A stretch of DNA of 64,000 nt, taken from assembly GCA_963969595.1 (NCBI GenBank), contig OZ018408.1, positions 18,163,823 through 18,227,822 of the forward strand. Reading direction: 5' to 3'. Each line of letters begins with the position of its first letter. Position 1 is the stretch's first letter. The notes under the pieces are model-generated. The model made no database searches and had not been told where the DNA came from. It saw nothing but the letters and a program-made list of their open reading frames with translations. A program made the position numbers and the translations under genes. The stretch is from Neckera pumila (taxonomy: Eukaryota; Streptophyta; Bryopsida; Hypnales; Neckeraceae). Of this stretch, positions 1-64,000 are shown piece by piece.

Positions 1-843
1 GGATTTAAAAAAAGGTTGAAACGATGAAATTTTTGTATCCCTGGCTGCATCTCAGGTCCTCTTCCCTAAACTTTTAGGGAAACGGAACTCCCTGCGGGAA
101 TGCTCTAACCACAGGTATCAAACGCACGTTAGTCAATCACAGAGAGATCGGGAGGGCGATACCAGGGGAAGTCTATGTTCAACATGTAACTTCACCCCCC
201 CCCCCCAATCTTTCTTAAAACAGAAATTCCCGGGCGGTGAAGTTACAAGTTGAATCTTATACCCCGGTTATCACCCTCCGTTCTTCCTGTGAATCGGGAG
301 TTCCAAGTCAAAAAACAATTAAAAAAAGAAGTCAGTCCTTGCTGATCTTATTTCTTTATATATGTAAAATTGCATTCTGAAGCCAGTGGCTCAGAGGAGG
401 GCAACCTTGTGAAGCGCACACCACACATGAAATCTCACTAAGTTAGTGGCTCACTCGATCGAAATGACTGCTTGGATTCCGTTACTTCGAGCTGTTATTC
501 AATTCCGTGCTCATGTGTTTGAAGAATTCAAATTACACCTACTGCTGTACAGAACTATACAGTATATCTCCCAAGCAACCTTATAGTACAAGCTAGGGTA
601 CTACGTCTTCCTTAGTTCGTACTCTACAGTCTACATGTACAAACGTCCTAATTAATGCGTGACCAAACCTGGTAGCTAACTTCCACATTCCTGCCTTAAG
701 CTCTCTTTAAGTTTCTTTATGAAGTTGGTGAGTATGACAAGCACCCATAAATTCTAAATGAAACCGTTGGGATCGACGGAAACCATGCATTATAAGGTAG
801 CAATTGTGTAGATGTCGATCGATTCCAGCGCGTTGGTGTTATA
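1..843. other. 3' flank of the peroxidase gene, no gene seen
   Basis: No coding region is supported here. The stretch is the downstream flank of the minus-strand peroxidase whose stop codon is at 844-846. It contains the foldback element at 135-294 and a small perfect hairpin at about 62-81 (TTCCCTAAA / TTTAGGGAA). Confidence 0.6.
135..294. repeat. Foldback (MITE-like) element
   Basis: Two imperfect inverted arms of about 60-65 bp meet around a C-rich loop. The outer ends read AATCACAG (135-142) and CTGTGAAT (287-294). Inside, the left arm around 150-196 pairs with the right arm around 233-280, for example GTAACTTCACC against GGTGAAGTTAC. No coding capacity is seen. It could be a small non-autonomous DNA transposon or a transcribed hairpin; the sequence alone cannot separate these. 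Confidence 0.55.
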
Positions 844-3797
<2,954 letters not shown>

Positions 3798-6400
3798 GGG
3801 AAAAAATCTGTCCTTTCGCTGCTCGTATCTGCGTACCGCTGCCAACGCCGGCAAGGCAACCTCACAAAGCTGAAATCCTTGCTAGCTGCCTCCCTGATTT
3901 GCAACTTGACAGTGCTGATGGGTCAATCACTAGTCATACCATAGTTTCCTAGACCTGTGCACTGCTATCAGTGTCGAAAAACTAAATGAAGCGAACCTTC
4001 TCAAAGCCTGTAAGTACTAGGTGCTTATTGCCATATTCAGGATGAATTCAAACCTTAAGGAATGCAGCTGATGTACATCTCAAGAACAAATTCAGTCGAC
4101 GGACTTCAGCTCCGTATAGAGCAGATCGAAATGCTCTATAGACCAGAAATTGGAAGCCAGCTGTACGTCGACTAGAGATGAATTGAATGATTCTGAAGAG
4201 ACGATTTCGGTGATTTCTATGGAGCTCAGAGAGAGTGAGAGATACAGCAAGCTAGCTAAGGCTCATTGTATGATCGATGGTGAACAGCAACAAGCTAGCA
4301 GCCGAGCAATCCCGAGGCAACTAGTGGCACAACTGATTGCAGTACAGTAGTTCCGAAATAGAGGTGGAGGCTCTATACATTCAATGTGGTTCTGACAATG
4401 CTCCCGGAATGAGAAAGCTATGTGCGCACATGGATGGCGAGTTCTGCTCTTTATAATGCAGTTCGTTCGTGCAAACCGGTTGCTGTTCAGAGGATAGGGG
4501 GAAATCAATTCAAAGCTGGATATACTTTCTAAAGTATATCTGCCGTGGTTAGAGCTGATCGAAGTGACAGTACGTGTACATACTGAGAGCTTTTGATTAG
4601 CTAACCTGACTTAGCACTGGTGAGTATCCTGGGGACATGGATTCTAGAGCTAAGTGAACATTTCAAGTACAGTATTGGTATTCATAGAAGAGCTAATGTG
4701 ATGCTGGCACCATTTTACTTAACTGGTTAAAATGTACAGAGGGCATTCCTTTCAAGTGACGATTCTGGGTGCACACACCTTACATTCGTTAAACTCGCAC
4801 GTTTCGAAGCGTCAATATTGTGACATTGAAGTGCACACTCTAGTACTATAAACTTGGGCAGGTATTGATCTGAGGTTCCAGAGCTGTAAGTATCTTTAAT
4901 AAGTCCTTGAAATATCGTTTTTTTGAGGACCATGACTATCTAGCTAGGCTTGATCTATTTTATTAACTCCTGTTCATGATGAAAGACAATAGATCCTCCC
5001 CTAGATAGGACCTCGGTTGGTTTAGCACGAAGAAACTCCAGGCCTGCCTCTTCAAGGCAGTTGGTGGCAAGTTTGTCCAGTTCATGAAAATTGCAGTTGC
5101 AAGGGTGATTGATCAATTCTCTCCCTGTATCATCGCAGTACTGTTGCACCACCTTCCACCGGCTATTCATTCCAGCCTGGATCACGTCTTTCTCACCTCA
5201 CCTCAAGTCGGCCAAGTATGTGACTTATGTCCCAATCAATTCGCTCGATAATGCAACACTTAGTTTGATTTCTGCACCACCAATGGAGCTCCAATGCCTC
5301 ACTTAGTCTTGGCACTAATTATTTAGTTCTAACCCAGACGCTCGAGCTTGAAGCTAATCCTCACATTTGAAGTCCTTGAGAAACGACTCTGATGCCACTG
5401 TAGTTGTTTAAGTTTGATGACCTGTATCGAGAATTGAGTCGTGACTTACAATCAATCACCTGGTATGCTTCATTTTTTCAGTCTATATCTAATAGGGGCC
5501 TTCGCTATCTATGGAAGGGTTATGTGTCTAAATAAGTTTACACAACTCTTCAGTCCCATGAAGTGCAAACTTACCTGAAATCCACAAGAATTTGTTACAT
5601 TATATGCACAGTTTTGCCTGTGAGAGTGCATTTAAAAGGACAGCCCTCACCCTTGTGTTTCATTAAGTTAGAGTGGACTCAGTCATTGTGTGTAACCTGA
5701 TGAGAATCTTTAACTTAATCACGGTGGTCAAATATAGTACGTACTAGAGTAACTGATTGGCTTCTTAAATGGGTTTCCTTAAGGTACAGTAATTAGATTG
5801 AAAATGCCTGCGGATTTTAATTGCCGGCACTCACTCAGTAACGTTTTCCTCACACCAAAGGAGTGAGTAAGTTGAGCGTACTGCCATGTGGCCGGCTGCG
5901 GATGTGGCTCAGGTTCCACAAGCAGACACCGAGGAGGAAGGACAGCACACGATGGTTGTGGGTTCTGACAGTCTGTTTGTTGAAATGAGTGACCTCAACT
6001 GACCTCATCAATTGGACCTCGGCAGAAACTAAGTTAGCTACGTTAGAAAATACATACTTCAACTGGATGTCACACAAGTCAAGACGGCCGGGTGTTCCCA
6101 AAGTCCGAAGCGTATTTGACGCGGCAGACGCGCTGGCTGGCTCCTTGTATGCGTACCCAGATGTGCAGATAGTGCACTCGTTGTGCAGCACAGGACAGGG
6201 AGAACCTGGAGTTAGTTACTGTACATGTATAGGTACAGTACAGATCATGCGCGGCGTATATACGAAAGTGCGATATGTGCTACAATTCAATCTTTACTCT
6301 GTACTGTTCAAGCAAAAATGTCAAGAATTGTCGTAAAGCGACCATTGAAGAGCTGATTGCCTGGGATGCTAACTTGCTTGAAACAAATTGAAACAAATTT
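3798..6400. other. Peroxidase 5' flank and intergenic DNA
   Basis: This stretch should contain the peroxidase promoter (upstream of 3797, reading leftward), but I cannot fix a TATA box. Short open frames exist at 4955-5185 (minus) and 5850-6336 (both strands, locally GC-richer). None shows a family motif I recognise or a consistent exon structure. A perfect 9-bp-stem hairpin (TATAGAGCA / TGCTCTATA) lies at 4115-4140. Confidence 0.4.
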
Positions 6401-9400
6401 CAGTACATTTTGGTAGGAAAGAAAATGGAATTGGCATCTAACCCAAGTCATTTCATGTTTTTTGGACCTTTGTGGAATTAATTACGAGTTTTTGAAGTTG
6501 AAACACAGTGGCACTAAATGCGACTACCTCCTGAAATGTACTTTGTTGGCACATTAAAGAAAGCAAAAGGTACTCTTGTATCATGATCACCTTTACAGCA
6601 TGGGTGCCTTTAGAGCAAATTACCTTAACTGAATCAATGTTTGGGGAGAACTCCCGATTAGTTCATTGTTAGCCAGTGCCTTTGGGAAAAGAACTGGTTG
6701 GAGTTTGAAAATGGAGGATCCAAAACCAGACAAAAGATTGGTAGGACTCGCAACCAACTAGTGTGCAAAAATGAAAGTTGGATATGCAATTGCCGCTTTT
6801 GCGAAAATTTTGAATTTTAGCTACTGACTATTTTGAATCTAAGACTAATACTTCAGTTGCTACTTGCTAGAGGTGGGTATATTCTTGGATGAGGTGGGTA
6901 TTGCTTTAGGGTTGGTCGTTGAAGGGCTTGGACAGGGCAGGGGTGAATACTGCTTTGGAGTTGGTTATAGTGGCCAGCCCTTATTCCATCATCCATGTCT
7001 ACCCACTATAATGAAATTTAGATTTTAGTTTCAAAACCAACGTGCTTTGAAAGAGGAGGATTGTAGCCTTTACAACTTGAAGTTGAACGAAAGTGGCTAG
7101 TGAGAATTTGATATTTGGAGGAAATGAATGGGGAGATTTTGATGAGGGGAGGATGTAACCGGTGCCCTTTGGAAAAACCTTGCTCCTTCTGCAAAGAAGA
7201 GGCAAATTGTTGAGGCAGCTCCAAAAATTGAATCATATCAATAAGTAATCCAGCATTCCAGCAATAATAGAAAACTATAGATATTGACTGGTTTGGCTTC
7301 AAATTATCCCCAGGCAATGGTCGGCTTGGGGTATCACTTTTTGGACACACTAATTACCTTATTTTCATTTAAGGCCTCCAAAGTTTGTCTAATTTGGTCA
7401 TTTCTATCAAGTAAAAAGGCCCTAAAATTTAAACAAAAAATCCGTGCGCCTCAACAAGATCAAGATGTATATTCCTAATGAGTTTTTTTTGAAAAAATTA
7501 AAATTTTTGGATCTTTTCATAGATGTGAGAAAAAATGCTGAATTTTGGGATTTGCAGGCATCATAGTGCACAATTTATTAAGTTTTTATTAATTGAAGTT
7601 AATTATTTTATGTATTGTACCACTCAATGTAAGTCACATCCAAAATTGATATTAAAATAATATTATTTGATATTCCAAATGCTTGTTTTTGAGGATTCTA
7701 GGTGCATAGGACAAAACTTACTTTTTCAACTAAAAATTCATTAAAATTCTTTGATTGTAATGAATCTTTTTTCTTGGTACATTACAAGTGTAGGTAGCTA
7801 AAACCACATTTTGTGAAATCACACTTTATTATATTTAAGAGATGAAGTCGTTTGACACAATGCAGTGACTGACATTATATTTCAAACAACATTTTTGGGT
7901 ATCCCAAGCTGACCATTGCCCCCCTAGTCATTCTTATTGCACTATTCATGTTGCTCATTTTGTCACCCATTATTTGCAATATCTGATTTATTTTTATAGC
8001 TACAATATTATTTTTTGGCAATTCACAATGAGTCATAAGATGGTCCAAGAATCAGCAGCCTTGTGCTGCTACTCATAACATTGTTTAGCAATGAGGCAGG
8101 GTTCCTTTTGCTTCCTTAACTCCTAAGTGCCTAAGCCTTTCCAAGTGTGTTCTTTCTACGAAAAAAGAGCATGGACTTATCGTTATCCCCAATGATGCAA
8201 AATTTTTTTTTTTTTTCAAAATCTAACCTTATAGATGTTTAAAAGAGCTAGCTTATTAGTATGTATACCAATTTTGAGTGCAAAATTGAATAGGAGTTGT
8301 GAGATCATAACAAGATAAATGTATGTTTTTTACTTTTAGTATGTTGCCCATCCCCATAATGTTTGAGAAATTTGCATATAAATTTGCATATAAATTTTTT
8401 GGAGGATTAAAGGTGAAATGAACAACTACAAATCATGTTAGCACACTAAAATACACTTTCAAAAAACTTAATTGCATGTTTAAATTTTCAACAGTGAAAA
8501 TCATGAAAACACTTTACTCTTTCTATTGGGACCATTTTCAAAGCAAATGAATAACTACAACTTTTTCGATCTCAATTCAAGTAAACTTGGCAAGCTTTGC
8601 TTAAAGCCAAGAAATCAAGTAAAATTTGTAAGCTTTACTCTTCCTCGATGAGACATATATGCTTTTGAGGACCTCTCAAAAATCAAATGTTTATTTTTTC
8701 AATGAAAAATAAAAGTCTTCAATAGTTAACCTTCAAAACTGCTCATAAAATTTTTTTAACCAGTTAAAGGAATTTAACTACCTACCCTAAAACAAGCTTG
8801 AAATTTTGGATTGACCATATTTGGTCGCTCAGGTAGTTAAAGGTTAAAAAGAGACTGTACAATGAACAAAATTGTCTTCAATGGCTCCTCAACCAAATCC
8901 AATCCTTGAATTAATTGATAAGTCCTTCTTAAGTCTCTAGTAAATCATGGTAAGGTAGTTTGCTCAAAAAGCGATCGTGTTCTAAACGCAACTTCATCAA
9001 TGACAGGAATAGATATTTCAAGGAACATGTCATTCATTCCTAGGTAGGGATGCATTTAGAACACGCTCAATTTATGGACCTCCTACCTCACCTCCCAGCA
9101 TGGGGAAGCCCATTGCTTGGTTATACAATATTATACTCAACCCTAAATCCTATACCTAGTCAACAATAAACTAGATTCTTTCACTAAATTGAAATATTCA
9201 CAAGTTCCAACTATGTCAAAATTGGGGAATAGTTAGACCAATGACTACTAACCCTAAAATGATGTTGAGGACAATTTGTATGCTCTAAATGATTTCAATA
9301 GAGATTGTAGGATGAAAAAAAATAGTTTTTCATCTAAAAAAATTCGGGGGAGTTATTTGAGTGTATTTTAAATGAAGAAAATTGAATATTCCTTCATTAT

Positions 9401-12010
9401 TGTATTAGTCATTTTTCAAAAAAGAAGATGCTTAATTCATGGATTATCCTTGTAGTCAATACTTTGGCCAATTCTTGCTCTGTTTTCTTGTTGTGAATTT
9501 TAGCTATAAAAATGATCTTTTTTGAATTTGTCCCCAATTAATAAAATGAACTTTCTTAAGATTAATTTCTATGAATTATATATTTTATTGCAATTTGAAC
9601 TTTAGATCTATAACTCTATAAGTATTGAGATTTGTACCCCATTGTCTACTATCTTAGAGATTTGAAGTGCCGATTCTTTATCTAATCAGTTTACAAAATT
9701 GTGTATCATCAATTAATTCAATTCATGTCTCAAGTCTCAATCCACTATAATAAAACTATTGCTAAAATCCTCCTAATAAATTTTTGAAAATAATTCTATT
9801 ATTATATTGTTTAAATTTTTGGTGAATCTCATTAAGAGGCAAAAGGAGATTCCAAATTCTCTTTGTTTGCATTTAAGATATTCTATGAAGTAATTATCAA
9901 TTTTCAAAGTGCCAAGAACAAATGTATCCTAAATTGCTCCCAAGCTCTAGATAATGAATAGTGGTTATACATTTTAGGCAAGAAAAAAAAGGTAGGTTTT
10001 AAAAACATATCACAATTAGTTGTAATTGCCTTAATTTCACACTCGTTTCATAATATTTCGCCACATCTACATTTGTGTGGTATAGATGTTGATAATAGAA
10101 CTACTTCAACTAATTCTTCACCTACCAGTCATTCAAATGGATATAAAACTTATGCTACTTTTCTTCTTTTGCCACTAAAACATATTCTTACAAAAATATT
10201 TCTATCAAGTTAGCAAGAGCCGCATGCAACATGATCTACAATTTTATAAGAGTTTATTTGAGACTTTACTTTAACTATTGCCAAATTGTCCACCTTATTT
10301 CCAATAGAAACTCTTGTAGATGTCACCACTAATGTTTTGACCAAACTATAATGGGTTTCTTGATCTAACAAGTCCACCTAAGTAAACCATGAAAAATTCC
10401 CCTTCTAAGTCCTCTTGGGGCTTGACACTTTGGAGGCTGTTTGCTATTGAACTTATTTAGAATTTTTGCATTCTTCCACACCAAATAAAGTCTCACAAAT
10501 ATCTAATGGATTAGTTACAATTTGAAAATTGAATTCAAGCTAATTAAACTTAGATTTGAATTAAGGCTTTTTTTTTAGATAAGGATGTTTATACGCTATA
10601 ACATTGAAGTTTTTTTTTGTCATGTTGTACTCAAAAAATAGTGCTATGAGAGTGCTATTAGAAAATGTCCACAATAAATGCACATTGAACTTGAGGTGGA
10701 AGACAATTTTTGGAGGAAATGACCACCTAAACTACTTGGCCATCATCCCCCTAAAATAATTCTTTTTCAAAGTACTTGAAATTAAAATTTTACATTGAAA
10801 AATTACATCCTCATGGAGTCACAATGCATCACATATACTAAATTTAGAGATCTTATTGGAAACTATTGCTATAATTTCATAAAAATTAATTTAGATTTTT
10901 TCAATTGAAATAATTATATTTTTTTAAGTTCATTTTTTTTTGGATTTTTTGGATATTCAACTTTGAAGTTCAAAATCTTACATTTGATTTAAGAGTTTCA
11001 AAAAGGATTAAAAAAATTACATATTCAATATTTATTCTATAAAAATTGTAAGGATGGATTTGTCTTGAATCTCGTCTTGAATTTTTTGATTGAAAGACCT
11101 CATGAATTATCTTTGAAAAAGAGGTAAATATGCTAGGAAAGTTTTTAATGCAAATAGCGTAATTTCAGTACAAAACTAGTGCAAATTGAGCATTCTCTTA
11201 ACCCCAAGTGTATGATGGGACTTTGTGTATTGTAATGTATAATTATCCATAACTATGGGATTGAAATATTTGAAATATTTGGCAACTTTTTTCATTTTGA
11301 AAACATTTGATATCTGGAAGGCCCAAAATTATGATATAAAGAGTTGTAAAAATATGTTTACCTTTGGTGTTATAAATGGTGCGGCATTTTTAGGTTCATT
11401 TTCATCCATCTTATAAAGGGTAACAAATTGGTACACATGTACAATTATACATGCAGAGCTATAGAGCCAAACATTTCATACATCAAATGAAGGGCAACAA
11501 ATCAAATCTTGTAAGGTAGGACTTCCAAATGGGCTACTAGCTCAAAAAGTGCCATCTTCACTAGATGTACATCATCCAGCTCTAGTAAAAAATCGGTTTT
11601 GGAACATCTATTACCTTAAAATACAAAAGGGGCGTTGAAATCCTCTTTTTGTTAACAAAAAGAAAATACAAGAATTTGACAAGTCTAATAGCAGTAAATA
11701 TCATTGCTTTTTTTAAGGCAAATTACTGTCCAATTGCTTCAAAAAATAGGCAGCTTCAAGCCTATAGAAAAAAGAGGGTAAACATGTTTATAAATGCCAT
11801 TGTAAACTTAGCCTTGCATACCGTTGCCACAATTAAACCTCACTTCAACCGTTGTATAGAGCCAACATATCCCAAAATTGCATACCAAAAATGCATATTT
11901 AAAATTAGCTTCTTTCAATTCAAGCACCCCCCACCCTCCACCTCCACCCCCCTCCCTCAAATGAAGGAGCCATGAAACTCAAAACCTTCTTGAAAGAAAG
12001 CCCACATAAC
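6401..12010. other. AT-rich intergenic DNA without recognisable genes
   Basis: Long stop-rich, A/T-rich sequence with homopolymer runs. I see no protein family signature on either strand. The one local structure noted is an 11-bp inverted repeat (CGTGTTCTAAA at 8976-8986 and its complement at 9055-9065) around a 68-bp spacer, which may be the core of a degraded foldback. Confidence 0.5.
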
Positions 12011-12014
12011 CATT

Positions 12015-12291
12015 CATTATAAAAAAATATGTGTTTTATGTGATACTTTCATGATTTTAGGAGATGGATTTTAGTGGATGTCTTGTAAAACAACTTGTGT
12101 TTTTACGCCAATATAAGAATGTCCAATGTAACATTACGATATGTTCTAAGAAAGTTACATAACTATAGAAAGATGTTATATTGGACATTCTTATATTGAT
12201 ATAAAAAGACAAGTTGTTTTCTGGGACGTCCACTAAAATCCATCTCCTAAAATCATGAAAACATCACATAAAACACGGGTTTCTTATAGTG
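12015..12291. mobile_element. CACTA-ended foldback MITE
   Basis: About 277 bp that folds almost completely on itself. The left arm (12015-12137) is the inverse of the right arm (12172-12291), for example TTAGGAGATGGATTTTAGTG against CACTAAAATCCATCTCCTAA. The right terminus read inward is CACTATAAGAAACCCGTG, a CACTA-type end; the left terminus is a diverged version. A half copy starting with the same CACTATAAGAAACCCGTG lies at 23812. Non-autonomous, no ORF. Target duplication not clear. Confidence 0.75.
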
Positions 12292-12350
12292 ACTGGTCCA
12301 AACCCCTCTAAAAAACATTGGTATAGGAATTAACCCATTCCTATCTCTCT

Positions 12351-12371
12351 CCCCCCCCCCCCCCCCCCCCC
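12351..12371. repeat. Poly-C tract
   Basis: An uninterrupted run of 21 C residues, directly preceded by a CT-rich stretch. Such runs are prone to length errors in assembly. Confidence 0.95.
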
Positions 12372-12399
12372 TTCTAACAATGTAGGTTGCTCTCTTAGA

Positions 12400-15300
12400 A
12401 CTATATAGGAAGAGATGAACAATGATTGATTATAGTGCATTCCCAGTAAAGTTGTGGCGTATTATGATTGACTACAAGACTCTCAATATTGCAACCAACC
12501 CTTAGTAGATTTGCATCAAATCCTTGGTCCGAAATAGCAAGACCTATATCACTAGAGTGGAAGGAATAGAATCTTCTGCTAAAAAATTTATGGTAAATAA
12601 TTCTATTTTGCAAAAAAAAAAATCTGAAAAATCTGGAAACCTTTCACTATCTATTTCTGCACTGGGGAAAATTTACCCACAGAAGAACCCCGTCCTGCAG
12701 AGCTCAATGGGTCAGAAATGGGTTGCCTCGACCTTAAGTATGATCTGACAGAACCAAGCCTGGCGCTTCGGGAAGCTCCTACCTTTCCATGATTGTGGCC
12801 GTTTCAAACTCCCAACAGACGCCAACCTTACAACAGGGTTCCAAGTTTCTCTTCTTCAATTCCGCACTTCAACAAACATGAATCAATCATCCCAATCGGC
12901 TGTTGCTGTTGCTCACTGATTCAGAAAAATATACTCAGTTTTATCCACCAGACGGCCGGCATGCCGGTGGACACCAGCTACAGGTATATATTTCCGTTAT
13001 AGTCGTGCACAGGAATGCCATGTTTCTACTTTTCAATGTTGCATCCCTTTTGTAAGCTTCCAAACAAATGAGACAAGGAATTCAAGAACTAGTGAAGGCT
13101 CTCATAGGTGCCACCAATCTACTAAGGGCCTCCTTCCATGTGAGTCGGGCAGACAAAAGAAGTACTAGAAGACAAGAAGATCCCACCAATTTGTCTTGCT
13201 AGCAGCAACAGTGAGCGGAAAAAGAGGAATTCGTGTTTCACCGATCATAGGTGGACAACCCCATTGGTGGAGATTGGTCTACCTTGAAGGAATCATTGTG
13301 TGTGCTATTCTTACTGACTCTCTCCCCACCCACCATGTCCGCATGGAAGGACAATTGCCTGAACTGACCCTGCCAAGTTTGCCTGACCGACTTGGAACTA
13401 TGGAAGAAGGGCATAAGCTTGGTAAGATGGTGCCTTACTGTATTCATATTGGTGCCTCCTCTGTCTGTCTGTCTGGAGGTATTAGCAGCCGCCTTGCCGC
13501 AAACTCGTGCTTGCCTGATCGAGCTCTACGTACACTGACAATCGCCGTCAATCAGCTTCAATCATACACGCAATACGTCTGTCAGTTTCCATCTGTGGAA
13601 TGATGAAATAACTTTTAGCAGCTCGTTGGATGCATCAGTCAGTCCGTCCTTGTTCGAAAATGCAGGTCAGTTTAGATTGAACTACAGTTCCACTATTCAG
13701 TTATTGATGTGGAGTATATATAACTCTACATACTATATCCAGGTAACAGGTGTACCTCGCATGTTTGGCCTGAACATCTAGCTGAATTTTTGTATTCCCT
13801 TTTTTTAATTTATTTTACTGACAATGTTCTTGTCTTTGTGAGGTACAGTACTGTATACTTGACTATGAAAATCTGTATTGTCTTGACTCTTGTATAGGCA
13901 TTAATTTCTAGCATGCATTACCAGGCTGCAGTTGCGTGGTTGTTGCATTATTGCCCGTGCTGACGATTTCTTAGTTTCTTGTTTGCTCACGTTCGATGCT
14001 GAGCGCAGGGGGCTACTGGAGATTGTTTGCAGTTTGCACGCTAGCTTGGCGAAAGAAACTGTTCTCTCCGGCTCTTTCATAAATCAGCAGGTTACCATAT
14101 ATTGACAAGAAAGACACAGGCAGGATTGTCAAACATGAGGCATAACTTATAAGACTCCAAACTTGCTGGTGAAGTTGGTGAAACACTATGCTCCAGTCAT
14201 TACTAAATATCAAAACTGAGTCATGCATCCTCAGTCAAAACTATGTCGATACACACCACTTAGCTTTGTAATCGCCACTTGTGTTGTGCACATTAGTGCA
14301 AGTTCTATTTAACCAGGAGTAAACCGTTACAACCAGTGTTAAGCGTGGGTGTGCGTGTGATCTGGGTATCATACCGGTTCTCAATACTGGTATCTCAACC
14401 GAAGACCTGCATGGTATCAAAACCAATGATGTAGCAGTAACTAACTCCCCTGAGAAGTACTCCGTATCATATATGAAACCCTGATTCAGCACTCGGGTGA
14501 CAAAGTTGAATTTCCACGTCAGATTCTCAGGGGTCCACGTCATCTCACACCATTCACAAGATGACATGTGACACTTTTTTACGAAAATGATTTATGCCGA
14601 ATCTAACTTTCACGTAGGGTGCCGTTTGAGGTTTCAGGTTTCATAAATTTAATTGTATACCAGTATCATGAGCAGAAGTAAGAAGTAAGAGTATCATTAA
14701 TGTAATTTACTTTACTAGTATGCGATTTTCAAATCTACTAGTAGTGATTTTGAATGCAAAATTGTTGCTGTTTCATGAAGTCCAGTTGGAGTGGGAGAAA
14801 TATTGCAAGAACAACAATTTACTTTGCCACTCCAAGTATTTTAATGCACGCATGAAGTTTTGAATTAGTATATATTATTATGAAGTTTTGAGCTTTCTGC
14901 ACAACTCTGAGCTTTATCGACAAAGTGCGTACGTCACTCGATCTAGAGTAGCTAATCATTTTCTATCAGTTTACCGCTTGAAACAACTTCTTCACGGAGG
15001 TTGTGAGTTGTAAGTCTACCTTGCAATCAAACCACTAGTAAGAGGCATGATCATTGTAGGAATACAGTTAGTTACTTAGACAATGCAGCTGGATAGCTAG
15101 ATTTGAAAACAGTAACTCGGATTCATGCAGTGAGATTGACGATGAGTTATTAATTGTTGGATCTTGTGATTGGTGGTGACTCCGTTCAAGAAACTCTCTG
15201 ACCCGCACTCTGATTGCAAGGACCGATGTACAATCTCCCATCGATGATCTTGCCGGATGAAGAAGAAAAAATGGTGTGGCAATCACTCTCAAAGTCATTG

Positions 15301-15480
15301 CATCGGAGAATCAACGAAAATGGGACTCATTACGTACATCGAAATAGTATTGTATGGGCATTCTACCGACCTGTCGTTGAAGATTCAATTGGGTGTGCAT
15401 CAATTCATTGGTACCACAAACGATGCAATGCATTATCATCCACTGTTGACAAGTACGTTCCAATTCGATCACATTCCAAT
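12400..15480. other. Intergenic DNA, no supported gene
   Basis: Base composition is closer to balanced than in neighbouring deserts, and several short open frames exist (longest 13196-13603 plus, 135 codons, starting from TTG). None has a domain, exon structure or codon pattern that supports a gene. A segment at 14257-14312 recurs in diverged form at 47611-47672, so part of this stretch is repeat-derived. Confidence 0.4.
14257..14312. repeat. Dispersed repeat, second copy at 47611-47672
   Basis: The two segments share TTAGCTTTGTAATC, then GTGTTGTGCAC and AGTGCAAG.TCTATTTAA in the same order with small indels. The copy at 47611 lies directly beside a tRNA-Met primer-binding-site-like string on the minus strand (47578-47592), so this could be an LTR fragment. 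That interpretation is tentative. Confidence 0.5.
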
Positions 15481-15499
15481 AAGGCTACACGATCAAGGA

Positions 15500-15945
15500 A
15501 GGGCGTACACCTCCATTTGCGGGTTATCTCAAATGAAGAAGCACTTAGAGATAATTCATCCGGATGACGTCAAGGAGTGCAATGCGGAAGTCTAGGCTGC
15601 AAAAGATGTTGCTTCAACTTCTCATCAGAAGTGCAAGAAGTGGAAGGGTTTTGAAGCGGCCTACAGAACAATTTTTTAGTAGCCGAATGCCTTAGCGAAA
15701 GAGCCAACATCATTTTTGAGACACTCAATACCTTTGAAGCCCCTCTTGGTGAGATTGTCATGCTTCTCCTCGAGCAATTAGATTTAACATATAAAGTGAT
15801 TGTATGCATCAAAGATGAAGGGAATACTCTAGCAAGCCTTGAAACTGCTTTGTCTATAGTAGCGAGTTGTTCTTTGTTGAATCCCACACCGTATGTAAGA
15901 GTGTGTTGGAGGCATGTTGTGAGTAAAGTTTGTCAATATGGGTGA
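15500..15945 (+). pseudogene. Decayed BED-finger / hAT-like transposase fragment
   Basis: The frame ending at 15595 contains CGLSQMKKHLEIIHP, which resembles the end of a BED zinc finger with the His pair still present. After a frame change, an open frame from 15661 to 15945 encodes LLEQLDLTYKVIVCIKDEG, then TALSIVASCSLLNP and WRHVVSKVCQYG. In order and spacing this resembles the region after the BED finger in plant hAT-type (DUF659-like) transposases. There is no start, no full catalytic core and no hAT dimerisation domain, and the parts are in different frames, so this is a fossil. The link to hAT rests on my recognition of the family pattern, not on a search. Confidence 0.6.
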
Positions 15946-16089
15946 TTGCATGAAAGACCGGTACTGAAACATTGTTACAAACGCAGTGCCGAAGTTTCAT
16001 TTTGCAATAACTTTAGAAGGATGACTCGTATGAACTTGAAATTTTTAGTGGAGAGTCTTCTTATGAGTGAAATCATATCTCATATTTTT

Positions 16090-16620
16090 CAGAAATTTTC
16101 AAAAATCCTTTTTTATTTAAAAATCATTTAAACTAATTTGTCACGTTTTGAGTTTTAAGGTTTTTACTACGTAAAGAGTCCCCAAATTTAATGATTTGGA
16201 GCTGAAATTTCTATGGTCTATTCCCATAGTAGGAACTCATGATTCTACCAAGGGGCATTAAAAAATATTTTATTTTATATCCTCTACGTCCATGCAAAGA
16301 GGGCTCTCTTGCACATGCAATTCTGAACATTGAAGATGGTTTTAGGATCATTTTTGTAGTGAAATCTCTTTACCATTAAGTCTTCTCAAGTGGCATTTTT
16401 CAGTTTTTTTTACAATTGCTTTTCCTATTTTCTACAAATTAAAATGTTAAAGTATATGTTTTCTTGCAATTCTGCACTTTTCTAGTTCTCCTATTTAAAG
16501 AATTTTTTTTTGCTTTTCCTTTATAGAGTATCTTCTTCTTTTAGGTTTATACATTTTTCATATTTTTCATATTTTTATATAAATATTTTTCTGTTTTTAT
16601 AGTACTCCCGAAAAATGGCT
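16090..16620 (+). repeat. About 530-bp repeat, copy 1 (copy 2 at 19855-20380)
   Basis: Direct diverged duplicate of 19855-20380. Shared strings include GAGCTGAAATTTCTATGGTC, ACATTGAAGATGGTTTTA and a terminal TACTCCCG followed by A-rich sequence. Copy 1 lies just downstream of the hAT-like fossil, so the pair may be 3' portions of the same transposon family. No coding capacity. Confidence 0.7.
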
Positions 16621-17030
16621 GAAAACGGCCAAAGTGTAACAAAAACGGAAGGTCATTCATGCAATGACCCATATGCTACTAACTTTCTCCGTTCCAAAAT
16701 GATCTTGTCGACCTTAATTTTTTGTTCCAAAATGATCTTCTTGTTGCACTTTGTGATGTTGCACATTGGCTAGATTTGTTTTTTTGATTGCTATTTGGGA
16801 CCAACAAAACAACTCCAAGTAGTATTTCCCCGACCATCTATGCAATCATCAATCAAAAAACAAATGAAATGACTAAAGGGGTCAATCAACATTGTTTATT
16901 CTTATTTTTTGCGTCTCTTTGAATACTGCCCAATTGAAAGAGATGAAGCTATGGGAGGCAGAACAAAGGGCCACACATGGTCTTTGACATCAATAGAGAA
17001 AATTGCAGGCCTCTGGAGGGGTGTTCTTGA

Positions 17031-17735
17031 GTGATCCAACCAATCTATTACTTGAAAGTAGGCATGTAGCCACAACAAGTAGTCAGAGTGTGTGAATTTC
17101 GGGAAGGATGGCTGGCCGCTCCAGAGTGACCCAACCAATCTATTACTTGAAAGTAGGCATGTAGCCACATTGAATAGTCAGAGTGTGAATTTTGGAAAGG
17201 ATGTCTAGGTCCAAATGAGGTATTAGGAGCCAACTTGGACCGTAACCACTGCTTTGTTTTTACCTTTGTTGATTGTGTAGCTCAAACTTTTTAGATTTCT
17301 CCAAAATAAATATGCTTCATGTTTAATAAATGTTATAGTGTCATGTTTTACTATTATGTAGTTTATGATGTCATCATTTCATCTTAATTAAGCACAAAAA
17401 AACTCTTGTAACTAGTGCCTTTTACTTCTTTGTTGAATTTTAGATTAGATGATTTAGAAACTTATTCATTAAAATTGATGATCTTTTGAGTAGAAGGGTC
17501 ATTCTTGACAACTTTGAATAATCTTTAGAACTAATTTTGATGAAATTGATATAGTTTTTGAGTAGAACATTTCAAAAGGAAACTCCAAAAGGACCCTCTT
17601 CCATGTCGTGAGTGGCTCCTAATACCCCACTTTGACCCGTCTGGCCGCTCCAAAGTAATCCAACCAATCTATTACTTGAAAGTAGACATGTAGCCACAGT
17701 GAGTAGTCAGGGTGTATGAATTTCGGGAAGGATGT
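17031..17735 (+). repeat. 95-bp tandem repeat, three copies, interrupted by a MITE
   Basis: Units begin near 17031 and 17126, and the third continues at about 17640-17735. All carry CAACCAATCTATTACTTGAA then GTAGCCACA and GTAGTCAG or a close variant, ending GGGAAGGATG. The junction between units 2 and 3 is split by the inverted-repeat insert at 17208-17637. Without the insert, unit spacing is again about 95 bp. Confidence 0.85.
17208..17637. mobile_element. 430-bp MITE inserted in the 95-bp repeat
   Basis: Terminal inverted repeats of 25 bp: 17208-17232 begins GGTCCAAATGAGG and ends ATTAGGAGCCA; the inverse of 17613-17637 reads GGTCAAAGTGGGG then the same ending. Flanks carry a GTCT duplication (17203-17206 and 17639-17642). 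The uninterrupted junction is visible at 17108-17118 in the neighbouring unit. No ORF. Confidence 0.8.
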
Positions 17736-17904
17736 TTGGACTCACTAATGTGACTGTAGTACATGTCTGAGTAACTGGGTAATTAATCAAATTCAATCAA
17801 ATTAACCAAAATGAAGTGGACTTTGATGCAAATTGTCAAAAAAATTAGAAACACTGGTGATTTCGAACTAGCTTTGTAAGCCAAATAGTTTAGTGAATTT
17901 TAAG

Positions 17905-18475
17905 TTGAGAAGGGAAGATATTTATACAAGTGGGATAGTAGTAGGCACAAAAAGCCATGTGGGATATGTAAATTAGAATTAATAAGAGCACAACCACTCA
18001 TAGTTAAGTAAAAAGCAGAAATTGTGTTAAAAGTCAAGTTTCAGACCTCATTTAGACATAGTAGAATAATTTTTTTCAAAAAAGTTTGAACTAAAAAATT
18101 GTGTAGAATCAATGTAGTTTCATCTCCAAAAACTCATTTGAGGTTTAGAGCCTCCAATAAAAAGTTATGGACAAAATTCTAAAAGAAAATTTTCTTTGAA
18201 ATTTAAACACACTTTTAGAATTTTGTCCATAACTTTTTGTTGTAAGCTTTGAACCTCAAACAAATTTTTGGAGATAAAAACTACATTGATTCTATATCCT
18301 TTTTTTGGTTCAAGGGTTTTTGAAAAAAATTATTCTACTATGCCTAAATGAGGTCTGAAATTTGACTTTTAACACAATTCTTAAATTTGAACAATGAGTG
18401 ATCTCTCTTCAAAATATCCCATATTCTTTGAGATTTCACCATGGACAATTGATTTTCTATATAAACAACTACTTC
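17905..18475. mobile_element. Large foldback element, copy 1
   Basis: Two long inverted arms (about 17940-18180 and 18215-18430) pair over roughly 200 bp with mismatches, for example CAGACCTCATTTAGACATAG against CTATGCCTAAATGAGGTCTG. Arms include a matching AAAAGTTATGGACAAAATTC near the centre. A second diverged copy lies at 28018-28615, interrupted by the large Mutator-like element. No coding capacity. Confidence 0.8.
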
Positions 18476-18733
18476 ACCCTTCATTTTCACCAATTGTCAA
18501 TGAATTATGACTATTACATTGCCACTAAAAAAGATCTTGATAGTAGATGTCATTTGACTAATTTTGACATTTGATTTTTTTTCCAAAACTTGGTTAAAGT
18601 ACAAGGTTTGCAATAAACAAGGTTAAGGTGCATTATAATACCTGAACCCTGATTATGTAATGCCTTGTACTTGGATATTGAACCACTGACACATCCAACT
18701 TCGCGATACAAGGTGAACACTAAATCCTAAACC

Positions 18734-18990
18734 CACTATAGAAGAAAAATGCCACATTTAACTACTTTTGGACTTTTAAAGAGTCTAGAATTAATATTTG
18801 GAGAAGAAACATCAAGAAATAATCATTGGAAGATTGTATAAAACATCTCGAGATCTATACAAAGCATCTAAAGATCTATACAAACATTTGAAAATCTTTG
18901 AATGTTATCATCTAGAGATTTTTGAACGTTTTGTCCAGAATTCAATTGAAAGTCTAGAAGTAGTTAAATGTGGCATAAAAGCAATCCTGT
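18734..18990. mobile_element. Hairpin MITE with a CACTATA end
   Basis: Perfect 17-bp arms ATGCCACATTTAACTAC at 18749-18765 and its inverse at 18960-18976, with further imperfect pairing inside (GTCTAGAATT against AGTCTAGA). CACTATAGAAGAAA starts at 18734, similar to the CACTA-type ends at 12291 and 23812. Internal near-repeats AAAGATCTATACAAA lie in the loop. Confidence 0.6.
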
Positions 18991-19854
18991 ATCTAATTTA
19001 AATGTATTTTGGGGTCGTTTCAGCTACTCAGGAGCGGCCCACTTGAAGCCTGTAATTTTCTGTAACGTATACTACATGCCTACTAAATGATGACCTCACA
19101 CTCAACAATTAATCAACTAATGGTGCTCCTTGAAAATGCCCAAAAAATCCTACTTTCCAATATTCCAAAACTACACTTTGAAAAGGACTCCAAAATTCAA
19201 AATTTCTAGAGTGCTACCTAGAAGTGTATCAAATTCTACTTATAGCACAAAATTATTTTCTTAAATGTTATTTTTAACCTTAAGCCTGTACATTTTGTTC
19301 AACAGAAAGATCATTTTGGGACGGAGGTAGTATTATAGAGAAAAAGGTGTGCCAACAAATGATAAAACGTTGATCAAAGGCACATAGGTTGCTTTCTAGA
19401 AAACGATCATATGGATCAAGAAATCAAGCAAAAGACACATTGAATGGAAAAAGACTTGCATTTAGGTTGGGCTTCCTCCTTGAATATTAGAAACACCTGT
19501 GCAAAAACTAGATTTGCATCTAGACTTGTCTTTTCACACAAATGTTTTGTTTTATATATTCTTGTATGCTATATGTTTCTTTATATGAGCTTTTAAATGA
19601 TTCTTTTATTGCCCTTAATACATATTTTGATTCAAAAAGGCATATAACCATGATATTATTACAAATGTTAGAAGTCACTACTAGTACTAAATATAATTTG
19701 GGGGTGAATGCAAGAGATACTGGTATTATTTGGCGTCACAATGGAAGTGTCAAAGTTGTGAACGGCTATAGCTTTTGGAAGGTGAAGCCAATGTGCTTGA
19801 AATTTTTATTGAAGATGACAAATTTTATTGTAATTAGAATCATTATTTTTTTAG

Positions 19855-20380
19855 AAATTTAGAAAAATAGTTTTTGTTAATTTTGAATTTAGCTAATTTG
19901 TTACATTTTGCAGTTTAGGATTTAGAGCTATTGAGGAGCTAAATGATCTAGAGCTGAAATTTCTATGGTCTATTTTCATAGTAGGAAGTCATGTTTCTAC
20001 TAAAGGGAATTTAAAAATGTTTTATTTTATATCCTCCACATGTGTGCTAGCAGGGCTCTTTTGCGTGTGCAGTTTTGAACATTGAAGATGGTTTTAAAAT
20101 CATTATTTTGATAAAATCTCTTCATCATAAATTTCTCCCAAACTTTTTTTTGTTTTTTTCTTAAATTTTTTTTCCTATTTTTCACAAATTAAAATGTGAA
20201 AGTACCTATTTTCATGACATTTTGCACTTTTCATGAGATTTTATAGTTCTCCTACCTAGAAAACTTTTCCATGCTTTTCCCTCCTATGGTACCTTCTTCT
20301 TAAGGTGTATAAATGAAATATTTTCTTTACATTTAAATAAATAAAAATTCTAATTATACAATACTCCCGGAAAAAAAAAT
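19855..20380 (+). repeat. About 530-bp repeat, copy 2
   Basis: Diverged direct copy of 16090-16620; see that entry for shared strings. It ends with ATACTCCCGG followed by an A run. Confidence 0.7.
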
Positions 20381-20561
20381 GAGTACAGTAGAAAACTCTA
20401 CAAAAACATGTTGGTCTTTCTTGCAACCACCCTTGGAATGTGTCCAATATTACTATTGAAGCAATTTGCTGGATTCTTGAAGGTTAATCAAGAGTTCTAT
20501 TAGTCTCTATGTTCAATTTAATGCGTACTAGTGTGACCCTGTGCTGTTGGCCCAATTTTCA

Positions 20562-20632
20562 TCTACTCCCGGTTCCACTCCTGGTTCTACTTCCGATTCT
20601 ACTCCCAGTTCTACTCCCGGTTCCACTCCCAG
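20562..20632 (+). repeat. Short tandem repeat, about 12-bp unit
   Basis: About six degenerate units of the type TTCTACTCCCGG / TTCCACTCCCAG. The pattern would encode Ser/Gly/Pro-rich peptide but no ORF context exists. Confidence 0.8.
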
Positions 20633-20689
20633 TACCAAGAACGCCACCAAAATCAAAGTAAAAGTAATTTTCTAATTTTTTAATCAATA

Positions 20690-20860
20690 AATACTTTGAA
20701 ATTCAATAACTTTGCACCACCACTCCAAACGCCACGAAACCAAGCTGGTGCACCCCTCCTCGGCAAGAGCTTTCCGACGGTACCAAGCACGCGGCCGGGG
20801 GACGCACGGTCAGGAAGTTGTCCACGCTACAAACAAACAAACAAACAAACAAACTCATTT
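20690..20860 (+). repeat. Dispersed repeat with terminal (AAAC)n
   Basis: Carries GCACCCCTCCT, then GAGCTTTCCGACGGTACCAA, GCACGG and a terminal (AAAC)n tract at 20833-20857. The same order of blocks is seen at 48290-48465 and, inverted, at 46550-47350 and 59405-59700. No coding capacity. Confidence 0.75.
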
Positions 20861-21256
20861 AAGGTATTGATTGTAGTCAACAATAGTTGTGAACTATATT
20901 GTTAGTTAATGGCAGTTAATAATTAGTCTCATTCATTAACTCAAATTATTTTGATTAGTGTGTATTTTGATCAAATGAGTTTGATGAATTGGTTTAGATT
21001 AGGCAAGTCTCATTGGTTTTGGTCTTGTGCTTATCATTGATTAATCAAAATTGCATTGAGATTAACTTAGTACTACCACCAACTAACCTTAACTTAAACA
21101 CCCAGAACGAATTGTTGTTACATTATCCATAATATCAAGACTGCCAGCTGGACTTGTTCCAAGTTATCTTTAGTCCTGATATCTGAACAATTCAATCTTG
21201 GGAATGATATCCATCTGGAGTCATTGACTCCTCCTTCATTCCAAACTGGGATTGAG

Positions 21257-22662
21257 TAAGGTAGGATGCTCTAAAACCATTTAAGGGCTGGTCCGCCTTT
21301 TTCATAGGTTTGCATGAATAGGAATATTTTTCACTCATTTTCCAAAGAAAGAAAAATGGATGAAGAACGTAACACAAGTGGTTTCATATTTTTTGAAGCA
21401 TTTTTGAATTAGTTATGCATTTCCTAAGATTTTTGTTGTAGATATCTATTTGTGACCCTAGGTCTCCCAAAATGCGTCCACTTACAACTTCTAAAGTGAT
21501 TTGAGGATATCAAGGCCAATGACTGGCTCTTGCAATAAAGAATACTTTTTTGGGGGGTTCAATCAATGACTAAAGTGGTCCATTTAACCCCTCATTGCCT
21601 GAGGGGACAAAAAGTGTCCTCATGTATAATTCAAAGTGCTGTAACTTTTGCATCCAATATCCAAATTCAATAAAACTTGTTGATAAAGTTGTGCTCTCTC
21701 TTCTAGTTTGTGTGGTAAAATTTTCAGATAAATCCAAGAGTTACAAATTAAATGGGAGCAAATCAAAGTTCACAGGTTCAATTTGAATTCACCAAACTGC
21801 ATTTGATCGCTGAAACTGGTGGTGGTGGTGGTGCTGGTGGTGGTGGGGGAGTATCTCCTTCATACAATGTTTTTTTTTCAATGAAATTCATTGGGTTATG
21901 TTCTCCTTTTAGTCTAGTTATTGTGGTAAAATTTTCATGTCAATACAAGCTTCTTTGAATGTTTGGGAGCAATTCAAAATTTAAAATCCAGCCATTTTCA
22001 GATTACAGTGAAATTTGGCGGCTTGTAACTTCTTCATACAGTGTCCATTTTCAATAATTTCTTTTGTGAAAGTTGCGCATACTAGTCTAGTTTGTGTGGC
22101 TAAAATTTTACATGAATCCAAAAAGTAATGAATGACTGAGATGCTTTTTAGTGGAGGAGGTTTAGCCTTACATGTTGTTTTTTGCAACTTTTCATGCTAT
22201 TTATTGACATTTCAAATCTGTTTTGCAGACACATTGAGTCAATTGAATGATATTTTTTTTCACCAATGTGTTTATGTGTTGATTTTGAATCACTTTATAG
22301 TCTCAAGTTTTTTCATTTGAGTAGGTTTAGAAGTCAAATTTCACCTCCAAATGTGTTTTTTGGAAAATTTCAGCATCTTTTTTTAACACTAAAACATTAT
22401 AATCTTTCAATCCATGCGGTCAAATGGCTTCAATTTTTTTCTGTGTCATCTACAACATGTTCACTACAATATTGTACGGTTAAGATTTCTATAATTTAGC
22501 GACATCTAAATTTACAACACTTCAAAAGCAACGCTGTTTTTGACCTTGTTTGGAACTTTGAACTTCAGGCAATGAGGGGTTAAAGACCAACTCATATCTA
22601 TTCAGTACCATTTTGTACGGTTGGTTTGAAGAAGCCGGTTGCTTTTAGAGCATCCTACCTTA
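21257..22662. mobile_element. Inverted-repeat element hosting a nested TTAA element
   Basis: A perfect 20-bp inverted pair, TAAGGTAGGATGCTCTAAAA at 21257-21276 and its inverse at 22643-22662, bounds about 1.4 kb. If the outer TA on each side is the target duplication, this fits a Tc1/mariner-type insertion. The nested TTAA-flanked element fills most of the interior. No transposase is seen. Confidence 0.65.
21588..22579. mobile_element. TTAA-flanked non-autonomous element (piggyBac-like), type 1
   Basis: A perfect 15-bp terminal inverted repeat CCCCTCATTGCCTGA (21588-21602, inverse at 22565-22579) is bounded on both sides by TTAA (21584-21587 and 22580-22583). The interior (992 bp) holds about three degenerate copies of a roughly 200-bp unit with TGTGGTAAAATTTTCA (near 21710, 21933 and 22095) and a GGT-trinucleotide run at about 21820-21845. 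No ORF of size. TTAA target plus CCC-type ends is the signature of the piggyBac superfamily; assignment without a transposase is inference. Confidence 0.75.
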
Positions 22663-23029
22663 GTTTGTCTTGACAATAGAAATTCTCGTTCTATCTCTTC
22701 TTTTGTTGTCAATTTTAACTTCAGTTGGCATACAACTCCAAAAATTATGCTTTGGTTTATTTTTTTCCAAAAACTGTTTGCTACCTAGGCTTTTGATTTT
22801 ACAAACTCTAGTTTGATTCTTGTGTTCTTCAAATGGCTGCAAATAAAATGGTTTGTTCCTTTGATGTGTTTTGTCTGCGTGTATTGTACTTGATTCTATA
22901 TTAGTTTGATAGAACTTAGCTTATTACAATAGATTATCATGCCAATTTTGGTAAAGAAGTTTTGGAGCCATGACATTTCTTTTGTTCTTTCTACTAACAC
23001 TTGGTATTTTGCTTTCAAGCTAGATTGTG

Positions 23030-23760
23030 CTAGCTCATCATGTAGTTTGTTCCTCCAAAACATAGGTCTTTATCCAATAGATAAAAATATCTTCAGGTAG
23101 ATTATTGCTTATCTAAATCACTAAGATAGTTGCTATCGGTGAACCCAAATTAATACATCTTTGCCCCCCATTGATTGAAAATGTTAAGGTGATAGGTATA
23201 GTGAAGATACCTACATGTATTGACAATAGCTTGCAAGTGAGCCTACCGAGGGGCAGACATAAATTGAGTGACAACGCCAACAACATAATTTGTATCTAGC
23301 CAAATACTAGTAAGGTGTAGAAGGTTGCCTAAAGTGGTTTGATAGTACATAGCATCCACAAGAAGGGATTCTATGCCTTCTTGTAGCTAGTTGCAGTTTG
23401 GGGTTCATAGGTACTAAGAGTGGTGCGTAGTCAATAAGGCCTTAATTGTCTAAATTTTTGAGAATATACTTAGAATGGAAAAGGAAAAATGCCCATATCA
23501 TTGTAAACAAAGGTAACTCCAGGAAAGAATGAAAGAAGACTAAAGAAAGACATTCCACAAATAGATGACAGTTGCTCTTGCAGCCAAGTGATTTTTGTAA
23601 AGTAACTGCCCAAGATGAATAGTCATCTATGTATACAATGAAGAATAGGACTAAGTCATGTTCTTAGAAAATATATATGCTAGGATCAACAATGTTGATC
23701 GAGGAAGAAGGCATTCAAAGTTTCATTCTAAGCATGGGCAAAAATCCATAAACTGAAAAT
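23030..23760 (-). pseudogene. Ty1/copia Pol remnant: reverse transcriptase end and RNase H
   Basis: Reading the minus strand with frame changes, I see the RT catalytic string VYIDD near 23620-23635. Further on are APLLVPMNPKLQLAT, the connection segment GNLLHLTSIWLDTNYVVGVV with FMSAPR, then GFTDSNYLSDLDKQ of the RNase H domain near 23050-23140. Order and spacing match copia Pol. Stops and frame changes interrupt it throughout. It belongs with the Gag/protease fragment at 26.1-27.2 kb on the same strand, with integrase expected between them not recognised. Confidence 0.75.
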
Positions 23761-23811
23761 GGCCTTTTATAAAAGGTACACTTGTGCCTTACATCTCAAA
23801 ACATGAAGCTC

Positions 23812-23935
23812 CACTATAAGAAACCCGTGTTTTTTGGGATGTTTTCATTATTTTTTGGAACGCATTTTTATGGACATTAAATAAAACAACCCATGTTTTT
23901 ATGTCAACAGTGATGTTCAATAAAACATCAATAGA
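23812..23935 (+). repeat. Half copy of the CACTA-ended foldback
   Basis: Starts CACTATAAGAAACCCGTG as in the element at 12015-12291, followed by the related GATGTTTTCAT, a diverged inner arm and AAAACAAC. No second arm is evident. Confidence 0.65.
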
Positions 23936-26115
23936 ATTTTGACAAAGTATTGAGATCCTGATACTAATGGTGCATAGATTGGTCTACATAGATTAAACTT
24001 AATTAGGCAAAGGGGCCAATCTAAACATCTAGCCTAGCATTTTGGGATGTAGCTTGTCAGTTGCTTATGCCTTTGTAGCCTTTGTCACAATATTTGGGCA
24101 TATTAGTGATTAGCCAAATCTCTTGTAATATTTTTTTATCCTATCAACTATAAACTATGTCTATTCACATTTCTTAGTTGTCTATGCGTTTTATTTCTAT
24201 GGAATGAATACTAAAATTTGGATGTTCTAGATATTCTAATAATACAATCTAGTGTACTAGGGTTGAACCCCATTTTTGTGATGTGGGCCATCTACTATTT
24301 ATATTAGGCATCTTTGCATGTTAAAGGATTTATTTAGTGTTTGAAATTCTTGTTAGTTGTCAGTTGATAACTAATTGCTTAGTAGTTGATGTTAGGATTA
24401 TGGTGGGTTAGGATTAGTCAACATTCATCAAACTAGCTTTCTAGGATTGAGATTGTCTACTTAGAGGCAAGGGCTAGTACCTTGTCTCTCTCTTGATTTT
24501 TGATGGGTTTCAGGTGTGAGATTCTCTTGGATGCTAAGTATTTTTGGTGATTTATTATTGAAAGAAGCATTGCTATAATGAGTTTTGGATTTGTGTTTTG
24601 ATAAAGTGTTGAGTCAAAGCAAAAATTTCAATTTGAGTTTTTGAATAGTTAATCTATAATAATACCAATTTTCAATTCTAAATCTATTATGGAGCAGGAG
24701 ATATGTGGCTTGAAAATGGAGGTATTTGGAATCTAGGTAGCCAATAAAGGTGTATTTTTGAGAGCTTCAATCTTATAGAGATTTGTGATATAGCTATGAA
24801 ACTTAGAGGATATTTTTATTAACTTATCTATTATCTTGTATCAAAAACTGGCTACAATGTATGTAAGACCTACAAATTATATATATATATATATAAATAA
24901 TAAAACAAGGGTGTAGACCTCTGGGAGATCACTCCTTGTAATTTAATGTATGCACAGAAGTTAAAATTTAAAAGGGTTATTGATGTGGGACAATTTACCT
25001 TGTTTATTGTATTTATGATGATTTCATTTTTACATGATAAGCTACTAGGGGCATATTTCCAATACCCTATGGTTTTTTTGCAAATTCATTCATGTGATTT
25101 TTTAAGTGGGGCTATCATATATATTAAATTTAAGTTTCTAATTTTTTCATGCCCCTAACTTTCTTCACAAATTTTCCCTTCCTTCTACTACATTTATGTA
25201 TAGGGGATACACCATGAAATCAACAACATTCAATTCACTTCAAGAACCATTGATCAAGTGGCAGGTTCTAATAACAAGTTTACCATTGAGTACCTAAGAA
25301 TCTCCACTCAAACTATTTCATGAACGTCCCATTCAATATGAGCTTTTTTTATGCATATAGCTAAAAAGTTTGAAGTTAAATAGACTATAAACTCTATCCT
25401 TGTGTTGTACAATTTTCAAACTGCTGAACCTACTAAAATAAACCTTTTTATTTGTGCAATGTGACAATTTGTATCAATTGTGGTCAATGGCTTATATTTT
25501 TATTTATTTATTTTTCACTATATAATTGTATAAACTATTAGTACCGTAGCACAATTTCAATCAACTATCCTTTGTCATAGATTTTCTTGACTATGTCCCT
25601 TTTATCATCTATACTCTTTGTTTACATCTATACTCATTAAACTATTAAAAATTTGCATAGCCCCTATCTGTTAGAGCTAACTTATGAATAAGATTCCTAC
25701 TACCTAATGTTTTAACAGAGCTTAATTTATATATATTAAAATATTTTGCATTTTAAAGACTCTACATAGCTTTATATATATAATATAAAATCCACCCTCT
25801 TTTGAATTAAATGAACCCTATCTTTTAACTCACATAGTTTTCTAAAATATTGATAGTGATCTTTGTGGGGTGTAGACTCCATGACTTGGCAAAAACCTAA
25901 TAGTAGTAAAAAGTTCAACAAAGTTGAATTGTATCTTCTATTTGGAATAGAATAGATTCATGAGTATTTAACAAGCTAATCTACATTGTGGCTAAGTTTC
26001 AAGACATTTGGAATGATTGTGCATCATTTGTCTTAGGTCAAATCTAGGTACATTAGGTTATCATGGGAATTCTAGAATAGGGTTTTTTATAGTTTAGGTC
26101 CATGCTATTTTGGAC
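23936..26115. other. AT-rich DNA inside the decayed copia element
   Basis: No domain recognised. The copia integrase region would be expected here if the element were complete; it is missing or too decayed to see. A short (TA)n run lies near 24880-24895. Confidence 0.4.
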
Positions 26116-27200
26116 CTATTTGCACATCGTTGTGACACTGCATCCTACAATCTTATTTAGTCTTTGAAAGACTAGACATGGAATGCTATCAAATACTAAA
26201 ATGAGGACTACATTTTTCAAACAAACTAATGACATGAGATTATAGATGAGATCATACACTAAGTACACATCATGCATTTTTATTCCCTTAGTGCTGAACA
26301 GGCTTGCATTCTTTTTACTTTCCATGGGTAAAACATGGCCTATAATTGTTTTGACCACAGAAGGCCTTACTAACTCTTCTATTGTTGTGAACACCTCTAG
26401 ATTGCCTCCAACACATTTGGTAGCCCCGCTATTTACAATCCAATTATTTGCCTTTTTGAAGTTCATTTTACAAATAGCTACGTTGAAATAATCTACAAAA
26501 TTTGGTTATGAGTAGACTACCTTTTTGGTTATTATGTTGGAATAGTAAGTTTGCATGCTATGTTCATGTCTTGGTGCTATGTACCTCTCAGAGTGTTTGT
26601 TTGGCCATTTCTTTTGCCAAATGTAAGCAATTCTTCATCAAGTGGTTATTATCTTCTCCACAAAAATTGTATGGGCCACTGATTTGTTGCCCTAAATAGT
26701 GTTAGTTGAACTATTGTTCTTGTGCCGTAGATGCCACCTCTATTTTGATTCAAAACCATGTTGAGATTTGATACTTGGACTACTAGTGCATCCTTTCAAC
26801 AAACCATTTCTTGAATTATTTTGGAATGCAGCTATTACTTTTGTTTGTAATAGTCTTGTCATCAAGTCAATGAGAGATGGTAATGCATTGAGGTCTAAAA
26901 TGTTCTAGTAGATAGAGTCAAAACTCAGAGGGAGGTTATTGACCATTCTTTCTACAAGTTCAATTTTATGCATGCATTTTTGCTCCTAGACCTCTAAGTT
27001 CAAATTGCATTTCTTGTACAGTACTTAGCAAAAGCACTCTTTGACCAAAGATACTTCATGCAAATTCATAGAGTTTAATATATCCTTTAGGAGTAATCTT
27101 ATTGCATTGCCATTTGTCTGATATATTTGAGCTAATCTATTCCAAAATACAAAAAAAGGTTCATGACTCTCTATTTGTAAAAAATGCTCTTTATCTTCTA
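26116..27200 (-). pseudogene. Ty1/copia Gag and protease remnant
   Basis: On the minus strand, 27180-26870 encodes copia Gag-like sequence with FWNRLAQIYQTNGNAIRLLL, then LPLSFDSIY and LPSLIDLMTRLLQTK. Near 26700-26640 is a decayed zinc knuckle, YNFCGEDNNHLMKNC, in which the first Cys is replaced by Tyr. The open frame 26466-26116 begins with the protease region NWIVNSGATK, where the catalytic Asp of the family DSGAT motif reads Asn. Several frame changes separate the parts. The RT/RNase H part lies at 23.0-23.8 kb. Confidence 0.8.
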
Positions 27201-28017
27201 AAGTTCTTTAACTATATGTCACCAAAAAAACGTTCAAAATGGATACTTTGATGGCAAAAGCCCCCCAAAAAATGACAAATGAATTTTTTTTGCATCTTAC
27301 CATAAAATCTAATGGGAGACTAATTCATTATATTGTAGTAAAAAAACTAGAGGTTTTGATCACACAGATTGTGAGGTTTTAGTGTTTGAAGTTTAAAGAA
27401 ATGTTTTTTGAGGGCATCCAAATTCTGGATAACCTGGATTTGGGGAGGCTTCTGTCCAACTTAATATTTTTTTGTTGCTTAAAATTTTATTTTGCTTTTT
27501 GTAATAAAGTTGGCCACATATTCAAAAAAATTTGTAACATTTCAAATTAGGGAACATATACCAAAAAATTCCAGTAGGGAACTAGCTTCAAGAAAAGTCT
27601 CATACAAAGCTTTTTTTCAGCAATTTATGGCTTGCACATATAGTATTCTTTTCAAAATATGAACAACAGAGTTTTAGGTTTCAACTAGCTCTAGAAGAGG
27701 AAAAAATAAAAATAAAAAATTGCCCAAAATATCAAAACTTTGGCAAGCTTGATCAATCTATGTCCAAGCTAAACTGAAGGGCAGTTAGGCACATTGGTGA
27801 TGAGACTGGGTTAGGATTAGGAAGCTTGACTTTTCACAAATCACTTCTATTAGATCATGTTTTCCTTGATTTTAAAGATGTTACCCTTTCCCTTGATTTT
27901 GAAAATGTTCCTTGCTCCATGAACTATAATTTTAGAATATTCAACATTAAATTTCAATGGTATCAAAATATAGGGCTACAATCTTCCATAGCTTATAAAG
28001 TCTCATACATCTTGTAT
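27201..28017. other. AT-rich DNA without recognised features
   Basis: Probably the 5' part of the copia remnant (LTR and leader would lie here in minus orientation), but no LTR boundary or primer-binding site is visible to me. Confidence 0.35.
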
Positions 28018-28615
28018 TGAAAGATGAGAAGAAAAGATTTTTATACAAGTAGGGTGATAGGGTGTAAAACAATCCATGTGGGATGCATAAGTTAGAATTA
28101 CTAGGAGCTCAACCGCTCTTAGTAAAGTGAAAAGTAGGGATTGGGTTTAATTTAGAATTCTAAGCCTCATTTTGGCTTAGTAGAATAATTTTTCCAAAAA
28201 AATTTGAACTAATAAATTTAGTATATTCAAATAAATTTTATCTCCAAACATTTGTTTGAGATTTCAAGTCTCCAATCAAAAGTTATGGCCAAGTTTGAGT
28301 GAGTGGTTGCTTGGAAGGAACATTTTCATTGACACTTTTGAGCATCCTCTCTAAATTTTGTCCATAATTTTTTTCTAGAGTCTCAAAGTTAGACACAGAT
28401 TTTTGAAAATGAAAGTTAGATTTATTTTCCAACTTTTTTAAGTTAAAAGTTTCTTTAAGTAAATTATTATACCATGCCAAAATGAGGTCTAGAATTCTAC
28501 ATTGAACATAATTCCTATATACAATTGACAATGAGTGGTCAAGTTCTCATCTTCAAATTATTCCATACCCTTTGAGGATTTATGGCAAACAATGGATTTG
28601 ATTATAAAAATGACC
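28018..28615. mobile_element. Large foldback element, copy 2, split by the 11.5-kb transposon
   Basis: Diverged copy of 17905-18475. Shared blocks include TTTATACAAGT, CCATGTGGGAT, TTAGAATTA, TAGTAGAATAATTTTT and AAAATGAGGTCT. It also folds back on itself. Its right end is cut at 28615 and resumes at 40109: the joined text ATAAAAATGACC+TCTCCACCCT parallels ATATAAACAACTACTTCACCCT in copy 1. This gives a related empty site for the big insertion. Confidence 0.8.
28606..28615 (+). repeat. Target-site duplication, left copy
   Basis: AAAAATGACC, identical to 40099-40108 at the other end of the 11.5-kb element. A length of 9-10 bp is typical of Mutator-like elements. Confidence 0.85.
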
Positions 28616-28830
28616 AACGATGCTAGCATGTGAGCATGTGACCGTGAGCCTAAGAGCGGTGAGCGGGGATTGTGTGAGCCTAGAGCCTGAAAATAAAAAA
28701 CTTGATGTAATTTTTAAATTTATTTGGTTAAAATGTAAAAAGATTGATTTTGTTTATTATATTTAGAAAAGATGCCCTATTACCACTAGACCTATGACCG
28801 TGGGTTTTATATCTAAAAGCCTGGAAAGTT
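28616..28830 (+). repeat. Left terminal inverted repeat and subterminal motifs
   Basis: Starts AACGATGCTAGCATGTGAGC. Within the next 60 bp the string GTGAGC or GTGAGCC recurs (about 28629-28690). The inner block AGACCTATGACCGTGG lies at 28788-28803. These repeated short motifs are candidates for transposase binding sites. Confidence 0.75.
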
Positions 28831-29133
28831 GGCGTTATTGTCTGTTTTGGAATTTATATATACATTTAGAGAGGCCGTCCAAGGGTAGACTAATTAAGTG
28901 AGAATACATATAATTTAGAGGCAATTTCAAAGATGAGAAGAAGATAAATGCAATGAAAATATCATAGGACGTGGAACACTATGTACATAATAAAATATTC
29001 TTTCATTGCAGCAAGGAATACATATTGGAATATAAATATAATATTTTGCTACTCAAATTTGGAGATTTTGAAGATAATATATCGGTACTACATATCTACT
29101 TTATATCATGCTAATATCTGTCAATTAACTTGG

Positions 29134-32100
29134 TCACTCGTATGTCTTGATGATTCCGGCCGTAATAAGCACTTGTTTACCTTTGTCCAAGCTGAGGGTA
29201 GGAGCGTGGATGAATGGATGTATCTTATAATCCAATTTGCACAAATAACGAAAGACATAATAAAGATGTTTGCAGTTAACGTACATGCCACGCTTTCCAA
29301 TGGACATCCCATTCATACTTCCATAATGGGGACAAGTACAAGATGGGAAATTGCAAAGAGTAATGCTGTAAACCTTCTGGTTAGGTTCAGTCCTAGAAGA
29401 AAGAGTAATAATAGCACCAAATCTAGGATAAGGAAGGAAGTTTACACCAGTAATACTTGCAGTAACATTCCTTGCACTTTCCCACTGATTGCGATGATTT
29501 TCAGTGGGCGCCTTACTATTCCGTCGAACTTGCTTGCCATTTCGAATGGAAGGGATTCTTTCAGCATGTGCTGGTCGAGGATGAGTCCAGAGCATAGGCT
29601 TAAATACCCTAGATGAGGTGAATAGACGTCGAGGTGACATTGGCACACTAGATTGCAGGTGAAATCTAGCTTCTTCCAACTCTATGATTTCAGTACGAGT
29701 AAGATTGGTACCAATAAGAACAGGCTAGACGTTAGGGATCTCGGGTCGTGTAAGAACATGAGAACGTTTAGGTCATATGACACATCGTGCAATTTGATCT
29801 GCACAAAACCAGAAATCCTCGGTCTGAACAGTCGTGCCCTTATATTCACGCTTTTGTCCTTTGTAAGTAGGAGCAGCAGTAGGTTTACCATATCTAACAA
29901 TTAGTAGCTTGCATTTGGCTTGTGTGTACTTCTGAATGGCAGACACTGCTTCCTTGACTTGTGTGAAATTCTCGCTATGTGCCACTCCGATGTATTACAA
30001 TCTGTTTTCACCACAGATTGGGTATGGGGCATGACTGTATTAAATTCCTCACTTTCAGCCCCGATTTGTACACTAGCAACGGCTGATCTAATTTGAACTC
30101 AAAGATGGGAAAAGTTCACCTTGTCAGGGCGATGAGAATCACCTTCAGAACCGATTAGAAGATCCAATTTTCTTTTGCCGGACTCAAATACCTCTTTTCC
30201 CTCCAAATGCGGAATTCGGGTGCAGATGTCTTCCGCTCTAGGCATCTGACTTAGAGCGTCTGCAATTTTCTTCCCATCTCCAGATGCCATAGCTCTCTTC
30301 AGTTTCAAATCTTCTTTAGAGGGGCCCTTCCCAAAAGGGCCTTTGCAAACATAAGCCCTATAATTCGTCATTTGCATAAAAGCTCGAACCCAATCATCGC
30401 AAGTGGCTACAAACAAATTAGACCCGGGTTTGCCAGAAGCTTGCATCCATTTATTATGCATTGTTTCTGCAAGGTTGCACGTTGGGATGTCTGCTAGTTC
30501 TTCAGTTGTCAGTTTCTGCAAAGATGATGATGAAGTCATTATTGGATTGGTTTGAAATGTAAAAAAAGATATGAAAAAAAGAATGAGAGTGAAGATCATA
30601 CCGTTTCCATGAATCCACTCCACTGTCGATATTGAAAGTGCCAAAAGGCCAGCCAATCCTCGAGTTCACGAATTGCCGGTTCTGATGCAGCTTCGGAGGA
30701 ATACCACCACGCTCTAATTTCTAGATACATTTTGTCCGCCTCGGACATTGATGTTGCATCCTTGTATTGCCTGCACAGTCGGATATGCTGGTTTTGGAAC
30801 TCTTTTGCAATTAGCTTCTCTATATGCTTGTGCATGCTTGTTGCCCAGTGGAACAAGCAAGTCCTTTCACGATCCACCATTGGAAGGGATGGATCCCCCG
30901 ACCCATATACAATGCAAACTCCATTGAAGTTGGCTTGAGCATTATCGCACATGAATCCCTTGAAGGTTGGATCTGACATCCCATTTTGTGCCATGACCTT
31001 ATTCAGACAACACCAAAAAATGATTTGACCTTCGGTGCCTTCAGTCTGCATATCACAGACGGCAATGGTCATGACTTTGCAGTAGTAGAGTCATAGACGT
31101 GACAAGCAATAGTTGTCCATAATTTCACCCTCTTCACATGGTCAAACATGATGAAGCAATTTCCAAGGTCGCCATTTGGTTGCATCCGTCGTACAAGATC
31201 AACACCGCTCCCAGGTCCATCCACAAGCATCTTGAACAAATAGACCTTCTCTTGTCCTTGTCCTGGAAATACACTATCATGGATATACTCCATTTTGGCA
31301 CGTCCCTTCATGTCAAGAATCCGATCAATCTCACCACCTCCTTTGTTGTTGTTCTTAAAAGAAGATATCATATTCCGCACATTCGGCGAGCTAAGGAGTT
31401 GGAACTTATCCATGACATTCTCTAATGCATTGCCATGGAGCATCTCCTTTGGTCTGGGTCCATTGTGAATCAGAAATGTATCAAGGAACTCCTTGCTTGT
31501 CGCTATGGTAATGGCAAAAGTTTTAGCAGTTGGAGTCCTTGCCACTTCGTGAGCAATCAATCCGGTGATTGCTTCGAGAGACTCTCTACACTGGCCATCA
31601 GCAACTGGATGTGAATGAACATCCAAGTGGATCGCTGCACGTGACAAATTTGCAGTTCTCTGTACATAATAAATCCGCAAGTTACATAGACTGAGACAAG
31701 TAGGAGGTTGTCTACAAACTTTACAAAGCACAGTAGACTCTAGTAGAGGAATCTGGCCTATGTTGAAAGGATGCTTGGTGGTCCCAATTCACTCAGTTTC
31801 GTTACTTTTTGAAGCTCGTGTGTGATAGTCACATCTTGGATTCTCACAAATCAAATGCCCAACACAATGCGACTTTCTGAACTTTAAACCGAGGTCGTTA
31901 TGGATGTTAGAGGTCATAGTGCGACTCCATGCATGACCATCATACCGTTTATCCATGCCCTCCATGCCCCTAGATCCACATGTGGATCCACGACACGGTG
32001 GTAGCTCAAAAAGAACATCGCCATTAAATCTAGCTAGGAGGAATTGGATGTTCTGATATTCAATGGCATCAAAATAAATTTGGGCAAGTTCATTCCGTGA

Positions 32101-32751
32101 TCCGGGCATAGAAGACAATTTTCGTAGACACTGTAATACAATTAGGGAATCACAATGATTGAGAGGAAGAGGAGGACGAGAAAATCCGGACGATGCGGAA
32201 CTACTAAAGGAAGAACGAAAGGCAGTAGGAACAAATGACTCCACAGTAGGTGGCAAAGCAACATTTGAAGAAAAAGGTTGACAGACTTGAATTGGTGTCT
32301 CGCCTTCAGAATCACTGGATAACTCTATGACTAGTTCTAAAGACTCGCGTTTGACATCATTGACATTGAACATAATTATATTCTCAGACCATCCACTAGC
32401 TAGAGATTCCACTTTGACTGGACATACAAGTGGGAGTTCAACATTGGAATTATCAGAAAGGGGTGTCAATATTTCAGTTGAAGTTGGCAAAAGCTCAGGC
32501 GAGAGACCATAAACTCTGAAGCGCCCTGCAAAAAGAAGCCAGTAGAACCCTTTTTGATCACTACATTTTGATTGCAAGATTGATTCCTTAACAACGCCAT
32601 AGTCATCTTGGACTTCTTCCTCTATGACAATAGAAGAAGGGGAGAACCCAAAGCGGACATGAAGGAGATGGGCGGACACATGTACAAAACCTTGACTACC
32701 TAATGGTAAAACAAATGGGACCTCATGACCTCTTGCAACAATAGTAGCCAT
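29134..32751 (-). pseudogene. Mutator-like transposase (zinc finger, DDE-like core, SWIM), decayed
   Basis: On the minus strand from ATG 32751, a 320-codon frame ends in a zinc-finger-like segment (HLICENPRCDYHTR). One in-frame TGA at 31789-31791 interrupts it. The same frame continues through CKVCRQP and HLDVHSHPV, consistent with a WRKY/GCM1-type C-C...H-x-H finger. The transposase core follows: MFDHVKRVKLW, then after a 1-nt frameshift at about 31072, GFMCDNAQAN, CLFHW and LAFWHFQYRQW. A GT-AG intron spans 30516-30601 and joins FMET to KLTTEELADIPTCN. After a stop at about 30099 and another frame change near 30000, a frame with a TGA near 29770 leads to the SWIM finger: CTCPHY and NCKHLYYVF (29250-29360). 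MULE transposases cut and join DNA at the terminal repeats. At least four lesions make it non-functional; one stop could instead mark an unrecognised intron. Confidence 0.85.
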
Positions 32752-33557
32752 ACTGAAGTGTTACATAAAGTTGCAGGGAAGTTGCAGCATTAGGAAGCAA
32801 GCAATGATGTTTACAAATGCAAGGGGTGTGAATATAAAGAAGAATAAAAGCTTCTACGGTTGTTTGAAATGAACGGACATATATCAGGGATGCCGTATAA
32901 TTTGAAATTGGATTGATGATTTCAATGCTTGTTATTGTGTATCATATCAAGATTTGCTCTAGAAGAAGATATATCAACAACATTTGAAATGAATTTGGAT
33001 AAGGCGACGTACTGCGTAGTATCAATTAGTAAATCAGAAATAATAAATGAATTATAATACTTGACAATGTATCATTTTCTGTCAGACAATATTAGTAGAA
33101 TTAAAGCTGGCACTGATAGGAGACGATAGATCAAAATGCCTTATATTGCATAATCCCTGACATACTTGCAATGATAATTACATATCTTTAGATAGGTAAA
33201 GTTTTTTTCATTGATGATAATGTGAATAACAGACATATGAAACCGTCACTTACTTATAAAATTGAATTCTAATTTTGTGGAGAATAGCTGTTGAAGTTCC
33301 TTAGAATATAAAAGGTTGCAGAGTGGAATGAAGCAGTATGTAGAAACGCATGTTGCAAGAAGTGGGTGATGTAGTATGGAGGATTGGAGGATTGGAAGAT
33401 GCTGATATTGTAAGGCCCTACTAGTTTATTATTTCAGATGCAAGGATACTTGTTTTCTCCATTGTTAGCGTTAGACACTCCAGTTTAAGGTAGGAAGAAG
33501 AGGAGGAAGAAAAGTAGTTTTCGTTATTCAAGTAGAAGGCAATTGTTAAGGGCTAGA
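32752..33557. promoter_or_regulatory. Divergent intergenic region between transposase and ParB/methyltransferase genes
   Basis: The two genes are transcribed away from each other, so this 0.8 kb must hold both 5' leaders and promoters. I cannot assign TATA boxes. A stretch at 33489-33557 stays open upstream of ATG 33558 and would encode a very basic sequence (RKKRRKKSS), so the true plus-strand start may be further upstream. Confidence 0.5.
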
Positions 33558-36500
33558 ATGACTAGACGGGTGCCTCTAATTAGTGCGGTTGATCTGTCTG
33601 GCACAACGAGGAATTTGACGTATGAAGGTATTGTTTCATGTGAAGCAATTGGAGAAGATAACGTGGAAGTTGAACCCGTCTCTTGCGAAGCTCAACCAGA
33701 TATTGCCTCAAGCTGTAGTGATTGGGATCAAGATATTAACGAAGAAGAGGAGGAAGAACAACAACAACAAATAGCCCCAACAGTAGAATTGGAGCAGGAG
33801 GTAGGAAGCACAAACACAATGGTAAGGAAATAATTATCCCAAGTGATATTGAGTTTGAATATATGTGAAATTTTTTCTTAGAGGCAGATTTTGCAACTTT
33901 GCATCATTTCATGCGCGTCGAAATCCCGATTCCAGCAGTATATAGCATGTAAAAAACGGACAAATATTGAGTATCTTATGCCCTAAAAACTAATTCAACA
34001 TCTTAGAATCTTCCCTGAAATGTTCAGTTTCTGATGATTTTTAGGCAAAATCCAGCACTTTTATTTTTAGCAGTTTTTGCTGATTTTTATAAATTCGCTC
34101 AAGTGTCCTAAAATTCTGAAAAAAATTGGAGTGAATTTGACGTGTATAATCTATGGGTATAAAAAAATTTGGCTTGAAATCTTAAAAATTGAAGAAGTTA
34201 TTTAGAAGATTCCCTTGAGCTATATCTACCAATCTCTTCTTTGTTTTTGTTTTTTGTTTTTTTTGGAGACTAGTTTCATCCTAACTCTTGTGTTGTCTTT
34301 GAACGTCGTCTTTGAAGGCGCTGAGGCAACAACCAATGAGGGAGGGACAAGAAGCGATCACCATGGAAGAGGCGGAGGTTGCGGTGGAGGCTACAGCGGA
34401 ATCTGTGCGGCAAGATGGACAAGGAAGAAATCACGAGACAAGTGCAAGCATTGAAGGAAATCCAGGTATGCGGCTTTTTTCTTGGCCTTCCTAGACCCCA
34501 GCCGTTAACGGCTGCGCTTTTTTGGGTTCCGATTTAGAATAGTGTATGCTAGGATTCCGTCCAATGGTGCAGTTTCTTTCACCTTCTCACACCCCAGCCG
34601 TTAACGGCAGCCCTTTTCGGGAGTCAAACTTTCCTATTCTGCGCATTAGAAATTAGGTCGAACATAGTAATTTTTCACCTTCTCACACCCCAGCCGTTAA
34701 CGGTAGCCCTTTTCGAGATGTAGAATTTTTTTCCCCCCGGTTCAGATTTCAGATTCATTGCTGAAATTTTTTAGCATCCTACACCCCAACCGTTAACAGC
34801 AGCCCTTTTCGGAATGTAGAATTTCTTCCACCGCAGTTCAAATTTCAGATTCATTGCTGAAATGTTTTAACATCCCACACCCCAGCCGTTAACGGCAGCC
34901 CTTTTTGGGACGTAGAATTTTTTTCCCCCCCGGTTCAGATTTCAGATTCATTGCTGAAATTTTTAGCATCCTACACCCCAGCCGTTAACGGCAGCCTTTT
35001 TCAGAATGTAGAATTTCTTCCACCGCGGTTCAGATTTCAGATTCATTGCTGAAATGTTTTAGCATCCTACACCCCAGCCGTTAACGGCAGCCCTTTTTGG
35101 GATGTAGAATTTCTTCCACCGCGGTTCAAATTTCAGATTCATTGCTGAAATGTTTTAGCATCCTACACCTCAGCCGTTAACGGCAGCCTCTTCTAAAACA
35201 TAAATTTGCTTGCTATGTATATTACGATTTCCTTCAATGCTAAATTTTTGGAGCCTTTCTAAGCTGCAAAAGTTAACAATTGTTATGTCAAATTACATAT
35301 TAATCTTTTTCTTGATGTCATTACAGAGATCATGACACAAAGAGATCCAGACGCACCGGGATTAGATGTCGTACACCAGCCTCTTTCTGAGGATCAATTG
35401 GAGTTACAATTGCATGGCTTTTTGAAGAAAGAGACTGTCAACACATCTTTTCTTCTTGAGCGGTTGAGGTATCAACCAAAGGCAAAATCAAAAATCAACA
35501 TTCCTTTGTATCGTATGATTTCTTTGCCAGTTGTGAGGCCCTTTTTGAAGAATGATGTTATGAACCTTGCTGCACATTTTGTTACTTGCGGTTACATGGA
35601 AGGAAATGGAGTTTTTTATGTGACCTTGGAGGACAATGAAGGAAAGACAGTAGATGTCACGGATGATATTGTTAAATCCTGGAGTGCCAATTGGGTGAGG
35701 GCCAATGCTGCATTTGAGAAAGAATTGGAGAATGATGAAGATCTCAAAGTTTTTGCGGGCAAGATGTTTATGGTATGGGATGGCAACCATCGTCTGCAAG
35801 CATGGCTGCCTATTATCAACCGCGATCATGCAGATGACTTCATCTGGCATTACGCGGTTGAAAGTATTTTTTTGGAGGTTAAGGGAGATATTGCAACTAT
35901 GTTGGCAGCATTACATGAAGTGAATTGGTAATCTCTTTTCTTTATTTATCAAAGTTTGGTTCATTTCACTTCTTAGTCACTAAAGGTTGTTTGGTTTGAA
36001 ACATTGGAATTGTTGCTATTCTATATTTTTTTTCTTTCATGTTCACTTCACAAATTTTAACACAATACATCTTGTTTGTCCAGGAGAAACCAAAAATCCC
36101 ATGTTTCTATAAATCTTGTTCACAAACTTTATCACATTCAGAGTATTGCTGGCCAACCACTCTCATATTTTGAAAAACTTGTTTCCAAAGATGATCTTGT
36201 TGCAGCTGAAGCAAAGCAGAAGTCAAAACAAAGAACATGGTTCACTCTCACTCTTGAGGCTCTAAATGGAGTCTTATACCAGGTAAATTTTTAAAGTTGT
36301 ATTGGCCACTTCATATTTTGTTTTCAATTTTTATGTCTTCTTTTTGTTCTTATTGTTAATTTGAATTACTATCCTATGAATCATTGTATATATCATTTGT
36401 CATCGTGTGTCATTTTTCTTATTCTTATACATCAATTATCTTATGCAGCAAGAGTTGGGAGAGTCTGCTGCAGCTGCTCAAAGGAAATTTTATGAGAAAT

Positions 36501-39397
36501 ATCCCAATCCAGCAGATTGGACTCCATCTGCAGTTCATGAATGGGTCTCTAAAGCTATTGACAAGGTCAAGATAGCTTCTCATTCTGAATTGAGGAAACA
36601 ACTTCCTATTGCAGATCCAAAACACACGACTGCCTTCTTAGAGCAAGTGAAGTTTCACTATGAAACTCACGATGAAAGTCCAGAGATGATTCAAGAGAAA
36701 CTTTGGATGCTAGCAACTTCAGCAATGGACACTTCTATGAAGATCAAGTGGTTAGAGAGGTGGAACAAGTCTCCTTCTCTTCGCGAAGCGCTCAAATTTC
36801 CTAAGTCAAAATTCAATGATATTGACTTCCCCGAGTGGCTTCATAAAGCTACATGGTGGGCTCAAGTGAGTACTAGTCTTGTTTTTTTTTTCATATTCTT
36901 CCTTTGAACCTTTTTGTTCAATCATAACATTCTTCTAATCTAAATTTTGTATGTCACAGTTGGCTGTTGAAACAAAAAAGCTATTTGATGCCACAGTAGC
37001 TGATCTGGGAGTGTCTATTAACTATCTTCCAGATGGTATGGATCCTTTGCCCACAATCTTTGATTATGTGGAGTCAGTGCGCATATTGTTGTGGGATGCT
37101 GCATTTTTCTGTGAATTTGATGTGGATAAGGGGATCCACAAGAACCATAAGATTGATAAACAACTGAACTTCAAACCAGCTATGCAAAGGGTGCTTTACA
37201 GATACTTCAAGTATGTCCTTTTTCCTACTAAAGCCATTTCCAAATCTCCTGCTTTCTTTGCAAATTACTTGGACAAAGAAAGTGAAGATTGCATGTTTAC
37301 AGAGGGGATCATGAGTTCTTGGGATCCCTTGCATTGGAAAAGGTGTGGGTGGTATTTGGATTGTCCTTTCAAAAGACCTCCCACTTTTGACATTGCCCTT
37401 CAAGGTTCCATTGAACCTGCACTCAAAGGTACAATCGTAGTTACAACGGTGGATAAAGATGCAACCAAGAAGACAAGAAAGACAAAGGCTAAGCCAAAGA
37501 AAGAAATAGTTTATCTTGATGATTCCAATGAAGATGTGCCAGTTGAAGATAGTCTCAAAGACCTTCTTGTTACTGGACCTTCTTCTTCAAATGTTGAGGC
37601 TACCCTCCCCCTTCAAAGCGACAAAAGACTATTTCTACTCCTGTGGTTTTGGTGCCAACTTCTTCTCCTATCTTTGAACTTCCTCTCTAACTTAAAGGTA
37701 TGATGAGTACTTTGGCTCCTTTGTCGTCCCCTCGTACATCCTTGGAGTTGATCTTAAATGATTCTTTTGTTAGAATTATCGAGGAGAAAAAGAAGACTGG
37801 TATATTTGGCACGCCATATGACGACATTGTATCTTTTCTATCAAAGGTGAGTTCATTCTTTTTATTGGTTTTCTTTGCTATTTCATGTTTCATTGTTATG
37901 AAATCTTACATGTTCTACAAAATTCATCTCTTCGAATCCATAATGTTTTGTGCCTTTAACATCTTCAATTATGAACTAACATTCTATAAATTTGTCTTTG
38001 TAGGTTGGTGAAGGCAGGGAGTTTTTTTTTGATGGCAAAGTTCAAAAGAAACCTGCAGTGGATCTCATCATTGCAGATTATCCAGATGGTTTTCCAATTC
38101 TAGGGGTTTCAAATCCACCATCTCAAATTCCCCACTGGAATGCCAACATTCCAGGTTTTCTCCAAATAATGATGGCATTTTGTCTCACCTATCTTCATGA
38201 TGATGGAGCATTCCTTCTATTTTATCCTGATAGTTTGACGGTGAAGAGAGAAGTGGCAGGATTCTTCAAAAACTACAAGTTGAAGGTCAAGGATGAGTGG
38301 ACTATCGTTAACTGTTTGCACTTGGCTAATCCTATGAATACAACTAAAAAAGTAAGTTGCAATTTCAAACTTTTATTTTTGTCATTGATTCATTTTTTAT
38401 TGTATTTCCTTCGATTTTATACGCACTTTCTAATTTCATTTGATTTTCATTCCAGACTATGAAGTTCAAGGCTTTATTGTTGGTTCGATCATTTGCTTCT
38501 CCCATTACAAGGCAACCTCGGGAGTTTGTGATTACTAATGATCCTTCTATTCCCGAAGTTGATTTAGCCACAAATGACGTCCTCTTCAATTCTGTTACTA
38601 TAGCAAGTCAATTATGTAGAAAGGAAGATGGCAAGCCATGGAGGGGTGCAAAAGAAAAGTCTGAGGTTCTAATGAAGCTTTTTGTTCATGGCTTGAGTCC
38701 TGTAGGTGGCATTGTAGCAGACATGACTGCCTCTACAGGTATTGTAATCTACAATATTGACTTACTTCTTTCTCTATTTTTTGTTTGATTTTTAATTCTA
38801 TTCTTCAATTTTGATGTTTCATAATTCATATATTGTGTTTCACTCAGGTTCTTCTATTAAAGCGGCACATTCTTCTAATCGCCATATCCTTGCACTAGAA
38901 AGTGATGTCAAACTCTTTGATGAGGTACGGAAGCCTCTAAAAACACCTATAACCATCTCCAAAAATCTAGATTCTACTACCACACGTGATGGTATGGACA
39001 TTGATGATGACTCTCCAATTGAAGACGTTGCACTACTTGACTTATGTAAGTAAGTTCTTATATTATTCTACTTATATTATTCCTTTTCAACAACTTCAAT
39101 TATAAATCCTATACCTTGTATTTTAATTTGTTACTCCATTTTTGATATATGGTTTATTGTTTGCAGTTGGATGACTCCATTGCCAAGGCAAACCTTGCCT
39201 TTTTATCAGCACCCTAGATTTTTAGAAGTCCCTCTCTTAGTCCTCGTGGCTTCCTTGTTTATGCTGAAGATTTAGCATTAGCTTATGCTAATGATTCATC
39301 TGATTCATCTTCAATTTCTCAATCTCCTCGTAGATCTTATGATCCTAGAGTATGTTCTTATTTTGAACTCAGTGCATCTGAGTTAGACGAAATCTAA
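33558..39397 (+). pseudogene. ParB-like domain fused to permuted DNA amino-methyltransferase, intron-rich, decayed
   Basis: Exons with GT-AG borders in phase: 33558-33821, 34318-34465, 35327-35927, 36084-36282, 36449-36865, 36960-37846, 38004-38351, 38456-38738, 38848-39053, and a remnant 39167-39397. Exon 1 is acidic (EEEEEEQQQQ). Exon 3 looks ParB/sulfiredoxin-like: LPVVRPFLKNDVMNLAAHFV then MVWDGNHRLQAW (about 35772-35806). Exons 7-9 resemble a beta-type N6/N4 methyltransferase, with motif IV region VDLIIADYPDG (38058-38090) before the SAM-binding motif I region GGIVADMTASTG (38706-38738) and acidic LALESDVKLFDEV. The usual DPPY-type tetrapeptide reads DYPD, so catalysis is doubtful. The middle (36084-37560) is a domain I do not recognise, ending in a basic linker KKTRKTKAKPKK. 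Lesions: frameshift in the C run at about 37605-37611, TAA at 37688-37690, stop at 39051-39053 and TAG at 39215-39217. Confidence 0.75.
34496..35190 (+). repeat. Eightfold array with exact 96-bp period, palindromic core
   Basis: The core GCCGTTAACGGC (or a one- or two-base variant) starts at 34501, 34597, 34693, 34789, 34885, 34981, 35077 and 35173, always 96 bp apart. Each is preceded by CCCCA or a variant (CCTCA at the last). Spacers become near-identical from the third unit on (CAGATTTCAGATTCATTGCT). It fills the intron between exons 2 and 3 of the ParB/methyltransferase gene. CCGTTA on both strands of the palindrome fits the CNGTTR-type MYB core. Confidence 0.95.
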
Positions 39398-39959
39398 GTT
39401 TATTTTCATAATTTGATATTTTATTCCTATTGTCTTGTTTTTCAAATTGAATTTGCCTATACATGATGTAGCAATTTGCAATTTGAACATAGCAATGATG
39501 TAGCAGTGTAGCAATTCAAATCCCATTTGCTGCCCTAAAACTTCACCTTGTGCCTAAATTGTCAATACCTTATGAGCCTTGATTTGTACTCCACCACTAA
39601 ACTATATGAAATTTTAGGAAGTTGAATTTAACTTGGAATTCAATGAAACTACTACCATTAGATTAATTATGTAATCAATTAAAAATAGTTCCCCCCAAAA
39701 GGGCATCAACTAGAAAAATAGTGGTTTAGGTCATTTGGGATTTACACATTCATTTGGTATATAAAATATGACTACTATGTTTATTTTATGTATTACATGT
39801 TCAAGATATTTTTAAAATTTTAAAGCATAGTTATAAAAATAAAATAAAATAGGTGGACCATTTTCATTCTTTAAATTTACATGAAAGCCTATAGATCAAT
39901 TTTTGGTACAAAATCACATAGTGGCATATTCATTTGTTGTTCATTTGGATTGTAGATCC

Positions 39960-40098
39960 TTTCATATAATTCCACGGTCATAGGTCTTTAACAAATTTAC
40001 AAATCCTAAATTTCCAAAAAAAAATTGAAGGCTCACAGGCTCATAGGCTCACACGCTCACAGGCTCATGCTCATAGGCTCACATACTAGCATCCCCGT
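39960..40098 (-). repeat. Right terminal inverted repeat and subterminal motifs
   Basis: Read inward from 40098: ACGGGGATGCTAGTATGTGA, then at 40030-40083 about six overlapping GTGAGCCTAT / GTGAGCCTGT units. The inverse of 28788-28803 lies at 39972-39987. It matches the left end in the terminal 16-bp core and the inner block, with a shorter spacing between them. Confidence 0.75.
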
Positions 40099-40108
40099 AA
40101 AAATGACC
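40099..40108 (+). repeat. Target-site duplication, right copy
   Basis: AAAAATGACC, identical to 28606-28615. Confidence 0.85.
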
Positions 40109-40149
40109 TCTCCACCCTCCAATTCTACAAATGTTAGTAAGCAATTGTT

Positions 40150-41270
40150 TCATTCTACCATCAAATTTTTTTAGGATGGTAGTTTGTCAAATGACAAATT
40201 GATAATTGATTCTTTAGAAATTTTTCTTTTTTTCCATTGTGGCAATTAGGAGTGACCTCCTTGTAAGGCTAAAAGAAGTCATTGAGCTACCGCTTCTCTG
40301 CTGCCACCTCCTAGTACATTGTGTCAAATTTATTAGTCTAAAAATTTGTCAGAGAAGTATCTTGGTCTGAATATGGGGCAAGAGACTGCCCAAGGCCTTG
40401 CCCAAGCTTTTTTGGGCATTGCAATGCAAATTTTTCTATAGTATAAAGTACCCTATCCATATTGCCCTTGTCCATGAAAAATGGCATTTTTCCCCATAAT
40501 TCTTCATAGACACATACAACTAAATTTTTTTTGGTGGAATGTGAGCTCCCAGTTCGTCACTTGGAACTCACAATTTTCTTTTTCTTTATTTTGAATATAG
40601 TTTTATATACCAAAAAGCCCAAAAAGAGTGTAAAATCAAAATAGGTATATCACATATAGATGGACTTGCCCACCTTTTGTAGAATTCAATGAGAGATTCT
40701 ACAAAAAGTTTTGGAATTTTTTGATCCTCAGAAGATGCCTTTCTAAATGATCAACCGCCTTAACCTACAACGGGAATTTTTTAGAAATTACCCAGATTGC
40801 GGTAAAATCTCACTGAAAATTAGATTAGCTTGTTTTATGCTAATAAGACACTCTAACAAGTTTCAAGACATTCCAATAGCCAAAAGTGCTTGAACTGACA
40901 AGATTCTCTTCGTATCGGCAAAATTGATAATTACGATGGAGTTAACCGGCGTCCCGGGAGCATACAAATTTAGAATGAGATCAAAATTAGGTCGTTTCTT
41001 GTTCCCTCATACCTACTAAAGAACATAGGCTAGTTGCTTTTGGTTTTTACCCTTTCTGATGTCCAGTTAGCGCTAAGTTTTAATGAATTTTTGATGCCAA
41101 ATTAAGAGGTAGGAGAATCCACTGGCAAAAAATGGGCTTTTGAAGCCATTGGTGCAATCCGTTTGTGATTTGGAGTTAATTTCCAAAAGTTAGGAATTGG
41201 TCCAGTACAAAAAGTCAAAATTGGTAATTTGAGATTAAAATCTCAAAAGATAAGTTTACCACAAAAGAAT
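40150..41270. other. Intergenic DNA without recognised features
   Basis: AT-rich, stop-dense on all frames; no domain or repeat relationship noted apart from the resumed foldback end at 40109-40150. Confidence 0.4.
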
Positions 41271-41279
41271 GAGAGGAGG

Positions 41280-41660
41280 TGGGTACCCTTGAAAGAGTAT
41301 ATAAGGGGCACCTCTTCTCCTCTCCTCTCACCCTTTCTAGCCATTTTTTGGCTTTGTAACACGTTGGTTCATTTAGTTGAACTTTTTTGGTCATTTTGAG
41401 ACCAAAGTTGCAAAACGTGTATTTTGGGGAGCATTTCAAGCTCCTTGTTGCTACTTTTCAAACTCTTTTGAAGGACTTAGGGGTCCTTTTAAACTTAGCT
41501 ATCTTCTTGTAGAAAGTCTTGTGAGTTATTTGAAGTTTTGGACAATATCTGTTGAGTTTTGGTATTTTATAGACATCCTTGGGTATTTTGAACTAACCTT
41601 GCATTAATCCTAAAGAATTTCCTTCCCCTATGACTGGCGATGCCGCTTGGAGAAAATCTC
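41280..41660 (+). mobile_element. Possible LTR promoter and primer-binding site of a retrotransposon
   Basis: GAGTATATAAGGGG at about 41296-41309 looks like a TATA box followed by a pyrimidine-rich leader. About 320 bp downstream, TGGCGATGCCGCTTGG at about 41636-41651 resembles the TGGCG..GCCG primer-binding sites of some plant Ty3/gypsy elements. LTR borders and Pol domains were not found, so this is a weak call. A purine-rich stretch (42300-42420) follows. Confidence 0.3.
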
Positions 41661-43920
41661 TAGTATTGTTTAAATTATTTTAGCACTAACATACGTGGTA
41701 GCTTTCTTGTCCTACTAACAATTCCTCTCCTTTGTGGTTGTCAATATCGTCCTTGTTTCATCTAACATGGCGAAGCTTTGACTCCATTTCATTCAGAAGA
41801 GTTTCATAGAAGTTGTATATTTTTGCAAAAGTACAGCAAAGCTTTTGCTTATTAGAGTGTTTATAGAAGTTAGAGACTTTATAAGAAATACAACAAAGTT
41901 ATAGTCAGCTTTGGTTAGAAATCAAATTAGCGGCAAAGCTTAGTATTAAGTCCTAGAATTTAGGTGTAGTTTCAAAATACGACGGAGCTTTGACTTAGAA
42001 TCTCTTCCATCCACCCACAAAGTTAGTTGTCCAAATTAGCCTCCTAAAATAAAATACTTGTTGTGAAAATTTCCACAAAAATCCAAATTTGGGTTAATTA
42101 TAGAGCTAGCCTAAGTTTTCCCCCACCAGGGTGGTCAAACCGTTGGCATGGAAGGCCAAGCAAGGACTGGGTGGCCAAGCCTCGCCCTTGCAGGCCACTT
42201 GCTGGCTAGGCAAGGAGCCGGCTAGGGAGGGGGAGTTAATCACCCCCCATTTTTTCATCAATTTTGTTGAACAAAAAAAAAATTGCTTAAAAAAATAAAA
42301 AATAGATGAGGATTAGAAGGGAGAAGATTAGATGGAAGAAAACAGAACAAAAGGGGAGAAGAATTAGAAGGGAAATTAAAGTAAAATAGGAAGAGAAAAG
42401 TGAGGAATTTAGGAACAACAATTAGAAAGAAGTCCAATTACAAACCCTCCATTTCAAATTATAAAAATTGGATGTTTAGAAGTAGGGTCAAACTCTAAAG
42501 GAAGTTTAGAGTGTTTAAACTAGTATTATTTCAAGAATCAGATAAATAATGTTGTAGATCTTGGTTAGAGGTTTCCAAAACCGTCTTACACTTAGGATTT
42601 GGAATTGAATTGAAAGAGATATTAGCGGGTGAAGTTTAGGAGTCATGGCGGATGAAATTAGTACATTTCGTTCAAGAGGAACAAGGATGGAAACTTGGGT
42701 AGAGACATAAATTTAGAGGTCAAAAGTGAAAGAAAAATTAAAATTCAAGTCATAGGTTAGTGGAAAACCACAAATGAAGTTTTAAACATCGATTAGCGAT
42801 CAAACTTCATCCATTGATAACTCCTAGTAAGAAGGCCCAATTAGCAAGTGCCTTTAGCATTTTGAAAAGCTAGAATTAAGACCTACAAGGAAAAATTAAC
42901 AATAATCTAAAAATAATAAATTGCTCAGAGTAGCACCGAGCAACATAAGTAGGACAAGGATTAAACATTTACTAAAAAAGATAATCAAAGAAAAAAATCA
43001 GGTTTAGAAATGAGTAGAAGACACTTAGTGGAGTCCAGAACTAGTTTAACTTTAGAAAAATTCTCAGTCATCTAGGAGCAAACAACGGATGAACTTTGGG
43101 TTAGGATATGGATGAAATAGAGCAAAATTCATCCATCCAAGTCCAAACTTAGAACCTAGGTAGAAGTTGGTAGTATGGAGTCAGAGCCAAAAATTTGAAG
43201 TAAAATAGAATAAGGAAAGGGTCTAAATCCAAGGATAAAATTTAGATAGACTTATAGAAGCTAGAACTTCATCTGTCTATAACTTTTACTAGGAAGGTCG
43301 TATGATGTTGAGTTTTATATTTTTAGAAATGGCATGAAATTCTCTATTTCTTTATGTGGCTAAATTTAGACTTTCTCACCTTTCATTACAGCGGCCTAGT
43401 TGACATGCCCCAATCAGGGTAAACCTTGCAAATTGAGTAGTTTTCTTGATTTTTCTTGGTTTTAGTGCAAACTTGTGTATGATTGGGATTTAGAAAGATT
43501 CATTGCTTGGAAGACACAATGGACCACACCTGGGCACCTGACTAGATTTAAAGAAAATCAGAATTCATTAAGAATCTGGTTGTGTACGGTTATTTACCAC
43601 GGGTGGGTAAATAAATGCTCACATGGAGTGGCAAGGTACTCCTTGTCCCCACATCCAAAAAAATTCAAAACATATAGTGAGTTTTTGTATTTGTAGTGAT
43701 TTGCCCAAAATTGCTATATTGCTAAATAAATGAGCTTCATCCTTTAGAAGTTATTTGATATAAAAATCAAATATTAATGGTGCTTTTATTCTCCCTTATC
43801 TTATGTCATGTAGTTCTTCTATTACCAACCAGTGGACTATTTCTTGCCAGCTCTATATAGAATACATATTCTCTTTGAAATTCAAGAAAGAGAATGTTGA
43901 GAAAGAGTTTCATTCTAACC
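41661..43920. other. AT-rich region without recognised coding sequence
   Basis: Contains a GC-rich degenerate repeat at about 42120-42240 (GGCCAAGC-type motifs) and a long purine-rich stretch at 42300-42440. It could be leader or non-coding parts of a decayed LTR element; no protein motif supports this. Confidence 0.35.
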
Positions 43921-43928
43921 TTTGAAGT

Positions 43929-45336
43929 CTAGCCTCTAAAGGTTTTTGACTGTGTTTTCACCAAAACCACTCTAAAACTGCCATTTCTAATACAAATACC
44001 AAATTTAAAAAAAAATAAACAGTTGGACACATATAACTATGGGATCTTGCAGCGCACAGGTTTGAAAATATATGGAAAAAATTTCAGAATTTTCCACCAT
44101 ATAGATTGCAAGATATTAGCATTTGAAGTGACAAAAATCCTTTTTTTGTCTCTGCAAAAAACCGGGCAGTTGCACTTCACTATCTCTTATGATTACAGGC
44201 CTGGGTGCTTGGCCCCCCTCTCCCTCAATTAATCATGCACACACCTCAACGTAAAAATGCGAGCCCTTGATTCGATTATGACCCCTCTTCTCTATGAAAA
44301 AAACAAAAGCCGTTGATTTGATTACAATATGGATTACATTACAAATATAGAATATTGTATGTGAATATTGAATACCAAATACATACATGAAATAAGACAA
44401 GTATGATAAAGGTAGAAAATACGATACAAAATATGGATACTGAAATGTCTGTGTGGCAATATCCCATATTGATTTGCTACCACAGGAGTCACTCAAAATT
44501 ATGTATAGGAGGGGGGGGGAGGGGGGGGGGGGGGGCGTTCAAAAATCCACTTTTAAAAAAGCATTTAATTTAACATCAAAAAACTAATTGATAAACTTAT
44601 CTTCTAACTAACTATGCACTCAAAAGACAACCTCCAATTTATAAGCATACATTTATATGAAAATATGTCAAAAATGGTGGTTACTCTTTATATTCATTAT
44701 TCAAGGCAAGTTGGCTACATGCTTGAAAATTTTCAAATCATTTGGAATTGTACAACATATAGGAAAAAAATAATAAATACCAAAAAGTAGAAGATGGTTC
44801 AAAATACTAAATTGTTAAGAATTTAATTATGGAATTGAGAATGCCAATCCCAATGATTGTAATGTTATAATAAGCAACCTACACCCAATGTTTTAATTTT
44901 TTTTTCCAAAATATTGAAAATTGAATTTAATAATGGACTTCAAAGTTATTTTAGTGTAGAGATTCCATTACTACCTTGAAACTAAAACTCCTCATAACTT
45001 TAATCTCATTAATAAAAATGGAATGATTCAAAGCTTTCCACCTATATATAAATCTAGAAAACCAATTTCAAATTTGTATTTTTTTTAAAAGTGATTTTTT
45101 AAAAGGGAAATTTTGAGTTGCCCGGGCTGTCTGTCGAGGAATGAAATTATGAAAATGACATATCACAAAATAACTTCTGAACATGTAGTCAAAAGTTATG
45201 AAAATTATTGGGCTTAAAGCTACTCCTCGGACACATGTTGTGTGAAAATTTTTAAGAAAAAAATAAAAATTTCATTTGTAGTGAATTGCCCAAAACCCTA
45301 TGTTCTCAAAAAGCATATTTAGGGCATTAGGGCTAG
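43929..45336 (+). mobile_element. TTAA-family element, diverged copy with CTAG flanks and an internal insertion
   Basis: Homologous along its length to 51098-52015 (shared ACTGCCATTTCTAATACAA, AAAAACCGGGCAG, GGAATTGTACAACATATAGG). The ends, CCTCTAAAGG at 43933 and ATTAGGG at 45332, align with the CCCCTAAAG ends of the better copies. They are flanked by CTAG on both sides (43929-43932, 45333-45336) instead of TTAA. About 400 bp around 44200-44640, including the G run, is absent from the other copy and looks like an insertion. Confidence 0.65.
44510..44535. repeat. Poly-G tract
   Basis: A 26-bp G run broken by one A. It could form a quadruplex and is prone to assembly error. Confidence 0.95.
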
Positions 45337-45423
45337 TATTAGGAAAATCTAGACTCTCTAGAAGGCTGTTTGACTTTCGATAGACGTACAAAACTATAGA
45401 ATTAAAAAAGTTTTTTTTTTTAA

Positions 45424-46370
45424 CCCCTAAAGGACCGGTTGTCCCCTTGAGGGACAATTTGGGTCCGGGCAAGTTCCTACGATCTCAATTTTTAGTAATA
45501 TTTTTTGGGATTTTTTGAGGTTGTGTATTTTTGTGAGATCTTTGCGAATATATAATTTTTATTTTAATTGATGCCCGGGAGCAAAAGTTATGGCACAATA
45601 AGTAAAATTGGAATTTTGCGGGCAGCCCCAAAAAAATCACAAAAAGTCAAAATAATTTCTTTTCAAATTTTTTCCTCAAAGATTATATTTTTGTCTACAT
45701 GTGAAGCTTTGTTTCATTCAATTTGGACTAATAATGAGAAAGTTATGGACTAATAATGAGAAAGTTATGGACAATCTTAGTTTTTTGGGCAATCTAAGCA
45801 TCTTCTTGAAAAAATAAGTTGTAGATTCATTTTTGAATGCAATTTTTAGAATTTTTCAAAAAAATTTGTTAGACAAGGTTAGATTTTCTTGCTAGAACAA
45901 TCTCACCGTTAGGATTATTGTGATTCAATTCCATCTAAAAGCTATTAACAATTTAGTTTTTTCTTCAATCTTGTATCCACCTCTACTTAACAATTTTTTA
46001 ATGAGTGAAAATTAAGTGCTTTTTTTCCTAAATTTTTTTGGTAGATTCTCAACTCAACTACTTCACATAAATAAGTAGAAAATCGAAATCAATAGTGCAA
46101 AAAATTTGAACTAAAAAGATTCAAAGCCAAAAAAGCTAGTCAAGCAAGGTGGAAAAAAACTTGTTTTCTTCACTTCAAATGCATATATCTTGCAATCTAC
46201 GTGGTCAAAGTTTCTGAAATTTATTTCACATATTCATATACTAGTCAAGTATAAGATCTTACGGTTGGATATGCACAAAAAAAACAATTTTTTAAACTCT
46301 TTTCTCTTTGCAATAGAAATGACAGTTTTGAATGTTTTTTGGTAGGAAAATCACCTCGGTCCTTTAGGGG
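45424..46370 (-). mobile_element. TTAA-flanked non-autonomous element (piggyBac-like), type 2
   Basis: A perfect 14-bp terminal inverted repeat CCCCTAAAGGACCG (45424-45437, inverse at 46357-46370) is flanked by TTAA on both sides (45420-45423 and 46371-46374). Its body is the same family as 51102-52011 but in the opposite orientation (for example GCATATATCTTGCAATCTAC and AAGATCTTACGGTT near 46185-46270). A 26-bp tandem duplication with GGACTAATAATGAGAAAG lies at about 45724-45775. 947 bp, no ORF of size. Confidence 0.8.
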
Positions 46371-46499
46371 TTAAGAGATATTTTTTAGTTCCCAATTTTG
46401 CGTGGCACCTCAAGTATTTACATGGGTCAATAAATAGATTATTTTTTTATTTTTTTTAAATTGCAAATTTTTTTAACTCTTTTTATACTATACAAACAT

Positions 46500-48480
46500 T
46501 GATGCTATTGGCAATCTTAAGTTATCCATATCTCATATTAAGCTTTGTTTTTTGTTTTTTTTGTTTGATATGGTGAGATCTTGGGTGCCATGAATCCCTT
46601 GTTTGCGTTCTTGATACCATTAGAAAGACTTTTGCAAGGAGGGGTGCACAGCTTTGTTTCATGCGTTCTGACTCACAACAGAGAAGATATTGAATTTTGA
46701 AGTTTTATGAATTAGAAAATTAGAAAGTTCCCTTTACTTTCATTTTGGTTGTAGCAATAGTATAAAGCTTTGTTTTGTTACATTTGAACCTACAATGTGA
46801 AAGTTATGAATTTTTCAAATTAAAAAAATGAATTAAATTATCATTCATTTTAGAAAAAATATAACTTGTACATCGCGTGTCCAAACGCCATGAAACAAAC
46901 CCTTGCACTCCTTTGTGTATAAAAATTTCTATTTGTATCAAGAACACAACCTCTTACACCGCAACAAAGTGAACAAACTAATGGTGCATTGACTTTTTTT
47001 TGTGGCGTTCTCACTGACGGCACAAAAGATATTGAATTTTGAATTTTATATGAATTAAAAAATTAGGAAATTACTTTTATTTCTGTTTTTTATTTTATGA
47101 TAATGTAGCAATGGCATAGGACACACTAGTATATTTTATTAGGTTGTTTGTTTTATTATGTTTTATTTTGTTTGTTTGATACGCCAAGATCTAAGAATCA
47201 TGAGTCCCCGGGCGGCGTTCTTGGTACTGTTGGAAAGCTCTTTGCAAGGAGGGGAGCATGGACTTTGTTTTGTGGCATTTAGACCTACAATGTAAAAATT
47301 ATTGAATTTCAAACATTTTATGAATCAAAAAATTGAATTCAATTATCTTTTATTTTGGAAAAAAAAACCTTTCACATTGGGAGTCCAAACGCAAAGAAAC
47401 AAAGCCCTTGCACTCCTTTATGCATAAAAGATATTAAATCTCAAAAATTTTACAAACTAAAAAAATAACTTTTTCTTTTATTTTGGTTGTGGCAAAAACA
47501 GACGGCATACTATTGTACATAAAGCTTGCTCTAGAAAGACATGCGACAAGAACATTAATTGCAAGAAACAAGTTATTCCAGCTCTTATACCAAATAAGCT
47601 TAGAAACACACATTTAGCTTTGTAATCACCACACAGGTGTTGTGCACTTTAATTAGTGCAAGCTCTATTTAATTTGAACTAGTGTATGTTGTGCCGTTGC
47701 TACAACCAAACAAAATAAAAGTAAAAATATTTTTTCTATTTTGTGAAAACTTTGAAATTCAATATCTTTTATGCACAAAGGAATGCAAGGCAGGGCTTTG
47801 TTTTATAGCATTTGGACCTGCAATGTGAAAGTTATGGTTTTTTCAAATAAAATATTTTCTAATTCAATTTTCTAATTCATTAAAACTTAGAAATTAAATA
47901 ACTTTCATACCGCAGGTCCAAATGCCACAAACAAAGTTTGTGCACCCCTCTTTCCTTAGAGCTTTTTAATGGTATAAAGAATGCCACCAAAAGATTCACA
48001 ATTTCTTAGATCTTAGTATATCAAACAAAACTAACCACCTAATTTAGGGTATAGATTTAACTAGGAGTGAAACCATTTACTTAATGGGAATACCAAGTAT
48101 TAAGGTTGGAGGCTCATGTATTGCTCATCTAAGAAAAAAAACAAATGTGTTGTCGCACCAGCCTGCCCAAACATTTCAAAAATAAATCCATAGAAGGAAG
48201 AATGGAAAAAAATTCAAAGCCTTTTTTGGGTAATTTTGGAGTCATTGAATAAACTAGTGTGCTCTATGCCGTTGCCACAACCAAAACAAAAGGAAACTTT
48301 GGAATTCAATAACTTTGGCACAGTAGGTCCAAACACCACAAAACAAAGCCCATGCACCCCTCCTTGCCGAGGGCTTTCCGATGGTACCAAGCACGCCCCC
48401 GGGAGATGCACGGTCCAGGAGATCTCAACATAACAAAACTAAACAAAACAAAACAAAACAAACTTTTCTGGTACATCTAT
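46500..48480. repeat. Cluster of a dispersed repeat in both orientations
   Basis: Several diverged copies of one unit are packed here. Recurrent blocks are (TTTTG)n-type tract, GCCAAGATCT, GGCGTTCTTGGTAC, GGAAAGCTC, CAAGGAGGGG, TTTGTTTTGTGGCATTT, GAAAGTTATTGAATTT and a distal TAGCAATGGCATAGGACAC block. The forward copy (about 47683-48480) ends in (AAAAC)n at 48430-48462; the reverse copies near 46545-47500 begin with the complementary tract. Other copies lie at 20690-20860 and 59405-59720. No coding sequence. Confidence 0.75.
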
Positions 48481-48779
48481 AGAACGAGTACTTATCTAAT
48501 CTTTTCTATCCCATCACATTGACATTTCTATAAAAAATTCTTTTCAAAGAAAGTGTTTATTTTCAAGAGAAGTCTGGAACTAAGTAAAATCAATCCCATG
48601 CTTTTGACAGTGATCATGTAGTAAGCAAATATGTAGACAACTTACTCATATGCCTTGTGTAAACATGTATAAATAAAACAACATGTATATGAGTAGAAGA
48701 AATCAACTATTAGAACCTCTTGAAAAGAAGTCTAATTTTTGTAACCAAAAGTACTCCATCTAATGCAAACATTTTTCTA

Positions 48780-49170
48780 TGGATCATTGAGAAAGTAGGA
48801 AGATAATATTCTTGTGTAAAGAAAGCTCCCTAGCATTTTCGAGAGGAAGTGGTCCTCACCTGTACCCGTCCCAAAGACAAATCACAAAATGACGTCAGTG
48901 AGGTTGCATCAGGTGTTTGCAGACCACTACACTTGCTATCGTTTTCACTTGAAAAAACTTGGAACTAAACATTTACCTCAAAGTCCAGTTAACAAACACA
49001 TACAAGCTCAAATCGTAAACCACAAACATAATCGAAACCTGACTGTGAGCAGAAGACTGTGAGGAAGCCATTTGATCAGAAATCCTTGTATGTAGCTTAA
49101 TCGGTATTGAAGTACTAGTAAAGGCAAGTATTCAATCAGCAACTTCTTACAATGTAGGCAGTAGTTTTCT
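48780..49170 (-). other. Duplicated gene-5'-end-like segment, copy 1
   Basis: Homologous to 50290-50650. On the minus strand both copies have an ATG followed by 11 codons and a GT (here 49071-49039, peptide MASSQSSAHSQ). About 170 bp further on is a conserved block ending GGGACGGGTACAG|GTGAGG (near 48855-48875), which looks like a splice donor. The intervening sequence does not read open without extra assumptions. The protein is not recognised. It may be a gene-end duplication captured in repeats. Confidence 0.4.
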
Positions 49171-49190
49171 ACAGCAAACAGACTCTCTGT

Positions 49191-49260
49191 AATGTAAGCT
49201 CAAGAATCACTCAGCTCAAAGTACCAATGTAAGCTCAAGAGTCACTCAGCTCAAAGTACC
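49191..49260 (+). repeat. 35-bp tandem duplication
   Basis: AATGTAAGCTCAAGA.TCACTC and the rest of the unit occur twice in a row (49191-49225 and 49226-49260) with a single difference. Confidence 0.95.
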
Positions 49261-50005
49261 AGTAGGATCAATACAGTTTATATTGGAAAATGGTAAGAGC
49301 CCAAATGAAGGGAGCCATCACTTAATTTACTCCAACTACCTCATTAAGTTAACTTTGTAATTGCCTGTGTTCAAATGGAGGCTAATTATACACATTTCGA
49401 GATAGTTCGTCCCATGGCCATCATGTACTATACAACCCATTAGTCATATTGCATGAGCTTAGTAGTTAGCCAGCTTGGGGGCATAATTAGCTTCCTGTAA
49501 CAAGTTTGGCCAAGTTCTAAAGTTTGCATTTCAACAGCCAAAGTGACTGTTATCTTGCCAGTGTGAGATTAATTGTCCAAATAAGCTGCACATGTTTTAA
49601 TCAATTAAAGAATAGCTTAAATACCTTGAGAGATAGTTAATCTATGTCTCAATGGTAGAAGATTTGGTATCATGATAGACAATCCAAATCATTAATTTAG
49701 TTTGATTCAAGCACCAAACTCTAAGATATGTGCCATAATCATTAAGGGTATAGAAAAATTAGGAAAAGGAAATAGTATATCCTAATAGGAAATTACAATG
49801 TTTTCTAAGTCAAAGTAACTCTTTTCTATATTAAATGTAAGTTTATAGGTTTTTGAAGTTTTTGTTTTAAAGCTTTGAAACTTTAAAGCAAAGATGTTTG
49901 AAGTTTTTCCTTTTGCTACCACATATACTATGACATGAATTGTAATAGCATAATATAGTATGTAAAGCCCTTATCTAGGTAATAGGCTTGAATTATGAAT
50001 CTGGA

Positions 50006-50033
50006 AAAACAAAACAAAACAAAACAAAACAAA
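50006..50033 (+). repeat. (AAAAC)n microsatellite
   Basis: Five units. The sequence just before it (GCTTGAATTATGAATCTGGA) is similar to that before the longer tract at 52286, so the two belong to one dispersed repeat. Confidence 0.9.
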
Positions 50034-50289
50034 TTTTTTTTGGTACATCTCTGAATCGAGCATTGATCTGGACATTTCTTAAAAGTAACAAATTTGATCT
50101 TACAACAGCATTCACAAAGTAACATATGAACTTCATATGAACTTGTAAATGTCAAGTCAGCTTATAGTCAGCTTACCAAACATGAAGCAATATATACCAG
50201 TGTCCATTTTTGAGCAAATAAGCATTAATAGTAAAAAAGCTTCATAGCAAGCAACAAGATATTTGCTATGACTTCCCTAAAATTGAGTA

Positions 50290-50650
50290 TGTAGGAATCA
50301 ATCGTGTTGTGTCAAATGCTCCAAGAACATTCCAGAGGATGTAGACCTCACCTGTGCCCGTCCCAAAAACACCATAAGAAAATGGGGTTAGTGAGGTACA
50401 GCAAGTGTCTTAAGTCCACAATCTCTTGCTATCGATTTCACCAGAATAACTTAGATAAGACACATTCCCACACAATTTCATATAACACACAATGGAAATA
50501 AAAAGAACCTGACTAGACGAAGATGCCTGTGAAGCAGCCATTTTTCAGCTATGCCTGTCCCCAGCTTAAGTTTCCGCTTTGGTATACTAGTTGCACTAGT
50601 TCAGAAGCAGCAACTCAAAGCAAGTAAATCTCTTGTGATTGATAGCACGA
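50290..50650 (-). other. Duplicated gene-5'-end-like segment, copy 2
   Basis: Diverged copy of 48780-49170. Minus-strand ATG frame 50541-50509 encodes MAASQASSSSQ before a GT. A downstream block ends GGGACGGGCACAG|GTGAGG at about 50352, preceded in one frame by SYGVFGTGT. Both copies keep the same ATG and donor-like sites, which suggests descent from one gene 5' end. Function unknown. Confidence 0.4.
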
Positions 50651-51101
50651 TGCACATCAACCAGCAAGCTAATCGATACAAAATGGTATCTCTACTCAGT
50701 GAGCAAGGCAGCTTGTAGCCAGCAAGCTTCAAATGAAGGTCCAGAACATATCAGAAGCCGATCAATCAAGATGAAGCCTAAATTTGCTGTTAAAATGACC
50801 AAGCCATGAGTCCACATAGTAGCATCCATCACCTTATTGAAGGCTTGATTATGTGGAAATTAATGTGTTTAGAGGCTATACCCTCCAGTTTCAAGCCTTA
50901 AGAATGTACTTACTGTATAATTATGTAGTACATAGGCAAGATCTAGGTCCAAGTATGCTCAGTATTACAGCCTGAACCCATTATTAATATACTCAAAGGC
51001 TGTTGAGCTTCTGGTCATTAGCAGAGAATTAAATGACTTGATGGGATAATCAAATCAAATTATAAAACTAGTCGCTAACACCACCCTAAGAGGTAGTTTA
51101 A

Positions 51102-52011
51102 CCCCTAAAGTTTCACGACTATGTAATCACCAAAAACACTCCAAAACTGCCATTTCTAATACAACTACCAAATTTTTGGAAAAAAACATATAACCGTAGG
51201 ATCTTGTAGTATGATATTTTGAAAACATGTGGTAAAAATTTCAGAAAATTCCACCGTGTGGATCATAAGATATAAGCATTCAAAGTCTTGAAAACCATTT
51301 TTTCAATCCTGCGAAAAACCGGGCAGCTGCACTTTGCAAGCTCATTTTTCAATGAAAAAATGCCGATAAAGGTGGTTCTTCTTTGAATTCAGTTTCCTAA
51401 ACAAGTTGTCTATATGCATGAAAAATTTCACATCATTTGGAATTGTACAACATATAGGAAAAAAATAGCAAGTAGAAAGAAGCAGAAAATGACACAAAAT
51501 ACTAAATTGTTAAAAATTTAATCATGGAATTTAAAAATGCCAATCCAACGGTTGTAATGTTGTAATAATCAATCTACATCCTAAGATTTTATTTTTTTCC
51601 AAAAATATTGAAAATTGAGTTAAATAAACGACTTTAAAGTTTTTTTTAGAGTAGAGAATCCATAACTGCCCGCAAACCAAAAACCCTCATAACTTTTGAC
51701 TCATTGATTGAAATGGAGTGAATCAAAGCCTTTTAAGTATATATAAATGTAGAGAACCAATTTTTTTAAAAAAATCCGGAAAAAATGATTTTTTCTGATC
51801 TGCCCAAACTGCCCGGTTACGAAAAAAAGTAACATATCAGGTCACAACTTTTGACTCATATTTTGAAATGTCATGAAACTTGGTAAACATGAAGATATTC
51901 CTCGCCCCCACCTTCTATTAAAATTTGAGCCTCAAATATGGATATCTCTAGTCACACGTACCTGCCCAAAATTTCTATACGGCCCAAAAATGCATGTTGG
52001 TCCTTTAGGGG
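51102..52011 (+). mobile_element. TTAA-flanked non-autonomous element (piggyBac-like), type 2
   Basis: CCCCTAAAG at 51102-51110 is inverted at 52003-52011 and flanked by TTAA on both sides (51098-51101, 52012-52015). 910 bp. Same family as 43929-45336, 45424-46370 and 55279-56198. No ORF of size; interior rich in repeated pyrimidine-purine strings such as CCGGGCAGCTGCAC and CTGCCCAAACTGCCCGG. Confidence 0.75.
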
Positions 52012-52285
52012 TTAACAGTAGGATACAGTTGGCAAGTTAGGGTCAGTATTGGTGATATGAGTCATGAGTCTAATCAAGGACAATCTCCAACTTTATCACC
52101 ATAAAAATTGAAGGGGTGGCACAAATATCCTCTTAAAAAAGGATCTCAAAAAATCATCTAAGTAGGTAATTTCTCAAAGTGCATTAGATTGAGTAAACCA
52201 TGACATAATATTATGCCATGTCAATGTAATTTTATATAGCTATTCAAGCTTATATGTAGGATTAAAGCTTGAATCAATAGTCTGG

Positions 52286-52388
52286 AAAAACAAAACAAAA
52301 CAAAACAAAACAAAACAAACAAACAAACAAACAAACAAACAAACAAACAAACAAACAAACAAACAAACAAACAAATAAACAAACAAAT
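52286..52388 (+). repeat. Compound microsatellite (AAAAC)n(AAAC)n
   Basis: About six AAAAC units run into about 17 AAAC units, one of them altered to AAAT. On the opposite strand it yields artificial open frames of Val/Cys/Leu repeats that are not genes. Confidence 0.95.
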
Positions 52389-52399
52389 TTAAGGTATGG

Positions 52400-55270
52400 A
52401 TTGCATTTTTCAAAGGAATAGGTGCATAAGACACTATTGTTGTACATAGGCTGTAGCAATTATCAATTCAAACGTCCCTATTAATGCAGCAGGTGAGTCT
52501 AAGAATGATGAACAACAAGTTCAAGATGTTTATAGAAGTTCTTAAAAGCGCCCTGAGAATGCCAAAAATGGAGCACCGAACATATTTGCCGTGGCTATTT
52601 CAGAAGGCGTGACAATTCAACACTATAGTGCAATTTCATATAACCTTCTCCATATTTTATTTAATTTTATTGTCGTCATCTATATTTTTGTTTAGGCTCT
52701 TTAATAATGTTTTCATGAGTCACAAACCGCACATACTTGCAGTCCCTATTAACTAATAATGGTTAATTTAGTGCATTTGTACTTGAAACCATGCATTTGG
52801 AATCAATTTTAATCACCTCTCAAAACCTACTCCTTCTCAAAAACCATTTGCTCTATTTTGCATCATTTTTAGGGGTAATTCAAAATGCCCATGCAATTTT
52901 AGAGCCTCCTCCTATAATTGTCGGTGTATTATTTGTGATATCAAGACTACTAGTTAGACTTGTTCTAGTAAGTTGGTCTCTTGTAGCTTTGTTAACTTGG
53001 ATTGTTTCAATAGAGGCAATGAAGACATTAATCCCTTGAAAAGAGAGACCTATGACTACTATATCAAGCTTTAAATTTCCTCTCTTTGTATGCTCTTATT
53101 TTGGAACTATCTATGAATGAATTTTTTGTATTTCTTTTTCAAAGATGTGATTACATATCTTCTATAAGTTGTAAAAAATTCATATTTTTTTGTGAAAATT
53201 TAGAATTATTATGAATTTTGGAGAACCAACATTCTCTAAAAATATCACTAATATCATTCACTATATAACATTTAGTAGTAGCTATCTTTTTTTCTCTTGA
53301 CTCTTGAGTCTTCATCGACAAAGCTCATCACAAGCATATTATAAAGAATTAAAGAAATAGCTACAATATTGGTATAGCATGTGGCAAAATTAGCTATGAT
53401 TGACATCTGAACCACATATTTAATGTCATAGATTTGTGTAGGCACATATTCTTGTGGCGGTTACTTGCCATTTCTTAATGACACATTCAATTTGATTTAG
53501 TTATTTTGAGATTTGATGTATAAAAGAATGTAGAACACATTATATTGGTGCAATACGCAGCTACTAAAGACTAATTGGAGATAGATACGATTGGCAAGCA
53601 AGTATTTTGGGATTCAAACAAGGGCATGACAATATATCCAATTGACAATATGTCAAGCAATGACATCACTACAATGACAATGACTTGCTAAGAGCATGCA
53701 ACCTACTTTCAAAACAAGTAGAAACTTTCCAAATATGAGGATATTCATATTGCATGCATTGTACTTCCTTTGTCTCAAAAATAAATCTATGCTAGACATA
53801 CTTCTATAGTTTCCAATTAAAAACCACATATATTTTTTGGAACAGAGAAAGTATTGTTTAGAATTGCATCAAATACAATAAAGCTAGAGCGTATAACATA
53901 CTTTTGCAAGAGGTTTGCAAAATGGAGCCCTTACCATAACTTATAAGGTATATGACATGTTTTCAATGAGGATCCCATTTGCGCAAGATAGGGTGTCAAT
54001 TAATTAATGAAGGGAATATAATGTTGACCAAGTCCTTCATTATTGTGTGACAAATAACACGTTAATATCTAATGAAGTTACTAAGACTAATTCTTAGTTT
54101 TGCACTTCTCAAAATAAGTTTACCTATAGATGAAGAACAAGTCTGACTAAAATCTATCCTTCCTTAATTTCTACTCAATCCAAACTTGAAAATTAGCAAA
54201 AAAAAAAAAATAGGGCAATCTTCATTATTTCTATTCCTTGGTTGGAGAAAATTATCCCCCACTACCGTTGCTCAATCAGACATATGCTAAAAACACTTAA
54301 CATTATTTGAAATAGGTCATATATCTTAAACAAACACTACGTTCTGAATCTACCTTTCAATACCTTGTAAAATCGAGTGTAAAATGTGTGAAATTATTCA
54401 GCACATAGTTCAATTCCTCTTTGAAGCCAAGGATCATCCCTTTGAATGCTTCTACTAAGCGGCTAAGCCATTCAATTTTTTAATTGAAGCCAACCAAAGC
54501 ATTCATGTGTACAGTGAAAAAGTGGCACTGCCACATTCAAAGTATCTTAACCCCTAAATACCAAAGGCCTTTCTTGAGCTTCTTGGAATTTGCTCTAAAT
54601 CAAACAAAAAGCAAACATTTTCATAAGTTTTATCAATTTTTTTTGAATTGTATTCAACCATACAAATTCGAACTAGACATGTTAGAGATCATATGGGAAA
54701 AGAAAACACAACAATATCACTTATGGATTGAAAGACTATAATATTTGATCATGAGGACGTTAAAATTGAGAAAGTGATTTAAAGTCTTTCAATCCTCTTT
54801 TCTCATGTCAAATCTCAAATTGAGGTCACCAAAAAACTATGAGCTTAAAGGATAGAGCGTGCATGACCCTCCAATCAATTTATGGCTTCTCAAAATCTAC
54901 TCTACATAAATTTTAGCATGATTTTTTCTCCAAGATCTAGTATATTTGAGGCTCATTTCCAAGAGTCTTCAACACTGGTAATCAAGATTCGCAATGGACA
55001 CCCTTGCGTTAAATCTTTCAATAGAAAAATCATAATCATTCATTTTCAAAATCAAGTTTTTGATGCTAAAACTATACTTCAAAAAAAAATTGTTTTAAAA
55101 AAACTACTAAAAATAATAATTTAGTAAGGTTTAATTTATTTAACTTCAAACTTTTGTCAATACTTGAATTGGATGTTTCAAGCATATAGAGGTTTAAAGT
55201 AATTTGAAACAATTTGTATACACAAAAATTTGCGACATTAGAAATGGTACACAAAGTAGTAAAATTGGGT
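52400..55270. other. AT-rich intergenic DNA
   Basis: No gene recognised. It contains the small MITE at 53762-53853 and a lone TTAA-CCCCTAAATACC end at 54547-54562 for which I could not find the partner end. Confidence 0.4.
53762..53853. mobile_element. Short Stowaway/Tourist-like MITE
   Basis: The left end TACTTCCTTTGTCTCAAAAA is the imperfect inverse of the right end, which reads inward TACTTTCTCTGTTCCAAAAA. Total 92 bp, starting and ending with TA. This resembles the CTCYCTCYGT-type termini of mariner-related MITEs. Confidence 0.65.
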
Positions 55271-55278
55271 TGCCTTAA

Positions 55279-56198
55279 TCCTAAGCCCTAAATATGTTTT
55301 TTTGAGAATATAGAGTATTGGGGCAACTAACTACAAATATAATTTTCACTTTTTTTCTTTGAAATTTTCATATAGCATGTGACCAAGGAGAAGCTTTAAG
55401 GCCCAACAATTTTCATAACTTTTGATTGCATGGTTAAAAAGTCAAATGTTGTATGATATGTAGTTTTCATTGCTCAGCGAGCAACTCAAAAAATTCTTTA
55501 AAAATTCCTTTTTTCAGAAATAAAAATTTGAAAATGTTTTTTTAGATTTTTATACATGATGAAAGCTTTGAATCATTCCATTTTGGTCAATGAGATTAAA
55601 ATTATGAGGAGATTTAGTTTGCAAGGAGTTATGGATTCTCTATTCTAAAATAAAATTTGAAGTCCTTTATTTAACTAATTTTCAATATTTGAAACAAATA
55701 AAACCATAGGATATAGACTATTTATTACAAAACTAAAACCACTAGAATTTGCATTTTCCAATTCCATAACTAAATTTGTAACAATTTAGTATTTTAAATC
55801 ATTCTCTACTTCATTCTATTTATTATTTTTTTCCTATATGTTGAACAATTCCAAATGATCTGAAATTTTTCAAGCATGTAGCCAACTTGACTTGAATAAT
55901 GAATCTAAAGAAGCACCACCATTTTGGACATTTTGTCATAAAAATGTGACCTTGTGAAGTATAGCTGCCCAGTTTTTTGCAAGACCAAAAAAAGGATTTT
56001 TGTGAACTCAAACACTTATATCTTGCAATCTACATAGTGGAAATCTGAATTTTTTCCACATCTTCACAAACTAGCATTCTATAAGATCCTACGGTTATAT
56101 AAGTCAAATTTTTATTTATTTATTTACTTTAGTATTTGTACTAAAAATGGCAAAATTAGAGCGTTTTTGGTGAAAACATTGTCAAATTCATTTAAGGA
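55279..56198 (-). mobile_element. TTAA-flanked element, type 2, diverged copy
   Basis: Reverse-oriented relative of 51102-52011 (shared inverse of GGAATTGTACAACATATAGG and of the CCGTAGGATCTT block). TTAA lies on both sides (55275-55278 and 56199-56202). Ends TCCTAAGCCC and TCCTTAAATG are eroded. 920 bp, no ORF of size. Confidence 0.65.
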
Positions 56199-56677
56199 TT
56201 AACAATTACATTGCCTTACCTATAAAAATTACCTCATGACTCGCTGCAAGTGGAGGTAAATGCAACTCTCTCAACTGGCCTTGAACCAGCCCATGGCACA
56301 CATGCTTCAAGGTTGATGAAAATTACTGCATCTTTGTAAATATTTATTATACATAGTGTAAAATGTCAAGAAATTAGTCAGTGAGGGTTTACCATACGTG
56401 TAGGTCAATTTCAAAAATAATTAGGGAAAATTTGGGTTGTGTCTAAAATTTTAAAAATTGTACAATTGTTTCTAAAAATGTGAAAAAATTTCATTGTTGC
56501 TAATTTTGATGTCGACAAGTTCATTCTTGTCCGGCTTTTGAATGGGAGTTTTTGTCCTTTGTTTTTAAATGGCTTTGAAGTGATAGCTTGGCAATTCAAG
56601 TGTTAAAGTAAAAAATTGAAGTAGATCATAAGTAGAAATAAACCCAACCATGAATAATTTACTACTTCCTAATTTAA

Positions 56678-57481
56678 TCCCTAAAGGACATTTTAGATCT
56701 TCAGTAGGCAACCCAAGGAATCTGTCATAGTGATTTTGCAATGGGCAATAAGAAGTTGTAGATTTTCTAGCAAGTTGTAGAACTAGGCAGGGAACAAAGT
56801 TGGATACTTGCTCTCCCTCTGGTAACGTTGAGAAAGAAGTGCCTCCTCTTTTGCACAAGATGATGAACATTGCTTTAAGGCAGACCAGCCCATGGTGGTC
56901 AAATGACCCATAGTGGACACCTAATGACCCCACGACAGTTTTTTTGGCCACAATCAATGTCTAACCTGACATCAATGGAGTGATTAGTGACCTCATGAGG
57001 AACTCCTGCTTTTTTAGTGTAAATCATTGCAGAAAGTCACTTTTCATGGCCTTCTACATTAGAAATTACTTTGACCACTTTAGGTGATTAAGAAGAGCAT
57101 ATTGGATTCAATTTTTGTTGGTTATGGGATAGTCTACTGACTCTTTTGGACAGATCACTTCAAAAATCCGTAACAAATTCATACTTTGTTTGAAAAATAT
57201 AAATTCAATTGCTCTCACTATTTCTCACACTTGTTTTCATGTGGAAAAAAATTTGAAAACTTTCAGCAATGGCATGAGGGTAGACTCCAAAGTTTGACCA
57301 CAATGGGCTGGTTTACTTTACTTGCAATGATCACAATTCCAATGAAGCAAAACCTCATTCCATGCTTCCTCGGACAAGAGAAAAAATGAGAATGTTCAGA
57401 ACGAATTGTTGACACAAGTTCCTGCAATTCCCATTATTCTCTAGACCACATGCCCCTTGGGCTGGGAATGTCCTTGAAGGG
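56678..57481. mobile_element. TTAA-flanked element, type 3
   Basis: Terminal sequences TCCCTAAAGGACATT (56678-56692) and, inverted, CCCTTCAAGGACATT (57467-57481) match at 12 of 15 positions, with TTAA immediately outside both (56674-56677, 57482-57485). 804 bp. A 130-codon minus-strand frame lies inside (56957-56565) but runs out through the element's left end and shows no family motif. Confidence 0.65.
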
Positions 57482-57762
57482 TTAAATGTAATATGTCCTT
57501 TTGTTTAATTCTTAATTCTTGTCCTTTTATTGAGATAGAAGGCTCGTTGTACCTACCCTAAGCCTTTGCTTTGAAAACGGGTGCTGCTGGAAAGTGGAAG
57601 GAAAGGCATTAGGGAAAAAAGCATCCCTCCAGAGGGCTGCTCCATGGACCCCTTTAGTACCTTGAAATTTAGTTTTAAGGAGATGAAAAAATAATTTTTC
57701 CTCTATTTCTGCATAGTTGAAACTGCTGTGGTAGTGGCGCAAGAACCCAAGATTTCAAATAA

Positions 57763-57798
57763 TTTTTTTTTTTTTTTTTTTTAATCTTAAATTTTTTT

Positions 57799-57879
<81 letters not shown>
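57763..57879. repeat. Poly-T and long (TA)n microsatellite
   Basis: A T run at about 57763-57782, then roughly 37 TA units (57804-57878). Open frames of Ile-Tyr repeats across it are artefacts. Confidence 0.95.
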
Positions 57880-57884
<5 letters not shown>

Positions 57885-57899
57885 GATAAAAATAAAAAT

Positions 57900-59290
57900 A
57901 AATCTGCAAAATATGACTGCTCCGGTGAGCAATCATACACTTTAATTGCTCACCAAGGCACTTTTCCAAGTTGACAGGCCATGCTTGAAATAGCACGACA
58001 TGTCAATTTGGAACGGCCCTCCCAAGGGCTGATTTTTCTCTAATGGAGCCTAAGCGTTGCATACTAATGCCGCACACATGAACAATTTGGAGAAGAACTT
58101 CGCACATAAAGTATTGCAAACTCGATCATGTAACTTAACTTTGTCAAGCACCTATGTCTCCGACTCCGTTTAATTTATATGCCCTTGCAAGTTTGAATTC
58201 CTTATGCAATCTAAACTTATATTGATTGTAGAACCACTAGCAGAAGCAGTGAAAATTATAAGAAAAAATACGCAATGGTACTCAGAGCTAGTTTTTATTA
58301 CAAAAAATTTCAGGCCACTGGAAGACTGCTAGGATGTATGAAAATGTGCACTAAGAGAAAATATCAACCAAAAAGGCCGTCAAGAATCTATAAGGTGAGT
58401 AATCAACCGGTGTGCCCTGTCAAATTTCCGATTAAAAAATATTTTTTTAATATTTTTTAATAAAAAAATATTTAAAATAATAATAATAATAATAATAATA
58501 ATGTTGTTTTTTTCACTGTATTTGCACATTTGCCAAAACCCTAATGGGCCTCTATAGGGCCTATACTTTGTGTAATGAGTTTCCATGCATCTACGTCCTT
58601 GACTTTTGGCATTGCTCACACTCAAACCAACGGGTTATTTTTGACGAAATTTTGCACTTGTCAGACTGTTTCAGCTTGTCGGACGCCCTCCCTCCAAATT
58701 TGCTCCAGCGGTTTGAAGGCTTATGGCAACACTTGTCCAAAAAAAGAACACTGACTCAAGCAGAGTGATCGGACTTTGGAGACCAAAGATCAATTTTGTT
58801 TTCTTTCCATACAAGGCTATAATTTTGGCCATACTTTGGCAGTCCCTCCAAAAATTCCGTGTGGATCATTGGCTATGGGAATAGCCTTGTATCACAAAAA
58901 TGAAACCGTGCCAAAGATTTCAGTGTGATAGTCAAGCAAGCTAATTAAGGTAAGCATATTCGAAATGATGTGCAATAATTCACGTGAACACTGAATTTGG
59001 GATGAAAGGGTTGAAATTGAATAGGAAAGTCACCATCTAATAGATTCAATGAATACTCCCATGCTATAGCTTCTACGCATTGCAAAAGGTTCATTTGTTG
59101 TTTCACTGTACCAAAGGGTGCTCTTGGATTTGCATTAGAACCATGTAGGGAATTAAGACATATAAGAATCCAAAAGGACAAGAATAGTTCCCTCCTATAG
59201 TCTACAATGGAAAGCTATATCTTTTTGCTTTGATTGCCTACAATGTATCTTTTTTAGCTCAAAATGAGTTGACCAAAATACATCCATACA
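57900..59290. other. Intergenic DNA with an (AAT)n tract
   Basis: No gene recognised. An (AAT)n microsatellite of about nine units lies at 58476-58502. Confidence 0.5.
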
Positions 59291-59297
59291 TTAAGTT

Positions 59298-59720
59298 ACA
59301 CTAGTAGAAAACGCAGGAATTTCGACAGAATTAAGTTGATTCGGACGCGATGTCCCGGTCACTATTCTATTGATTTCAACAAAATATGTTAATTTTAACA
59401 GATTTCTCAGCAAGGAGGGGTGCATAGGCTTGGTTTTGTGGCATTTGGACCTATGGTGCGGAAGTTATTAAATTTCAAATCATTTATGGATCAAGAAAAT
59501 TAGAAAATTACTTTTTTTATTGATTTTGATCGCGTTTTTGGTACCATTGGAAAGCTCTTGGCAAGGAGGAGCGGACGGGCTTTGTCCCGTGGCATTTGGA
59601 ATGACAATGTGAAAGTTCTTGAATTTCAAAGTTTTTATATCAATAAAAAAATAAAAAAATAATTTTCCTTTTGTTTTGGCTATGGCAACAGCCCAGGGCA
59701 CACTAGTGCATATGAAATAA
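59298..59720 (-). repeat. CACTA-like end followed by dispersed-repeat copies
   Basis: ACACTAGTAGAAAACGCAGG near 59298 resembles a CACTA-transposon terminus. From about 59405 two tandem copies of the dispersed repeat follow (CAAGGAGGGG, GTGGCATTTGGA, then GGTACCATTGGAAAGCTC and again GTGGCATTTGGA), ending CAGCCCAGGGCACACTAGTG at about 59708. Confidence 0.55.
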
Positions 59721-60560
59721 TCCCTAATTTAGTGTTCATTTGCAAAAAAAATTACAAATCCAAGAATTGTAACTATGTGCAATGATCAAATGGTCTACAA
59801 TGGGCTCCCTACCTTGCTACCAAATTTGTGCTAGAACCTTAATTTGTTATTTTCTATTGTTACAAATGAAAGAAAGTTTGTTACAAAAAGAGTTAAATTC
59901 AAACAAGCTATGCAAATTGAAGTGCATATCCCTAATACATTGGCTATAGGATAAATCTTGTGTGGTAAATCCTTAGAGCATTACCACTAGACTCACTTGG
60001 TGACTAAAAAGAGAACCACCCTTCCTAAGTCCTTGCCGAATAATCAACCCACCATCACTCAAACTAGGTTGTTTTCAAGCCATGTACAGGTTTGCAAACA
60101 AGCCCCTTTTTCAAGCTCGGTTGCCTCCTCGCTTTGCAAATTGAATGACCTCTTAACAGATTCATCCACTTTTCAAGCCCGGTGGGCATGCTCTTGGTTT
60201 TGATGTATCTATTTGAAAAACTCGGATCAGGCTCATTGAACACACTGCTGACTGATTATTGATTTGTGGAGACAAAACCTGATTACTCGGTTTCATTTTC
60301 TTATGCTGGCAGCCATCTCAAAACTTTGCTTTCATGACTTTGTGCATAAGACCTAAGTGATGGATCAAAGTTTCCGGAACCTCTTTGCAGCATGGACACT
60401 GCCGCACTTCATCTGCTTGAAATTAAAAATCCTAGTCCAACAAGCACTTGTGCCGGCCGCAGATTGTTCATGCCAATAGTTGAGAGCTGAGACGAGTGTT
60501 TAGGGCAATCAGAAGATTTTGCTCTTGTATGGTTGAATGCCGCCAAGGGGGGAATGAATT
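59721..60560. other. Intergenic DNA without recognised features
   Basis: Short open frames only (for example 59997-60203 plus, 68 codons) with no recognisable motif. Confidence 0.4.
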
Positions 60561-60569
60561 TTCCATATG

Positions 60570-60697
60570 GGTACTTGCAGCTCTAACTTTCTAATGGGTG
60601 TGAACGTGGGCATGTGACACTTGCTACGGTATTGAGAATGGAAAAGCAGAAAAAACGACCAGTCCACACCCATTAGAAAGTTAGAGCTGCAAGTACC
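60570..60697. mobile_element. Hairpin with perfect 33-bp arms
   Basis: 60570-60602 is the exact inverse of 60665-60697 (arms start GGTACTTGCAGCTCTAACTT), with a 62-bp loop. The perfect arms in otherwise decayed surroundings suggest a recent MITE or a functional hairpin locus. No TSD obvious. Confidence 0.85.
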
Positions 60698-60699
60698 AC

Positions 60700-63600
60700 A
60701 ATCTGAAATTAAAAGGAAACATTGATATACTGAGTGAGGAAATCATGTGTATTTGGGGACCTTTTTTGTTGGTCATCATAATTTGTGGTCTATTTGGGAT
60801 CATTGAAATTCAACAACTATAGTATAGAATGAGATGCTTTTTCCTGTTACAATTTGAACAAGCTTAATTTTTGCTCCTACATACTCAAGTGGAGGATGTG
60901 GGCTTCACAACATTAAATTTCAGAACGTACGTAACTCTGATCAATGTGCACTTGGAATTGTACCTATATTGCCAGCAAGCTTGCACCGAAGAGTATCACA
61001 TTCCTCTCAAGCTCTCCCTCACAACAAGTGCATTGGATGCTAGAGTGGGTTTTCAAATTCCAGTTTGACATGTGTTGCTTCACACAAAGGGTTGAAGCTT
61101 TGACACCCTCAAAGTCTCAGTCCTCAAGTTGCACAACAGAAAAGTGGAGGAATGGGGGGTGAAAGATAGAGATGGAGAAAATATGTCAAAACTCATTCAA
61201 GAAGATGCTCAAGAAAACCTTCAAGTCGTTCTGTTGTTGGGTCTACTTTTTTTTAAGATTTTAGCTGTGTGCAAAAAGAGCGCTTGTAATTTTTGAAGTT
61301 AAGGTCTTGACACCTTATATTGTCAAAGGTAATGCCGAACTTAACTGCACACGTTAAAGGGGTATAATTTGACCCAACATACTGAACCCTTGAACATGAG
61401 ACAAAATTATTTCCAGATGTCTTCAAGAAATTCAATATTTTGCAGGGCCTGATGAAACCACTTAAATGAATATAAACCACATGAGGAGAGTGTCATGTAA
61501 GAATAATTTCAATGAGATCTAGTAATGTACAAGTGGGAAATAGACATTCACAAAGAGGAGCTGTGTTTGCAATTCAACTGTGACATCAATCACCTCAGTT
61601 TGTGGTTTCTATTTTGCATTTAAATTTCTCCACAGTACGTCTTGCATCACCCTATTGGATCACCCTGGATCGATCATGCATAGCTATAGTATATATTCTC
61701 ATTAAAACTGAGTTAGGAAAGTCATCTAGAGTCCGGTTGTAAGGCAATGAATACATCCTCTACATACTATGTGTTGGATCTCATTCCACAACCAAGCTCC
61801 ACAAATGATTGAGTTTCTCTAGGGTTTTCCCGTTAGCAATGACTGCTCAAAGTTTTCATATTTAAAGTTGAAGTTGTTACCTAGTACAAACTTTCAGTTG
61901 AAAGGAAATTCACACATCGAACTGTCTCCGAACATCAGGAATACCTGCATGTGTAGATAGATACAACGCCTAGTCCTGTGTACACCAGCAATCAATCATT
62001 TAGGGTTTGCTCTCTCAACTGAAATTCCTTGAGAAGGTCTGCTATACAGTAGTCATCTGATTATTTGTGATCCCCTCGACTCTAAGTTCTATGTATTCAC
62101 TATAATTGCACAACTCCTCAAAAACAGGTGACAGACAATTTTTTCTCTCTCATACATGTTCTAAATCTTGGCAAGTGTGGACTAACAACAACCCTCTCTA
62201 ACAACCCTCTTTCAAAAGGAAAAAAATGGCCTTCTAACTGCAATTTCATGTGTATTCACAGTTCAATCTTCACAATCATGTGAATGTAGTCAAATGACGC
62301 TTGTACACAACTTATGCAGGAGTCAGATTGATTTCTCCAAATACATGGACAATGGATGCACAATTCCAGAGTGACATCAGAGTGTGTTGAGTGTATGACT
62401 GTTCGACTCATGGATGATTACCCTTTTTGTGGTCGCAGACATGAATTTAGATATGAATTTAGACAGCAGTCAGTGACATACTTGGATGTTGTTCAGGGAT
62501 GCAAGTTGTGAGTTGTGAGGCCTAACATTGTGGAGATGACTGTAATGGGCTTGTATCAGAGTTGTTATTGTTAGTCAAAGAGTTCTTAGTTGTTCAGTGG
62601 AGCCAATGAACATCTAAATTTGAATCTAGATTTTTGGTGTTTGGTAACAACACTTACTCGATAACCTAGTGGATTCCCAAGAGCAAATCTGCAAATGGTG
62701 TGTTTTCTTCTAATGTCTACCTGACCTCACTAACTCTTCTGGTATTTGCAAAGAACAGTACATTCCCACTTGGTGTTTGCAGAAAACGGCTTTTAGAATG
62801 TAATACCCCACCTAATTTTGAAACGATGTCAGTTACACAGAAAACTGCTGTTCTCCTGGTTCGGTAAATATATTACTGCTTTTAGTTATACAGTATGTTG
62901 TTCATACATACATGATATGAAGTTGAAGAATCGCGACGTTCTGCATCTGTGCACACTTTTGAGCTGGTCTCTGCATGTGCGCTAAGTGACTGCAGGCGGC
63001 TCCAAAGGCCTTCACTACTTCAGCAATTTCTCAAGAGATCTTTGAATTAGCATTTCAATTCACAGCAACCCACAGAAACTTTCAATTAAGCCACTGACTT
63101 CTCTTGAACCCAACAGGGTATCCGCAGTTTGATATCTATAAATTGAAGACTTGCACATGATTTTGCAGTCGGGTAACTATACAAAATTTGCAACACATTA
63201 TATTTCAGTGATCACTATTAGTAGCATTCTCAATACGGTTTGATTCAAATGAATGCTGTTGTACTGTTGGATCTTGCGATGCATTTTGTGCATGGCAAGT
63301 TGTCGATCATCTGTACTGACTTTCATTTTTGCTCTTCAACTTTGTGACGTGATTTGTTTCAGCTTTGTATGTTCTGGTCCTTGCACAATCTTGAGTTGGG
63401 GCCTTAGGGGAAGATGAGTTGGGGGAAGAGTTTGATGGCGGTATATACTACTCCGTATTACTGGTGTGCATTTTAGAACTTGAATTTATACACCACCATT
63501 ACAACATTGCCTACAATGGGTTCACCAAATCCATCAATTTCCTGAGTGAGCCCTGTTCCCGACAGCAACTCAAACTCCTTCAATAATCAATCACACTGGA

Positions 63601-64000
63601 TTAGCCTTCCATTGCTGTTTTTAAGCATGACTGGCAAGTGCTATTTGGGCCACCGATCCTTTGAATGGAAATGATGAGTGGAATTGTCTACTAACTTATG
63701 CATGCAATACTAACTTAGTCTGCCTCTTTAATTAATTGATGTCAGGGCATAACAAATTCATACATGGAGATATAATTTCATATCAACAGATTTGGCTTGG
63801 CATGGACCCAAAAGTGACGGACCTCTCAGCAAAAGCACAAGAAACTGACAAAGGGTACCTTAGCTCCGCTCGGCTCGGCTCGACTCGACAACCTCCGATC
63901 CGCTTTATTTGGAGGTGGCAAAACATCAGCAGATGCAGAAATTTATTTTTGGAAATGCTACATTTGGACATGCTTTTTGGAAATGCTACATTTGCTACAT
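60700..64000. other. Intergenic DNA, no supported gene
   Basis: Base composition is more balanced than the mid-window desert, similar to the peroxidase flank, so an unrecognised untranslated or regulatory region of a neighbouring gene is possible. Short frames at 60871-61162 and 63783-63971 show no family motif. Confidence 0.4.

Follow-up and report, generated by a model that had tools for sequence, protein, structure and literature searches.

The window, a 64,000-nucleotide stretch of contig OZ018408.1 of the moss Neckera pumila, contains a Mutator-like element (MULE) with two genes on opposite strands, a transposase gene and a multi-exon accessory gene with a predicted ParB-like domain and a methyltransferase-like domain (Table 1). 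The sequence-only reading had placed the element at 28616..40098; the element is real, and both of its limits were moved one base to the left, giving C as the first and G as the last base of the window copy. Together with 10 copies fetched from the host genome, it formed a set of 11, and both ends and both genes were found in 9 of the 10 further copies.

Table 1. Features of the element and its genes, in positions of the window
Feature	Position	Strand	Remarks
Whole MULE element	28615..40097		11,483 bp; boundaries common to 9 of 10 other copies fetched
Target-site duplication, left copy	28605..28614		TAAAAATGAC
Target-site duplication, right copy	40098..40107		TAAAAATGAC
Left terminal inverted repeat	28615..28682	+	contains GTGAGCCT-like direct repeats
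Right terminal inverted repeat	40044..40097	-
MULE transposase gene	29135..32751	-	GCM-like zinc region, predicted RNase-H/DDE core, SWIM-like C terminus
Zinc-ligand stretch	31684..31725	-	CKVCRQPPTCLSLC; GCM-like domain is our own assignment, from the GCM structure match
FDHVKR, proposed first catalytic Asp	31129..31146	-	nearly invariant in homologues; our own assignment
GFMCDNAQAN, proposed second catalytic Asp	30929..30958	-	Asp invariant in homologues; our own assignment
NLAETMH, proposed catalytic Glu	30456..30476	-	by-eye reading
SWIM-like zinc motif CTC...CKH (C-x-C...C-x-H)	29251..29340	-	by-eye reading
ParB-methyltransferase accessory gene, modelled exons 1-9	33558..39045	+	exons 1-2 uncertain
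Intron-2 array	34501..35184	+	8 registers of ~96 bp; palindrome GCCGTTAACGGC in each register, variably kept
Exon 3, ParB-like domain	35327..35927	+	DGNHR at 35779-35793
Exon 4	36084..36282	+
Exon 5	36449..36865	+
Exon 6	36960..37846	+
Exon 7, methyltransferase-like domain	38004..38351	+	motif IV DYPDG at 38076-38090
Exon 8, methyltransferase-like domain	38456..38738	+	motif I DMTAST at 38720-38737
Exon 9, methyltransferase-like domain end	38848..39045	+	HILALESD

The inverted ends and the 10-bp target duplication noted earlier were both confirmed. The terminal arms are 39 nt long and 72% complementary, with GATGCTAGNATGTGAGC exact at the left and right ends. Comparison of flanking sequences revealed an exact 10-bp duplication in 8 of the 11 copies; 9 of 10 bases match in L015, the flanks of L027 carry no target duplication, and that of L013 is not readable, its left end lying outside the fetched stretch. 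A genome search with the end pattern, allowing up to two mismatches, yielded 578 sites, versus none for the backwards-read control, and short deleted derivatives of the element are also present in the genome. An Rfam search of the window gave nothing at the gathering score.

The transposase gene of the window copy is disrupted twice, by a frameshift near 31080 and a stop near 31790. It had been described as a SWIM-type MULE transposase; an IS256/MuDR-like fold is indeed predicted, while the SWIM motif was read by eye and the Pfam MULE model matched none of the 24 sequences scanned. The predicted model of the homologue P0001 (mean pLDDT 74, pTM 0.43) had as its best PDB match the transposase ISCth4 (E 5.2e-4, probability 0.99), which we take to be of the IS256 family, and also matched the GCM DNA-binding domain 1odh (probability 1.00, E 1.2e-3). 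A 10-bp target-site duplication, within the 9-10 bp usual for MULEs, terminal inverted repeats and a predicted IS256/MuDR-type DDE transposase together place the element among MULEs.

The accessory gene of the window copy is likewise broken, exon 6 being one base short of 888 and followed by a stop. This exon measures 887 bases in the window copy; of the 10 other copies, seven have 888, L013 has 887, L009 885 and L019 891. None of the 11 close copies lacks a modelled exon, and in L025 the gene is open through modelled exons 1-9, about 1,115 codons. The exon 3-4 junction is also found in protein P0235 of Ceratodon purpureus. A possible but uncertain last exon begins at 39167. A protein search with the read-through gene as a single chain gave no match among 7,997 candidates scored; exon 3 alone found 116 homologues, and multi-exon genes are probably split in the searched protein database. 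Searches of viral contigs returned pattern matches only, with no confirmed relative of the element.

The exon 3 part of the accessory protein is predicted to adopt a ParB-like fold. Of five structure models of exon 3, the best had a pLDDT of 81 (the others 74, 62, 57 and 56), and its Foldseek matches supported a ParB/sulfiredoxin fold, with a best E of 0.04 for ParB matches and none at or below 0.001. Pfam ParB_N (PF02195) does not match the exon 3 protein, and comparisons of the ParB part with Pfam, NCBIfam, PHROGs and PDB sequences gave chance-level matches at best; no match was found among phage proteins. The arginine of DGNHR is replaced by histidine in 5 of 17 A/B copies.

Sequence profiles and motif order relate the C-terminal part to permuted N6/N4 DNA methyltransferases. 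PF01555 matched 4 of 6 sequences and phrog_3008 5 of 6, DpnA was co-linear, and motif IV precedes motif I, the permuted amino-methyltransferase arrangement; the window and L025 sequences score below the Pfam cut-off for PF01555. Phage proteins gave only weak matches to this part, the best among those listed having an E of 0.3. The genome holds 382 candidate places for the methyltransferase exons, 150 of which were scored. The canonical catalytic motif [DNS]PP[YFW] was found in none of 25 loci: in the place of DPPY, 22 have D[YVM]P[DE]G and the remaining three DCPDG, DYLDG and DYPYG. The sequence-only reading, which had proposed a ParB-like and permuted amino-methyltransferase gene, was borne out in the predicted fold and the methyltransferase relationship, but the catalytic motif is not DPPY.

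Since none of the 25 loci keeps the canonical motif, methylation of DNA by this protein is doubtful on sequence grounds, which weakens the earlier suggestion that methylation marks the element ends. The protein could still be an active methyltransferase whose ParB-like part targets element DNA, an adenine or cytosine being methylated as a mark (e.g., in GTTAAC of the palindrome). The clear relationship to N6/N4 enzymes, the acidic residue past the second strand, kept in all five sequences with this end read, methyltransferase exons under purifying selection (pN/pS of 0.21 for each in the subfamily comparison) and palindromes suitable as methyltransferase sites all agree with such an activity, and the Ectocarpus authors predicted that a similar protein makes 4mC or 6mA (PMC12477816). 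However, 24 of 25 loci have Asp or Glu at the aromatic position of DPPY, none of the 25 retains the first Pro, and most sequences carry DxTA[SA]T as motif I in place of the usual Gly-rich form; we consider this activity rather unlikely.

The accessory gene is tightly paired with the transposase. Among the matches listed in the host genome, an opposite-strand gene accompanies all 25 transposase places of at least 96% identity, and two families with a ParB part only about 34% identical keep the same two-gene layout. Chance pairing of the two genes was rejected. The co-occurrence between the same ends that the sequence-only reading had expected was thus seen, and transposase copies lacking the gene were largely not found, the exceptions being L037 (a 92% transposase place with no accessory gene within the 7.6 kb fetched) and the short deleted derivatives, among them copies of the L035/L036 type, from which the methyltransferase part is missing. 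As for an ordinary host ParB gene, a genome search with ParB_N gave no canonical gene above the cut-off, its single weak match looking like chance, although 8 of the 40 ParB places listed had no partner among the transposase matches listed.

Comparison of two subfamilies yielded a dN/dS of 0.145 for the accessory gene, with 30 synonymous and 11 amino-acid changes in exon 3, and sequence comparison indicates that the gene is under purifying selection and selectively maintained, as the earlier view of a kept accessory gene had it. Pairwise pN/pS among close copies is 0.46-0.85, which we read as decay after insertion, and the subfamily comparison was relied on. MULEs capture host genes, and a captured passenger of the Pack-MULE kind, without function for the element, would fit that habit; yet a Pack-MULE carries a captured gene fragment without selection, and the dN/dS between subfamilies points to selected cargo, rejecting a passenger in the main. 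The gene also occurs in the families with the divergent ParB part and retains every modelled exon in the close copies, so that a passenger appears highly improbable.

The array in intron 2 offers a candidate binding site. By eye, GCCGTTAACGGC is perfect in six registers, has one mismatch in one and is more degenerate in another. Every one of the 11 close copies has the array, as do two elements of about 75% identity, with 3 to 12 core sites per copy. Between the repeat unit and that of a related family, the palindrome is conserved at 12 of 12 positions versus 40 of 84 for the remainder, in a comparison made at the best-matching rotation, which the palindrome itself helps to set. In the distant families L039 and L040, GCCGTTAACGGC is absent from the stretches fetched, so any binding target would have to be family-specific; a 148-bp array occupies the corresponding place in L040, and TRF detected no array in the L039 stretch. 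Other roles of the array, in transposase action or splicing, are possible, as is no role at all. An ordinary minisatellite without binding function, the protein acting elsewhere, is compatible with the freely varying unit number and the different array of L040, but not readily with the conservation of the palindrome relative to the rest of its unit, and we regard it as unlikely.

The protein might instead help transposition, binding or nicking element DNA or pairing the ends, with the array as a transposase docking or enhancer site. The model for such a helper is mudrB, a MULE accessory gene taken as helping the transposition reaction. This role would fit the close association of gene and transposase, which holds in the close family and two distant ones, and also nuclease-active ParB domains, which have been described (PMC5512222). 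On the other hand, some 5-6 kb separate the array from each element end, and the methyltransferase-type domain is left unexplained; a helper of this kind seems quite improbable.

We tentatively propose, with not quite even confidence, that the element is a MULE with a selectively maintained ParB-methyltransferase-like gene, the product of which is likely a self-recognition factor loading on the intron palindrome array. Bacterial ParB spreads outward from parS; by analogy, the ParB-like domain would bind the candidate GCCGTTAACGGC sites inside its own gene's intron and then spread along the element. The methyltransferase-like domain may hold S-adenosylmethionine or DNA, with methylation that is weak, of another kind or absent. 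Once bound, the protein would mark the element as self and, like VANC, counter host silencing or license transposition; we infer that the accessory protein most probably serves in self-recognition, in anti-silencing or in licensing transposition. A more specific version, possible though somewhat doubtful, is a parS-like system in land-plant MULEs: a ParB-like clamp would load on the array and spread, and the fused methyltransferase, its catalytic tyrosine changed to an acid, would have turned from writer into reader or holder, yielding an anti-silencing complex made of bacterial partition and modification parts, VANC-like in design and unrelated in origin.

VANDAL elements belong to the MULE superfamily, and their VANC proteins counter silencing, removing cytosine methylation. 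To our knowledge, VANC has no ParB or methyltransferase domain. In the part of the source available, VANC target motifs of Arabidopsis lie in tandem repeats, also in an accessory-gene intron, and repeat number varies between copies (PMC5735166); the system described here is similar by description, with a MULE accessory protein, tandem candidate target repeats in an intron of its own gene, and a variable repeat number. As with the VANC target repeats of Arabidopsis MULEs, the palindrome is kept while the unit drifts.

ParB-methylase and DdrB-like proteins use DPPY-type catalysis. These ParB polyvalent proteins of bacteria and phages have a ParB-type domain fused or linked to an adenine methylase, mobile elements included, as far as the source was available (PMC5512222); unlike them, the moss protein is eukaryotic, and its ParB part has no phage match. 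Dinoflagellate and charophyte retrotransposons carry DNMTs, according to the available part of another account (PMC5890265), which are also transposon-borne DNA methyltransferases but C5-cytosine enzymes of retrotransposons.

The closest precedent is Sola1-1_Ec32 of the brown alga Ectocarpus, with an opposite-strand accessory gene of 1,104 residues encoding a ParB-like and an N6/N4-type methyltransferase domain; in the part of this account available, ParB-methyltransferase proteins are also cited for green and red algal transposons, the giant red algal elements being EnSpm (PMC12477816). By layout, the moss element has the same arrangement as these algal accessory genes, a DNA transposon whose single opposite-strand gene joins a ParB to an N6/N4-type domain, and by description its gene is of similar length, about 1,100 residues. 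It differs in being a MULE rather than Sola1, and in a moss rather than an alga; the catalytic motif, selection and a palindrome array, described here, are not mentioned in the available part of the Sola1-1_Ec32 account. Because the algal Sola1 and EnSpm cases were reported earlier, the pairing is not new as such, although the sequence-only reading knew of no described plant transposon with it; the best-ranked matches of a literature search included the Ectocarpus case and no land-plant one, and an earlier report is possible. What may be new is the pairing in a land-plant MULE, with a catalytic-motif change and a palindrome array undescribed in the literature examined. ParB-methyltransferase accessory genes, so far known from algal Sola1 and EnSpm elements, are thereby extended to land-plant MULEs, and many copies, clear purifying selection, a conserved motif change and a candidate binding site open their function to direct tests, with a single protein, a single palindrome, two subfamilies and numerous genomic copies to work with. 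The system could show how transposons from different superfamilies draw on one bacterial-type module to oppose host silencing; the elements of this family probably rely on bacterial-type components for recognising their own DNA.

The Mutator-like transposon (MULE) of the window lies on contig C1 of the host assembly G000 (339.5 Mb, 18 contigs). Ten additional copies were taken from the 39 other places listed for its ParB-like exon (best 40 of 90 candidates scored). Nine of the ten aligned over the full element at about 95–97%, with both ends and both genes; in L013 the left part is absent from the fetched stretch and a transposase place lies 24 kb off. The proposed inverted ends and 10-bp target duplication were also confirmed, exact duplications flanking 8 of the 11 copies, window included. 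The L015 duplication matches at 9 of 10 bases, no target duplication was seen at the flanks of L027, and the left flank of L013 lies outside the fetched stretch. The close copies are separate transposition events within one family. The end pattern, allowing at most two mismatches, occurs at 578 genome sites, and its backwards-read control at none.

Coordinates of features in the window and, in the last row, in the related locus L040
Feature	Position	Strand	Description
MULE element	28615-40097		flanked on both sides by 10 bp TAAAAATGAC
Subterminal inverted repeat	28788-28803 and 39972-39987		AGACCTATGACCGTGG, perfect, 16 bp, inside both ends
Retrotransposon Pol remnant	26116-26505	minus	fragment with Pfam Pol_BBD, adjoining the element
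Tandem array, 96-bp unit	34501-35184		intron 2; 5.2 units (TRF), 8 registers by eye
L040 array, 148-bp unit	3135-4694		10.5 units in the corresponding position; lacks GCCGTTAACGGC

The minus-strand transposase gene of the window is disrupted by one stop and one frameshift, and its frames are longer in other copies. No precomputed Pfam domain was recorded among the 120 listed of 141 transposase homologues, and a Pfam scan of 24 transposase sequences gave chance-level matches only. The best PDB matches of a structure model made from the homologue P0001 (mean pLDDT 74, pTM 0.43) were to the transposase ISCth4 at E 5.2e-4 and to a GCM domain at E 1.2e-3; the others shown were a designed binder at probability 0.87 and matches at 0.41 or less. 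These matches of a predicted structure, together with the duplication length, place the transposase with MULEs.

The plus-strand accessory gene encodes a ParB-like domain (exon 3, predicted fold) and a methyltransferase-like domain (exons 7–9). Among the matches listed, 33 of 41 transposase rows have a ParB exon within 30 kb, oppositely oriented and on the correct side (two of the 33 being one element, and the partner distances including single cases of 13 kb and 24 kb), both lists holding only the best ~40 scored places each. All 25 listed rows at 96% identity or more have a ParB partner, 24 of them at 3.9–6.1 kb, so the expected co-occurrence in many copies was found. Eight of the 40 listed ParB places have no partner among the transposase matches listed. 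Eight transposase rows had no listed ParB partner; of the four fetched, L038, L039 and L040 proved to carry the accessory gene, and none was present in the 7.6 kb around the L037 transposase. The case named as refuting, a transposase without the accessory gene, is represented among these four by L037 only, within the stretch fetched.

Other families are represented by L039 and L040 (amino-acid identity 65–69% in the transposase core, 35–47% in its N-terminal part, ~34% in ParB and 37–41% in exon 7), which keep the gene order and opposite strands across the internal stretches read. L035 and L036 are short elements (~6.5–6.8 kb, ~75% identical) with the same ends as the full element; they are internal deletions retaining the transposase 3' half, the ParB exons and both ends. 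A search of the genome with the L040 methyltransferase exon gave 382 candidates, the best 150 of which were scored, all at E 0.001 or better. This exon family is large in the assembly, its longest open frames reaching 447 codons, and a host gene may sit among these places.

The introns of the accessory gene model are GT-AG. Of the 11 copies, only L025, with ~1,115 open codons, reads through exons 1–9 free of stops and frame changes; exon 6 has 887 bases and a stop in the window copy and 888 bases in seven of the ten others. The only named organism among 116 exon-3 homologues is the moss Ceratodon purpureus (P0175, 56% identity, and P0235), and the exon 3–4 junction is also present in one Ceratodon protein. 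The host is therefore probably a moss as well. Both proteins carry M758_UG... locus tags on a 112-Mb contig.

In a second subfamily (L029–L034, gene region only read) all six accessory genes are broken. Comparison of the majority sequences of the 11 close copies and these six, one stop codon excluded, gave a dN/dS of 0.145 (binomial P 3e-32): synonymous changes number 109.5 and amino-acid changes 64.5, of which 30 and 11, respectively, fall in exon 3. The bias is far weaker among close copies (pN/pS 0.46–0.85), as expected for decay after insertion. Therefore, the accessory protein was retained by the lineage that went on moving.

Within the intron 2 array, the 12-bp palindrome GCCGTTAACGGC is perfect in six of eight registers and a single base off in another, making 7 sites where 0.02 are expected; no perfect site was found in the rest of the window. 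The core site CGTTAACG occurs 3 to 12 times in each of the 11 close copies, spaced by 96 bp or a multiple of it, and 4 to 7 times in each of L035–L038. The window and L036 units agree at 12 of 12 positions within the palindrome and at 40 of 84 outside it (P 3.6e-4; element's orientation, registry set by best match, the other orientation computed too). No array was found in the fetched stretch of L039.

A ParB-methyltransferase accessory gene in transposons is an already known kind, since PMC12477816 describes the two domains, encoded against the transposase strand as in the MULE here, for the Sola1-1 element of Ectocarpus and points to further cases in transposons of green and red algae. The pair, of which the sequence-only reading knew no example in a plant transposon, has this algal precedent. 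As far as the open literature searched goes, its setting in a MULE, likely of a land plant, is new, and so are the selection measured on the gene, the change of the catalytic motif (D[YVM]P[DE]G replacing DPPY in 22 of 25 loci) and the palindrome array.

By analogy, the accessory protein is likely a self-recognition factor, which would recognise its own element via the candidate palindrome array in intron 2; the predicted outcome is that silencing is countered or transposition licensed. This reading draws on bacterial ParB, which loads on palindromic parS and then spreads, and on the VANC21-like arrangement of the candidate targets. VANC21 is a MULE accessory protein with targets, according to the available text of PMC5735166, in tandem repeats including an intron of its own gene, and the candidate targets here likewise lie in tandem repeats, within an intron of the accessory gene.
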